A stretch of DNA of 38,444 nucleotides from Nitrospiria bacterium (GTDB lineage: Bacteria > Nitrospirota > Nitrospiria > JACQBZ01). The notes below the pieces were generated by a model. It ran no database searches, was not told the DNA's origin, and saw only the letters and a list, made by a program, of their open reading frames with translations. The position numbers and the translations under genes were made by a program. Below are positions 1-38,444 of this stretch, one piece after another. Within the stretch, counting starts at the first letter, position 1, and each line of letters opens with the position of its first letter. The stretch is taken from contig DATKAN010000031.1 of the NCBI GenBank assembly GCA_035498035.1, positions 1 through 38,444 on the forward strand. The letters run 5' to 3'.

Positions 1-92
1 CCGTAAGTCGCAAATGGAGGATCTTCACGCCGTCGCGCGTACGACCGCAAAACCACCCTCCCCGCGTCCCGGGCGCACCGGGTTGATCTCGG

Positions 93-380
93 TCATCTCC
101 TCGAGCCGACCGAACAGGGTTTGGGTCCAGCCTGTCTCGCACGGTCGAAGATCTGCCGCAGGATGAGCTCGGAGCCTGCGTTGATGTGGATCAGCCGCTC
201 CGGCACGCCGAGCTGCTCCGCGATCAGGCGGCGAAGCGGAGCCGAATAGGCTTCGGTGTAGTAATTACTCCGGGCGAGCTCGGCCTGCGCCGCGGCGATG
301 GCCTCCTCGATCGGCGGGAGCGGATTTTCGCATAATAGGAGCTTGATCCCCTGAAAAGCCCCGCCTCCTTTTTCGCTCAA
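93..380 (-). pseudogene. HisC-like aminotransferase, N-terminal fragment, broken
   Basis: The reading frame encodes the start of a histidinol-phosphate aminotransferase-like, PLP-dependent (fold type I) protein. It shows the ENPLPP motif, a YYTEAYSAPLRRLIAEQLGV helix and an INAGSELILRQIFDR segment that corresponds to the GSDE region. The frame then stops after about 95 residues, while family members have about 350, so the lysine-bearing catalytic core is absent. A different frame continues from about 150 to a stop at 25-27 and contains NPVRPGRGEGG; I do not recognise that tail. The start is unclear: a TTG at 380 has a GGAGGG 15 bases upstream. It lies 34 bases after znuB on the same strand and may be co-transcribed. 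A true deletion, a frameshift or an assembly error would all look like this. Confidence 0.6.
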
Positions 381-414
381 TGATTTAATAACGGACCCTC
401 CTTCTCTTCTGAAG

Positions 415-1242
415 TTATCCGATCGGTGCACCCCGGACGATCTGTCCCAGGGCAACCGCCAAAAAGACAACGGCTCCCACAAGAATAATCGTCGCTCCGG
501 AGGGAAGATCCAGCCAATACGAGAGCATGAGCCCAAGCACAATGAACACCTCGCCCGCGATCACGCTCACGCCGATCAAACTCCGGAAGGAAGGGGCGAG
601 CATCTTGGCGATCGTCGGAGGGATGATCAAAAGCGCGCTGACCAGGATGATGCCGAGCAGCTTCACACCGAGCACCACCGTGAGGCTGAGCAGCACGTAG
701 AAAAAGAAATCCAGCGATTCGGTACGGACCCCGTACAGCCATGCACTTTCCTTCTCCAGTGCCAGAAGAGTCAACGGCCGGGACAAGAGAATCAAAACCA
801 AAACAATAAAAATGGAGAAGCCCAGGATAACGCCCAAATCGGCCGGGCTGATGGAAAGGATGCTTCCGAACAGAAAACTCAAAAGCTCGGGCTGATACCC
901 TTGCCGCCGGCTGATCAGAACAATCCCCAGGGCCAGACCGCCCGTGAAGAGCACCCCGATCAGCGCGTCGGAAGAGATGTTGGTCTTGCGCTCCAAAAAA
1001 TAAACCCCGGATCCGAACAATGCTCCAATGCCCAGCGCGGCCAGGAACGGACTGACGCCCGCGACGATCCCGATGGCCACACCGGCCAACGTCGCGTGGG
1101 CGATGCCGTCCCCGAAGAATGACATCTTTCGAAGCGTCACAAAAACCCCGAGGAAAGGCAGGATCAATCCAAGGGCGATGCCGGCCATCAGCGCCCGTTG
1201 CATAAAAGGGAGTTGAAGGATCGTCATGAGTTCCACGGTCAT
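415..1242 (-). CDS. znuB: Zinc ABC transporter permease
   Basis: Membrane permease of the ABC-3 family (ZnuB/TroC/MntB), which forms the inner-membrane channel of a metal importer. The 275 residues contain about eight hydrophobic segments. The N-terminal block with LRKMSFFGDGIAHATLAG is the family's conserved signature, and the C-terminal part has the KLLGIILVSALLIIPP helix pair. I chose the ATG at 1242 because it overlaps the stop of the ATPase gene as ATGA, a usual sign of translational coupling; a longer reading frame to 1353 lacks family similarity. It is the third gene of a znuA-znuC-znuB operon. Zinc rather than manganese is inferred from the binding protein. No missing segments are seen. 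Confidence 0.92.
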   Translation of the reverse strand: MTVELMTILQLPFMQRALMAGIALGLILPFLGVFVTLRKMSFFGDGIAHATLAGVAIGIVAGVSPFLAALGIGALFGSGVYFLERKTNISSDALIGVLFTGGLALGIVLISRRQGYQPELLSFLFGSILSISPADLGVILGFSIFIVLVLILLSRPLTLLALEKESAWLYGVRTESLDFFFYVLLSLTVVLGVKLLGIILVSALLIIPPTIAKMLAPSFRSLIGVSVIAGEVFIVLGLMLSYWLDLPSGATIILVGAVVFLAVALGQIVRGAPIG

Positions 1243-1958
1243 TTGTCCTTGTGATGGTACATCGCGGCTTCTTTCCCGTACAACGCTCGGAGGGTCTCCG
1301 CGTTCAGCGCCACCTCCGGTCTTCCCTGGCAAAGCAGCCTCCGATTCAGGCACAGCACCAGATCCGAATAGCGGGCCACCACGTCCAGTTCATGAGACAC
1401 CATCACGACGGTGCTTTGGTGTTCCCGATGCAGGTGCAGGACCAGCTCATAGAAGGTGCGCTCCCCGCCGATATCCATCCCGGCCGCGGGCTCATCCAGG
1501 AAGAGGACTTTCGGATCGCCGAGCATCGCGCGCTCCACGAGCACCCGCTGAAGTTGTCCGCCGGAGAGCGAGCCCAGTTTCCGGTTCAGCATCCCCTCCA
1601 TGTCCAGGTGACCCAGATACCGTACGATTTTCTCCCTGGAGCTTTCGGGATGGGAAAGCTGGAGAAATTCCAGAACCGTCACCGGAAAGCTCTTGTCAAA
1701 AGAAAACCGCTGCGGCACGTAGGCCATGTCTTTTCGCGCCTGCCGGGGCTCCTTTCCCAAAATACGAACCTCCCCCCGTTGTGGAGAGAGAAAGCCCAGA
1801 AGCACTTTGAGCAGCGTCGTCTTTCCCGATCCGTTCGGCCCGATAATGGCCGCGATGCTTCCCTGGGGTATATCGAAAGAAACATCTTCAAGAGTCGCAG
1901 CATCGGAATTAAATGAATACCATATGCCTCTGGCCTGAACCGCGTCGGTGTCGCCCAT
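1239..1958 (-). CDS. znuC: Zinc ABC transporter ATP-binding protein
   Basis: Cytoplasmic ATPase that powers metal import through ZnuB. All nucleotide-binding motifs are present in order: Walker A GPNGSGKTT at residues 40-48, the Q-loop in VPQRFSFD, the signature LSGGQLQR, Walker B VLFLDEP and the H-loop in VSHELD. Length (239 residues) is normal for ZnuC/MntB-type ATPases, which are shorter than generic ABC ATPases. It starts 22 bases after znuA and overlaps znuB by four bases, so the three genes form one transcription unit. No clear Shine-Dalgarno sequence precedes its ATG, so it may depend on coupling to znuA. Manganese or iron import cannot be excluded from this subunit alone. Confidence 0.93.
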   Translation of the reverse strand: MGDTDAVQARGIWYSFNSDAATLEDVSFDIPQGSIAAIIGPNGSGKTTLLKVLLGFLSPQRGEVRILGKEPRQARKDMAYVPQRFSFDKSFPVTVLEFLQLSHPESSREKIVRYLGHLDMEGMLNRKLGSLSGGQLQRVLVERAMLGDPKVLFLDEPAAGMDIGGERTFYELVLHLHREHQSTVVMVSHELDVVARYSDLVLCLNRRLLCQGRPEVALNAETLRALYGKEAAMYHHKDK

Positions 1959-1980
1959 CGAATCGCTTAGACTTCGGCCT

Positions 1981-2916
1981 CTATTCGTTTAGCGCTTTTT
2001 GGATGGAGTCCGCATTGAACTCCATCAGGTCCAGATACGTTTTCCGACCCTCCACCCCCCCGAGCGGATCCAGCTCCGCCACGCTCAAGGCGTTGTCTTC
2101 GGCGAAGCTTTTCAAGACCGCGGTGGAAAGCTGCGGCTCGATAAAAATGATCCGTATCCGCTTCATCTTCACTTCCCGTTGGAGCTCCGCCAGGTATCGG
2201 GGCGTCGGCTCCTCCCCGGCCGCAGGTTCAAGCGTTCCGACGATCTCAAGCCCGAAATCCTCGGCGAAGTAATACCAGGCGTCGTGGAAGGTCAGAATGG
2301 GCCGACCCCGCGCCGGCGCCAACGCCTCTTTCAGCCGCCGCTCTTCGGCCGCCAGCTTGTCTTTGTACGCCTGCGCATTCGCCCCATACGCATCCGCGTG
2401 AGCGGGATCCTCTTCGATCAATTCCTTTGCGATATTATCTACGATCTGCCGTGCATTTCCAAGATGAAGCCAGTAATGCGGATCGGTCGGCCCAGGTTCG
2501 TGTTCGCGCTTGATCTCGGCTCCATTTTCTTCCGTCCCTCCGGATTTCCGCAGGTCGATGCCGTGATCCACGACGATTAGCCGCGCCTCCGGGGCGACAT
2601 GAATAACTTGGGCGGCCCAATCATCGAGACCGTGACCGATCGCAAAGACCGTCTTTACATTCTGCAGCTCCTTGAGCTGCCTCGGAGAAAATTCAAACAA
2701 ATGAGGCGAAGCGCCCGGGGGCAGAATGAGCTTCACCTCCGCATTCTCCCCCGCCACATTACGGGTCAAATCGAAGAGGGGATAGATCGTGGCGGCCACG
2801 ACGGTTTTTCCCGTTTCCTTCCGGGAAGGAGTCCCTCCGCCTCTTAAATAAACCAACCCAATTATGAGTGCGGCCGCGACCGCCAAGGCTCCTAGAATCA
2901 AGAGGCGGGGTTTCAT
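1981..2916 (-). CDS. znuA: Zinc-binding periplasmic protein of the ABC importer
   Basis: Cluster A-I substrate-binding protein (ZnuA/TroA family), periplasmic, that delivers the metal to ZnuB. Residues 1-25 form a membrane-spanning signal segment without an obvious lipobox. Likely metal ligands are H72 (in SPHLFEFS), H147 (in DPHYWLH), H211 (in TFHDAWYYF) and D283 (in ELDPLGG). Histidine at the third site is typical of zinc binders, whereas manganese binders usually carry glutamate there. The His-rich loop of Escherichia coli ZnuA is missing; the matching region (about 125-146) is short and charged. It is the first gene of the operon. The 217 bases upstream hold an AT-rich patch near 3028-3046 that could bind a Fur/Zur-type regulator, but I see no clear operator. 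Confidence 0.9.
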   Translation of the reverse strand: MKPRLLILGALAVAAALIIGLVYLRGGGTPSRKETGKTVVAATIYPLFDLTRNVAGENAEVKLILPPGASPHLFEFSPRQLKELQNVKTVFAIGHGLDDWAAQVIHVAPEARLIVVDHGIDLRKSGGTEENGAEIKREHEPGPTDPHYWLHLGNARQIVDNIAKELIEEDPAHADAYGANAQAYKDKLAAEERRLKEALAPARGRPILTFHDAWYYFAEDFGLEIVGTLEPAAGEEPTPRYLAELQREVKMKRIRIIFIEPQLSTAVLKSFAEDNALSVAELDPLGGVEGRKTYLDLMEFNADSIQKALNE

Positions 2917-3133
2917 CGATCGGAACTCATATCGAAATTAGACAATTATCCCGGATTCTTCGCGAACGACCGGTCGGGTGGTAAACAGATAACCCTTGAG
3001 TTCCTTGGTATACGCCCGGAATTTTTTGACTTATTATCTTTTATCGCACCACCCCCGGGCGGACCCGACCGGATGAATTTCCCAGGTTTGAAGTTTGAAG
3101 GACCCCGGGCGATCCCTTGCCCATCACGCCGGC

Positions 3134-3556
3134 CTACTTTGGGGATTGTAGTGTCTCCAATTCCTCCAGGTGCTCCTGCTCGTCTCGAATGATTTCGCGG
3201 ATCGTATGGTGCAGGATGACATTTGCGGGCTCGATTCCCTCGAGAATTTCCGTGTAGCCGGAAATCGCCCCGTGTTCCTCGGCCATGTTGATCTTCAGAA
3301 TCTCGGACAGCGTAACGGCCGGCTTGAGGTCCCCGGTCGCGACCTGCATGGATGGAGTTCCGCCGAGGGCCGTGATACGGTCGCGAAGTTTCTCGGCATG
3401 ATCCCGCTCGTCTCCGGCAATCTCCTTCAAGCGGGCCGCAACCGACTCCGCGTACGGCCCGGTGACGACCGCGGCGTGCGTTGCATAGCGGATGGCGCAG
3501 GCATGCTCTTGTTCGAGCATCCGGTTGAGCCCTTCTATAATTTTCTTGCTATCCAT
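3134..3556 (-). CDS. Ferritin-like diiron protein (bacterioferritin-related)
   Basis: A 140-residue four-helix-bundle protein of the ferritin-like superfamily. It shows a full set of candidate diiron ligands spaced as expected: E17, E50 with H53 (GDERDH), E93/E94 and E126 with H129 (RDEQEH). The likely role is iron oxidation and storage or peroxide scavenging in the cytoplasm. The start at 3556 is set by a strong AAGGAGG eight to nine bases upstream; the frame continues upstream but the extra residues look non-coding. It sits next to dodecin and upstream of a periplasmic peroxidase on the same strand, which suggests a stress or iron group. I cannot tell from sequence whether it binds heme or belongs to the ferritin-like DUF group. 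Confidence 0.82.
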   Translation of the reverse strand: MDSKKIIEGLNRMLEQEHACAIRYATHAAVVTGPYAESVAARLKEIAGDERDHAEKLRDRITALGGTPSMQVATGDLKPAVTLSEILKINMAEEHGAISGYTEILEGIEPANVILHHTIREIIRDEQEHLEELETLQSPK

Positions 3557-3656
3557 TGGAATGCCTCCTTCATGTCGGGTTGATCGCGAATGATGCGCAT
3601 GCCCGAATATAAGGAACGGGAATGGCGCACCGCATCCCCTCTCCGAAGCAACGATT

Positions 3657-3863
3657 CTAATCCAGCAAGAACGTGACGTTGGCGTTGATCCGATATTTGA
3701 CGATCTTGTTGTTGTCGACCTTGGCTTCGAAGTTTTTAATATAAATTGATTTGATTCCATGCAGGGTCTTGGCCGCGCGGGCCACGGCCTGCTGGGCCGC
3801 GTCCTCCCAGCTTTTGTCTGACTCGGAAAGAACCTCGATCACTTTCAGTAGATTTTCGGCCAT
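3657..3863 (-). CDS. Dodecin family flavin-binding protein
   Basis: Small (68 residues) protein that matches the dodecin fold. It has the N-terminal KVIEVLSESDKSWEDA strand-helix start, the AKTLHGIKSIYIKNF centre and the KYRINANVTFLLD C-terminal strand. Dodecins form hollow dodecamers that store or buffer riboflavin or FMN in the cytoplasm. A perfect AAGGAGG lies shortly before the ATG at 3863. It is placed between the peroxidase and the ferritin-like gene, 55 bases from the first and about 100 from the second. No truncation is seen; the length is normal for the family. Confidence 0.93.
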   Translation of the reverse strand: MAENLLKVIEVLSESDKSWEDAAQQAVARAAKTLHGIKSIYIKNFEAKVDNNKIVKYRINANVTFLLD

Positions 3864-3918
3864 GATGGTTGCCTCCTTCTTCTTTCTTTGGTTGCGTTGA
3901 TATGTGGATCGAGTTTGG

Positions 3919-4968
3919 TCACTTGAACACCGGCTTCGGCGTGGCGAGGGTGGACGCGGGAAGGACCGGCAGGATCAGGGCCTCCTCCGGGATCTTCCCC
4001 TCCAGGGAATGAAGAAAAGCGACGATCGAATCGACCTCGTCATCCGTCAGTTTCGCTCCGAGCTGAATCCGTCCCATGATGCGGACGGCTTCGCTCAGGT
4101 CCCAGATCGAGCCGTCGTGAAAATAGGGGGCGGTTCGGGTGACATTCCTCCACATGGGGACTTTGAAAAAATATTTGTCGGCCTCGTTCTTTGTCACGTT
4201 ATACCGCCCCTGATCATCGCTGTATTCATACCGGTCCCGGATACCGAATTTCTGAAACATCCCCCCGCCGGCCCCAACCCCGTTGTGACAGATGATGCAT
4301 CCTTTTTTCATGACCAGTCCCAGCCCTTGTTTCTCGCCGGCGGTCAGGGCATCCGCTTTTCCCTTGAGAAAGTCGTCGAACCTCGAGGGCGTCAACAAGG
4401 TCCTTTCGAAGGCCGCGATCGCCCGGGCGATGTTGTCATAGGTGATCGGATCCTTATCGTCCGGAAAGGCTCTTTTAAATTTCTCGACGTATTCCGGGAT
4501 GGTTCGGATCCGGGACAGGACCATTTCCCGGTCCGGCATGGCCATCTCGACCGGGTTTAAGATCGGTCCCTTCGCCTGCTCCTCAAGAGACGGGGCGCGG
4601 CCGTCCCAGAACTGGGCGAACTCGAGGCCCGCGTTGAGGACGGTGGGAGAGTTCCGGGGACCGAATTGAGCGAGATGGCCCATCGAGGTCGGAAGATTGT
4701 CCACTCCGCCGGTGGCCATATTGTGGCAGGAATTACAACTGATCGTATCGCTTTTTGACAAACGCGGTTCGAAAAAGAGCATCTTCCCCAGTGCGACTTT
4801 TTCGGGTGTCGTCGGATTATCCGCGGGGGCGGGCATCGCGCTCGGGAGAGGCTTGAAATACTGATTGGCTTGTTTAACCAGATCGGCGTCTTGAGAATAG
4901 GCCTCGGGAGCGCCTAAGATTAAACCCAGCCATACCAGTCCCCACGCCGTAACTTTTTTCCGTCGCAT
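3919..4968 (-). CDS. Diheme cytochrome c peroxidase (CcpA/MauG family)
   Basis: Periplasmic diheme peroxidase that reduces hydrogen peroxide with electrons from small cytochromes. Residues 1-25 are a Sec signal peptide ending near AYSQ. Two heme-binding motifs are present: CNSCH at 78-82 (low-potential, peroxidatic heme) and CIICH at 224-228 (electron-transfer heme). The PYFHDGS segment (281-287) and a methionine near residue 298 fit bacterial CcpA. Length 349 is typical. An AAGGAGAG precedes the ATG. A six-base inverted repeat lies upstream (4991-5019). MauG-type enzymes lack the methionine ligand, so the peroxidase reading is favoured. The gene may supply the detoxifying step next to the ferritin-like and dodecin genes. 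Confidence 0.92.
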   Translation of the reverse strand: MRRKKVTAWGLVWLGLILGAPEAYSQDADLVKQANQYFKPLPSAMPAPADNPTTPEKVALGKMLFFEPRLSKSDTISCNSCHNMATGGVDNLPTSMGHLAQFGPRNSPTVLNAGLEFAQFWDGRAPSLEEQAKGPILNPVEMAMPDREMVLSRIRTIPEYVEKFKRAFPDDKDPITYDNIARAIAAFERTLLTPSRFDDFLKGKADALTAGEKQGLGLVMKKGCIICHNGVGAGGGMFQKFGIRDRYEYSDDQGRYNVTKNEADKYFFKVPMWRNVTRTAPYFHDGSIWDLSEAVRIMGRIQLGAKLTDDEVDSIVAFLHSLEGKIPEEALILPVLPASTLATPKPVFK

Positions 4969-5060
4969 TCGATCTCTCCTTCCGTCTCATCTTGGATTTA
5001 TTTAGGCACCGATTCCAAGCGGGTTCGGTCTGTAGCGTTCAACCCGGATCACGAAACCTT

Positions 5061-6689
5061 CTAAATCGTCTCCTTGACCATTTCGATCGCGCCGCAGGGG
5101 CACTCCTGGACGCAGATGCCGCAGCCTTTGCAGTAATCGTAATTGAACACGTACCGCTTACCTGGGCCGAGTTTGATCACGGCGTTGTCGGGGCAGACAC
5201 CGTAGCAGGTGTCGCATTCAAAACAATTGCCACACGATAGACACCGCCGTGCCTCAAGCAGTGCCGTGTTCGGATCAAGGCCGCCCGTCACCTCCTCAAA
5301 GGTCGAACGTCTCCGGATGGCTTCCAGAACCGGCTGTTTGGACCTTTCGGCGTCGGTGAAATACCACGTGTTCAGCTTGTCAAACGTCGCGACCGGGTGC
5401 GGCTCCGGTTTCACGTAACGGGTTCCGCGAAGATAGGCATCGATGTGGCGCGCGGCTTTTTTTCCATGGCCGGTGGCCGTGGTCACGGTGCGTTCGGAAG
5501 GGACCATATCGCCCCCCGCGAATATTCCGGACCGTCCGGTCATCATCGTCTCGTCTACCTGAATGATTCCATCCTCGGCGATCCTCAACCCCGGGACGTT
5601 TTGAAGGAAGGCCGTGTCCACGTTCTGGCCCAACGCGAGAATCACGGTATCCGCGTCGATTTCTTCAAACCGTCCGGTCGGCATCGGGCGCCCCGACTGG
5701 TCCAGTTCCATCACCTCGACCGTAAATTTTGATTCCTCCGCCCGCGTGATCGTCCGAAGCCAGTGAATCACGACCCCTTCTTCAAGCGCCTCCCTCATTT
5801 CGAAATCATGGGCCGGCATGTGCTTCCGGTCCCGCCGATAAACGATTACGGCCTCCTCCGCGCCCAACCGCTTCGCGGTCCGTGCGGCGTCGATCGCGGT
5901 GTTTCCACCACCGTACACCATCACCCGCCTTCCTAACATGGGAGGGGCCTTGCCTTCCATGCTTTTCAGAAAACTGGCGGCATCCAGAATTTTCCCCGCG
6001 TCGCGCCCCGGGATTTCGGTCCGTTTGGCGAGATGCGCCCCGATCGCGAGGAAGGCTGCGTCATATCCACCCTCACGCATGGCGGCCTCAAGGTCCCCCA
6101 CTTTTTGATTCAGTCGGATCGTGACCCCCATGGCTTCGATCCGTGCGATCTCGGCATCGAGAATGTCGCGCGGCAGGCGATATTTCGGGATCCCGAACCG
6201 CATCATTCCGCCCGCCTTGGATCCGGCATCGCAGATCGTCACGGCGTGGCCGAGGCGGGCCAGATGATAAGCGGCCGACAGACCGCTCGGACCCGCGCCG
6301 ACGATCAGAACCTTTTTGCCGGTCGCCGGTCTGCACTCGACGCGCCATCCCTCCTGGATCGCCCGATCGCCCAGGAATCGTTCGACAGCATGTATACCGA
6401 CCGCCTCATCCAATTGGGCCCGATTGCAGGCATCCTCGCAGGGGTGATAGCAGACCCGTCCATGAAGCGCCGGAAAAGGATTATCCCGCATCAGGACATC
6501 CCACGCTTCTTTGTATTTCCCCTCCTCGGCCGGATACAGCCAGCCCTGGATGTTTTCTCCGGCCGGACAAGCGTGATTGCACGGCGGGAGGCGATCGACA
6601 TAGACCGGACGCATCGTCCGCCACGAACCCGTATGGTTCGGCAGGCTGCTATTTGGGTCGAGCGTGATGGCGAACGGCTTACGTTCCAC
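5061..6689 (-). CDS. GltD-like NAD(P)H dehydrogenase fused to 2x[4Fe-4S] ferredoxin, pyruvate oxidoreductase subunit
   Basis: A 542-residue subunit built from a glutamate-synthase small-chain-like module and a C-terminal bacterial-type ferredoxin. The N-terminal cysteines C37, C41, C80, C84 and C88 match the iron-sulfur region of GltD. An FAD-binding GAGPSGLSAA begins at 131 and an NAD(P)H-binding GGGNTAIDAA lies near 260. The tail has cysteine clusters at 483-499 and CKGCGIC/CPC at 520-532. The start is taken as GTG 6689, behind GGGGGG and overlapping porB by 11 bases. Known families suggest it passes electrons between pyridine nucleotide and the POR iron-sulfur chain and replaces the small delta ferredoxin. 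Whether it bifurcates electrons is not visible. Confidence 0.85.
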   Translation of the reverse strand: MERKPFAITLDPNSSLPNHTGSWRTMRPVYVDRLPPCNHACPAGENIQGWLYPAEEGKYKEAWDVLMRDNPFPALHGRVCYHPCEDACNRAQLDEAVGIHAVERFLGDRAIQEGWRVECRPATGKKVLIVGAGPSGLSAAYHLARLGHAVTICDAGSKAGGMMRFGIPKYRLPRDILDAEIARIEAMGVTIRLNQKVGDLEAAMREGGYDAAFLAIGAHLAKRTEIPGRDAGKILDAASFLKSMEGKAPPMLGRRVMVYGGGNTAIDAARTAKRLGAEEAVIVYRRDRKHMPAHDFEMREALEEGVVIHWLRTITRAEESKFTVEVMELDQSGRPMPTGRFEEIDADTVILALGQNVDTAFLQNVPGLRIAEDGIIQVDETMMTGRSGIFAGGDMVPSERTVTTATGHGKKAARHIDAYLRGTRYVKPEPHPVATFDKLNTWYFTDAERSKQPVLEAIRRRSTFEEVTGGLDPNTALLEARRCLSCGNCFECDTCYGVCPDNAVIKLGPGKRYVFNYDYCKGCGICVQECPCGAIEMVKETI

Positions 6690-7704
6690 TTGAATCCCCC
6701 CGGGAAGTCCCTTTGTCCACCAAACCGTATTCGGCGATATGAGCGTCGGCGATAGATTGGATGGCCGCAAGGGCCGCTCGATCGGGCCGTTCGCCGAAAA
6801 GATGTTTGAATCGGCCTTGAAGCTCGAGATATCTCTCCACCGGAACCTTTCGGCGAATCATCGTCCGCCCAGTGATTTTTCCGCCTTCGGCCTCAAACAA
6901 CGGGAACAGACCGGATTCGACCGCAAGACGGGCAACCCGGATCGTCAGCGCGGGATCGTGGGCCCAGCCCAGCGGACAGGGAACATGAATATGAATGTAC
7001 CGTGAACCGGAGATTCCCATCGCCTTCGTCACCTTGGCCTCCAGATCCCGGAGGTCCGCGACGGAGGCGGTCGCCACGTACGCCAGCCCGTGGGCCATGG
7101 CGATGCGCGGGACGTCCTTTCCGGTTCCGGAAAGATTTCCCGGGTGTTCTCCGACGGCCGGCGTGGTCATGGTCCGCGCGGACGGCGGGGTCGATCCCGA
7201 GCGCTGGACGCCCGTGTTCATGTAGGCCTCGTTGTCGTAGCAGATGTAAAGGACGTCATCGTTGCGTTCGAACATTCCGGAAAGACATCCAAACCCGATA
7301 TCGACCGTCCCCCCGTCCCCGCCTTGCGCGATCACCTTTACGTCCGTTCGACCTTTGGCCCGGAGCGCGGCCGCGACGCCGGCGGCCACGGCCGGGGCAT
7401 TTCCAAAAAGCGAATGCAGCCAGGGAATCCGCCACGAACTTTCCGGATAAGGGGTCGAGAACACCTCCAGACACCCCGTGGCGTTGACGGCGATCAGTCT
7501 GTTTTGCGCCGCGCGCATGGCGGCATCGACGGCATACCGCGCGCCCAAGGCCTCGCCGCATCCCTGACAGGCCCGGTGGCCGGAATTGAGGGAGTTCGTC
7601 CGCTCCATCCTGGACTGAACGGTCCGGTCCTCCTCGCCGAGGAGGCGGTTCCCCACTGTAAAGGTCCCGGTTTGGTAGAACTTGATGCGCTGTCGATCGT
7701 CCAT
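6679..7704 (-). CDS. porB: Pyruvate:ferredoxin oxidoreductase beta subunit
   Basis: Thiamine-diphosphate-binding subunit. The TPP motif runs from GDGG (129-132) to the NEAYMNTG segment (158-165). Four cysteines for the proximal [4Fe-4S] cluster are visible: C46 and C49 (CQGCG), C78 (ATGCLEV) and C243 (VPCPLGW). The segment with TPYPESSW and PWLHSLFGNA matches pyruvate-type enzymes rather than 2-oxoglutarate-type ones. It carries out oxidative decarboxylation of pyruvate to acetyl-CoA, or the reverse CO2-fixing reaction, in the cytoplasm. It lies 27 bases after porA and overlaps the GltD-like gene by 11 bases. Length 341 is normal. Confidence 0.93.
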   Translation of the reverse strand: MDDRQRIKFYQTGTFTVGNRLLGEEDRTVQSRMERTNSLNSGHRACQGCGEALGARYAVDAAMRAAQNRLIAVNATGCLEVFSTPYPESSWRIPWLHSLFGNAPAVAAGVAAALRAKGRTDVKVIAQGGDGGTVDIGFGCLSGMFERNDDVLYICYDNEAYMNTGVQRSGSTPPSARTMTTPAVGEHPGNLSGTGKDVPRIAMAHGLAYVATASVADLRDLEAKVTKAMGISGSRYIHIHVPCPLGWAHDPALTIRVARLAVESGLFPLFEAEGGKITGRTMIRRKVPVERYLELQGRFKHLFGERPDRAALAAIQSIADAHIAEYGLVDKGTSRGDSSGT

Positions 7705-7731
7705 TCTTTCTCCCTATGGAAAAAAGGCCCT

Positions 7732-8985
7732 TTATGTTATTTTGGAGCTGACCGCATTGACGGCGCGCAAGACGTGTTCCGCCATCGGGCCCGAGCGACG
7801 CTGGCGACGCTGCCGTTCAAGCTCCTGATGGATCACGGTCCAGTTCAGATCCAAAAAGTGCGGTTCGTCCAGCTTTCCGGCACGCGCCTCCCCGATCATC
7901 CGGAGGAGGGACGCCTTTGTAATGGACCGGCCGCCCAATCCCGCGATCACCGTCTGAACGATCGTCGGAAGCCCGCGCAAAGCCATCTTGACGTCGCCGG
8001 AAACGATCCCTCCTTTTCCCAGTGCCAGATCTTTTTCCACCACGATCGCGCGTTTCGCGGGATGGAGGACGGCGCGTACCTGTGCGGTCGGAAACGGCCG
8101 GTACAGGCCGATTTTAAGACTGCCGACTTTGATCCCCCCCTCCCGCAATTCGTCGACCGCCTCCCGGATCGTCCCGTTGACCGAACCGAGGGCCACAACA
8201 ATCGTATCGGCATCCTCCGTCCGGTAGGCCTCGGTCAATCCGACGGGGGCCCGCCCGAACCGCTCCCGGAACTCGCCCCCCAGCTCCGGGATCCGTTCCA
8301 GCGCCCGAAGTTGTTTATGATGGGCAAGATACCTCACTTCGGAGAAGGCCTCCGGGCCGACCATCGCGCCGATGGTCACCGGATCGGCCGGATCCAGAAC
8401 TTGGACGGGGTCATAGGGGGGAAGGAAGGCATCGACCTGGTCCTGCGCGGGAATCTCGACCGGCTCGTAGGCATGGGTCAGGATGAATCCGTCCATGCAG
8501 ACCATCACCGGGCCGCTCAACTCCTCGGCCAGACGAAAGGCCTGGATATGCAGGTCCACCGCCTCCTGGTTGGTCTCGGCGAAGATCTGAATCCACCCGG
8601 CATCCCGCATCGACATGCTGTCGGAATGATCGTTCCAGATATTGATCGGGGCTCCGATCGCCCGGTTGCCGATGGTCATCACGATCGGAAGACCCAGCCC
8701 GGCTGCGTTGTAGATCGCCTCGGCCATGAACAGGAGCCCCTGGCTGCTCGTCGCGGTGTAGCTGCGGGCGCCCGCGGCCGAGGCCCCGATGAGAATGCTC
8801 AACGCCCCGAACTCGGACTCGGCGTTGATGAACTGACAGTTTCCGATCTCTCCCTTTCGGACGCGGCTCGAGAGATTCTCCACGATGTGGGTTTGCGGCG
8901 TGATCGGGTAGCAGGATATCACTTCCGGCCGGCAGCGCGCCACGGCGGCGGCCACCGCCTGCGAGCCCTCAATAGGTTCCGGCAT
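7732..8985 (-). CDS. porA: Pyruvate:ferredoxin oxidoreductase alpha subunit
   Basis: The 417-residue alpha subunit has the pyrimidine-binding N-terminal domain. It shows CYPITPQTHIVE (25-36), the INAESEFGALS segment that carries the glutamate activating thiamine diphosphate, and SSQGLLFMAEAIYNAAG. The C-terminal transketolase-type domain has ALGSVNGTIREAVDELR and the conserved IGLYRPFP. It forms the active site with PorB. The ATG at 8985 is preceded by AAGGAGA and overlaps porG by 17 bases, which indicates translational coupling. A longer frame to 9024 has no family similarity. It belongs to a porG-porA-porB-GltD-like operon. Confidence 0.93.
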   Translation of the reverse strand: MPEPIEGSQAVAAAVARCRPEVISCYPITPQTHIVENLSSRVRKGEIGNCQFINAESEFGALSILIGASAAGARSYTATSSQGLLFMAEAIYNAAGLGLPIVMTIGNRAIGAPINIWNDHSDSMSMRDAGWIQIFAETNQEAVDLHIQAFRLAEELSGPVMVCMDGFILTHAYEPVEIPAQDQVDAFLPPYDPVQVLDPADPVTIGAMVGPEAFSEVRYLAHHKQLRALERIPELGGEFRERFGRAPVGLTEAYRTEDADTIVVALGSVNGTIREAVDELREGGIKVGSLKIGLYRPFPTAQVRAVLHPAKRAIVVEKDLALGKGGIVSGDVKMALRGLPTIVQTVIAGLGGRSITKASLLRMIGEARAGKLDEPHFLDLNWTVIHQELERQRRQRRSGPMAEHVLRAVNAVSSKIT

Positions 8986-9571
8986 GACGCGTCTCCTTGG
9001 ACACCCAGGCCCGACCGGATGCAACGGCCTGATAGGTCGCCTCGGCCGCCGCAGCGTTGGCCTCCCCGACCTTTCCCGGAAATTTTTTTCGTATGGCTTC
9101 CGTCACCGCGGACGAACCGAGAATCCCGGTTAAGGCCGCCAAACCGCCGATCAAGGCGGCGTTGGGAAGCGATCGTCCGGTGTTCTCAAGGGCGATCTCG
9201 GAAGCCGGGACCGTTCGAAGGCGGGCGTTGGGAAAACGAGAAATCAACTCGGCGATTCCGAGATCTTCAAGGCTCCGGGAGGAGTTGATCAGGATATACC
9301 CCGACGGACGGACACCGGAAAAAAGATCCACCTGATGAAGCAGGGTGGGGTCCTGGATGATCAGGGCGTCGGGATCCATCACCGGCTCGCGAAGCCGGAT
9401 GAATTTGTCGTCGATGCGACAGAACGACATCACCGGCGCGCCCATTCGCTCGGACCCGAAGCTTGGAAAGGCCTGTGCATATTTGCCGTCAATAAAGGCC
9501 GCGACGGCCAGGATCTCGGCGGCCGTCACGACGCCCTGTCCGCCTCGGCCATGGATGCGGATCTGGAACAT
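8969..9571 (-). CDS. porG: Pyruvate:ferredoxin oxidoreductase gamma subunit
   Basis: A 200-residue gamma subunit of 2-oxoacid:ferredoxin oxidoreductase. It begins with the typical IRIHGRGGQGVVTAAEILA and continues with QAFPSFGSERMGAPV. The last third has the NAALIGGLAALTG region that packs against the alpha subunit. In known enzymes this domain helps to bind coenzyme A. An AAAGGA lies eight bases before the ATG. It is the first por gene, 35 bases after the DUF2934 gene, and probably read from a promoter near 9981-10010. Complete; no unusual feature. Confidence 0.93.
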   Translation of the reverse strand: MFQIRIHGRGGQGVVTAAEILAVAAFIDGKYAQAFPSFGSERMGAPVMSFCRIDDKFIRLREPVMDPDALIIQDPTLLHQVDLFSGVRPSGYILINSSRSLEDLGIAELISRFPNARLRTVPASEIALENTGRSLPNAALIGGLAALTGILGSSAVTEAIRKKFPGKVGEANAAAAEATYQAVASGRAWVSKETRHAGTY

Positions 9572-9606
9572 CGCGGTATTCCTTTCGTCGCATGAATCAA
9601 GATGGA

Positions 9607-9915
9607 TTAAGGTCGACCCAGTACCGACCCCGGTTTGGCGGCGGCCGATCTTTCCCGGATCGGGGTCTTAGCCTTGGAAACGCTTTCCGTTTTCGATTGG
9701 GACTTCGGGGCCTTGGTCTCCGCCATCGTTTGCGCCATGATCAACCGTTCAGCCTCCAGCCAATCCTGGACGTCCAAACCGTGGACCGAACCCCGTTTTT
9801 CGTACAGGTCGTAGGCCTTCTGGGCAATCCGTTCACGGAGTTCCGGGTTCAAAGCAACCGCCTCAGAAAAGGCGGATTTGGATGAAACGCTCATCGGATT
9901 TTCTTTCTTATTCAT
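9607..9915 (-). CDS. DUF2934 domain protein
   Basis: A 102-residue protein with a DUF2934 core at about 27-57, recognisable from RIAQKAYDLYEKRG followed by DVQDWLEAERLI. The remainder is low-complexity, rich in K, S, A and T, with basic residues at the C-terminus. Function is unknown; such proteins are common in Nitrospira-like and acidobacterial genomes, which agrees with the guessed host. A GGGAGGG lies seven bases before the ATG. It sits directly upstream of porG with only 35 bases between, so it is probably co-transcribed with the pyruvate oxidoreductase. That does not prove a functional link. Confidence 0.8.
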   Translation of the reverse strand: MNKKENPMSVSSKSAFSEAVALNPELRERIAQKAYDLYEKRGSVHGLDVQDWLEAERLIMAQTMAETKAPKSQSKTESVSKAKTPIRERSAAAKPGSVLGRP

Positions 9916-9980
9916 CGTCGATCCCTCCCATGATTTCCTTGGTCGTTTAATGCGATGAGGCTTCCGTTAGTTACGCTCTC

Positions 9981-10010
9981 ATATTATCCCCGCGCCCTTC
10001 CCGTTTTCAA
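9981..10010 (-). promoter_or_regulatory. Candidate sigma-70 promoter for the DUF2934-por operon
   Basis: On the minus strand TTGAAA (10010-10005) is followed by GATAAT at a 16-base distance, or by TAATAT at 18 bases. The predicted start near 9975 gives a leader of about 60 bases before the DUF2934 gene. The -35 box overlaps the last codons of the nucleotidyltransferase gene on the same strand. The GC-rich spacer and the two competing -10 choices lower confidence. Confidence 0.45.
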
Positions 10011-10963
10011 GCCATTTGAATCTCCGCGAACGCCGACGGATATTTCATTTGTCTAAGGATGCTCTTAATCCGCTGTTCGGAGCCCCAGTCGCTCCAGTAC
10101 ACACCCCGGACCGGAAGGACCTGCAGATGGGATGAATACCGGACCGAAATAGCTTCGAGCAGATCTTTGGAGAAATTCACGGGTTTTATATGACGGTAGA
10201 TATCCTCCACGACCTCGGTCTCGGCGGGCGTCCCGACCGATTTCCAGATCCGATGAAAGGAACGGCTGAGAACCGGAGCCACTTTCCGGGCCAGTGCCAG
10301 TAAAGTCTTGGCCTTGAACGCTATCACCATCGTGTTCCATAATCCCCCCCGGTAGAAAAGTTCATTTGCGGCAGGGGGGTCCGGCTTTTCAATAAACTGC
10401 GAAACCGGGCGGAGGCCGTATTGGGTGAACCCGTCCGTTCCTTCCACCGGCAATATATAGCCGTATTCCGATTCCGGGGCATCGGGTTTGACTCCAAGCA
10501 AAACCAGGCGTGACGGGTCTCTCTCAACGATATGACAGGCCAGGTCCACATGATTCATAAAGTGGGCTTCCTCCAGAACAAAATGATCCGACGGGAAGAG
10601 CACCACGACCGCATCGGGATAAAATTTATAAAGACGCATCAGCGGAAGCATTATCCCCGGCCCCGTCTCCTTGTTTTCAGGTTGAAGGATCAAATTGCCC
10701 TCCGGAAGGCCGGAAAGCTGTCGGCACACCTCCGGATGTTCCAGATGATGTCGTGCCACCACCGTGAAGAGACGCTCGGGATGGATCAGGGTTTCGACAC
10801 GATGAAAGGTATGCTCCAGCATCGATCGCGTTCCGATAAAATTGACGTACTGTTTCGGAAGATCCTTTCCCCGCAGACGCCGGATAAACGGCTGAAGCCG
10901 TTTACCTTCCCCTCCGGCCAATACGATTCCGCAACGGACTTGCGAGTATGACGAGCGGCTCAT
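10007..10963 (-). CDS. Mannose-1-phosphate guanylyltransferase-like nucleotidyltransferase
   Basis: A 318-residue sugar-phosphate nucleotidyltransferase. The signature LAGGEGKRLQPF (15-26) and KDLPKQY bind the nucleotide and phosphate; PSDHFV holds the catalytic metal region, and FIEKPD and WNTM are typical of GDP-mannose pyrophosphorylases. It would make a nucleotide sugar (probably GDP-mannose) for glycans or lipopolysaccharide from cytoplasmic sugar phosphate. The protein is shorter than bifunctional enzymes and lacks the isomerase domain. The start at 10963 has AAGGAGGG five bases upstream. No polysaccharide genes lie next to it. Exact sugar specificity is not readable. Confidence 0.82.
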   Translation of the reverse strand: MSRSSYSQVRCGIVLAGGEGKRLQPFIRRLRGKDLPKQYVNFIGTRSMLEHTFHRVETLIHPERLFTVVARHHLEHPEVCRQLSGLPEGNLILQPENKETGPGIMLPLMRLYKFYPDAVVVLFPSDHFVLEEAHFMNHVDLACHIVERDPSRLVLLGVKPDAPESEYGYILPVEGTDGFTQYGLRPVSQFIEKPDPPAANELFYRGGLWNTMVIAFKAKTLLALARKVAPVLSRSFHRIWKSVGTPAETEVVEDIYRHIKPVNFSKDLLEAISVRYSSHLQVLPVRGVYWSDWGSEQRIKSILRQMKYPSAFAEIQMA

Positions 10964-11139
10964 GTTTTCCCTCCTTGTGCGGCATGACGGCTTGGATGTT
11001 CGCCAACAGGGTTGAGATCCAAGGTGATGCAGCATCGTCGATTTTTAACGTTTACCACCGCCACTCCGGACGGGAGCGCCGATTTTCCCGTTTCCTCATT
11101 TTTTACATCGCCTCCTTTAGAATTATTTGACCCGGTTGC

Positions 11140-12387
11140 TCAGTCCCGGGCTTCCAGTTTTACAATCCCAAGGGCTTTCAAGACTGCCTTTTCATAATAC
11201 GGTTCGCTCACCCCGCGCTTCATCTTGTGAAGAAAATATTTCTCCAGGGCGATCTTGGCCAGGTGGACCCACTTCCCCTTTTTGGCCCACGTCACGTTTC
11301 GGGGCGCCATTTGCGGCAGCGCCACAAAGGCGATGCCGGTGTCGCCCATATCGGCCAGACAGATCGCGTTCAATGTGGCGGTTTCCCGCTTCGGGTTGTT
11401 TTCGATGTCGGCCTTGATGTTGTGGACCGCGGCCGAGACCATCGACTCGATCATGTAACCCGTCTTGGGCGCTCCGGTCGGAACCGGAGTCGGCTCCACC
11501 GGAGGGATGGCGACGCAAACCCCTACGGCGTAAATATTCCGATACCGGGGATTGGCCTGGTAGGCGTCGATATTCACAAAGCCTTTGGGATTGCAGAGGC
11601 CGGCGGTCTCCGCAACGGCGCTCACCCCGAGAAACGGGGGGATGAACATCGCATATTGAAATACGATTTCCTGGCCGTCCTCCAATACCAGCTTACCCGG
11701 CTGGACCTCCTTGATCGAGGCGTTCGTAACGGTCTTGATGGAGTGCTCGGCGAATTCATCCTCCATCAATCGTCGGGACTTTCCTACGCCGGCCAATCCC
11801 ATATGCCCGGCATAGGGTTCCGGCGTGACGAAATAGATCGGGACTTTCCGTCGAAGCCGCCGCTTTCGAAGGTCGGCATCCAGGATAAAGGCCATCTCAT
11901 ACGCCGGGCCGAAACAGGAAGCCCCCTGCGCCGCGCCGACCACCACCGGACCGGGATTCTTCAAAAAGGCCTGATAGGCTCCCCAGGCTTGCTCCGCGTG
12001 CTCCACCGTGCAGACCGACTGAGTATACCCGCTCGGGCCCAATCCCGAGACGGCCGCGAAATTCAGTTTCGGCCCCGTCGCAATGATCAAAAAGTCATAA
12101 GGAACCTCCCCTTGAGCGGTGAGGATGCGATTCCGCTCCGGGTCGATCCGCTCGGCCGCCGAGTGAATGAACGCGATCCCCCTCTTTTTAAGGACCGGGG
12201 CCAACGGAAAGGAGATATCCCCCCGTGAGCGTCTGCCGACCGCGACCCAGGGATTCGACGGGACGAAATGGAAAAAATCCACATTCGAAACCACGGTGAC
12301 GTTGTGTTTCCCACCCAGGAGCTTCCGGCATTCGTAGGCCGCCGGCAATCCGCCGATGGACGACCCGATGACCACGACGCGTGCCAT
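11140..12387 (-). CDS. sqr: Sulfide:quinone oxidoreductase
   Basis: A 415-residue FAD flavoprotein of the disulfide oxidoreductase family that oxidises sulfide and passes electrons to quinone at the membrane. The FAD motif VVVIGSSIGG opens the protein (4-13). Cysteines C126, C158 (in GASCFGPAYE) and C343 (in AICLADMGDTG) line up with the three redox cysteines (128, 160 and 356) of Acidithiobacillus ferrooxidans SQR. The C-terminal FVALPQMAPRNV and KGKWVHLAKIALEKYF, an amphipathic membrane-binding part, also match that type closely. Of two adjacent ATGs, 12387 is better spaced from GGAGA; 12390 is the alternative. It follows a cytochrome c gene by 46 bases, so sulfide electrons may also reach a cytochrome. 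Confidence 0.9.
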   Translation of the reverse strand: MARVVVIGSSIGGLPAAYECRKLLGGKHNVTVVSNVDFFHFVPSNPWVAVGRRSRGDISFPLAPVLKKRGIAFIHSAAERIDPERNRILTAQGEVPYDFLIIATGPKLNFAAVSGLGPSGYTQSVCTVEHAEQAWGAYQAFLKNPGPVVVGAAQGASCFGPAYEMAFILDADLRKRRLRRKVPIYFVTPEPYAGHMGLAGVGKSRRLMEDEFAEHSIKTVTNASIKEVQPGKLVLEDGQEIVFQYAMFIPPFLGVSAVAETAGLCNPKGFVNIDAYQANPRYRNIYAVGVCVAIPPVEPTPVPTGAPKTGYMIESMVSAAVHNIKADIENNPKRETATLNAICLADMGDTGIAFVALPQMAPRNVTWAKKGKWVHLAKIALEKYFLHKMKRGVSEPYYEKAVLKALGIVKLEARD

Positions 12388-12433
12388 CATTTCTCTCCAT
12401 GTAATGAGGCCGCCCCAGGACGCGGACCGGTTC

Positions 12434-12796
12434 TTATTTTTTCTGCAAATCACCCTTTAGGTAGATGATCAGCGCATCCGCCTCATCCGCCGAGGCCAGG
12501 CCGCCCGGCATCGGGGTTACAATCTTCGGGTATTTCTTTTCCTCCTGTGTCCGGCCGGAAGTGATCACGTGTTTGATCTCGGCCGCCGTTCCCTCGATGA
12601 CAAAGGGATCGCCCTTCAAGGCCGGACCCACCTGGGTGCCCTCCCCTTTAGACCCGTGGCAGGCGATACACTTGTCAGCAAACACCTTGGCCCCCTCAAG
12701 CCCGAGTGAAATTTCCGGGGTCAGGAGGGTTGCGGAAAAAACAACGCCGACAAGGACGAGTTCAACGCGGATCCGCAAAGAAAATTTCCCCCCCAT
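12434..12796 (-). CDS. Small monoheme cytochrome c (class I)
   Basis: A 120-residue exported cytochrome c. Residues 9-33 form a hydrophobic signal or anchor segment. The heme motif is CIACH (43-47), and the distal methionine is probably M96 in TPMPGG. The C-terminal ADEADALIIYLKGD helix is typical for the family. It would carry electrons in the periplasm, perhaps for the downstream sulfide:quinone oxidoreductase or the peroxidase at 3919. The ATG at 12796 is preceded by GGAGGAG; a longer frame to 12868 has no signal-peptide character. Complete. Confidence 0.88.
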   Translation of the reverse strand: MGGKFSLRIRVELVLVGVVFSATLLTPEISLGLEGAKVFADKCIACHGSKGEGTQVGPALKGDPFVIEGTAAEIKHVITSGRTQEEKKYPKIVTPMPGGLASADEADALIIYLKGDLQKK

Positions 12797-12864
12797 GGGA
12801 CTCCTCCGGTTTGTGGTGAAAACAACGTGCGCTGGCGACAATTCGACCCTCCGAGCGCCCCGGA

Positions 12865-13029
12865 TCAAGTCTTACGATCGGTTTTGGCGATGAACGGGGT
12901 GATCAGTTGTTCCACTTTTTTTGAACCGCAACCGGGACAGATCACGTTTTTTTGATCGTGTTCACGAAGCGACAGCGCGGCCGTGAAAATCTTTCCGCAA
13001 GACGTGCATTCGTACTCGTAGAGCGGCAT
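12865..13029 (-). CDS. FmdB-type zinc-ribbon protein
   Basis: A 54-residue gene, easy to miss because it is short. It begins MPLYEYECTSCGKIF, the hallmark of FmdB-type putative regulatory proteins. Two CxxC pairs form a zinc ribbon: C8 with C11 and C31 with C34 (CPGC). GGAGA lies about seven bases before the ATG. The function of this family is not settled; regulatory roles have been suggested. It lies 46 bases after the phosphoribosyltransferase and 68 bases before the cytochrome c gene, all on the minus strand, so it is probably part of the same transcript. Confidence 0.85.
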   Translation of the reverse strand: MPLYEYECTSCGKIFTAALSLREHDQKNVICPGCGSKKVEQLITPFIAKTDRKT

Positions 13030-13075
13030 GGGCTTTCTCCTTATCGCCGTCGGGTGAGCGGATAGCCCCTGTCCC

Positions 13076-13735
13076 TCAGGCCGATCGGTTTACGTTGCCG
13101 GCCTTGGAGCGGCTCTGCCTGAGGAGCGTGACGACCTCCTCATCCGAAACTTGGGGAAATTCGAGAAAAAACTGTCCGACCGCATAAAATATCTCCGGAA
13201 CCTTCAGACAGACGACCTCATCCGCCAGGCCCCGTATCATTTCCAATGCTTCACGGGATGCCACCGCCGTCGCGGCAATCAGTTTGCGCGGATTTTGGAC
13301 ACGCACCGCCCGGAGGGCGGACACCATCGTAGCACCTGTGGCGATGCCGTCGTCCACCACAATCACGACGCGCCCCATGGGATCGATGGGAGGGTGCACG
13401 GGCGTGTATTGCGCACGGCGGCTTTTCAGGATTTTCATCTGCGCTTTTTTTTCACGGGCGATGTATTCGTCACCGGCCCCCAGGCCGGCGGCATGGTCCC
13501 CCACATAAACCTGGCCCCTTTCATCCACCGAACCGATCGCCAGTTCCGGTTGACCCGGTGCCCCGAGCTTGTGAACCAACACAACATCCATCTCCCCCTC
13601 CAGGGCTTCGGCAAGGATATGCGCCATGGGAACGGCGCCGCGGGGAATGGCTAAGATCAGTGGATTCTGATCGCGGTATGTGATCAACCTTTCGGCCAGC
13701 AAGCGTGCGGCCTCATCTCGATTCCTGAACACCAT
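13076..13735 (-). CDS. Phosphoribosyltransferase family protein
   Basis: A 219-residue cytoplasmic protein of the type I phosphoribosyltransferase fold. The PRPP-binding motif is VVIVVDDGIATGATM, and an upstream AIPRGAVPMA segment with the LVHKLGAPGQPELAIGSV block is typical of the uncharacterised PRTase group often annotated as predicted phosphoribosyltransferases. No substrate can be assigned; purine salvage enzymes have other flanking motifs. I start it at the ATG at 13735, where family similarity begins (MVFRNRDEAARLLA). No Shine-Dalgarno precedes it, and the frame is open to 13888, so a longer N-terminus is possible. It heads the cluster leading to fmdB, cytochrome c and sqr. Confidence 0.8.
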   Translation of the reverse strand: MVFRNRDEAARLLAERLITYRDQNPLILAIPRGAVPMAHILAEALEGEMDVVLVHKLGAPGQPELAIGSVDERGQVYVGDHAAGLGAGDEYIAREKKAQMKILKSRRAQYTPVHPPIDPMGRVVIVVDDGIATGATMVSALRAVRVQNPRKLIAATAVASREALEMIRGLADEVVCLKVPEIFYAVGQFFLEFPQVSDEEVVTLLRQSRSKAGNVNRSA

Positions 13736-14226
13736 GATTAGCCCGCTATTTAAAATATCGCTTTTGGGGTTCCATGCGCGAAGCAACCAACGATAATTAG
13801 AATTTGCAATGACCATGCCACTTAAATCTCTATAAGCGGCTCGATAACAGGAAGCGGCCCCAAGCGGCGCCAAACCTCTCAAATTCACAAAGCGAAATCA
13901 TCCATGATTAATAATCATCACGAAAACCTGACGGATAGATTTGACTCCTTCCAAACGGATGTTGTCAAAATAGATGGACATTTTGAATCGATCGGGCCAA
14001 CAGACCTTTAATTTTCATATAATTCCGGATTGTTTAAGACCTTAGACAGTTTCCAGTCTCATTTACAACGATACATAAGTTTGGGTGTCGATTGCAACCA
14101 CGTTTCCGGGTTCGGGGCGACCTATGCATCGGGTCCGATCGCCTCAATCAACATTTTGGCTCGATTGACTTCTTCCCATGCATAACGGTAGAATGACTTG
14201 AAATTTAACCCCGGGCGCACAAACCC
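13736..14226. other. 491-base divergent intergenic region
   Basis: No coding sequence is supported here. The region is AT-richer than its surroundings and separates the minus-strand phosphoribosyltransferase from plus-strand dnaE. It holds the candidate dnaE promoter at 14165-14194. A TTGACT at 13951 has no convincing -10 partner. An open frame antisense to the start of dnaE (14122-14499) looks like a shadow. I see no hairpin with a T-run and no origin-type repeats. Confidence 0.6.
14165..14194 (+). promoter_or_regulatory. Candidate sigma-70 promoter for dnaE
   Basis: TTGACT (14165-14170) and TAGAAT (14189-14194) are separated by 18 bases. The predicted start near 14201 leaves a leader of about 26 bases to the dnaE ATG. 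There is no clear Shine-Dalgarno in that leader. Both boxes differ from consensus by one base. Confidence 0.5.
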
Positions 14227-17200
14227 ATGAAGCATTCCGACTTCGTTCATCTCCATTGTCATACCCAGTACAGCCTGTTGGACGGCGCGAATCCGATCAA
14301 CGCCCTCCTTCAGCAGGCTGTAACTTTCCGGATGCCGGCCTTGGCCGTCACCGACCATGGAAACCTTTTCGGCGCGATCGAGTTCTACCAAAAAGCGCGG
14401 GCAGCCGGAATCAAGCCGATCATCGGATGTGAAATGTATGTTTCCCCCAAGAGTCATCTTGACAAAGAGTCGGGAGGACTCCATCATGAATATTTTCACT
14501 TAATCCTGCTCGCGGCCGACCGTACGGGATATAAAAATCTGATCAAGCTCGTGAGCACCGCCCACCTCGAGGGATTCTACTATAAACCCCGCATCGACAA
14601 GGAATTGCTCCAAAAGCATCATGAAGGCCTGATCGGTCTGTCGGCCTGTCTCCGGGGTGAAATTCCGACCCTCCTGATCAACGGCGAACCGGAGAAGGCC
14701 CTGACCGCGGCCGGAGAATATGAGGAAATTCTGGGCAAAGGAAATTTTTACCTGGAGGTCCAACACAACGGGATCGACGCGCAACAAAAGGTCAACAAGG
14801 AACTGGTCGAACTCCATCGCCGGACCGGGATGGCGCTGGCCGCCACCAACGACGCCCATTATTTGACCCGCCACCACGCGCGCGCGCACGACATCCTTCT
14901 CTGCCTTCAAACCGGAAAGACGGTCAATGAGCCGGATCGAATGCGGTTCGGATCGGATGAAAACTATCTCAAGTCGGCCGAGGAAATGGCCGCCAATTTT
15001 TCGGAGCTCCCCGAAGCCGTTCTCAATACCAAACTGATCGCGGAACGCTGCAATCTCGAACTGACCTTCGATAAAATCCATCTTCCCCACTATAAAGTCC
15101 CGGGAGGTTTCACCCGGGAACAATATCTTGAGAAACTGGCCCGGGAAGGATTGGCCGCACGGCTGAAGAGCAAATCTCCGGATTTCCCGCCGGACGCGGT
15201 CTACACGCAACGCCTTGCGACCGAGCTGGCCGTTCTCAACAGCATGGGATACGCCGGTTATTTCCTGATCGTGTGGGATATCATCAACTACGCCCGCTCG
15301 CACGGCATTCCGGTCGGACCGGGCCGGGGCTCCGCCGCCGGAAGCCTCGTGGCCTATGCCCTGAAGATCACCGACATCGATCCGATGAGGTATGACCTGC
15401 TGTTCGAGCGGTTCTTAAACCCCGAACGAGTTTCGCTCCCCGACATCGACATGGATTTCTGCATGGACCGGCGGGAGGAGGTGATCCGTTACGTCACTGA
15501 AAAATTCGGCTCGGATCATGTCTGCCAGATCATCACATTTGGGACGATGGCCGCCAAGGCGGTGATCCGGGACGTGGGGCGGGTGATGGAACTCCCCTAC
15601 GCCGAGGTGGACAAGGTGGCCAAGCTGGTTCCGAATACGCTGGGGATCACGCTGGACGAAGCCGTAAAGGCCGAACCGCGCTTGCAGGAGCTCTCCAAGA
15701 CCGATTCCAAGATCCAGGAGCTTCTATCGCTGGCCCGCTCGCTGGAGGGACTGGCCCGTCACGCGTCCACGCACGCCGCGGGTGTCGTCATTTCGGAAGA
15801 ACCGCTGACCGAACACGTGCCCCTGTACCGCGGAGCCAAGGGCGAAATCGTCACCCAATACGCCAAAGACGATCTGGAAAAGATCGGGCTGGTCAAATTC
15901 GACCTTTTGGGTCTCCGGACGCTTACGGTCATCGATCAGGCCGTCAAACTGATCAATAAGAAACGGCCGATCGAGGAGGCCATCCGGCCCGGTGATATCC
16001 CGCTGTATGATCCGAAAACCTATCAACAACTCTCCTCCGGTGAAACCATCGGCGTTTTCCAATTGGAGAGCCGGGGAATGCGCGACCTGCTGGTCAAACT
16101 CAAACCGGAGGGGTTTGAGGATTTGATCGCCATCCTGGCTCTGTATCGACCGGGGCCGATCGGTAGCGGAATGGTGGACGACTTCATCAAGCGGAAGCGC
16201 GGCCTCGTTCCGATCAAATACGAACTGCCGGAACTCAAAGACATTCTGAAAGAAACCTACGGGGTCATCGTGTATCAGGAGCAGGTGATGAAGATCGCCA
16301 ACGTCCTGGCCGGATTCAGCCTCGGACAGGCCGACCTGCTCCGTCGGGCGATGGGAAAGAAGAAACCCGAGGAGATGGAAAAACAGAAAGAGCAATTCAT
16401 CAAGGGGGCGCGGGATCACGGAATCCCCGAAAAGAAATCCGAGAAACTTTTCGATCTGATGGCCTATTTCGCGGGCTACGGATTCAACAAATCCCACAGC
16501 GCGGCCTATGCCTTAATCTCCTACCAGACCGCCTATTTGAAAGGACACTACCCGGTCGAGTTCATGGCCGCCCTGCTTTCCAGCGAGATGGGAAACGCCG
16601 ACAAGGTGGTCCGATACATCACGGAGTGCCGCGCCATGGGAATCCAGATCCTCCCCCCCGATGTCAACGAAAGTCGGAGGGACTTCACGGTCGTCGAGGA
16701 CGGAATCCGGTTCGGCCTGGCGGCCATAAAAAACGTGGGCGAAAACGCGATCGACTCCATCCGGGAGGCCCGCGAACAGGGCGGGGCGTTCACCTCCATT
16801 TTCGATTTCTGCCGACGGATCGACTCCCGCAAAGTCAACCGCCGCGCGATCGAGGGGCTCATCAAAAGCGGGGCCCTGGACTCAACGAAAGCCAAGCGGT
16901 CGCAGATGACGTCCGTCATGGAAAAGGCGATCGAGGAAGGGAATGTGGCGCAGCGGGACCGGCTTCAAGGGCAGGCCGCGCTGTTCGGCCAGGAATCCGG
17001 CCCGGATAAGCGGTCCGATCCCGACCCGCTACCGCCTCTGGAAGAGTGGGAGGAGTCCCAGAGGCTGCGGCTTGAAAAGGAAAGCATCGGTTTCTACATC
17101 ACCAGCCATCCCCTGGTGCGCTTTGCGGATGAATTGCGCAGCTATGCCACGGCCAACGCCGAAACCCTGGACGACGTCCCGGAAGACCGGCAGGTCAAGC

Positions 17201-17685
17201 TGTGCGGCATCATCGCCCAGCAAAAAATCACGACCACCAAACGCGGCGACAAAATGGCCTATCTGACCCTGGAAGATCTTCAAGGCACGATCGAGATTCT
17301 GGTATTTCCGGACCTGTACAAGAAGACCTCGGCGATCCTGACCCCGGACATCCCGCTCTTCGTGACGGGATTCGTCGACAAGGGCGAGAAGGGGGCCAAG
17401 GTCAAAGCCATGAGCATTGAACCGCTGGCCAACGTTCGGGAACAGGCCACCCGTCGGGTCGACATCTGCCTCAATTCCACCGGGTTGACCTCCCAGGATC
17501 TGAAGCGCCTGAAGGAAATCCTGCTCCGTCACCGCGGTTCGTGCCCCGTCTATCTGCGCCTGGGCATGCCCAATCATTCCGAGTCCACGATCGCGGTGGA
17601 TGAAGAGGTCCGGATCAAACCGACCGATCTGTTCATCACCGATGTCGAGCGGGAATTCGGCAAGGGGACCGTGGTCTTGCGTTGA
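14227..17685 (+). CDS. dnaE: DNA polymerase III alpha subunit
   Basis: Replicative polymerase of 1152 residues, cytoplasmic. The N-terminal PHP domain starts with FVHLHCHTQYSLLDG, and its metal-binding histidines are retained. The catalytic palm carries PDIDMDF with D406 and D408; GPGRGSAAGSLVAYAL (about 358-373) is the conserved loop before it. The middle has the HASTHAAGVVIS block and AGYGFNKSHSAAYA. A C-terminal OB domain (about 995-1070) and a short tail follow. Length is normal for a DnaE1 type. The gene is followed after 27 bases by accA, an association seen in many bacteria. The ATG at 14227 begins exactly where family similarity begins, although no good Shine-Dalgarno precedes it. Confidence 0.97.
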   Translation: MKHSDFVHLHCHTQYSLLDGANPINALLQQAVTFRMPALAVTDHGNLFGAIEFYQKARAAGIKPIIGCEMYVSPKSHLDKESGGLHHEYFHLILLAADRTGYKNLIKLVSTAHLEGFYYKPRIDKELLQKHHEGLIGLSACLRGEIPTLLINGEPEKALTAAGEYEEILGKGNFYLEVQHNGIDAQQKVNKELVELHRRTGMALAATNDAHYLTRHHARAHDILLCLQTGKTVNEPDRMRFGSDENYLKSAEEMAANFSELPEAVLNTKLIAERCNLELTFDKIHLPHYKVPGGFTREQYLEKLAREGLAARLKSKSPDFPPDAVYTQRLATELAVLNSMGYAGYFLIVWDIINYARSHGIPVGPGRGSAAGSLVAYALKITDIDPMRYDLLFERFLNPERVSLPDIDMDFCMDRREEVIRYVTEKFGSDHVCQIITFGTMAAKAVIRDVGRVMELPYAEVDKVAKLVPNTLGITLDEAVKAEPRLQELSKTDSKIQELLSLARSLEGLARHASTHAAGVVISEEPLTEHVPLYRGAKGEIVTQYAKDDLEKIGLVKFDLLGLRTLTVIDQAVKLINKKRPIEEAIRPGDIPLYDPKTYQQLSSGETIGVFQLESRGMRDLLVKLKPEGFEDLIAILALYRPGPIGSGMVDDFIKRKRGLVPIKYELPELKDILKETYGVIVYQEQVMKIANVLAGFSLGQADLLRRAMGKKKPEEMEKQKEQFIKGARDHGIPEKKSEKLFDLMAYFAGYGFNKSHSAAYALISYQTAYLKGHYPVEFMAALLSSEMGNADKVVRYITECRAMGIQILPPDVNESRRDFTVVEDGIRFGLAAIKNVGENAIDSIREAREQGGAFTSIFDFCRRIDSRKVNRRAIEGLIKSGALDSTKAKRSQMTSVMEKAIEEGNVAQRDRLQGQAALFGQESGPDKRSDPDPLPPLEEWEESQRLRLEKESIGFYITSHPLVRFADELRSYATANAETLDDVPEDRQVKLCGIIAQQKITTTKRGDKMAYLTLEDLQGTIEILVFPDLYKKTSAILTPDIPLFVTGFVDKGEKGAKVKAMSIEPLANVREQATRRVDICLNSTGLTSQDLKRLKEILLRHRGSCPVYLRLGMPNHSESTIAVDEEVRIKPTDLFITDVEREFGKGTVVLR

Positions 17686-17712
17686 TCGTCAACGAACCAA
17701 AGGAGTCGCTCA

Positions 17713-18675
17713 TTGAAAGATCACTTGGATTTTGAAAAACCCATCGTCGAATTCGAAGAGAAAATCGAAAAACTGAAGCCCTTCGCCAAGACCGACCCGC
17801 TGATTCACCGCGAGATCGAGGTCCTCGAGAGAAAAGCCCAGGAGGTCCAGGCCGAAATCTTCGCCAAGCTCACCCCGTGGCAAAGGACACAACTGGCCCG
17901 GCATCCGAACCGGCCCAACACCCTGGATTACATCGCATTCATGATCCATGATTTCGTCGAGCTTCACGGCGACCGTCTCTTCGGAGACGACCATGCCATC
18001 GTCGGCGGCATCGGGATTTTCCGAAACCGGCCGGTCGTGATTATCGGACACCAGAAAGGCCGGAGCGTGAAGGAACGGGTCGACCGCAATTTCGGCATGC
18101 CGCACCCCGAAGGGTACCGCAAGGCCTTGCGCCTGATGAAACAGGCCGAAAAATTCAGGAAGCCGGTGATCACCTTCATCGATACCCCCGGGGCCTATCC
18201 CGGAATCGGGGCCGAAGAACGCGGGCAGGCCGAGGCGATCGCCCGGAATCTGATCGAGATGTCCCGACTGGCGGTGCCGATCGTTTCCATCGTGATCGGG
18301 GAAGGCGGAAGCGGCGGGGCGCTGGCACTGGGCGTCGGAGACCGCATCCTCATGCTGGAGCACTCCATCTACTCCGTGATTTCGCCGGAAGGCTGCGCGG
18401 CCATTCTCTGGAACGACGGCGCCAAGGCCCCGGAAGCGGCGGACGTTTTGAAAATGACGGCCAGGGACCTCCGATCCCTGGGCGTCATCGACGAGATCGT
18501 GCCGGAACCGGTCGGGGGGGCGCACAAAGATCCGCCTCAGATGGCCGAGATCCTGGAAAAAGCGATCGAGAGCCAACTGGCCATGCTCGACGGATTAAAG
18601 ACCGACGACCTGCGGGAACAGCGCTATCAGAAATTCAAGAAGATGGGCGTTTTCGGCGAGGACATCGCGCCGTAG
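17713..18675 (+). CDS. accA: Acetyl-CoA carboxylase carboxyltransferase alpha subunit
   Basis: A 320-residue alpha subunit of acetyl-CoA carboxyltransferase, which with AccD moves the carboxyl group from biotin to acetyl-CoA at the first step of fatty-acid synthesis. The N-terminal helical part (FEEKIEKLKPFAKTD) and the crotonase-type core with GHQKGRSVKERV and GAYPGIGAEERGQAEAIARN are present. GEGGSGGALALGVGDR and SVISPEGCA mark the oxyanion region. The start is a TTG at 17713 with AAGGAG about eight bases upstream. It is cotranscribed with dnaE. Its stop lies four bases from the convergent glutamate dehydrogenase gene. Confidence 0.96.
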   Translation: MKDHLDFEKPIVEFEEKIEKLKPFAKTDPLIHREIEVLERKAQEVQAEIFAKLTPWQRTQLARHPNRPNTLDYIAFMIHDFVELHGDRLFGDDHAIVGGIGIFRNRPVVIIGHQKGRSVKERVDRNFGMPHPEGYRKALRLMKQAEKFRKPVITFIDTPGAYPGIGAEERGQAEAIARNLIEMSRLAVPIVSIVIGEGGSGGALALGVGDRILMLEHSIYSVISPEGCAAILWNDGAKAPEAADVLKMTARDLRSLGVIDEIVPEPVGGAHKDPPQMAEILEKAIESQLAMLDGLKTDDLREQRYQKFKKMGVFGEDIAP

Positions 18676-18679
18676 AGCC

Positions 18680-19927
18680 TCACATGCCGCGCAGGCGGGT
18701 GGCCCGGGCGACCTTGTCGATCGCCACGATGTAGGCGGCCAGACGGAGCGAAACCTTTTTCTCCCGAGCCACCGAAGCCACGTGCTGATAGCTCCGTGTC
18801 ATGACCTTGAGGAGCTCCTGATTCACCTGGTCTTCTTCCCAGGAACGCTGCTGCAGGTTTTGCGTCCACTCGAAATAGGAAACCGTCACGCCCCCGGCAT
18901 TGGCCAGGATATCCGGGAGGAGGACCACCCCTTTTTTTTCGAGGATCTCATCCGCCGTCGTGGTCGTCGGATTGTTGGCCCCCTCGGCGATCATCCTCGC
19001 CTTGATACGATCGGCGTTGAACTTGTGAATCGCGCCGCCCAGGGCGCAGGGGATCAGAACGTCGCAGTCCATTTCGAGCAGCGACTCGTTCGCGATGGGC
19101 CGCGCTCCGGGAAACCCCGCCAGACTTCGTTTTTCCGATTTGTAGGCCAGGACGCGGTCCACCGGCAACCCGTCGGGGTTGTGGATTCCGCCCCGGCTGT
19201 CGCTGATCGCGATGATCCGGGCGCCCAGCTCGCTCACAATTCGGGCGGCATGGCTCCCAACATTGCCGATCCCCTGAATCACAACGCGGGCCTTACCGAG
19301 ATCCAACCCGTATTCCCGGGCGGCTTCCTGAAGAACGAAAATGCATCCGCGGCCGGTCGCCTCTTCCCGCCCCTTTGAACCGCCCACGTCGACCGGCTTC
19401 CCGGTGACCACGCCGGGGGTGTAGCCGTGCCGCCGACTGTACTCGTCCATGATCCAGGCCATCACCTGGGGGTTGGTGTTTACATCCGGAGCCGGGATAT
19501 CCTGATACGGTCCGATCGCCGCATCCAGCATCGAGATGAAGGTTCGGGTCATTCGTTCCGTTTCGGCGGGCGACAGACGTTTCGGATCGCACACGATCCC
19601 ACCCTTGGCCCCCCCGAAGGGGATATTGACCACGGCGGTTTTCCAGGTCATCAGGGCCGCGAGCGACCGGACCTCCCCCAGATCGACTTCGGGATGATAC
19701 CGGATCCCGCCCTTCATCGGCCCCCGGGCGGTGTTGTGCTGAACCCGGTAGCCGGCAAAAACCTCCAGGTGGCCGTCGTCCATCCGGACCGGTATTTTGA
19801 CCTGGATCTCCCGGAACGGCATTTTGAGCAGTTCCCGCATCTCCGCATCCAGCGCCATCGCCCCCGCGGCGCGGTCGAACTGAAACCGGGTCATTTTCTC
19901 GAAATCAATCCGCTCGCTTTCCGACAC
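18680..19927 (-). CDS. Glutamate dehydrogenase (Glu/Leu/Phe/Val dehydrogenase family)
   Basis: A 415-residue oxidative deaminase that links glutamate and 2-oxoglutarate with NAD(P). Catalytic residues K72, K96, K108 and D148 have the exact spacing of K89, K113, K125 and D165 in Clostridium symbiosum GDH. The Rossmann motif is VVIQGIGNVGSHAA. Glutamate preference is probable from K72 in the PMKGGIRYHP block, but leucine or valine enzymes are relatives. The start is taken as GTG 19927, seven bases after AAGGAG; a TTG at 19954 would overlap the cupin stop. It is the last gene of a minus-strand row of six. Cofactor choice is not readable with confidence. Confidence 0.93.
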   Translation of the reverse strand: MSESERIDFEKMTRFQFDRAAGAMALDAEMRELLKMPFREIQVKIPVRMDDGHLEVFAGYRVQHNTARGPMKGGIRYHPEVDLGEVRSLAALMTWKTAVVNIPFGGAKGGIVCDPKRLSPAETERMTRTFISMLDAAIGPYQDIPAPDVNTNPQVMAWIMDEYSRRHGYTPGVVTGKPVDVGGSKGREEATGRGCIFVLQEAAREYGLDLGKARVVIQGIGNVGSHAARIVSELGARIIAISDSRGGIHNPDGLPVDRVLAYKSEKRSLAGFPGARPIANESLLEMDCDVLIPCALGGAIHKFNADRIKARMIAEGANNPTTTTADEILEKKGVVLLPDILANAGGVTVSYFEWTQNLQQRSWEEDQVNQELLKVMTRSYQHVASVAREKKVSLRLAAYIVAIDKVARATRLRGM

Positions 19928-19950
19928 ACCCGTCTCCTTCCGGCCGTTTT

Positions 19951-20352
19951 TCAATCCAGCCAGACCCGGTCCGGATTCTCCGGGTCGTCAATGGGCGAAG
20001 AAACGAAAAGGACCTGGGTCGGCTCGGTCTGAAATTCCCCACCGTGGGGCGTGTTGGCCGGAATCACCCAGATATCCCCCTCCCGGACCTCCTGCACCCG
20101 GTCTCCCACCACGACCCTTCCCGATCCTTTCAGGACATAGCCGATCTCGTCATGCGTGACATGGACATGTTTTTTGAACGGCCCCTTGTGACCTTGAAAG
20201 ACAAAGACGCTGGATTGCTTTCCGTGGCCGATGTAGGTCCGCTTGAACACATCCTTTGATGTGAGCTTGTCCTTCTCGACCGCATCGGCGACGCTTTGGA
20301 TGTCAATCTTGGTCCGATCTAACGATTGCTGGCAGCAGGAACAGGTATACAT
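19951..20352 (-). CDS. Cupin-domain protein with N-terminal CxCC motif
   Basis: A 133-residue small cupin. The metal motif HVHVTHDEIGYVLKGSG (62-78) and the second motif PANTPHGGEF match RmlC-like cupins that bind a metal through two or three histidines and a glutamate. An unusual MYTCSCCQQ start places three cysteines in four positions (C4, C6, C7). AAGGAGG lies close before the ATG. It lies 17 bases downstream of mtnB and is likely cotranscribed. It is too short and too different to be an acireductone dioxygenase. The substrate is unknown; a sugar- or sulfur-linked role near mtnB is only a guess. Confidence 0.8.
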   Translation of the reverse strand: MYTCSCCQQSLDRTKIDIQSVADAVEKDKLTSKDVFKRTYIGHGKQSSVFVFQGHKGPFKKHVHVTHDEIGYVLKGSGRVVVGDRVQEVREGDIWVIPANTPHGGEFQTEPTQVLFVSSPIDDPENPDRVWLD

Positions 20353-20369
20353 GGCGACCTCCTTGTTGT

Positions 20370-21029
20370 TTATGGTGTCGGTTTTCGTTGCGACCGCGCA
20401 ACCACCGCCTCAAACAGGAAATGATAAATCTCGGCATGTCGCTTGGTCTCCCAAATGTCCTCTCCCCAAATGTAGGCGCCGTGATTCCGTACCAGGATGC
20501 CGTACGATTCTCGGTAAGCCGGGTTCGCCAGGGCTCCGCGGATCTGGTCCTCCAACTCCCTTTCCCGGGCGGTATTGTGGATCACGGGAACGGCATGCTT
20601 CGATTGGTTGGAGACGCCGCGAAGGCCCTTAAGCATTTCGAGTTCCTCGATGATCAAATGATCCCGACCCCCGGCCAGGTCGGCGGCCAGGACGGCGGAA
20701 AGCGCGTGACTGTGCATGACCGAACCGGCGGCCCGAAGGCTCATGACGGCGCAAAAAATAGGGTTGCATTCCGACACGGCCAGCGAGCGGTTTCGCGCCC
20801 GCCGGAGGACCGTCCCGTCCTTCCGGTTTACGACAAACAGATCCGACGGAGCGACCGTTTCCTTATGGACGCCGGTCGGCGCCATGAGGGCCGTATTCGG
20901 CCCGGTGGCGGCGCAAATCCCTCCGCCGGTCCCGGCCACCCATCCCTTGTCATAGAATAAGCGCAACATTTGACAGAGGAGTTCGGCCTGACTTTTTCGA
21001 GGAATAGAACGCTTTGTCATAGCAGTCAT
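20370..21029 (-). CDS. mtnB: Methylthioribulose-1-phosphate dehydratase (class II aldolase family)
   Basis: A 219-residue class II aldolase/adducin-fold protein. GWVAGTGGGI (29-38), MAPTGVHKE, the zinc ligands H106 and H108 (VMHSHAL) and H183 (VRNHGAYIWG), and the EELEMLKGL segment match MtnB rather than fuculose-phosphate aldolase. MtnB dehydrates methylthioribulose 1-phosphate in the methionine salvage pathway. No mtnA, mtnC or mtnD is seen in this window, so the substrate may also be a 5'-deoxy sugar phosphate as in the DHAP shunt. The first ATG (21029) lacks a Shine-Dalgarno, and an in-frame ATG lies nine bases further on. An intergenic repeat lies between it and scpB. Confidence 0.85.
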   Translation of the reverse strand: MTAMTKRSIPRKSQAELLCQMLRLFYDKGWVAGTGGGICAATGPNTALMAPTGVHKETVAPSDLFVVNRKDGTVLRRARNRSLAVSECNPIFCAVMSLRAAGSVMHSHALSAVLAADLAGGRDHLIIEELEMLKGLRGVSNQSKHAVPVIHNTARERELEDQIRGALANPAYRESYGILVRNHGAYIWGEDIWETKRHAEIYHFLFEAVVARSQRKPTP

Positions 21030-21062
21030 AACGACAGGTCGGTCGGAAATCCTCGGTCCTCT

Positions 21063-21199
21063 GGCTTGTGCCGCCTTGGTGACCTACCCCGCGAGCCAGG
21101 TGAGCGAGAGGGGGAGGCCTTCGGCGAGCTCAGTCGAGCCGCTTAGCCGGCCGGCACCCGGCGGTTTGCAGCCGATGTGTGGAGGGGGCGACGCGAGCC
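21063..21199 (+). repeat. Dispersed intergenic repeat, copy A
   Basis: Copy A of a family seen four times in this window. The core (21091-21143) starts with GCGAGCCAGG, passes through AGCGAGAGGGGGAGG and ends in a 25-base block (21119-21143) identical to 36842-36866. The right end is GGGGGCGACGCGAGCC. The left end GGCTTGTGCCGCC resembles the inverse of that, giving imperfect terminal inverted repeats. The middle (21144-21180) is unlike the other copies. It lies between the scpB stop and the mtnB start. Confidence 0.75.
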
Positions 21200-21212
21200 A
21201 TTATATAATAAA

Positions 21213-21794
21213 TTAATTCGAAAGGCCGCCCGCCGGTTCATGGATCGGTTCATGTTCGGGCAGGGTTTCGGCCACATCTTTGAATTCCTTCAGTGCGGGC
21301 AGCTCGGCAAGATCCTTCAAGCCGAAATACTGAAGGAACTCCCGCGTGGTGGCGTACAGGATGGGCCGACCCAGCCCTTCCCTGCGCCCGGCAATTTTCA
21401 CGATGCGGCGTTCCAGAAGCGTCTTGAGGACGTAGGCCGAATCCACGCCGCGAATCGCCTCGATCTCTCCACGCGTCACCGGCTGCTTGTAGGCCACGAT
21501 CGCCAGGGTCTCAAGCCCGGAACGAGATAATCGGGTGGCGGTCTTTATCTTCTCGAGAGAACGGATCCAGGGGGCGCACTCGGAACGGGTGGCAATCTGA
21601 TATCCTCCGGCCACCTCCACGATACGTAATCCCCGCCCGGCGGATTCGTAGTTCCGGCGCAGATGTTCCAAGGCCTGTCGGATTCGGTCCGGTTCGGCCC
21701 CTTCCAGAACCTCGGAGAGACTCTCCAAGGACATCGGCTCGCCCGACACGAAAAGAATCGCCTCTAGAACGGCTGTAAGCTCGTGCTCTTCCAT
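21213..21794 (-). CDS. scpB: Segregation and condensation protein B
   Basis: A 193-residue ScpB, the winged-helix kite subunit of the SMC-ScpAB condensin that organises the chromosome. The N-terminal half matches LTAVLEAILFVSGEPMSLE, and the second winged helix has LETLAIVAYKQPVTRGEIEAIRGVD. It overlaps scpA by 31 bases, the usual coupling. The C-terminal tail (about 170-193) is acidic and variable as in other bacteria. No smc gene is in the window. Its stop is followed by repeat copy A. Confidence 0.95.
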   Translation of the reverse strand: MEEHELTAVLEAILFVSGEPMSLESLSEVLEGAEPDRIRQALEHLRRNYESAGRGLRIVEVAGGYQIATRSECAPWIRSLEKIKTATRLSRSGLETLAIVAYKQPVTRGEIEAIRGVDSAYVLKTLLERRIVKIAGRREGLGRPILYATTREFLQYFGLKDLAELPALKEFKDVAETLPEHEPIHEPAGGLSN

Positions 21795-22504
21795 ATGCGT
21801 ATCGCGCCAAAAAGTTCGGTTTGAAGGATGCGTAAACGTTTCAGACGGATCAATTCCAACAAGGCCAAAAAAGTCACGACCATCGCGAGACGCGTCGTGT
21901 CGTCATCGAACAGTGAAGTAAAGGTGATGCTTTCCTGCTCATCCAGCCGGTCCAGGATCAGGCCCATCCGTTCCTGAACCGACAACGCGTCCACCACGAT
22001 CTCCAGGTCCTTCTTTTCCGGCGCGCGCTGCATGACCCCCCGGAGGGCTTCCAGGAGATCAAACAAGCTCAGATCGACAAGGTTGATTTCATCCGTCGGT
22101 TCTCCGCTTCCGAGCGAGGCGGGACGGTGGAACACCTCGCGCCATTCCTGTTCGCGCGCCTCCAGACCGTGGGCGGCTTCTTTGAAACGCTGGTACTCCA
22201 ACAAGCGCATCACCAGCTCGGTGCGCGGGTCCTCGTCCTCTTCCTCATCATCCGATTCGGATGGAGGAAGAAGCATCTTGGACTTGATATGGATCAGCGT
22301 TGCGGCCATGACCAGAAACTCTCCGGCCAGCGCCAGATTCAACGACTTGATCAGGTCCAGGTATTCCAGATACTGCCGGGTGATCAGCGCGATCGGAATA
22401 TCATAGACATTAATCTCGTTTTTCTTAATAAGGTGAAGCAGAAAATCAAGCGGACCTTCAAAGGCGGGAACTTTGACGGCGTACGATGTTTGGGGATCGT
22501 CCAT
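21764..22504 (-). CDS. scpA: Segregation and condensation protein A
   Basis: A 246-residue ScpA (kleisin), which bridges the SMC heads. The N-terminal block FEGPLDFLLHLIKKNEINVYDIPIA is the family signature; an acidic linker (DDEEEDEDPRTELVMRLLEY) follows, and a C-terminal winged helix (TFLALLELIRLKRLRI) closes the protein. I start it at the ATG at 22504; a GTG two codons upstream (22510) is equally possible, and neither has a clear Shine-Dalgarno. It is the second gene of a minus-strand operon that starts with the 91-residue protein at 22544-22819. Confidence 0.94.
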   Translation of the reverse strand: MDDPQTSYAVKVPAFEGPLDFLLHLIKKNEINVYDIPIALITRQYLEYLDLIKSLNLALAGEFLVMAATLIHIKSKMLLPPSESDDEEEDEDPRTELVMRLLEYQRFKEAAHGLEAREQEWREVFHRPASLGSGEPTDEINLVDLSLFDLLEALRGVMQRAPEKKDLEIVVDALSVQERMGLILDRLDEQESITFTSLFDDDTTRLAMVVTFLALLELIRLKRLRILQTELFGAIRIWKSTSLQPF

Positions 22505-22543
22505 GCTCACAGCGCTGATATTAGTCCCGCCTCAAAAGCGAAG

Positions 22544-22819
22544 TCAAGGGGTAATGTCTTTTAAGCCGCCGTGACTCGGCCGCTGATGCTCTTTCAACTC
22601 GCGGCGGGGTTTCAATCCGAGTATCTCGTTGGCCTCCCGCTTCATCTTCTGCAGTTCGGCCATCAACTCCAAGAGGGTTTTCTCGGCCGCCGGGTCCTGG
22701 GGTCTCGCATCATAGGCTTTGTTCAACCAGTAAATGGTATTATCCAACTTTTGATTGATGACGGCCTGGATCTGTTCTTTGGTCAATGCCGAATGGGCTT
22801 CTCGAAGGTCCTGCGCCAT
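22544..22819 (-). CDS. Small conserved-looking protein upstream of scpA, function unknown
   Basis: A 91-residue protein that I do not recognise. It is highly charged and helical, without signal peptide or membrane segment; the middle (about 24-66) could be two amphipathic helices (LDNTIYWLNKAYDARPQDPAAEKTLLEL). A GGGGAGGGG lies just before the ATG. It is the first gene after a strong promoter (22867-22894) and ends 39 bases before scpA, so it is co-transcribed with the condensin genes. Codon use looks like its neighbours. A role in chromosome segregation is only suggested by position. Confidence 0.7.
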   Translation of the reverse strand: MAQDLREAHSALTKEQIQAVINQKLDNTIYWLNKAYDARPQDPAAEKTLLELMAELQKMKREANEILGLKPRRELKEHQRPSHGGLKDITP

Positions 22820-22866
22820 CCACCCCTCCCCACCTACAAGATATGGTAGCCTTCGGTTCGAACGCT

Positions 22867-22894
22867 ACTATAGCAGAATCGATTCCGTTGTCAA
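22867..22894 (-). promoter_or_regulatory. Sigma-70 promoter of the scpAB operon, flanked by direct repeats
   Basis: On the minus strand a perfect TTGACA (22894-22889) is followed after 16 bases by TATAGT (22872-22867). The start is expected near 22860 and the leader would be about 41 bases. The 11-base sequence CAAGATATGGT (as read on plus) occurs at 22837-22847 and 22904-22914, on both sides of the promoter, which suggests an operator pair. Confidence 0.75.
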
Positions 22895-23000
22895 GAAAAA
22901 ATTCAAGATATGGTGGGACAAGACGATGAACCGACAAGATCTTGATGTTTGTAACCTTGGAATGAGAGGAGATGGGGCTGTTTGCGACGGCCCGGAACGG

Positions 23001-23351
23001 TCAGGGAGACGGCCTTCCGGTATCCGGACGGTAGGTGATCACGCGAACCTTCTCAAGGGTCACCATCCCTTCCTTCATCAAATTGTCCAACTCCGGCAGA
23101 AAGGCTTCGATCCGTTCGGGAGTATCTACGATCTCAATCACGACGGGAAGGTCTTCGGAGAGCCGAAGGATCTTCGCCGTGTGAATCCGGCTGTGCGCGC
23201 CGAAGCCCAAGGTCCCGTGAAGAACGGTCGCCCCCGCCATGCCCCGACGCCGGGCGGCCTCCACCACGAGTTCATAGACCGGCCGGCCGTCATGCTTGTC
23301 GCTTTCGCCGATGAAAACTCGGAGCAGTTCCGCTTCCGATGGCAGCTTCAT
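23001..23351 (-). CDS. DUF190 family protein (PII-like fold)
   Basis: A 116-residue protein of the DUF190 family, with LRVFIGESDKHDGRPVYELVVEAARRRGMAGATV and the GFGAHSRIHTAKILRLSEDLPVVIEIVD block. Members adopt a PII-like ferredoxin fold, and genes for them are usually placed beside crcB fluoride channels, as here. The ATG at 23351 has GGGAGG four to five bases upstream and lies 11 bases after crcB. A signalling or sensing role for the channel has been proposed for the family; the ligand is not known. The longer frame to 23453 is in the crcB gene and is not used. Confidence 0.88.
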   Translation of the reverse strand: MKLPSEAELLRVFIGESDKHDGRPVYELVVEAARRRGMAGATVLHGTLGFGAHSRIHTAKILRLSEDLPVVIEIVDTPERIEAFLPELDNLMKEGMVTLEKVRVITYRPDTGRPSP

Positions 23352-23362
23352 GTGCACCTCCC

Positions 23363-23737
23363 TCACAATAGGCGCCCGGCAAAAAATCCCAAAAACAGGC
23401 CGGCGATCCCGACGACGTTCTGGGCCAACAGATTGACCAGCACAAGCGTCCATTCCGCATCGCGGAGCATTTGAGCCGTCTCAAAGGCAAAACTCGAAAA
23501 CGTAGTAAACGCCCCCATGAATCCGATCAGGATGACCGTCCGGGCCTCTGCGCTGATCAAAAGACGGTCCTCGGCAAGAGACCAGACCAATCCGAAAAGG
23601 AAACAGCCCGAAACGTTTACCGCCAGCGTGCCGCAAGGAAATGCGTTCCCGCAGGCGCGCTGGACCAATCCGGAGAGGCCGTATCGCGCATAGGTCCCCA
23701 ATACGCCGGCCAAGCCGATCAAGATGAGTTTTTCCAA
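23363..23737 (-). CDS. crcB: Fluoride channel CrcB/Fluc
   Basis: A 124-residue four-helix inner-membrane protein. Family motifs are GTYARYGLSG (14-23), GTLAVNVSGCFLFGL and GFMGAFTTFSSFAFE, which includes the fluoride-coordinating phenylalanine/threonine region. Two copies form a dual-topology dimer that exports fluoride. The start is TTG at 23737 with AGGGG about nine bases before. It is followed by the DUF190 gene. I looked for a fluoride riboswitch (crcB motif) in the leader and found none with the usual GGCGATGG start. Confidence 0.94.
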   Translation of the reverse strand: MEKLILIGLAGVLGTYARYGLSGLVQRACGNAFPCGTLAVNVSGCFLFGLVWSLAEDRLLISAEARTVILIGFMGAFTTFSSFAFETAQMLRDAEWTLVLVNLLAQNVVGIAGLFLGFFAGRLL

Positions 23738-23873
23738 CGATTTTCCCCTTTCTATATCCGGTGAAGCACGGCCTCAGACTTTTTCTTCTATCACAGTGAC
23801 GATCGGATATCAAGACCCGCCGGATGCCCAATCGAAGCCGCGTTCCCTTCGTCGATTTGTTCGCGGGCTTTCC

Positions 23874-24581
23874 TCAGGCGGTGGTTTCCTCCGTCGCCCA
23901 GCCCGCCGCCCATGCGCTCCCCAATGCCAAGACGATCATATCGAGATAAACATAGAACATCACCGAGCCCATGGGCGGGTTGGTGGTGGATAGAATACCG
24001 AAAGGCTTGGGAGACCACGACCAGCAGCCGAAGGCGGTGCCGACGAACTCGACGAACAGGACGAAGAGCGGCATGAACATGTAGATCATCCTTTGCCTCA
24101 TCGCAAAGACGCCGAGAAAATAGAGCAGGCCGAGAAGCACGGTGAAGCTGTCGCGATAGAAGAGGAACACACCGAGGAAAAGTACGGCATAGAGTGTCAA
24201 AAAGATTTTGATCATACCATCGGCGCGCCTGTGAACCCCCGAATGCCAGAGAACCTGAAACCCGGAGCCGACCACGAGCGCATGGCCGAAGGGCACATAG
24301 ATCGGGACATAGCCGAATTTGTACGTATAGAGGTCGATCCCCATGCTGAAGAAGACTTCTCCGACGGCCGATACCGGGATCGTGATCAGCATGATCTTCT
24401 TCAGACGTTCGTCCGGCAGGGTTCGATACATGGCGTAGACGTACAGCGGAACGAGAATGTTGTCCAGGACCTGGCCGTTGAGGCCGTGGGCCAAAACCCA
24501 TTTGGAATCCAGAAAGAGCATCGTGGCGGTAAACGGCGCAAAGGTGTAAAAGGACCAATGAAACGGTCTGGACCGCATCAT
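23874..24581 (-). CDS. Polytopic membrane protein of unknown function
   Basis: A 235-residue integral membrane protein with seven or eight hydrophobic segments (about 15-32, 40-55, 64-80, 90-110, 122-140, 145-160, 168-188 and 205-225). I do not recognise a family. Aromatic and small residues are common, and loops have a few charged residues. Its ATG (24581) overlaps the stop of the upstream Cys-motif gene as ATGA, so the two are translationally coupled. It ends 136 bases before crcB. A transporter or sensor function cannot be chosen from sequence. Confidence 0.75.
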   Translation of the reverse strand: MMRSRPFHWSFYTFAPFTATMLFLDSKWVLAHGLNGQVLDNILVPLYVYAMYRTLPDERLKKIMLITIPVSAVGEVFFSMGIDLYTYKFGYVPIYVPFGHALVVGSGFQVLWHSGVHRRADGMIKIFLTLYAVLFLGVFLFYRDSFTVLLGLLYFLGVFAMRQRMIYMFMPLFVLFVEFVGTAFGCWSWSPKPFGILSTTNPPMGSVMFYVYLDMIVLALGSAWAAGWATEETTA

Positions 24582-24793
24582 TTTTTCTTGAACCTCGGTT
24601 TGGCGATCACCTGAAGATTTCCGAACTCCTCGACCTCGAACGGCACGCCCTGGGCCGTCAGCGCCTTTTTCGTTTCTTCAAGGTCCCGCGGATTACCGTA
24701 GGCCAGCAGCAGTCGCCCGCAACCGTCACAGGTGGCGACGTCCCGCCGTTTTTTGATGTATCGTTTCATGGATTGCAGGCAGCAGGGATTCAT
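24578..24793 (-). CDS. 71-residue protein with two Cys pairs, unknown
   Basis: A small basic protein with C4, C5 and C22, C25 (ATCDGCGRLLLAYG), which could bind a metal or form redox disulfides. The rest alternates basic helices and a short DUF-like alpha/beta part (ETKKALTAQGVPFEVEEFGNLQVIAKPRF) that could be an FlgN-like or ferredoxin-like half-fold, though I cannot name it. No signal peptide is seen. It is coupled by ATGA to the downstream membrane protein. AAAGGCGG lies about six bases before the ATG. It is probably real because its overlap and codon use fit the neighbours. Confidence 0.65.
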   Translation of the reverse strand: MNPCCLQSMKRYIKKRRDVATCDGCGRLLLAYGNPRDLEETKKALTAQGVPFEVEEFGNLQVIAKPRFKKK

Positions 24794-24941
24794 CGGACCG
24801 CCTTTCGATTAACGATCCTTCGCAGAAGCGGGCGGCCGAGGTGGGGCGCCCGGACGAGCGCAGGCGGGGTCCCAACACCGGGCGGGGTGCCGGGGACGGC
24901 TGGGCTCACCGGGGACAGGACCCGCTCAGATCGCGTCCTTT

Positions 24942-25739
24942 TCATTTCCGTTTTGGTTTTTCGGATGGAACCGTTTTTTGCTCCCAGAGCCTGTTTTTTA
25001 TGATGTACCCGCCCGCGACGAGAATCATTAGCGCGCTCGCCACGTGCGGGGCTCGAAAGGGTCCGAGATACAGGTCGTCGGCGCGGAAGAGGGTCACGAT
25101 GGAACGGACCACCGAATAGCAGATCAGATAGAGACAGAAGATAAAACCGTCGCCCCAGGGCCGCTTCCGGATGGACCAGAGAAAAGCGAAGGTCGCCACG
25201 TTCAGCACCAGCTCGTACAGCATGGTCGGATGAAGCGGCACCGCACCGAACTGTTGCCCGGCGATGCTCCCCGGCGGAAAGACGATGCCCCACGGCATCG
25301 TGGTCGGCGTGCCGTGCGCGTCGCCGTTCATAAAATTCCCGATTCGCCCGAAGGCCTGGCCCAGGACGATGCTGGGCGCTCCGGCATCGGCCAGCGGCCA
25401 GAACGGGACCCCGTGACGACGAACGAACCAGATCCCGACCAGCACCCCGCCGATGAGTCCGCCGTGGATGGCGAGCCCGCCGTGCCAGATGGCGGGTATC
25501 TCCGAAGGGTTTTGGCCGTAGTAGGACCAGTTGAACGCGACGTAATAGATCCGTGCGCCCAGGATCCCGCCCAGAAGACAGTACATGATCAGGTTCCAGC
25601 TGTCGTCGCTCGACAGCGGGATCCCCTTCCGGCGGACCTCTTTGGCCAACAGCCACCCTCCGACCATCGCCGCGATGAAATACATCAGCCCGTAATAGCG
25701 GATCGTGACGGGACCGAACTGGATTAGAATCGGATGCAT
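24942..25739 (-). CDS. lgt: Prolipoprotein diacylglyceryl transferase
   Basis: A 265-residue inner-membrane enzyme that transfers diacylglyceryl from phosphatidylglycerol to the lipobox cysteine of prolipoproteins. Seven membrane segments and the signature HGGLIGG (about 90-96) and GRIGNFMNGDAHG are present, with the arginine and the asparagine of the catalytic loop. The glutamate common after NG is an aspartate here (NGD), which occurs in other members. It starts eight bases after the trpS stop. The 148 bases after its stop are GC-rich and hold short direct repeats. Confidence 0.95.
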   Translation of the reverse strand: MHPILIQFGPVTIRYYGLMYFIAAMVGGWLLAKEVRRKGIPLSSDDSWNLIMYCLLGGILGARIYYVAFNWSYYGQNPSEIPAIWHGGLAIHGGLIGGVLVGIWFVRRHGVPFWPLADAGAPSIVLGQAFGRIGNFMNGDAHGTPTTMPWGIVFPPGSIAGQQFGAVPLHPTMLYELVLNVATFAFLWSIRKRPWGDGFIFCLYLICYSVVRSIVTLFRADDLYLGPFRAPHVASALMILVAGGYIIKNRLWEQKTVPSEKPKRK

Positions 25740-25747
25740 AGAATTGT

Positions 25748-26737
25748 CTAAATTCCCATCGCCTCCCGAACATCCTCGAGGGTCTGCCGGGCGACCTTTC
25801 CGGCCTTCTTCGAGCCCTCGGACACGACCGTTTCAACCTTCTTGGGATGCTTTACCCACTTCTCCCGCTCCCTCCAGATCGGCTCGAGCCGGTGCACCAT
25901 CCGGTCGGCCACCAGCTTCTTGCAGTCGATGCAGCCGATGGCGGCCGTCCGGCATTCCGAATTGACCCGGTCGACGACGCCGATCTCGGAGTAGATTTTA
26001 TGATAGGAGAAAACGGGACAGACATCCGGATTGCCGGGATCGGTCCGCCGGACCCGGGCCGGATCGGTCACCATCGTCCGGAGTTTCTCGCGCACGACCG
26101 GTTCGGGATCGGAGAGATAGATCGCGTTGTTGTAGCTCTTGCTCATTTTCCGCCCGTCGGTTCCCAGGAGCTTCGGCACCTCCGTGAGCAGGGGTTGCGG
26201 CTCGGGAAAGACGGTTTTGTAGAGATTGTTGAACCGTCGCGCCAGCTCGCGCGTCAACTCGAGATGCGGAAGCTGATCCACCCCCACCGGCACCACATCG
26301 GCCTTGTAAATCAGGATATCGGCCGACTGAAGAACGGGATATCCCAGAAAACCGTATGTCGTCAGATCCCGCTCGCGAAGTTCCTCGATCTTCTCCTTGT
26401 AGGTGGGGGTCCGCTCCAGCCAGGGCACCGGCGTGATCATCGAAAGGAGCAGGTGCAGCACGGCATGCTCCGGGAGGCGGGACTGGATGAAGACCGTGCA
26501 TTTCTCGGGGTCGATCCCGGCCGAAAGCCAGTCGATCAGCATCTCCTGGACGTACTCCCGAATCTTCCCGGTATCGGCGTAATTCGTCGACAGGGCGTGC
26601 CAGTCGGCCACAAAAAAATAGGCGTCGTACTCCTTCTGGTATTTGATCCAATTGTCCAGCGCCCCCAGCCAATTTCCCAGATGCAAACGCCCGCTGGGTT
26701 GCATCCCGCTCAACATGCGCTTCCTATGCGATTTCAC
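25748..26737 (-). CDS. trpS: Tryptophanyl-tRNA synthetase with a four-cysteine cluster
   Basis: A 329-residue class I aminoacyl-tRNA synthetase. The HIGH-like motif is PSGRLHLGN (14-22) and the KMSKS loop is at 197-201. The C-terminal domain contains C240, C262, C269 and C272, spaced C-x21-C-x6-C-x2-C. This is close to the C-x22-C-x6-C-x2-C motif that holds a [4Fe-4S] cluster near the tRNA anticodon in Thermotoga maritima TrpRS. The start is GTG 26737 with GGAGG about ten bases before it. It lies in an operon with a site-2 protease (27 bases upstream) and lgt. Iron-sulfur binding is inference. Confidence 0.95.
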   Translation of the reverse strand: MKSHRKRMLSGMQPSGRLHLGNWLGALDNWIKYQKEYDAYFFVADWHALSTNYADTGKIREYVQEMLIDWLSAGIDPEKCTVFIQSRLPEHAVLHLLLSMITPVPWLERTPTYKEKIEELRERDLTTYGFLGYPVLQSADILIYKADVVPVGVDQLPHLELTRELARRFNNLYKTVFPEPQPLLTEVPKLLGTDGRKMSKSYNNAIYLSDPEPVVREKLRTMVTDPARVRRTDPGNPDVCPVFSYHKIYSEIGVVDRVNSECRTAAIGCIDCKKLVADRMVHRLEPIWREREKWVKHPKKVETVVSEGSKKAGKVARQTLEDVREAMGI

Positions 26738-26764
26738 TCTCGGCGGCCTCCTGTTCGATCGGTC

Positions 26765-27490
26765 TTAAAAAAAGAAGGAGTGAACCCCCAGGATCCATAT
26801 CATCACGTTCATGATCAGCGGCGAGATGATCTGCGACCAGAAACCGAAGGGATCCAAGAAAACCAGGCCAATAATAATAAAAAAACCAAACGGCTCGATG
26901 CTGGCCCAGGCCGCCGCCTGCCGGTCGGGAAGCAGTCCGACCAGGACGCGCCCGCCGTCCAAGGGCGGGATGGGGATCATGTTGAAGACCGCCAGGACAA
27001 CGTTCCACTGCACCCCCTTGAGCAGCATGTATAAAACCGGATCCAGGATCATCGCGGACGGGTCCTTCCAGGTGAACGCCTCCCCTCCGAAACGCAGATG
27101 TTGAAGCAGACTCGGATCGACCGCCAGGATCAGACGAAACAGGAACCCGCAGGCGACCGCCAGCAGTAAATTAGTGGCCGGACCCGCTCCGGCCACCCAG
27201 ACCATGTCCTCCTTGGGACGGCGGAGATTCATGAAATTCACCGGGACGGGTTTCGCGTAGCCGAATACGAAGCTGCCCTTGGTCGCGATCAACAAAAAGA
27301 TCGGGATGATGACCGTACCGACCGGGTCGATGTGCGGCAAGGGGTTGAGCGTCAGGCGACCCATCAGCCGGGCGGTCGGGTCTCCCCGCTTGTTCGCCAC
27401 CCAGCCGTGGGCCACTTCGTGAAAAACGACGGCCAGAAGGATCGGAATGGCCGAGATCGAAATTTCCTGAACGATATGATCGAGATTCAT
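26765..27490 (-). CDS. Site-2 protease family metallopeptidase
   Basis: A 241-residue membrane zinc protease of the M50 family that cuts within the lipid bilayer. The active site is HEVAH (24-28), and the third ligand region is IPIPPLDGGRV. Six hydrophobic segments are seen. No PDZ domain is present, as in the compact archaeal-type proteins (YwhC group). It is the first gene of the S2P-trpS-lgt operon. No Shine-Dalgarno precedes its ATG: repeat copy B ends 12 bases before it, and a TATAAT directly touches the start codon. Substrates are unknown. Confidence 0.93.
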   Translation of the reverse strand: MNLDHIVQEISISAIPILLAVVFHEVAHGWVANKRGDPTARLMGRLTLNPLPHIDPVGTVIIPIFLLIATKGSFVFGYAKPVPVNFMNLRRPKEDMVWVAGAGPATNLLLAVACGFLFRLILAVDPSLLQHLRFGGEAFTWKDPSAMILDPVLYMLLKGVQWNVVLAVFNMIPIPPLDGGRVLVGLLPDRQAAAWASIEPFGFFIIIGLVFLDPFGFWSQIISPLIMNVMIWILGVHSFFF

Positions 27491-27502
27491 TATTATAAGA
27501 GG

Positions 27503-27593
27503 GGCTTACGTCGCCCCCTCCGCTGGCAGAGTCCGTCGGAGCGATTCGACTGAACTCGTCGAAGTCCTCCCCCTCTCGCTCGCCGGGCTCGCT
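27503..27593 (-). repeat. Dispersed intergenic repeat, copy B
   Basis: Copy B of the family, on the minus strand. Read in minus direction, the block 27593-27541 matches copy A at about 45 of 52 positions. The end GGAGGGGGCGACGTAAGCC (27521-27503) matches copy A at 17 of 19. Only about 20 bases separate core and end, so it is the shortest copy. It ends 12 bases before the start of the site-2 protease gene. Confidence 0.75.
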
Positions 27594-27648
27594 GGACCGA
27601 TTCCCGCAGACGCTAAATACCCGAGAGGAGACCGCAGCGTACCGTCTC

Positions 27649-29613
27649 CTAATTGAGCTGGACGAATTTGCCGTCCTTCGCCTGTATCACAAAAAGCCGC
27701 TTCGAAATATCCCCGTCCGGTGTGTAAGCGATCGGCCCGGTGACTCCGGTAAAGTTTCGAACCCGGCCGAGGAATTCCCGCACGGCCTCGCCGGTCGCGG
27801 CGCCCTGTTGCAGGGCTCGGAGAATCAGGCCGGCCGCGTCAAACCCCTGGGCCGCCAGAAGCGTCGGCTCCTCGTTATAACGGGCGCGATAGCGTTCCAC
27901 AAAGGACTGCACCTGCGGTTCGGAGCTGCCGGGGAAAAAACCGTCCACAAAGATCCCCCCGTCGATATATTTCCCCCCGATCCGGAATAGATCCTGAGAG
28001 TCCCAACCGTTCGTGCCCAGGAGCGTCACGCCTTGAATATTATAGAAGGCCAGCTGGGCCGCGATCAGCCCCGCCTGATCGTAATCGCTCGGAAGAAAGA
28101 CCGCGTCGAAACCGGGCTTGTATTCCCGCACTTCCCCCTTCTGTTGGGGCGGCGGGCCCTGCACCCCGTATTTGGCGAGATCGGTTTCCTTGAGGGATTT
28201 GATCTGCGGTCCGAAATCGGTGGTCTGCGGGTCGTAGGACGCCCGGGCGATGACCTCGCCGCCCAGTTTCGTGACCGCGTCCGAGAAAATCCGCATCATC
28301 TCCGTTCCGTACCCGTCATCGGAATAGAGGATGCAGAAGCGCTTTAAATGGAGCGTGTTGACGGCGTACGCCGCAATCTCGCTGGCCTGTTGTCGATTGG
28401 TCACGGAATTCCTCATCACATATTTCCACGGTCTGGACCAATCCTGCGACGCCGCCGGCGTCAGCAACGGAACCCGGTAGGCGTCCGCCCGGGGAGCCGC
28501 GGCGGCCACCTGACGGCTCAGCATCGGTCCGATGATGGCGCTCACGCGGTAGTCCCGCGCCAGCTCATCCAATCCGTTCTGCAGCGCGGCGGCCTCCCCT
28601 TCCGTGTTCTTCACGACGACTGCGACAAATTTTTCGGAAACCGGATTGGATGCGGGGTCCAATGCCAGCCGGATTCCATTGAGCACCTGCTGACCGAAGG
28701 GCTGCAGCCGCCCCGACAACGGCAGCATGGCGCCGATCAGGTGCTGATGGCCGAGATAGACCTGTTTGATGGCGATGAGCCGGCCCCGCACCTTGGAAAC
28801 GGCCCGGTGCTTGGGATAGATCGACAAAAAACGGCGCCATTCGCGCTCGGCTTCAAAATATTCCTTGGACGACTCGTAAAGATCGGCCAGCTTCAGAAGG
28901 GCCGCGTCGCCCGGATATCCCTTGGGGTACTGACGGATCAGTTCCTTGAGCTCGGGCCTTGAGCATTGATCCAAAAGCTCCTGCACCCGGGTTTCGACCG
29001 CCTGTTTGTCCTCCTCCCGACTCGTCTCCTTCTTCAACATCTCGTTGACGGCCTGGACGCGGTCCTTTTTCCTGAGGTATACGTCCACGATGCGGTCGGT
29101 CAACGCCTGCCGGGCGGCCAGATCCGGACTGAGGCTTCTCTCGCGTTCCAGGATGGGAATGGCGCTGTCGAACTGCCCGAGATTGATATAGGCCTCGGCC
29201 AGTTCATGCCGGGCCCGCTCGACCAAGGGCGAATCGGGATATTCCCCGATCAACTTTAGATACTGGACGACGGCATCGGCATAATTCTGCTGCTGCTGAT
29301 CGATCTGGGCCAATCCGAAATAGACCTGATCCTTCAGGGGCGATTGCGGATACGTCGTAAGCAACAATTGATAGGCGAGCTGGGCCTGCTCCAGGTCCCC
29401 CGCACCGGCGGCCGCAACGGCCTTGTCCAACAACTCCTTGGCCTCGGTATCGGGAGAACCCGCCGGCTCGGTCGCGGGGGGCGGCTGCGGCTCCGCCGCG
29501 GGCGGGGTCTGGGCCCCTACCGGCGTCGCCAGCAGGGCGCCCGAAATCAGAAAAACCGCCAAAATTCCTGCCCCCGCTTGCACGCCCGGGACCCTCGATA
29601 TCTTCGCCGTCAT
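27649..29613 (-). CDS. TPR repeat plus periplasmic-binding domain protein (penicillin-binding-protein activator type)
   Basis: A 654-residue exported protein with two parts. Residues 1-35 are a signal peptide, followed by a proline/alanine linker (36-54). About 55-290 holds helical TPR-like repeats (for example YAQ-type motifs in LLTTYPQSPLKDQ, LIGEYPDSPLVE, LSIYPKHRAV). About 295-654 is a type I periplasmic-binding fold (Peripla_BP_6/LivK-like), starting IGAMLPLSGRLQPFGQQ. This layout matches LpoA/LppC-type activators of peptidoglycan synthases, although the lipobox is not clear. An alternative is an amino-acid ABC receptor, but no permease genes are near. The ATG is almost at the predicted transcription start. 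Confidence 0.85.
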   Translation of the reverse strand: MTAKISRVPGVQAGAGILAVFLISGALLATPVGAQTPPAAEPQPPPATEPAGSPDTEAKELLDKAVAAAGAGDLEQAQLAYQLLLTTYPQSPLKDQVYFGLAQIDQQQQNYADAVVQYLKLIGEYPDSPLVERARHELAEAYINLGQFDSAIPILERERSLSPDLAARQALTDRIVDVYLRKKDRVQAVNEMLKKETSREEDKQAVETRVQELLDQCSRPELKELIRQYPKGYPGDAALLKLADLYESSKEYFEAEREWRRFLSIYPKHRAVSKVRGRLIAIKQVYLGHQHLIGAMLPLSGRLQPFGQQVLNGIRLALDPASNPVSEKFVAVVVKNTEGEAAALQNGLDELARDYRVSAIIGPMLSRQVAAAAPRADAYRVPLLTPAASQDWSRPWKYVMRNSVTNRQQASEIAAYAVNTLHLKRFCILYSDDGYGTEMMRIFSDAVTKLGGEVIARASYDPQTTDFGPQIKSLKETDLAKYGVQGPPPQQKGEVREYKPGFDAVFLPSDYDQAGLIAAQLAFYNIQGVTLLGTNGWDSQDLFRIGGKYIDGGIFVDGFFPGSSEPQVQSFVERYRARYNEEPTLLAAQGFDAAGLILRALQQGAATGEAVREFLGRVRNFTGVTGPIAYTPDGDISKRLFVIQAKDGKFVQLN

Positions 29614-29627
29614 CTTCGCTCTTAGTC

Positions 29628-29656
29628 ACTATAAGGTAAGCCGACCACCTTGTCAA
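29628..29656 (-). promoter_or_regulatory. Consensus sigma-70 promoter with very short leader
   Basis: TTGACA (29656-29651, minus) and TATAGT (29633-29628) are separated by exactly 17 bases, one base from the ideal promoter. The start is expected near 29621, only eight bases before the ATG at 29613. No Shine-Dalgarno fits in this leader, so the transcript is close to leaderless. Confidence 0.8.
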
Positions 29657-29676
29657 CAGAACGGATCGAACGCGGG

Positions 29677-29705
29677 TTGTATTTTATGAAGATTTTATTT
29701 ATAGT
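29677..29705 (+). promoter_or_regulatory. Sigma-70 promoter for threonine ammonia-lyase
   Basis: TTGTAT (29677-29682) and TATAGT (29700-29705) are separated by 17 bases. The predicted start near 29712 gives a leader of about 37 bases. It is divergent to the 27649-29613 promoter, with 20 bases between the two -35 boxes, so they could compete. Confidence 0.65.
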
Positions 29706-29748
29706 GGCGGGGATAAAACGACCGCACTCCCAAAAGGATCCTCATCCC

Positions 29749-30894
29749 ATGTCCATTGGAATCGCCGAGATCAAACGGGCCCACAAAACCATCCGATCCT
29801 CCATCGACGCGACCCCGCTGGTTCCCTCCCGCTCGCTGAGCCTGCAGGCGGGGGTGCCGGTTTTTTTGAAGCTCGAGAATCTTCAGAAGACGGGATCCTT
29901 TAAGGTTCGCGGGGCATTTAATCGGATGGCTCAACTGACGCCGGAACAGCGACAGGGCGGCGTCGTTGCGGCCTCGGCGGGAAACCACGCGCAAGGCGTG
30001 GCCCTGGCGGCTCGAACGCACGGCATTTCCGCAACGATCGTCATGCCCGAAGGGGCCTCGATCGCCAAACAGGAGGCCAGCCGGGCTTACGGCGCCCGGG
30101 TGATACTTCACGGAAAAGACTTCGACGCGGCCATGGAAAAAGCAAGGGAGATCGCGCGGGGGGAAGGAAAGATTCTCGTTCATGCCTTCGATGACGAGGC
30201 GGTGATCGCCGGCCAGGGCACCATCGCGCTGGAGATATTAAAAGACCGGCCGGACGTTCGGACGATCCTCGTTCCCATCGGGGGAGGCGGCATCGCGTCC
30301 GGAATCGCGACGGCGGTGAAAACGGTTAAACCCGGGATCCAAGTTGTCGGCGTGACCGCCCCGGCCCGTCCGACCCTGGCGGACGGCATCGCCGTCAAAT
30401 CCCTTGGAAGGATAACACGGCCGCTATTGGAACGCTACCTGGATCGGACGATCCGCGTCGCGGAGGATGAGATCGCCGAGGCCGTCCTGCGGCTGATCGA
30501 GCACAAGCGAATCATCGCCGAGGGCGCGGGGGCCGTTCCCCTGGCGGCGCTTTTGAACCACGGGCGCGGGCTTCGGGGTCCCGTTTGTCTCGTGATCACC
30601 GGCGGGAATATCGACGTAACCCTTCTGGAGCGGATCATCGACCGGGGACTGGTCCGAAGCGGCCGTCTGCTGCGATTCTCGGTGGTCCTGTCCGACCGTC
30701 CCGGAGCCCTGGCCGGGCTGACCTCCGCCATCGGCGAGATGGGCGCCAACATCCTCCACATCGTTCACGACCGTCTCTCGGCCGGGCTCCCTCTCACCCA
30801 GAGTCGGGTGGGGCTCTCTCTTGAAACGCGGGGGAGGGAACATAACCGCCGGATCATGAACCATCTCAAGCGCAACGGCTATCCCCCGCGTTAA
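29749..30894 (+). CDS. ilvA: Threonine ammonia-lyase with C-terminal ACT domain
   Basis: A 381-residue PLP enzyme that turns threonine into 2-oxobutanoate and ammonia. The PLP lysine is K52 in KTGSFKVRGAF, SAGNHAQGVA is the substrate loop and GGGGIASG the phosphate-binding loop. The last about 70 residues form an ACT-like regulatory domain beginning at LRFSVVLSDRPGALAGL. I start it at the ATG at 29749, where similarity begins; the frame continues upstream to 29650 but without support. The length fits the short IlvA/TdcB-with-ACT group, so isoleucine feedback is possible but not certain. xerD follows two bases after the stop. Confidence 0.93.
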   Translation: MSIGIAEIKRAHKTIRSSIDATPLVPSRSLSLQAGVPVFLKLENLQKTGSFKVRGAFNRMAQLTPEQRQGGVVAASAGNHAQGVALAARTHGISATIVMPEGASIAKQEASRAYGARVILHGKDFDAAMEKAREIARGEGKILVHAFDDEAVIAGQGTIALEILKDRPDVRTILVPIGGGGIASGIATAVKTVKPGIQVVGVTAPARPTLADGIAVKSLGRITRPLLERYLDRTIRVAEDEIAEAVLRLIEHKRIIAEGAGAVPLAALLNHGRGLRGPVCLVITGGNIDVTLLERIIDRGLVRSGRLLRFSVVLSDRPGALAGLTSAIGEMGANILHIVHDRLSAGLPLTQSRVGLSLETRGREHNRRIMNHLKRNGYPPR

Positions 30895-30896
30895 CG

Positions 30897-31784
30897 ATGC
30901 ACGAACGGATTCAACAATTCCTGCAGTACCTGACAGTCGAGAAGGGTCTCTCTTCGAACACGATCGAATCCTACGGCGCCGATCTGAAACGGTACTCGGA
31001 ATTCCTAAAGGCCCGAGCGTCGAACCGCCTGGAAGACGTCACCCGCCGGGACCTTCTTGATTTTCTGGCCGCCCGAAAACAAAACGGCCTCTCCTCCCGC
31101 TCCCTCTCGCGACAGATCGCGACCCTTCGCAATTTTTACCGTTTTCTCAATCAGGAAAAAATACTCCAGACGGATCCCACTCAGAACATCGAATCGCCCC
31201 GCGACTGGAGGCGATTGCCGAAGACGATGGCCTTGGAGGAGGTGGAACGCCTGCTCAATCTTCCCAAGGGACCCACGCCCTCGGCGGTGCGGGACGATGC
31301 CCTGATCGAGTTGATATACGCCACCGGACTGCGCGTCTCGGAACTCACGACCTTGCCGCTGCAGGCCGTTAATACCGATGTAGGATACGTCCTGGCGACC
31401 GGCAAGGGCGGCAAGCAACGGATCATCCCGATGGGCGCCATGGCGCTTCAAAAGCTCAAGACGTATCTGGAAACCGCCCGGGCCCGACTGGCCAAGGGGC
31501 GGGGTTCCGACCGGGTCTTCCTCAACCGGTCCGGAGACGGCCTGACGCGGCAGGGCTGCTGGAAGCTGTTGAAGCATTACGTCCGACGGGCCGGCATCAA
31601 GCGCTCCGTCTCACCCCACATGTTGCGGCACTCCTTCGCGACGCATCTCCTGGAACGGGGCGCCGACCTGCGTTCGGTCCAGGCCATGCTGGGTCACGCC
31701 GACCTTTCCACCACCCAGATCTACACGGAGGTGACCCGTCATCGCCTGAAACAGATCCATCGGCAACTCCATCCGAGGGGGTGA
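30897..31784 (+). CDS. xerD: Tyrosine recombinase XerD (XerC/XerD type)
   Basis: A 295-residue site-specific recombinase that resolves chromosome dimers at dif. Catalytic residues are R146 (GLRVSEL), K170 (GKGGKQR), H241 and R244 (HMLRHSF), H267 (LGHADLS) and the nucleophile Y276 (TTQIYTEV). The N-terminal core-binding SAM-like domain (about 1-88) is normal. Length and motifs fit XerD/XerC; the two cannot be separated safely without comparison, and a XerH-like or XerA-like system is also possible. It starts two bases after ilvA without a Shine-Dalgarno and so probably depends on it. It is not next to phage or integron genes. Confidence 0.93.
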   Translation: MHERIQQFLQYLTVEKGLSSNTIESYGADLKRYSEFLKARASNRLEDVTRRDLLDFLAARKQNGLSSRSLSRQIATLRNFYRFLNQEKILQTDPTQNIESPRDWRRLPKTMALEEVERLLNLPKGPTPSAVRDDALIELIYATGLRVSELTTLPLQAVNTDVGYVLATGKGGKQRIIPMGAMALQKLKTYLETARARLAKGRGSDRVFLNRSGDGLTRQGCWKLLKHYVRRAGIKRSVSPHMLRHSFATHLLERGADLRSVQAMLGHADLSTTQIYTEVTRHRLKQIHRQLHPRG

Positions 31785-31796
31785 TGCTGTCCCAGG

Positions 31797-31977
31797 GGCT
31801 TGCGTCGCCGCCATTATCCGTGGGGGCCCGTGCGGGCTTCGCTCCTCCGATGCCCCCACACCCCGCGCTCGGACGGGCACAGCCCGATCCTCGCTTCCTC
31901 CACCGGCCATAGCCGGGTGGAGCTTCCCCCTCTCGCTCGCCTTGCTCGCCGGTTAAATTCAACTGGCGGCGCGAGTC
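31797..31977 (-). repeat. Dispersed intergenic repeat, copy C
   Basis: Copy C of the family, on the minus strand between xerD and a cyclophilin gene, both ends of which it nearly touches. Read in minus direction it has AGCGAGAGGGGGAAGC in the core but lacks the 25-base block. Terminal inverted repeats are visible: GGCTTGCGTCGCCGCC at 31797-31812 and GGCGGCGCGAGTC at 31965-31977 (plus strand). It carries a hairpin with an eight-base stem GTGGGGGC/GCCCCCAC and a CGGGC-TGT-GCCCG hairpin. Its length is 181 bases. Confidence 0.75.
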
Positions 31978-31985
31978 ACGGATAC

Positions 31986-32513
31986 CTACTTGACGGTCAC
32001 CTTTTTCATGACGTCCCCCCGCTGGATCTTCTGGATGACGTCGAGACTGGCCTTGTCGGTCACCTGTCCGAAGACCGTGTACTTGCCGTCCAGGAAGGGC
32101 TGCGGACCGAGACAGATGTAGAACTGGCTGTCGGCGCTGTCCGGATCACTCGCACGGGCCATGGCGACCGTGCCGAGGAGATGCGGCTTCTTGTTGAACT
32201 CGGCCTTGAGCTTGACTCCCGATCCCCCCGTTCCATTTCCGTTGGGATCCCCGCCCTGAATCACGAAGCCGGGCTCGACCCGGTGAAAGGTCAGCCCGTT
32301 ATAAAAACCCTGTTTGATCAACTCCGTGATTCGCGCCACGGTTTTGGGCGCCACATCCGGATACATTTCGAAGAGGATATTTCCCTTGTCCGTTTCAATG
32401 GTCACCACAGGTCTACCTCCTTGGGCCCAGGTCGTTTCAAAGACAAGCCCCAGACCGCCCGCGCTAAGGGTTAGTGTTCCTACAACAATCGCCAGAATCC
32501 AGTTCCGCTTCAT
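31986..32513 (-). CDS. Secreted peptidyl-prolyl cis-trans isomerase (cyclophilin type)
   Basis: A 175-residue cyclophilin that isomerises proline peptide bonds. Residues 1-31 are a Sec signal peptide (ending near TTWAQG), so it acts in the periplasm. The catalytic FHRVEPGFVIQGGDP is at about 76-90, and SADSQFYICLGPQPFLDGKYTVFGQV is the second conserved block. The overall length is typical for PpiA-type periplasmic cyclophilins. It lies nine bases from repeat copy C. It is separated by 23 bases from the Ppx/GppA gene and may be co-transcribed with it. Confidence 0.92.
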   Translation of the reverse strand: MKRNWILAIVVGTLTLSAGGLGLVFETTWAQGGRPVVTIETDKGNILFEMYPDVAPKTVARITELIKQGFYNGLTFHRVEPGFVIQGGDPNGNGTGGSGVKLKAEFNKKPHLLGTVAMARASDPDSADSQFYICLGPQPFLDGKYTVFGQVTDKASLDVIQKIQRGDVMKKVTVK

Positions 32514-32536
32514 CGTCCTTCCCCTTTATGGTTAAA

Positions 32537-33478
32537 TCACCTTGCGACGTTGCGCTCAAACCAATCGATCAATATACCTTCTCTCAATCCGTAATCGCTC
32601 ACCACCACCTCTTTCGCCCCGGCCATGCGCATCGCGACCCACAGCAGCGCGGCGCCCGACACGATCAGATCCTCCCGCCCCCTCTCAAGACCGGCCAGAC
32701 CCCGTCGTTGGTCCAGCGTCATCCCGACGAGCTTGCGATACCAGGCCTCGACGCACTCGAAACCCAGGCGCATGTTCTGGACACGCGAGGGATCGTAGGT
32801 CTTCAGTCCCAGCTCCAGGGCGGCCAGGGTCGTCACGGTCCCGGCCGCCCCGACAAGGCGATGTCCGGACCAATGGCCGATGGATGGGGCCATCGGCCGC
32901 AGGCGCTCTTCAACGGCCCGGATCAACCGTTTTTGGTCGTTTTCGGACGGCGGATCGGCGGCGAGATAACGATCCGTCAGTTTGACAACCCCGATGTCCA
33001 AGGTCTTCATTTCCTGAATCCGGCCGCCCGTTACAACGATCCACTCCGTGCTTCCGCCGCCGATATCGAGGACCAGAAGATTTTGATCGTCCTCCTCCAA
33101 TCCGTACCGCACACCCAGCAGCGTCCGGCGGGCCTCCTCCTCTCCCGAGATCACCTCGATATTCAGCCCGGTCTCCTCCTTCACCCGATCCAGAAACGAC
33201 GTCCGGTCGGTGGCCTCCCGAACCGCGCTCGTGGCCACCCCGACGATCCGGTCCACCGGGTGCTCCGAAATGGCGGCACGGAACTCCTTGAGCGCCTGGA
33301 GGGTCCGCGACACGGCCGAGGTCGACAATCGACCGCTGTCCACGATCCCTTCTCCCAACCGGGTGATCCGGCGGGTCTCGAAAATCGAGCGGATGCGGAT
33401 CCGTCCCTGAACCGATTGAAGCCCGGCGATCAGCAAACGCAGCGTATTGGATCCGATATCGATCCCGGCCAGTGTCAC
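32537..33478 (-). CDS. Ppx/GppA phosphatase family protein
   Basis: A 313-residue protein of the ASKHA (actin-like ATPase) fold. The phosphate-binding GIDIGSNTLRLLIAG (about 5-19) and VLDIGGGSTEWIV are the two conserved nucleotide motifs. Members hydrolyse polyphosphate or pppGpp; sequence does not say which. At about 310 residues it has only the two-lobe core, like the shorter GppA/Ppx2 group, and lacks the HD C-terminal domain. The GTG at 33478 is seven bases after the upstream coiled-coil gene; a frame from 33535 would overlap that gene. The start is therefore tentative. Confidence 0.87.
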   Translation of the reverse strand: MTLAGIDIGSNTLRLLIAGLQSVQGRIRIRSIFETRRITRLGEGIVDSGRLSTSAVSRTLQALKEFRAAISEHPVDRIVGVATSAVREATDRTSFLDRVKEETGLNIEVISGEEEARRTLLGVRYGLEEDDQNLLVLDIGGGSTEWIVVTGGRIQEMKTLDIGVVKLTDRYLAADPPSENDQKRLIRAVEERLRPMAPSIGHWSGHRLVGAAGTVTTLAALELGLKTYDPSRVQNMRLGFECVEAWYRKLVGMTLDQRRGLAGLERGREDLIVSGAALLWVAMRMAGAKEVVVSDYGLREGILIDWFERNVAR

Positions 33479-33485
33479 GTTTGCT

Positions 33486-33818
33486 CTATGTTTTATCTTG
33501 GGTTTCTTCCCGGTCAAAGGCATCCCGTTCCGCAATCAATTTTTCCCGCTCGGCGCGCTTCGCGTCGATATCCTGGATCAGATTCAGCCATTCTTTTTCT
33601 TTCAGGAGGTCCGGGTGGCCTTCCTGCAGTCGGCTCAGGCCGTATTTCCCCAACGCGCGGTAGGCTCCGGTTAATTGCCGTTCAAGCGATTGGAGCCGAT
33701 AACGAAACTTCAGACGGTCGATCTCCTGGGAGGAATAGACGGTCGTCGTCAGCAACCCGCTTCGTAAACGCGAGAGGCCGTTATAGAGATCCTCTTTGAT
33801 GCGTGACCATGGAATCAT
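33486..33818 (-). CDS. Small coiled-coil protein, function unknown
   Basis: A 110-residue protein with long charged helices (about 30-110, rich in E, K, R and L) that could form a coiled coil. No signal peptide or membrane segment is seen. I do not recognise its family. The last codons are followed seven bases later by the Ppx/GppA start, so the two are probably cotranslated. An AGGA lies nine to ten bases before the ATG. Its stop and codon use fit the neighbours, so it is likely real. Confidence 0.6.
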   Translation of the reverse strand: MIPWSRIKEDLYNGLSRLRSGLLTTTVYSSQEIDRLKFRYRLQSLERQLTGAYRALGKYGLSRLQEGHPDLLKEKEWLNLIQDIDAKRAEREKLIAERDAFDREETQDKT

Positions 33819-33939
33819 GGCTTTGTATCCTACCCAAAAAGCGGGCGAAGATCAAGGAAGCGCCCCATCGCACGGGAGCACGGTTTTTGAGGATGGCGCC
33901 GCGGGGCCGCCTTCGCCGGCCCTTTCAGTCCAGTTATCC

Positions 33940-36399
33940 TCAGCTGACCGTAAACAGCTCCAGCTTCCCCTTCCACTTCCTCGCCAGCGCGGCCTTCAAC
34001 GCGGCATGTTCGGGCCGGGTCAATTGCGGATCCCTCGAAAGCATTTTCCAGGCCTCTTCGCGCGCCGCTTCCAGCAACTTTGCGTCCCGGAGAATATTGG
34101 CGACCCGAAGTTCGGGCAGGCCGGACTGGCGCGTCCCGAAAAATTCGCCGGGACCCCGGATGGCCAGATCCTCCTCGGCGATCACAAAGCCGTCGTGGCT
34201 CCGGACCATGGTGTTCAGGCGACGCCGGCCCTCCTCCGAAACCCGTGCGGCGGCCAGGAGGAGGCAATAGGACCGGTGACGCCCCCGGCCCACCCGGCCG
34301 CGAAGTTGATGGAGTTGCGACAGGCCGAACCGCTCGGCGTGCTCGATGACCATCACCGTTGCATTGGGAACATCGATCCCGACCTCGATCACGGTCGTGG
34401 CCACCAATATTTGAATCCGTCCATTCTTGAAGGCCTCCATGACCCTTTCCTTCTCATCCATCCGCATCCGTCCGTGAAGCAAACCGACCGTCATGGAAGG
34501 AAACACCTCGCGCTGCAAATGGTCCGCCATTTGAGTGGCCGCTTTAAGATCCGTCTTTTCCGATTCCTCCACGATCGGGTAAACCACGTAGGCCTGACGC
34601 CCTTGCGCCACCTGCTCGGCCACAAGGGCATAAGCCTGGGAACGTTTCGATTCATAGCAGAGACGGGTCTCGATCGGGGCCCGTCCTTGGGGCAGCTCGT
34701 CGATCACCGAAAGATCCAAATCCCCGTGAACGGTCAAGGCCAAGGTCCGTGGAATGGGCGTGGCGGTCATGATGAGGACATCGGGATGGTATCCCTTTTC
34801 CCGCAGCAAGGCGCGCTGCATCACGCCGAACTTGTGCTGCTCGTCCACGACCACGAGGCCCAGACGGCCGAAGCGCACCTCCCCCTGGATCAATGCATGC
34901 GTTCCCACGACGAAGGCCGGCTCGTCGGAGGCCGCGAATCTCAGGGCCTTCGCCGATTCTCCTTTGGATTGACCGCCGGTCAGAAGAAGGCAGGGTCGTT
35001 TGAAGGGCGCGAACCAACGCTTGAGGGAAAGGTAATGTTGTTCCGCAAGGATCTCGGTGGGTACCATGAGAACCGCCTGATAGCCGTTGTCAACCGCGAT
35101 CACCATCGCGGCCAATGCGACAACCGTTTTTCCGCATCCGACGTCCCCCTGAAGAAGACGATTCATCGGATGCGGACGGGCCATGTCCCGCTTGATTTCT
35201 CCCAGCACGGCCGACTGGGCCGACGTGAGTCGATACGGGAGCCCCTCAAGAAACCGCCTCAGATACGGGCCCTCCGTATCAAAGGCCGTTCCCCGGGGTT
35301 CCTCCGCCGTCTCCCGCCGTTTCAAGCCCAGGCCGAGTTGGAGAAGAAATAATTCATCAAACGCCAGCCGGCGGTGGGCGTCGCTGCGACCCTGATTCAA
35401 CACCTCCAGAGAAGTTCCCGCAGACGGGAAATGGGCACGGGGCAAGGCCTCCGATAACGGGATGAGGTGATGGGCCTTGAGAACCGACTGCGGGAGCATT
35501 TCGCGGAGCCCCGGCGCATACTCTTCCAGGATCGTCTTCATGAGCGACCGGACCGGACGGCTGGTCAATCCATGCGTCTCATGATAGATCGGAACAATCC
35601 GGCCGCTGTGCAAACCGACCGCGGGGGTCTCGTCGTCCAAAAACTCGTAAACCGGGTTTTCAATTTCAAGGCCCCGGCCCCGGCGGGGATTTACCGCCAC
35701 CCTTCCGAAAAGCATGAGCCTCTGCCCCGTCTTGAACCGCTTTTGCAAATAGGGCTGATTGAACCATTTGACGAGGATGGAGCCGCTTTCATCCCCCAGC
35801 AGCATTTCAATGATTTTAAACCCGCGACGGGATGTGATCGTCAGATGGGTCGATTGAACCACCCCGCAGACGGTCTGCTCTTCACCGGGAATTACCTGGG
35901 CGATGGATTTGAGACGGCTGCGGTCCTCATACCGCCAGGGCAGGTAGTAAAGGAAATCCTCCAGGGTCTTGATTCCCAACCGGGCCAGCCATTCGGCCCG
36001 TTTTGGACCCACTCCTTTAAGGTATTGAATCGGACGGTCCCATAGAACGGCATCCGGAGGCAGGCCGGAGGGATCCGGAACCCGGGGCGGGTCCGGCCCA
36101 ATACAAGCCGTGCCGCTCTGGGAGAGGATCTCCAAAAGCTCCTGAGCCCTTCGCAAACGGTCCCGCCGCGCCCCTTCGATAAGTTGGTCGTAATCGGTAA
36201 AAAGATCCTTCAGGCGCGCCCAGTCCCGCGCGGTCTCTTCGGAAAGGGTCTGCGCGAGGGCCGCCTGGACCTGTTGCGTCACAAACCCGGCCAATCCCTG
36301 GATCTTCATGAGATGGGCGAAGTTCTTTTGAACGGCGTATCGGATCGGTTTCTGAATACGGTCGAGGATGGCCTCCAGCGTTTCCGCTTTGCTCATCAT
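33940..36399 (-). CDS. recG: ATP-dependent DNA helicase RecG
   Basis: An 819-residue helicase that remodels stalled replication forks and Holliday junctions. The wedge/OB region lies at about 190-290. Superfamily 2 motifs follow: GDVGCGKTVVA (Walker A), VVVDEQHKFGV (DExH), TATPIPRTLAL, and the C-terminal QLRGRVGRG. The protein is about 120 residues longer than E. coli RecG; the extra part is an N-terminal helical extension (about 1-120), as in other non-proteobacterial RecG. The ATG at 36399 is chosen; the frame also offers TTG at 36405 and ATG at 36396. It is followed by a GC-rich spacer before the coiled-coil gene. Confidence 0.95.
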   Translation of the reverse strand: MMSKAETLEAILDRIQKPIRYAVQKNFAHLMKIQGLAGFVTQQVQAALAQTLSEETARDWARLKDLFTDYDQLIEGARRDRLRRAQELLEILSQSGTACIGPDPPRVPDPSGLPPDAVLWDRPIQYLKGVGPKRAEWLARLGIKTLEDFLYYLPWRYEDRSRLKSIAQVIPGEEQTVCGVVQSTHLTITSRRGFKIIEMLLGDESGSILVKWFNQPYLQKRFKTGQRLMLFGRVAVNPRRGRGLEIENPVYEFLDDETPAVGLHSGRIVPIYHETHGLTSRPVRSLMKTILEEYAPGLREMLPQSVLKAHHLIPLSEALPRAHFPSAGTSLEVLNQGRSDAHRRLAFDELFLLQLGLGLKRRETAEEPRGTAFDTEGPYLRRFLEGLPYRLTSAQSAVLGEIKRDMARPHPMNRLLQGDVGCGKTVVALAAMVIAVDNGYQAVLMVPTEILAEQHYLSLKRWFAPFKRPCLLLTGGQSKGESAKALRFAASDEPAFVVGTHALIQGEVRFGRLGLVVVDEQHKFGVMQRALLREKGYHPDVLIMTATPIPRTLALTVHGDLDLSVIDELPQGRAPIETRLCYESKRSQAYALVAEQVAQGRQAYVVYPIVEESEKTDLKAATQMADHLQREVFPSMTVGLLHGRMRMDEKERVMEAFKNGRIQILVATTVIEVGIDVPNATVMVIEHAERFGLSQLHQLRGRVGRGRHRSYCLLLAAARVSEEGRRRLNTMVRSHDGFVIAEEDLAIRGPGEFFGTRQSGLPELRVANILRDAKLLEAAREEAWKMLSRDPQLTRPEHAALKAALARKWKGKLELFTVS

Positions 36400-36466
36400 A
36401 GGCAAGAGGGTCGGGGTTTGGTAAGACGCGTTGTGTTGCGCCTCGGGAGAATTTGGAGAATAATTC

Positions 36467-36495
36467 TTGTCACGCGACGGACGTTATGTTAACAT
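36467..36495 (+). promoter_or_regulatory. Sigma-70 promoter for rpmB with a palindrome over the -10 box
   Basis: TTGTCA (36467-36472) and TAACAT (36490-36495) are separated by 17 bases. A perfect 12-base palindrome TATGTTAACATA (36485-36496) covers the -10 box, so a dimeric repressor could block it. The start is expected near 36502, which gives a leader of about 76 bases. Confidence 0.6.
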
Positions 36496-36577
36496 AGTCA
36501 ATTGGTTTCTGCAACACCGACAATGGGTTTTGCAAGGGCGATGATCATGAATAAGAATAACGAAAAGGAGACCGTCC

Positions 36578-36769
36578 GTGGCCTACGTTTGTGCAATCTG
36601 CGGCAAGGGAAAGACCGTCGGTTTTAAGGTCAGTCATGCCCATAACAAGACGAAGCACCCCTTTTACCCGAATTTGAAATCCGTCAAGGCGCTCGTGAAC
36701 CAGACAACCCGGCGGATCAAAGTCTGCACCCGTTGCATTCGTTCCGGGTGGGTGAAGAAAGCCGTCTGA
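36578..36769 (+). CDS. rpmB: 50S ribosomal protein L28 (zinc-binding form)
   Basis: A 63-residue L28 of the large ribosomal subunit. The zinc-binding form has two CxxC pairs, C5/C8 and C50/C53. [26 protein letters not shown] and RRIKVCTRC are typical of L28. The start is GTG at 36578 with AAAAGGAG six to seven bases upstream. Presence of the cysteines marks the C+ paralog class, which zinc-limited cells replace by a C- form; none is seen here. Repeat copy D follows. Confidence 0.96.
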
Positions 36770-36814
36770 AATTTGATTTCAACTGCCCGACGGGCGGCCG
36801 GGTGGAACGTCCCG

Positions 36815-36973
36815 GCCAGCCGCGCGGGCGGGAGGGGGATACTTCGGCGAGCTCAGTCGAGCCGCTCCGCCGTTGAAAGCGAGGAACGGGCTTAGCCCGT
36901 CCGAGTGCCGGGGGGCGCCGGAAGTGCGAAGCCCGAACGGGCCCCCGCATCGGGAAGGTGGCGACGCGAGTCC
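36815..36973 (+). repeat. Dispersed intergenic repeat, copy D
   Basis: Copy D of the family. It contains the 25-base block (36842-36866) identical to copy A, followed by a middle section similar to copy C: ACGGGC-TTA-GCCCGT hairpin (36886-36900), the GGGGGC/GCCCCC stem with a GCCCG-AA-CGGGC hairpin inside (36911-36945) and the end GGCGACGCGAGTCC. No inverted left end is visible. It ends nine bases before the corA ATG. Left of it, 36784-36814 is GC-rich and partly palindromic. Confidence 0.75.
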
Positions 36974-36982
36974 CTACAAACG

Positions 36983-37951
36983 ATGATCGAGATTTTTACC
37001 TACTCAAAACAAAACGGCCTAAGGAGGATCACGGATTCCGGGTCCTTACCCAGCCTGCTGAAGGACGAATCCGAGTCCGTCTGGGTCGATCTGGAGGCGC
37101 CGACCGAGGAAGAGACCCAGATTCTATCCTCCGTCTTTAATTTTCATCCCCTCGCCATCGAGGATTGCGTCGGGGAATCCCATCTTCCGAAACTGGACGA
37201 CTTCGGCGACTATTTATTTCTGGTGCTGCACGGCGCCCGGAGCGGCGAGGCGCCGGGAACGTTCAAAACGGTCGAGCTCAATTTCTTCCTGGGAAAGCGC
37301 TACCTGGTCTCCTATCACCAGCCCTTGTCCCGCAGCGTCAACCGCACGAAAGAACGGTGCCTGAAAAACTCCCTCACCATGTCACGGGGATTGGATTTCC
37401 TCCTTTACGAAATACTGGACGGCACCGTGGACAATTACTTCCCCATCCTGGATGATTTCGACGAAGTGCTCGACGAACTCGAGCGCGAGGTCACGGCGTC
37501 CCCCACCAAGGAAACCCTAAACCGGATATTCACGCTGAAACGGGACGGGATGGCCCTTCGGAGGGTCACCAGTCCGCAGCGAGAAATCCTCAACCGGCTG
37601 AGCCGCGACCCGTTCACGGTGGTCAACAAACGGACGGCCATCTATTTCCGCGATGTGTATGATCATCTCGTGCGGATCAACGACCTGGCGGAATCTTACA
37701 AAGACCTTACGACCGGACTCCTGGAGGCCTACATCTCCATGGTGTCCAACCGTTTGAACGAGGTCGTGAAAATTCTCACGGCGCTCACCGTCGTCTTCAT
37801 GCCCCTCACGGTCATCACCGGAATCTATGGAATGAACTTCAAGTACATGCCCGAATTGCAATGGCGCTACGGCTATTACATAACGATCGGGGCAATGCTT
37901 GGAATCGTTGTTGTGATGCTGTGGTTTTTCCGCAGGAAAAAGTGGATCTAG
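36983..37951 (+). CDS. corA: CorA family magnesium/cobalt transporter
   Basis: A 322-residue CorA-type ion channel of the inner membrane. The long cytoplasmic part with two charged helices is followed by two C-terminal membrane segments. The selectivity signature GMN is at 283-285 (YGMNFKYMPEL). Substrate is likely Mg2+, with Co2+ or Ni2+ possible. I start it at ATG 36983; the frame continues upstream into repeat copy D without similarity. No Shine-Dalgarno precedes the ATG. Its TAG stop shares bases with the stop of the convergent outer-membrane gene in a CTAG. Confidence 0.95.
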   Translation: MIEIFTYSKQNGLRRITDSGSLPSLLKDESESVWVDLEAPTEEETQILSSVFNFHPLAIEDCVGESHLPKLDDFGDYLFLVLHGARSGEAPGTFKTVELNFFLGKRYLVSYHQPLSRSVNRTKERCLKNSLTMSRGLDFLLYEILDGTVDNYFPILDDFDEVLDELEREVTASPTKETLNRIFTLKRDGMALRRVTSPQREILNRLSRDPFTVVNKRTAIYFRDVYDHLVRINDLAESYKDLTTGLLEAYISMVSNRLNEVVKILTALTVVFMPLTVITGIYGMNFKYMPELQWRYGYYITIGAMLGIVVVMLWFFRRKKWI

Positions 37952-38444
37952 AAAAGGTAACGGAAACCCGCCGATAATCCATAGTCCGGACTGGCCTGAG
38001 TCAATCCCATGCTCCACGACACGGTAAGCGCCTTGTTGGTGTCCAGATCGTACAGCAGGCCGACGAGGGCCGAGAGCGGGTCCGCCGATGTGTCGGCCGA
38101 AAGCCCGGAGGCCAGGCCCGATGACTTGGGGTACCGGTTGGACTGTCCCGCCAACTCGCCCACCACGTGAAGATTATCGGCCGTCGTCAAATAGTCAAAG
38201 GCCAGACTGTAGGTCAGGATGTCGTTCAAGCTGTTATTGGGTGGATTGCCGACAAAGAGGTACCCCAGGTTTAGATGAACCGTCACGGGGAAAAATTCCT
38301 TCGATGCGATCGCGCGAATCCCCACATCGGGCTCGCCCGTGCATTCCAGGGACAGGGCCTTGTCCTTGTTGCAACTCGGAAATTTCACGGACAATTGTCC
38401 GGCGATTGAAACCGGATTCGCTTCACGCCCCTTGATGAAACGAA
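37948..38444 (-). CDS. Outer-membrane beta-barrel protein, C-terminal part (cut by window edge)
   Basis: The reading frame is open to the right edge, so the N-terminus lies outside the window. At least 164 residues are present. Alternating hydrophobic strands (HLNLGYLFVGN, TYSLAFDYLTT, LHVVGELAGQ, ALTVSWSMGLT, YGLSAGFRYLF) fit an outer-membrane beta-barrel, and the C-terminal phenylalanine is the usual BAM insertion signal. I cannot name the family; porin-like or transport-related barrels are possible. A cysteine pair (SCNKDKALSLEC) lies in a loop. Its stop overlaps that of corA. Confidence 0.75.
   Translation of the reverse strand, partial: RFIKGREANPVSIAGQLSVKFPSCNKDKALSLECTGEPDVGIRAIASKEFFPVTVHLNLGYLFVGNPPNNSLNDILTYSLAFDYLTTADNLHVVGELAGQSNRYPKSSGLASGLSADTSADPLSALVGLLYDLDTNKALTVSWSMGLTQASPDYGLSAGFRYLF

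Follow-up and report, generated by a model that had tools for sequence, protein, structure and literature searches.

A short, hairpin-rich intergenic repeat, here called F, is present at positions 31797-31977 of the window (the whole stretch of 38,444 nucleotides that was analysed), and this copy of F, copy C, contains a second repeat inside it. The window corresponds to contig C31 of the assembly G000 (2.67 Mb, 67 contigs, 98.96% complete). Copy C lies between two genes that, on the basis of their translations, we take to be xerD-like (30897-31784, plus strand) and peptidyl-prolyl isomerase-like (31986-32513, minus strand). In the original prediction, this interval was described as a miniature transposable element (MITE) with terminal inverted repeats. 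The two quoted ends occur exactly as written, GGCTTGCGTCGCC at 31797-31809 on the plus strand and GGCGGCGCGAGTC at 31965-31977, and the analogous pair of copy A is also found: GGCTTGTGCCGCC occupies 21063-21075, and GGCGACGCGAGCC, which reads GGCTCGCGTCGCC when inverted, occupies 21187-21199. The 13-mer GRCTYGCGTCGCC is genuinely repeated in the genome, with 66+48 matches at no more than one mismatch as compared to 12+18 in the reversed-letter control. The parts of copy C, and the other copies of F in the window, are the following:

31794-31809, plus strand: left end and hairpin 1 of F in copy C, AGGGGCTTGCGTCGCC; the second arm is weakened, GCCGCC instead of GCCCCC
31810-31896, plus strand: module d in copy C, with arms GTGGGGGC...GCCCCCAC, then GGACGGGC-ACA-GCCCGATCC
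31898-31922, plus strand: hairpin 2 of F in copy C, CTCCACCGGC-CATA-GCCGGGTGGAG
31923-31952, plus strand: F tail of copy C, C-rich spacer and hairpin-3 region, CTTCCCCCTC TCGCTCGCCTTGCTCGCCGG; the arms are direct, not inverted
31953-31977, plus strand: 3' segment of copy C, containing GGCGGCGCGAGTC, the predicted right inverted repeat
27500-27595, plus strand: copy B; this F carries the palindrome module b at 27547-27565
21082-21199, minus strand: copy A; this F carries module c as well as module b, and a 3' inverted motif lies at 21063-21075
36806-36972, minus strand: copy D; this F carries module d as well as module b, and is a weak model match

Copy C has 44 matching places in G000 at E ≤ 0.001. 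A scan of this genome for the left end, with up to 3 mismatches, gave 110 heads, 82 of them accompanied by a tail, and about 85 copies with both head and tail were collected after more G000 sequence had been scanned (part of the genome; a few copies may have been called twice). The F host element is about 70-85 bp long. Its left hairpin is conserved (TTRTAGGGGCTYRCGTCGCCCCCTCC) and is followed by a second hairpin in the middle, by a spacer rich in C and, last, by hairpin 3. The arms of the middle hairpin vary and mostly remain complementary, and the third hairpin is missing from many copies. Canonical F reads TTRT-AGGGGCTYRCGTCGCCCCCTCC, the hairpin CTCCAccGGC-nAA-GCCggATGGAG, then CCTCCCCCTC and CGCTCGC-nTT-GCTCGCTGG. 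At the left boundary of 82 copies, T (0.90), T (0.68), A/G (0.76) and T (0.76) precede AGGGGCTYRCGTCGCC, and columns far upstream are conserved at about 0.3-0.4; the last 16 letters of this left end are conserved partly by construction, since the copies were picked by them at up to 3 mismatches. The letters before GGGC are ATAG in 25, GTAG in 14 and TTAG in 7 of 85 copies. The ends of F are asymmetric, with TTRT conserved ahead of the left one, which may be only suggestive with regard to Y1 cleavage 3' of a fixed target.

A covariance model was built from 50 copies, its structure covering hairpins 1 and 2 only. Its E values in the window were 4e-19 for copy B, 5e-17 for copy C, 2e-12 for copy A and, as a weak match, 5e-4 for copy D; a match as weak as that of D, at 11471-11523, apparently falls within coding sequence. 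The best match in copy C spans 31886-31958 and excludes the head, because about 87 bases, namely module d, separate hairpins 1 and 2. The structure alignment contained 50 copies picked for diversity among 93 distinct canonical ones. All five pairs of hairpin 1 are intact in 50/50 copies, with no variation, and each of the nine pairs of hairpin 2 is kept in 43 to 50 of the 50. Changes on both sides of a pair were observed at 4 of the 14 pairs of the two hairpins, all four in hairpin 2. As to hairpin 3, perfect arms of at least 5 bp are present in 27/117 copies as compared to 25/585 letter shuffles, with diverse arm sequences (GCCGC/GCGGC, GCTGC/GCAGC and GCGAC/GTCGC, for example); arms of even 3 bp are absent from 68/117 copies and hairpin 3 is not part of the predicted consensus.

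Module d was observed without F at three other G000 loci (L019, L021 and L024). Copy C is accordingly a composite in which one intergenic palindromic repeat, d, is nested inside another, F, the two being independent of each other. Inner parts of module d are also swappable at L019, where a long inner stretch is found, and at L021, and d may be a second element of the frame type. Module b, which was considered as a possible freely mobile repeat, gave 32 matches in G000, most of them in F copies and in one orientation (judged by eye and untallied). At L332, two b matches occur with a tail and without a clear head, and at L333, L334 and L335 the surroundings are not F-like; two of these (L333 and L335, on contig C64) have b inside another, non-F palindromic repeat. 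This suggests that b has its own target preference, by eye AGC^C. In the window we also observed a GC-rich dispersed repeat at 24821-24926, at the edge of the open reading frame 24790-25836 (minus strand), which is 92% identical to G000:C67:10031-10136 and occurs at several more places in G000.

A comparison by eye with the corresponding sites of relatives covered thirteen sites of F, located in the window and in two further syntenic stretches; the coding-sequence motif hits L283:1225, L283:9048 and L285:9992 were excluded. Copy C is missing from the xerD/isomerase junction of three relatives, in which the gap measures 41 (G001), 43 (G002) and 29 bases (G003), and G004 has a contig break there; a recent gain of copy C at this site is therefore likely. 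At L285:19311, F is present in G000 only, and four relatives are empty. Site D, between genes that are presumably rpmB-like and corA-like, is filled in G000 (modules d and b), G002 (plain F) and G004 (module c), with identical place and orientation, and is F-free in G001 and G003. Each of the sites L285:765, L285:3534, L285:4587 and L283:15843 is filled in two genomes, and two or three others lack F there, with a remnant in G001 at L285:3534 and two long F-free gaps (100 and 444 bases) at L283:15843. L283:2946 and L283:10698 have a single comparable relative each, which is F-free, and at L283:9898 G000 has only the head, whereas the copy of G001 is fuller. Less clear are site A, where a remnant resembling the head survives in G001 and G002, and site B, where the gap is filled by a different sequence in G002 and the other relatives have no F. 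In the G002 orthologue of the copy B site (L153) the gap is occupied by AAAGTTCCAGATGCGAGGCCGC..., and G000 retains the same flank, CCGCAGCGTAC.

The inner modules differ at five shared sites that have a tail in each copy (D and four others), and the frame is kept; a sixth shared site, L283:8033, has a damaged copy in G000. Between identical flanks at L285:4587, G000 has modules a+b and G001 has module e, which suggests replacement and not simple nesting. As shown by these site comparisons, the inner modules of F (b, c, d and e) apparently turn over faster than the frame. A second segment like that around copy D, which we take to comprise a recG start and rpmB-like and corA-like genes, was also observed: window positions 36175-38444 are 79-85% identical to the end of contig C22 (G000:C22:38489-40746), where F has the opposite orientation. 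The C22 segment is either a paralogous block or a sister-species contig in the bin.

In a search of 58 genomes, copy C gave matches at E ≤ 1e-5 in 20, a number that counts G000 itself and covers every one of the seven members of its family. At least 120 genomic stretches contain the exact 22-mer head. The hosts among the 80 titles listed include Nitrospirae groundwater MAGs, Candidatus Troglogloeales and Nitrospira sp. Bin_29_2_1, together with Syntrophus, Syntrophorhabdus, Syntrophorhabdaceae, Bdellovibrionales and other Deltaproteobacteria MAGs, and many of the stretches listed contain whole canonical F. Judging from these matches, F is common to more than one bacterial phylum; the hairpin arms are host-specific, which argues against simple mis-binning. 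When the model was run at E ≤ 1e-6 on a phylum sample of 198 genomes, under strict filters by which weak matches were lost, 10 genomes were positive, two with at least 23 matches and the rest with one to three. The distribution of F is thus patchy, as for mobile DNA. The exact head 21-mer was not found in viral contigs, the F consensus had no match in plasmids at E ≤ 1e-3, and the open-access papers searched contained neither the F head (in four 17-letter spellings) nor Troglogloeales together with repeats. The text of a 2013 survey of REP sequences (PMC3733652) names the deltaproteobacteria G. uraniireducens and D. alkenivorans, and F could resemble a family in its figures, which is where the family sequences appear.

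The ends of F were assessed by comparing genomic copies, as the original prediction proposed. The left boundary is sharp; the right one is fuzzy and is not a family terminus, no column past the F tail being conserved above 0.56 in 82 copies. The inverted head occurs within 90 bp past the tail in 2/84, 5/84 and 11/84 G000 copies at up to 1, 2 and 3 mismatches (84 of the 85 copies, one near an end being omitted), as compared to 0, 2 and 8 in the reversed-letter control and 0, 1 and 5 in the far-window control. In the named genomes, it was found 60-250 bp past the head in 3/116 and 4/116 cases at up to 1 and 2 mismatches, a count made without a control. The two ends of copy C are unlike each other, and the right one recurs in few copies. 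Copies elsewhere thus do not have both ends in common, the outcome that the original prediction named as its refutation, so that terminal inverted repeats, and with them the MITE, are ruled out as the definition of the family. It is highly improbable that F is a genuine MITE, bounded by terminal inverted repeats and moved by a DDE transposase, whose right repeat has decayed in most copies. It would account for the existence of the quoted ends and for the position of the inverted motif, which, where present in G000, is mostly offset by 24-25 bp from the tail (5/5 at up to 2 mismatches, 7/11 at up to 3); given this fixed offset, the motif could be what is left, after decay, of a more extended 3' segment. 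Against the MITE stand the low counts and the target sites, at which no clear duplication was seen by eye, the flanks of the nearest relatives being too diverged; a duplication of about 9 bp looked possible by eye at L285:19311 and not at other sites. Highly alike F+d composites also speak against it: they are sharp on the left side and have on the right only TGGGTAGATACCC-like letters before diverging, not an inverted head (14 rows, of which L187 and the first L359 row span two elements and four, L251, L266, L267 and L278, belong to stretches outside the titles listed). In G009, one F+d copy is 93-99% identical to 11 others over 123-175 bases, so this composite was amplified recently. That F copies spread and change chiefly through recombination with one another (gene conversion, based on homology or micro-homology), and not by transposition, is quite improbable too: the exchange of a+b for e between identical flanks at L285:4587 is what it would produce, but gain at short F-free gaps needs insertion, and closely similar elements across phyla need transfer as well as insertion.

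Another explanation concerns RNA. Among co-directional neighbours in G000, the F head points towards the downstream start codon in 45 cases and in the opposite direction in 16, the other contexts being 10 divergent, 9 convergent and 1 unassigned (81 of 82 copies; one lies too near an end). In the named genomes, which include some relatives of G000, the ratio is 47:9, with 15 divergent, 12 convergent and 17 of 100 unassigned. Genes were called with a simple longest-frame heuristic, and the binomial values (3e-4 for G000 and 3e-7 for the named genomes) ignore the clustering of gene direction. F is therefore mostly antisense to its co-directional neighbours, and this bias fits either insertion that is specific to a strand or the tolerance or use of F at the level of transcripts. 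It would be expected if F were kept mainly as RNA, with the strand opposite the written head being transcribed, its hairpins affecting mRNA stability or translation, and mobility being secondary. This is unlikely on balance. In its favour, the non-Watson-Crick cells of hairpin 2 comprise 23 wobble pairs on the complementary strand, 4 on the written strand and 15 other mismatches, a tally over 73 distinct hairpins that are not independent events. Fold z-scores for both strands of four copies ranged from -5.0 to +0.4: on the complementary strand two copies gave -3.1 and -2.5, but the other two (-1.2 and 0.4) folded no better than shuffles, and the best value, -5.0, belongs to the written strand of L192. 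Copy C itself gave -2.4 both as DNA (plus strand) and as RNA (minus strand). In Rfam 15 no match to the window reached the gathering score, and a canonical copy and copy C had no match at E ≤ 1. Furthermore, many orthologous sites are F-free, so those genes do not need F, and insertion specific to a replication strand could produce the same bias.

We give about an even chance to the reading that F is non-autonomous, resembles REPs and BIMEs (REP/BIME-like) and may be moved by a Y1 transposase of the REP-associated tyrosine type, with copy C as an F+d composite. Of the two classes originally put forward, REP is the closer fit and the MITE with terminal inverted repeats is not. The proposal of a mobile-like, dispersed, intergenic non-coding element, probably a recent arrival here, holds, and the bounds drawn for it were wrong. 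In this reading, F consists of an RTAG-like tag with a strongly conserved hairpin directly behind it and of two further hairpins with compensating arm changes, and it has been gained in intergenic gaps. It would spread as folded single-stranded DNA and be cleaved in trans by a Y1/HUH (REP-associated tyrosine) transposase, and the strand complementary to F would be tolerated or used within mRNAs.

The search for an autonomous partner covered Y1 genes. G000 has two Y1_Tnp genes, at +2.6 and -0.2 bits with respect to the NCBIfam cut-off for the REP-associated tyrosine transposase. The two, at L082 (contig C55) 2583-3455 and 5536-6396, encode tyrosine transposases of the REP type that closely resemble each other; the C-terminal part of each has a weak similarity to sigma-factor families, and the gene between them is presumably RHS-like. 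In 20 Y1 loci of G000-G004, G006 and G010 (flanks up to about 1.5 kb, shorter at contig ends) no F head or tail was found, a short-pattern scan giving a few scattered matches with the rest of F absent. In another set of 30 Y1 loci, some of them genes already included above, none is bordered by F; at L378 a clear copy of F is located about 1.1 kb away, and L364, L374, L381, L384 and L392 have single weak motif matches, again with the rest of F absent. The predicted REP-associated transposase with matching ends was thus not encountered among the Y1 genes examined. Y1_Tnp is present in 17 of 18 F-bearing genomes reached via named loci, five of which are relatives already counted (G002, G006, G009, G012 and G040), and does not track F among the 58 genomes (14/20 with copy-C matches vs. 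28/38 without). As the Y1 genes are not bordered by F, the link to REPs rests on the architecture, the RTAG-like tag and the likeness to Pseudomonas GI REP cores.

It is very doubtful, in our opinion, that F is instead a horizontally shared, structured and site-stable frame, with one and the same left hairpin across phyla, in which an enzyme dedicated to hairpin processing exchanges the palindromic modules inside, that is, a cassette-like mobile leader and not an ordinary REP. With the REP/BIME-like reading, the MITE label, which is probably wrong, is set right. The same 22-mer across phyla, together with module turnover at fixed sites, could make testable how REP-class repeats cross species, and likewise growth by nesting and interplay with host mRNAs.

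Palindrome-associated IS200/IS605 derivatives have asymmetric hairpin ends, a left-flank motif and no obvious target duplication. F resembles them in all three respects and differs in that no Y1 gene among the loci examined is bordered by it. BOX elements of Streptococcus pneumoniae are modular, with fixed outer parts and variable inner modules; F is likewise modular, with a fixed outer frame and variable inner modules, and differs in being present in several phyla. In REPIN doublets the REPs are arranged as an inverted pair, whereas in F only one such hairpin, the left one, is present and the hairpins after it are of other kinds. Like BIMEs and REPINs, F is a composite of palindromes and presumed non-autonomous; unlike them, it has one REP-like end, unlike inner hairpins and other repeats nested inside. 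The text of PMC3116915 presents REPINs as REP doublets and gives the Pseudomonas GI REP core as GGGGGCTTGCCCCC (+TCCC), which is close by eye to GGGGCTTGC[GTCG]CCCCCTCC of F. According to the text of PMC3733652, GTAG is found in more than 90% of the members of most GTAG REP families, some families being looser (the tag is also covered in the text of PMC8266576); the exact GTAG of F stays far from this share. As in these families, F has a hairpin beside the tag, is high-copy and is intergenic. A REPtron, with an F-flanked RAYT, was not found among the Y1 loci examined. F is like REPs in being short, intergenic and of high copy number, with a tag adjoining a hairpin and Y1 transposase genes in most hosts, and unlike them in its fixed series of three hairpins, its mostly ATAG, GTAG or TTAG tags, the lack of an F-bordered RAYT among the loci examined and an identical 22-mer that spans phyla. 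F departs from the GTAG families in its tag and in the REPtron, yet it works like a REP-class element.
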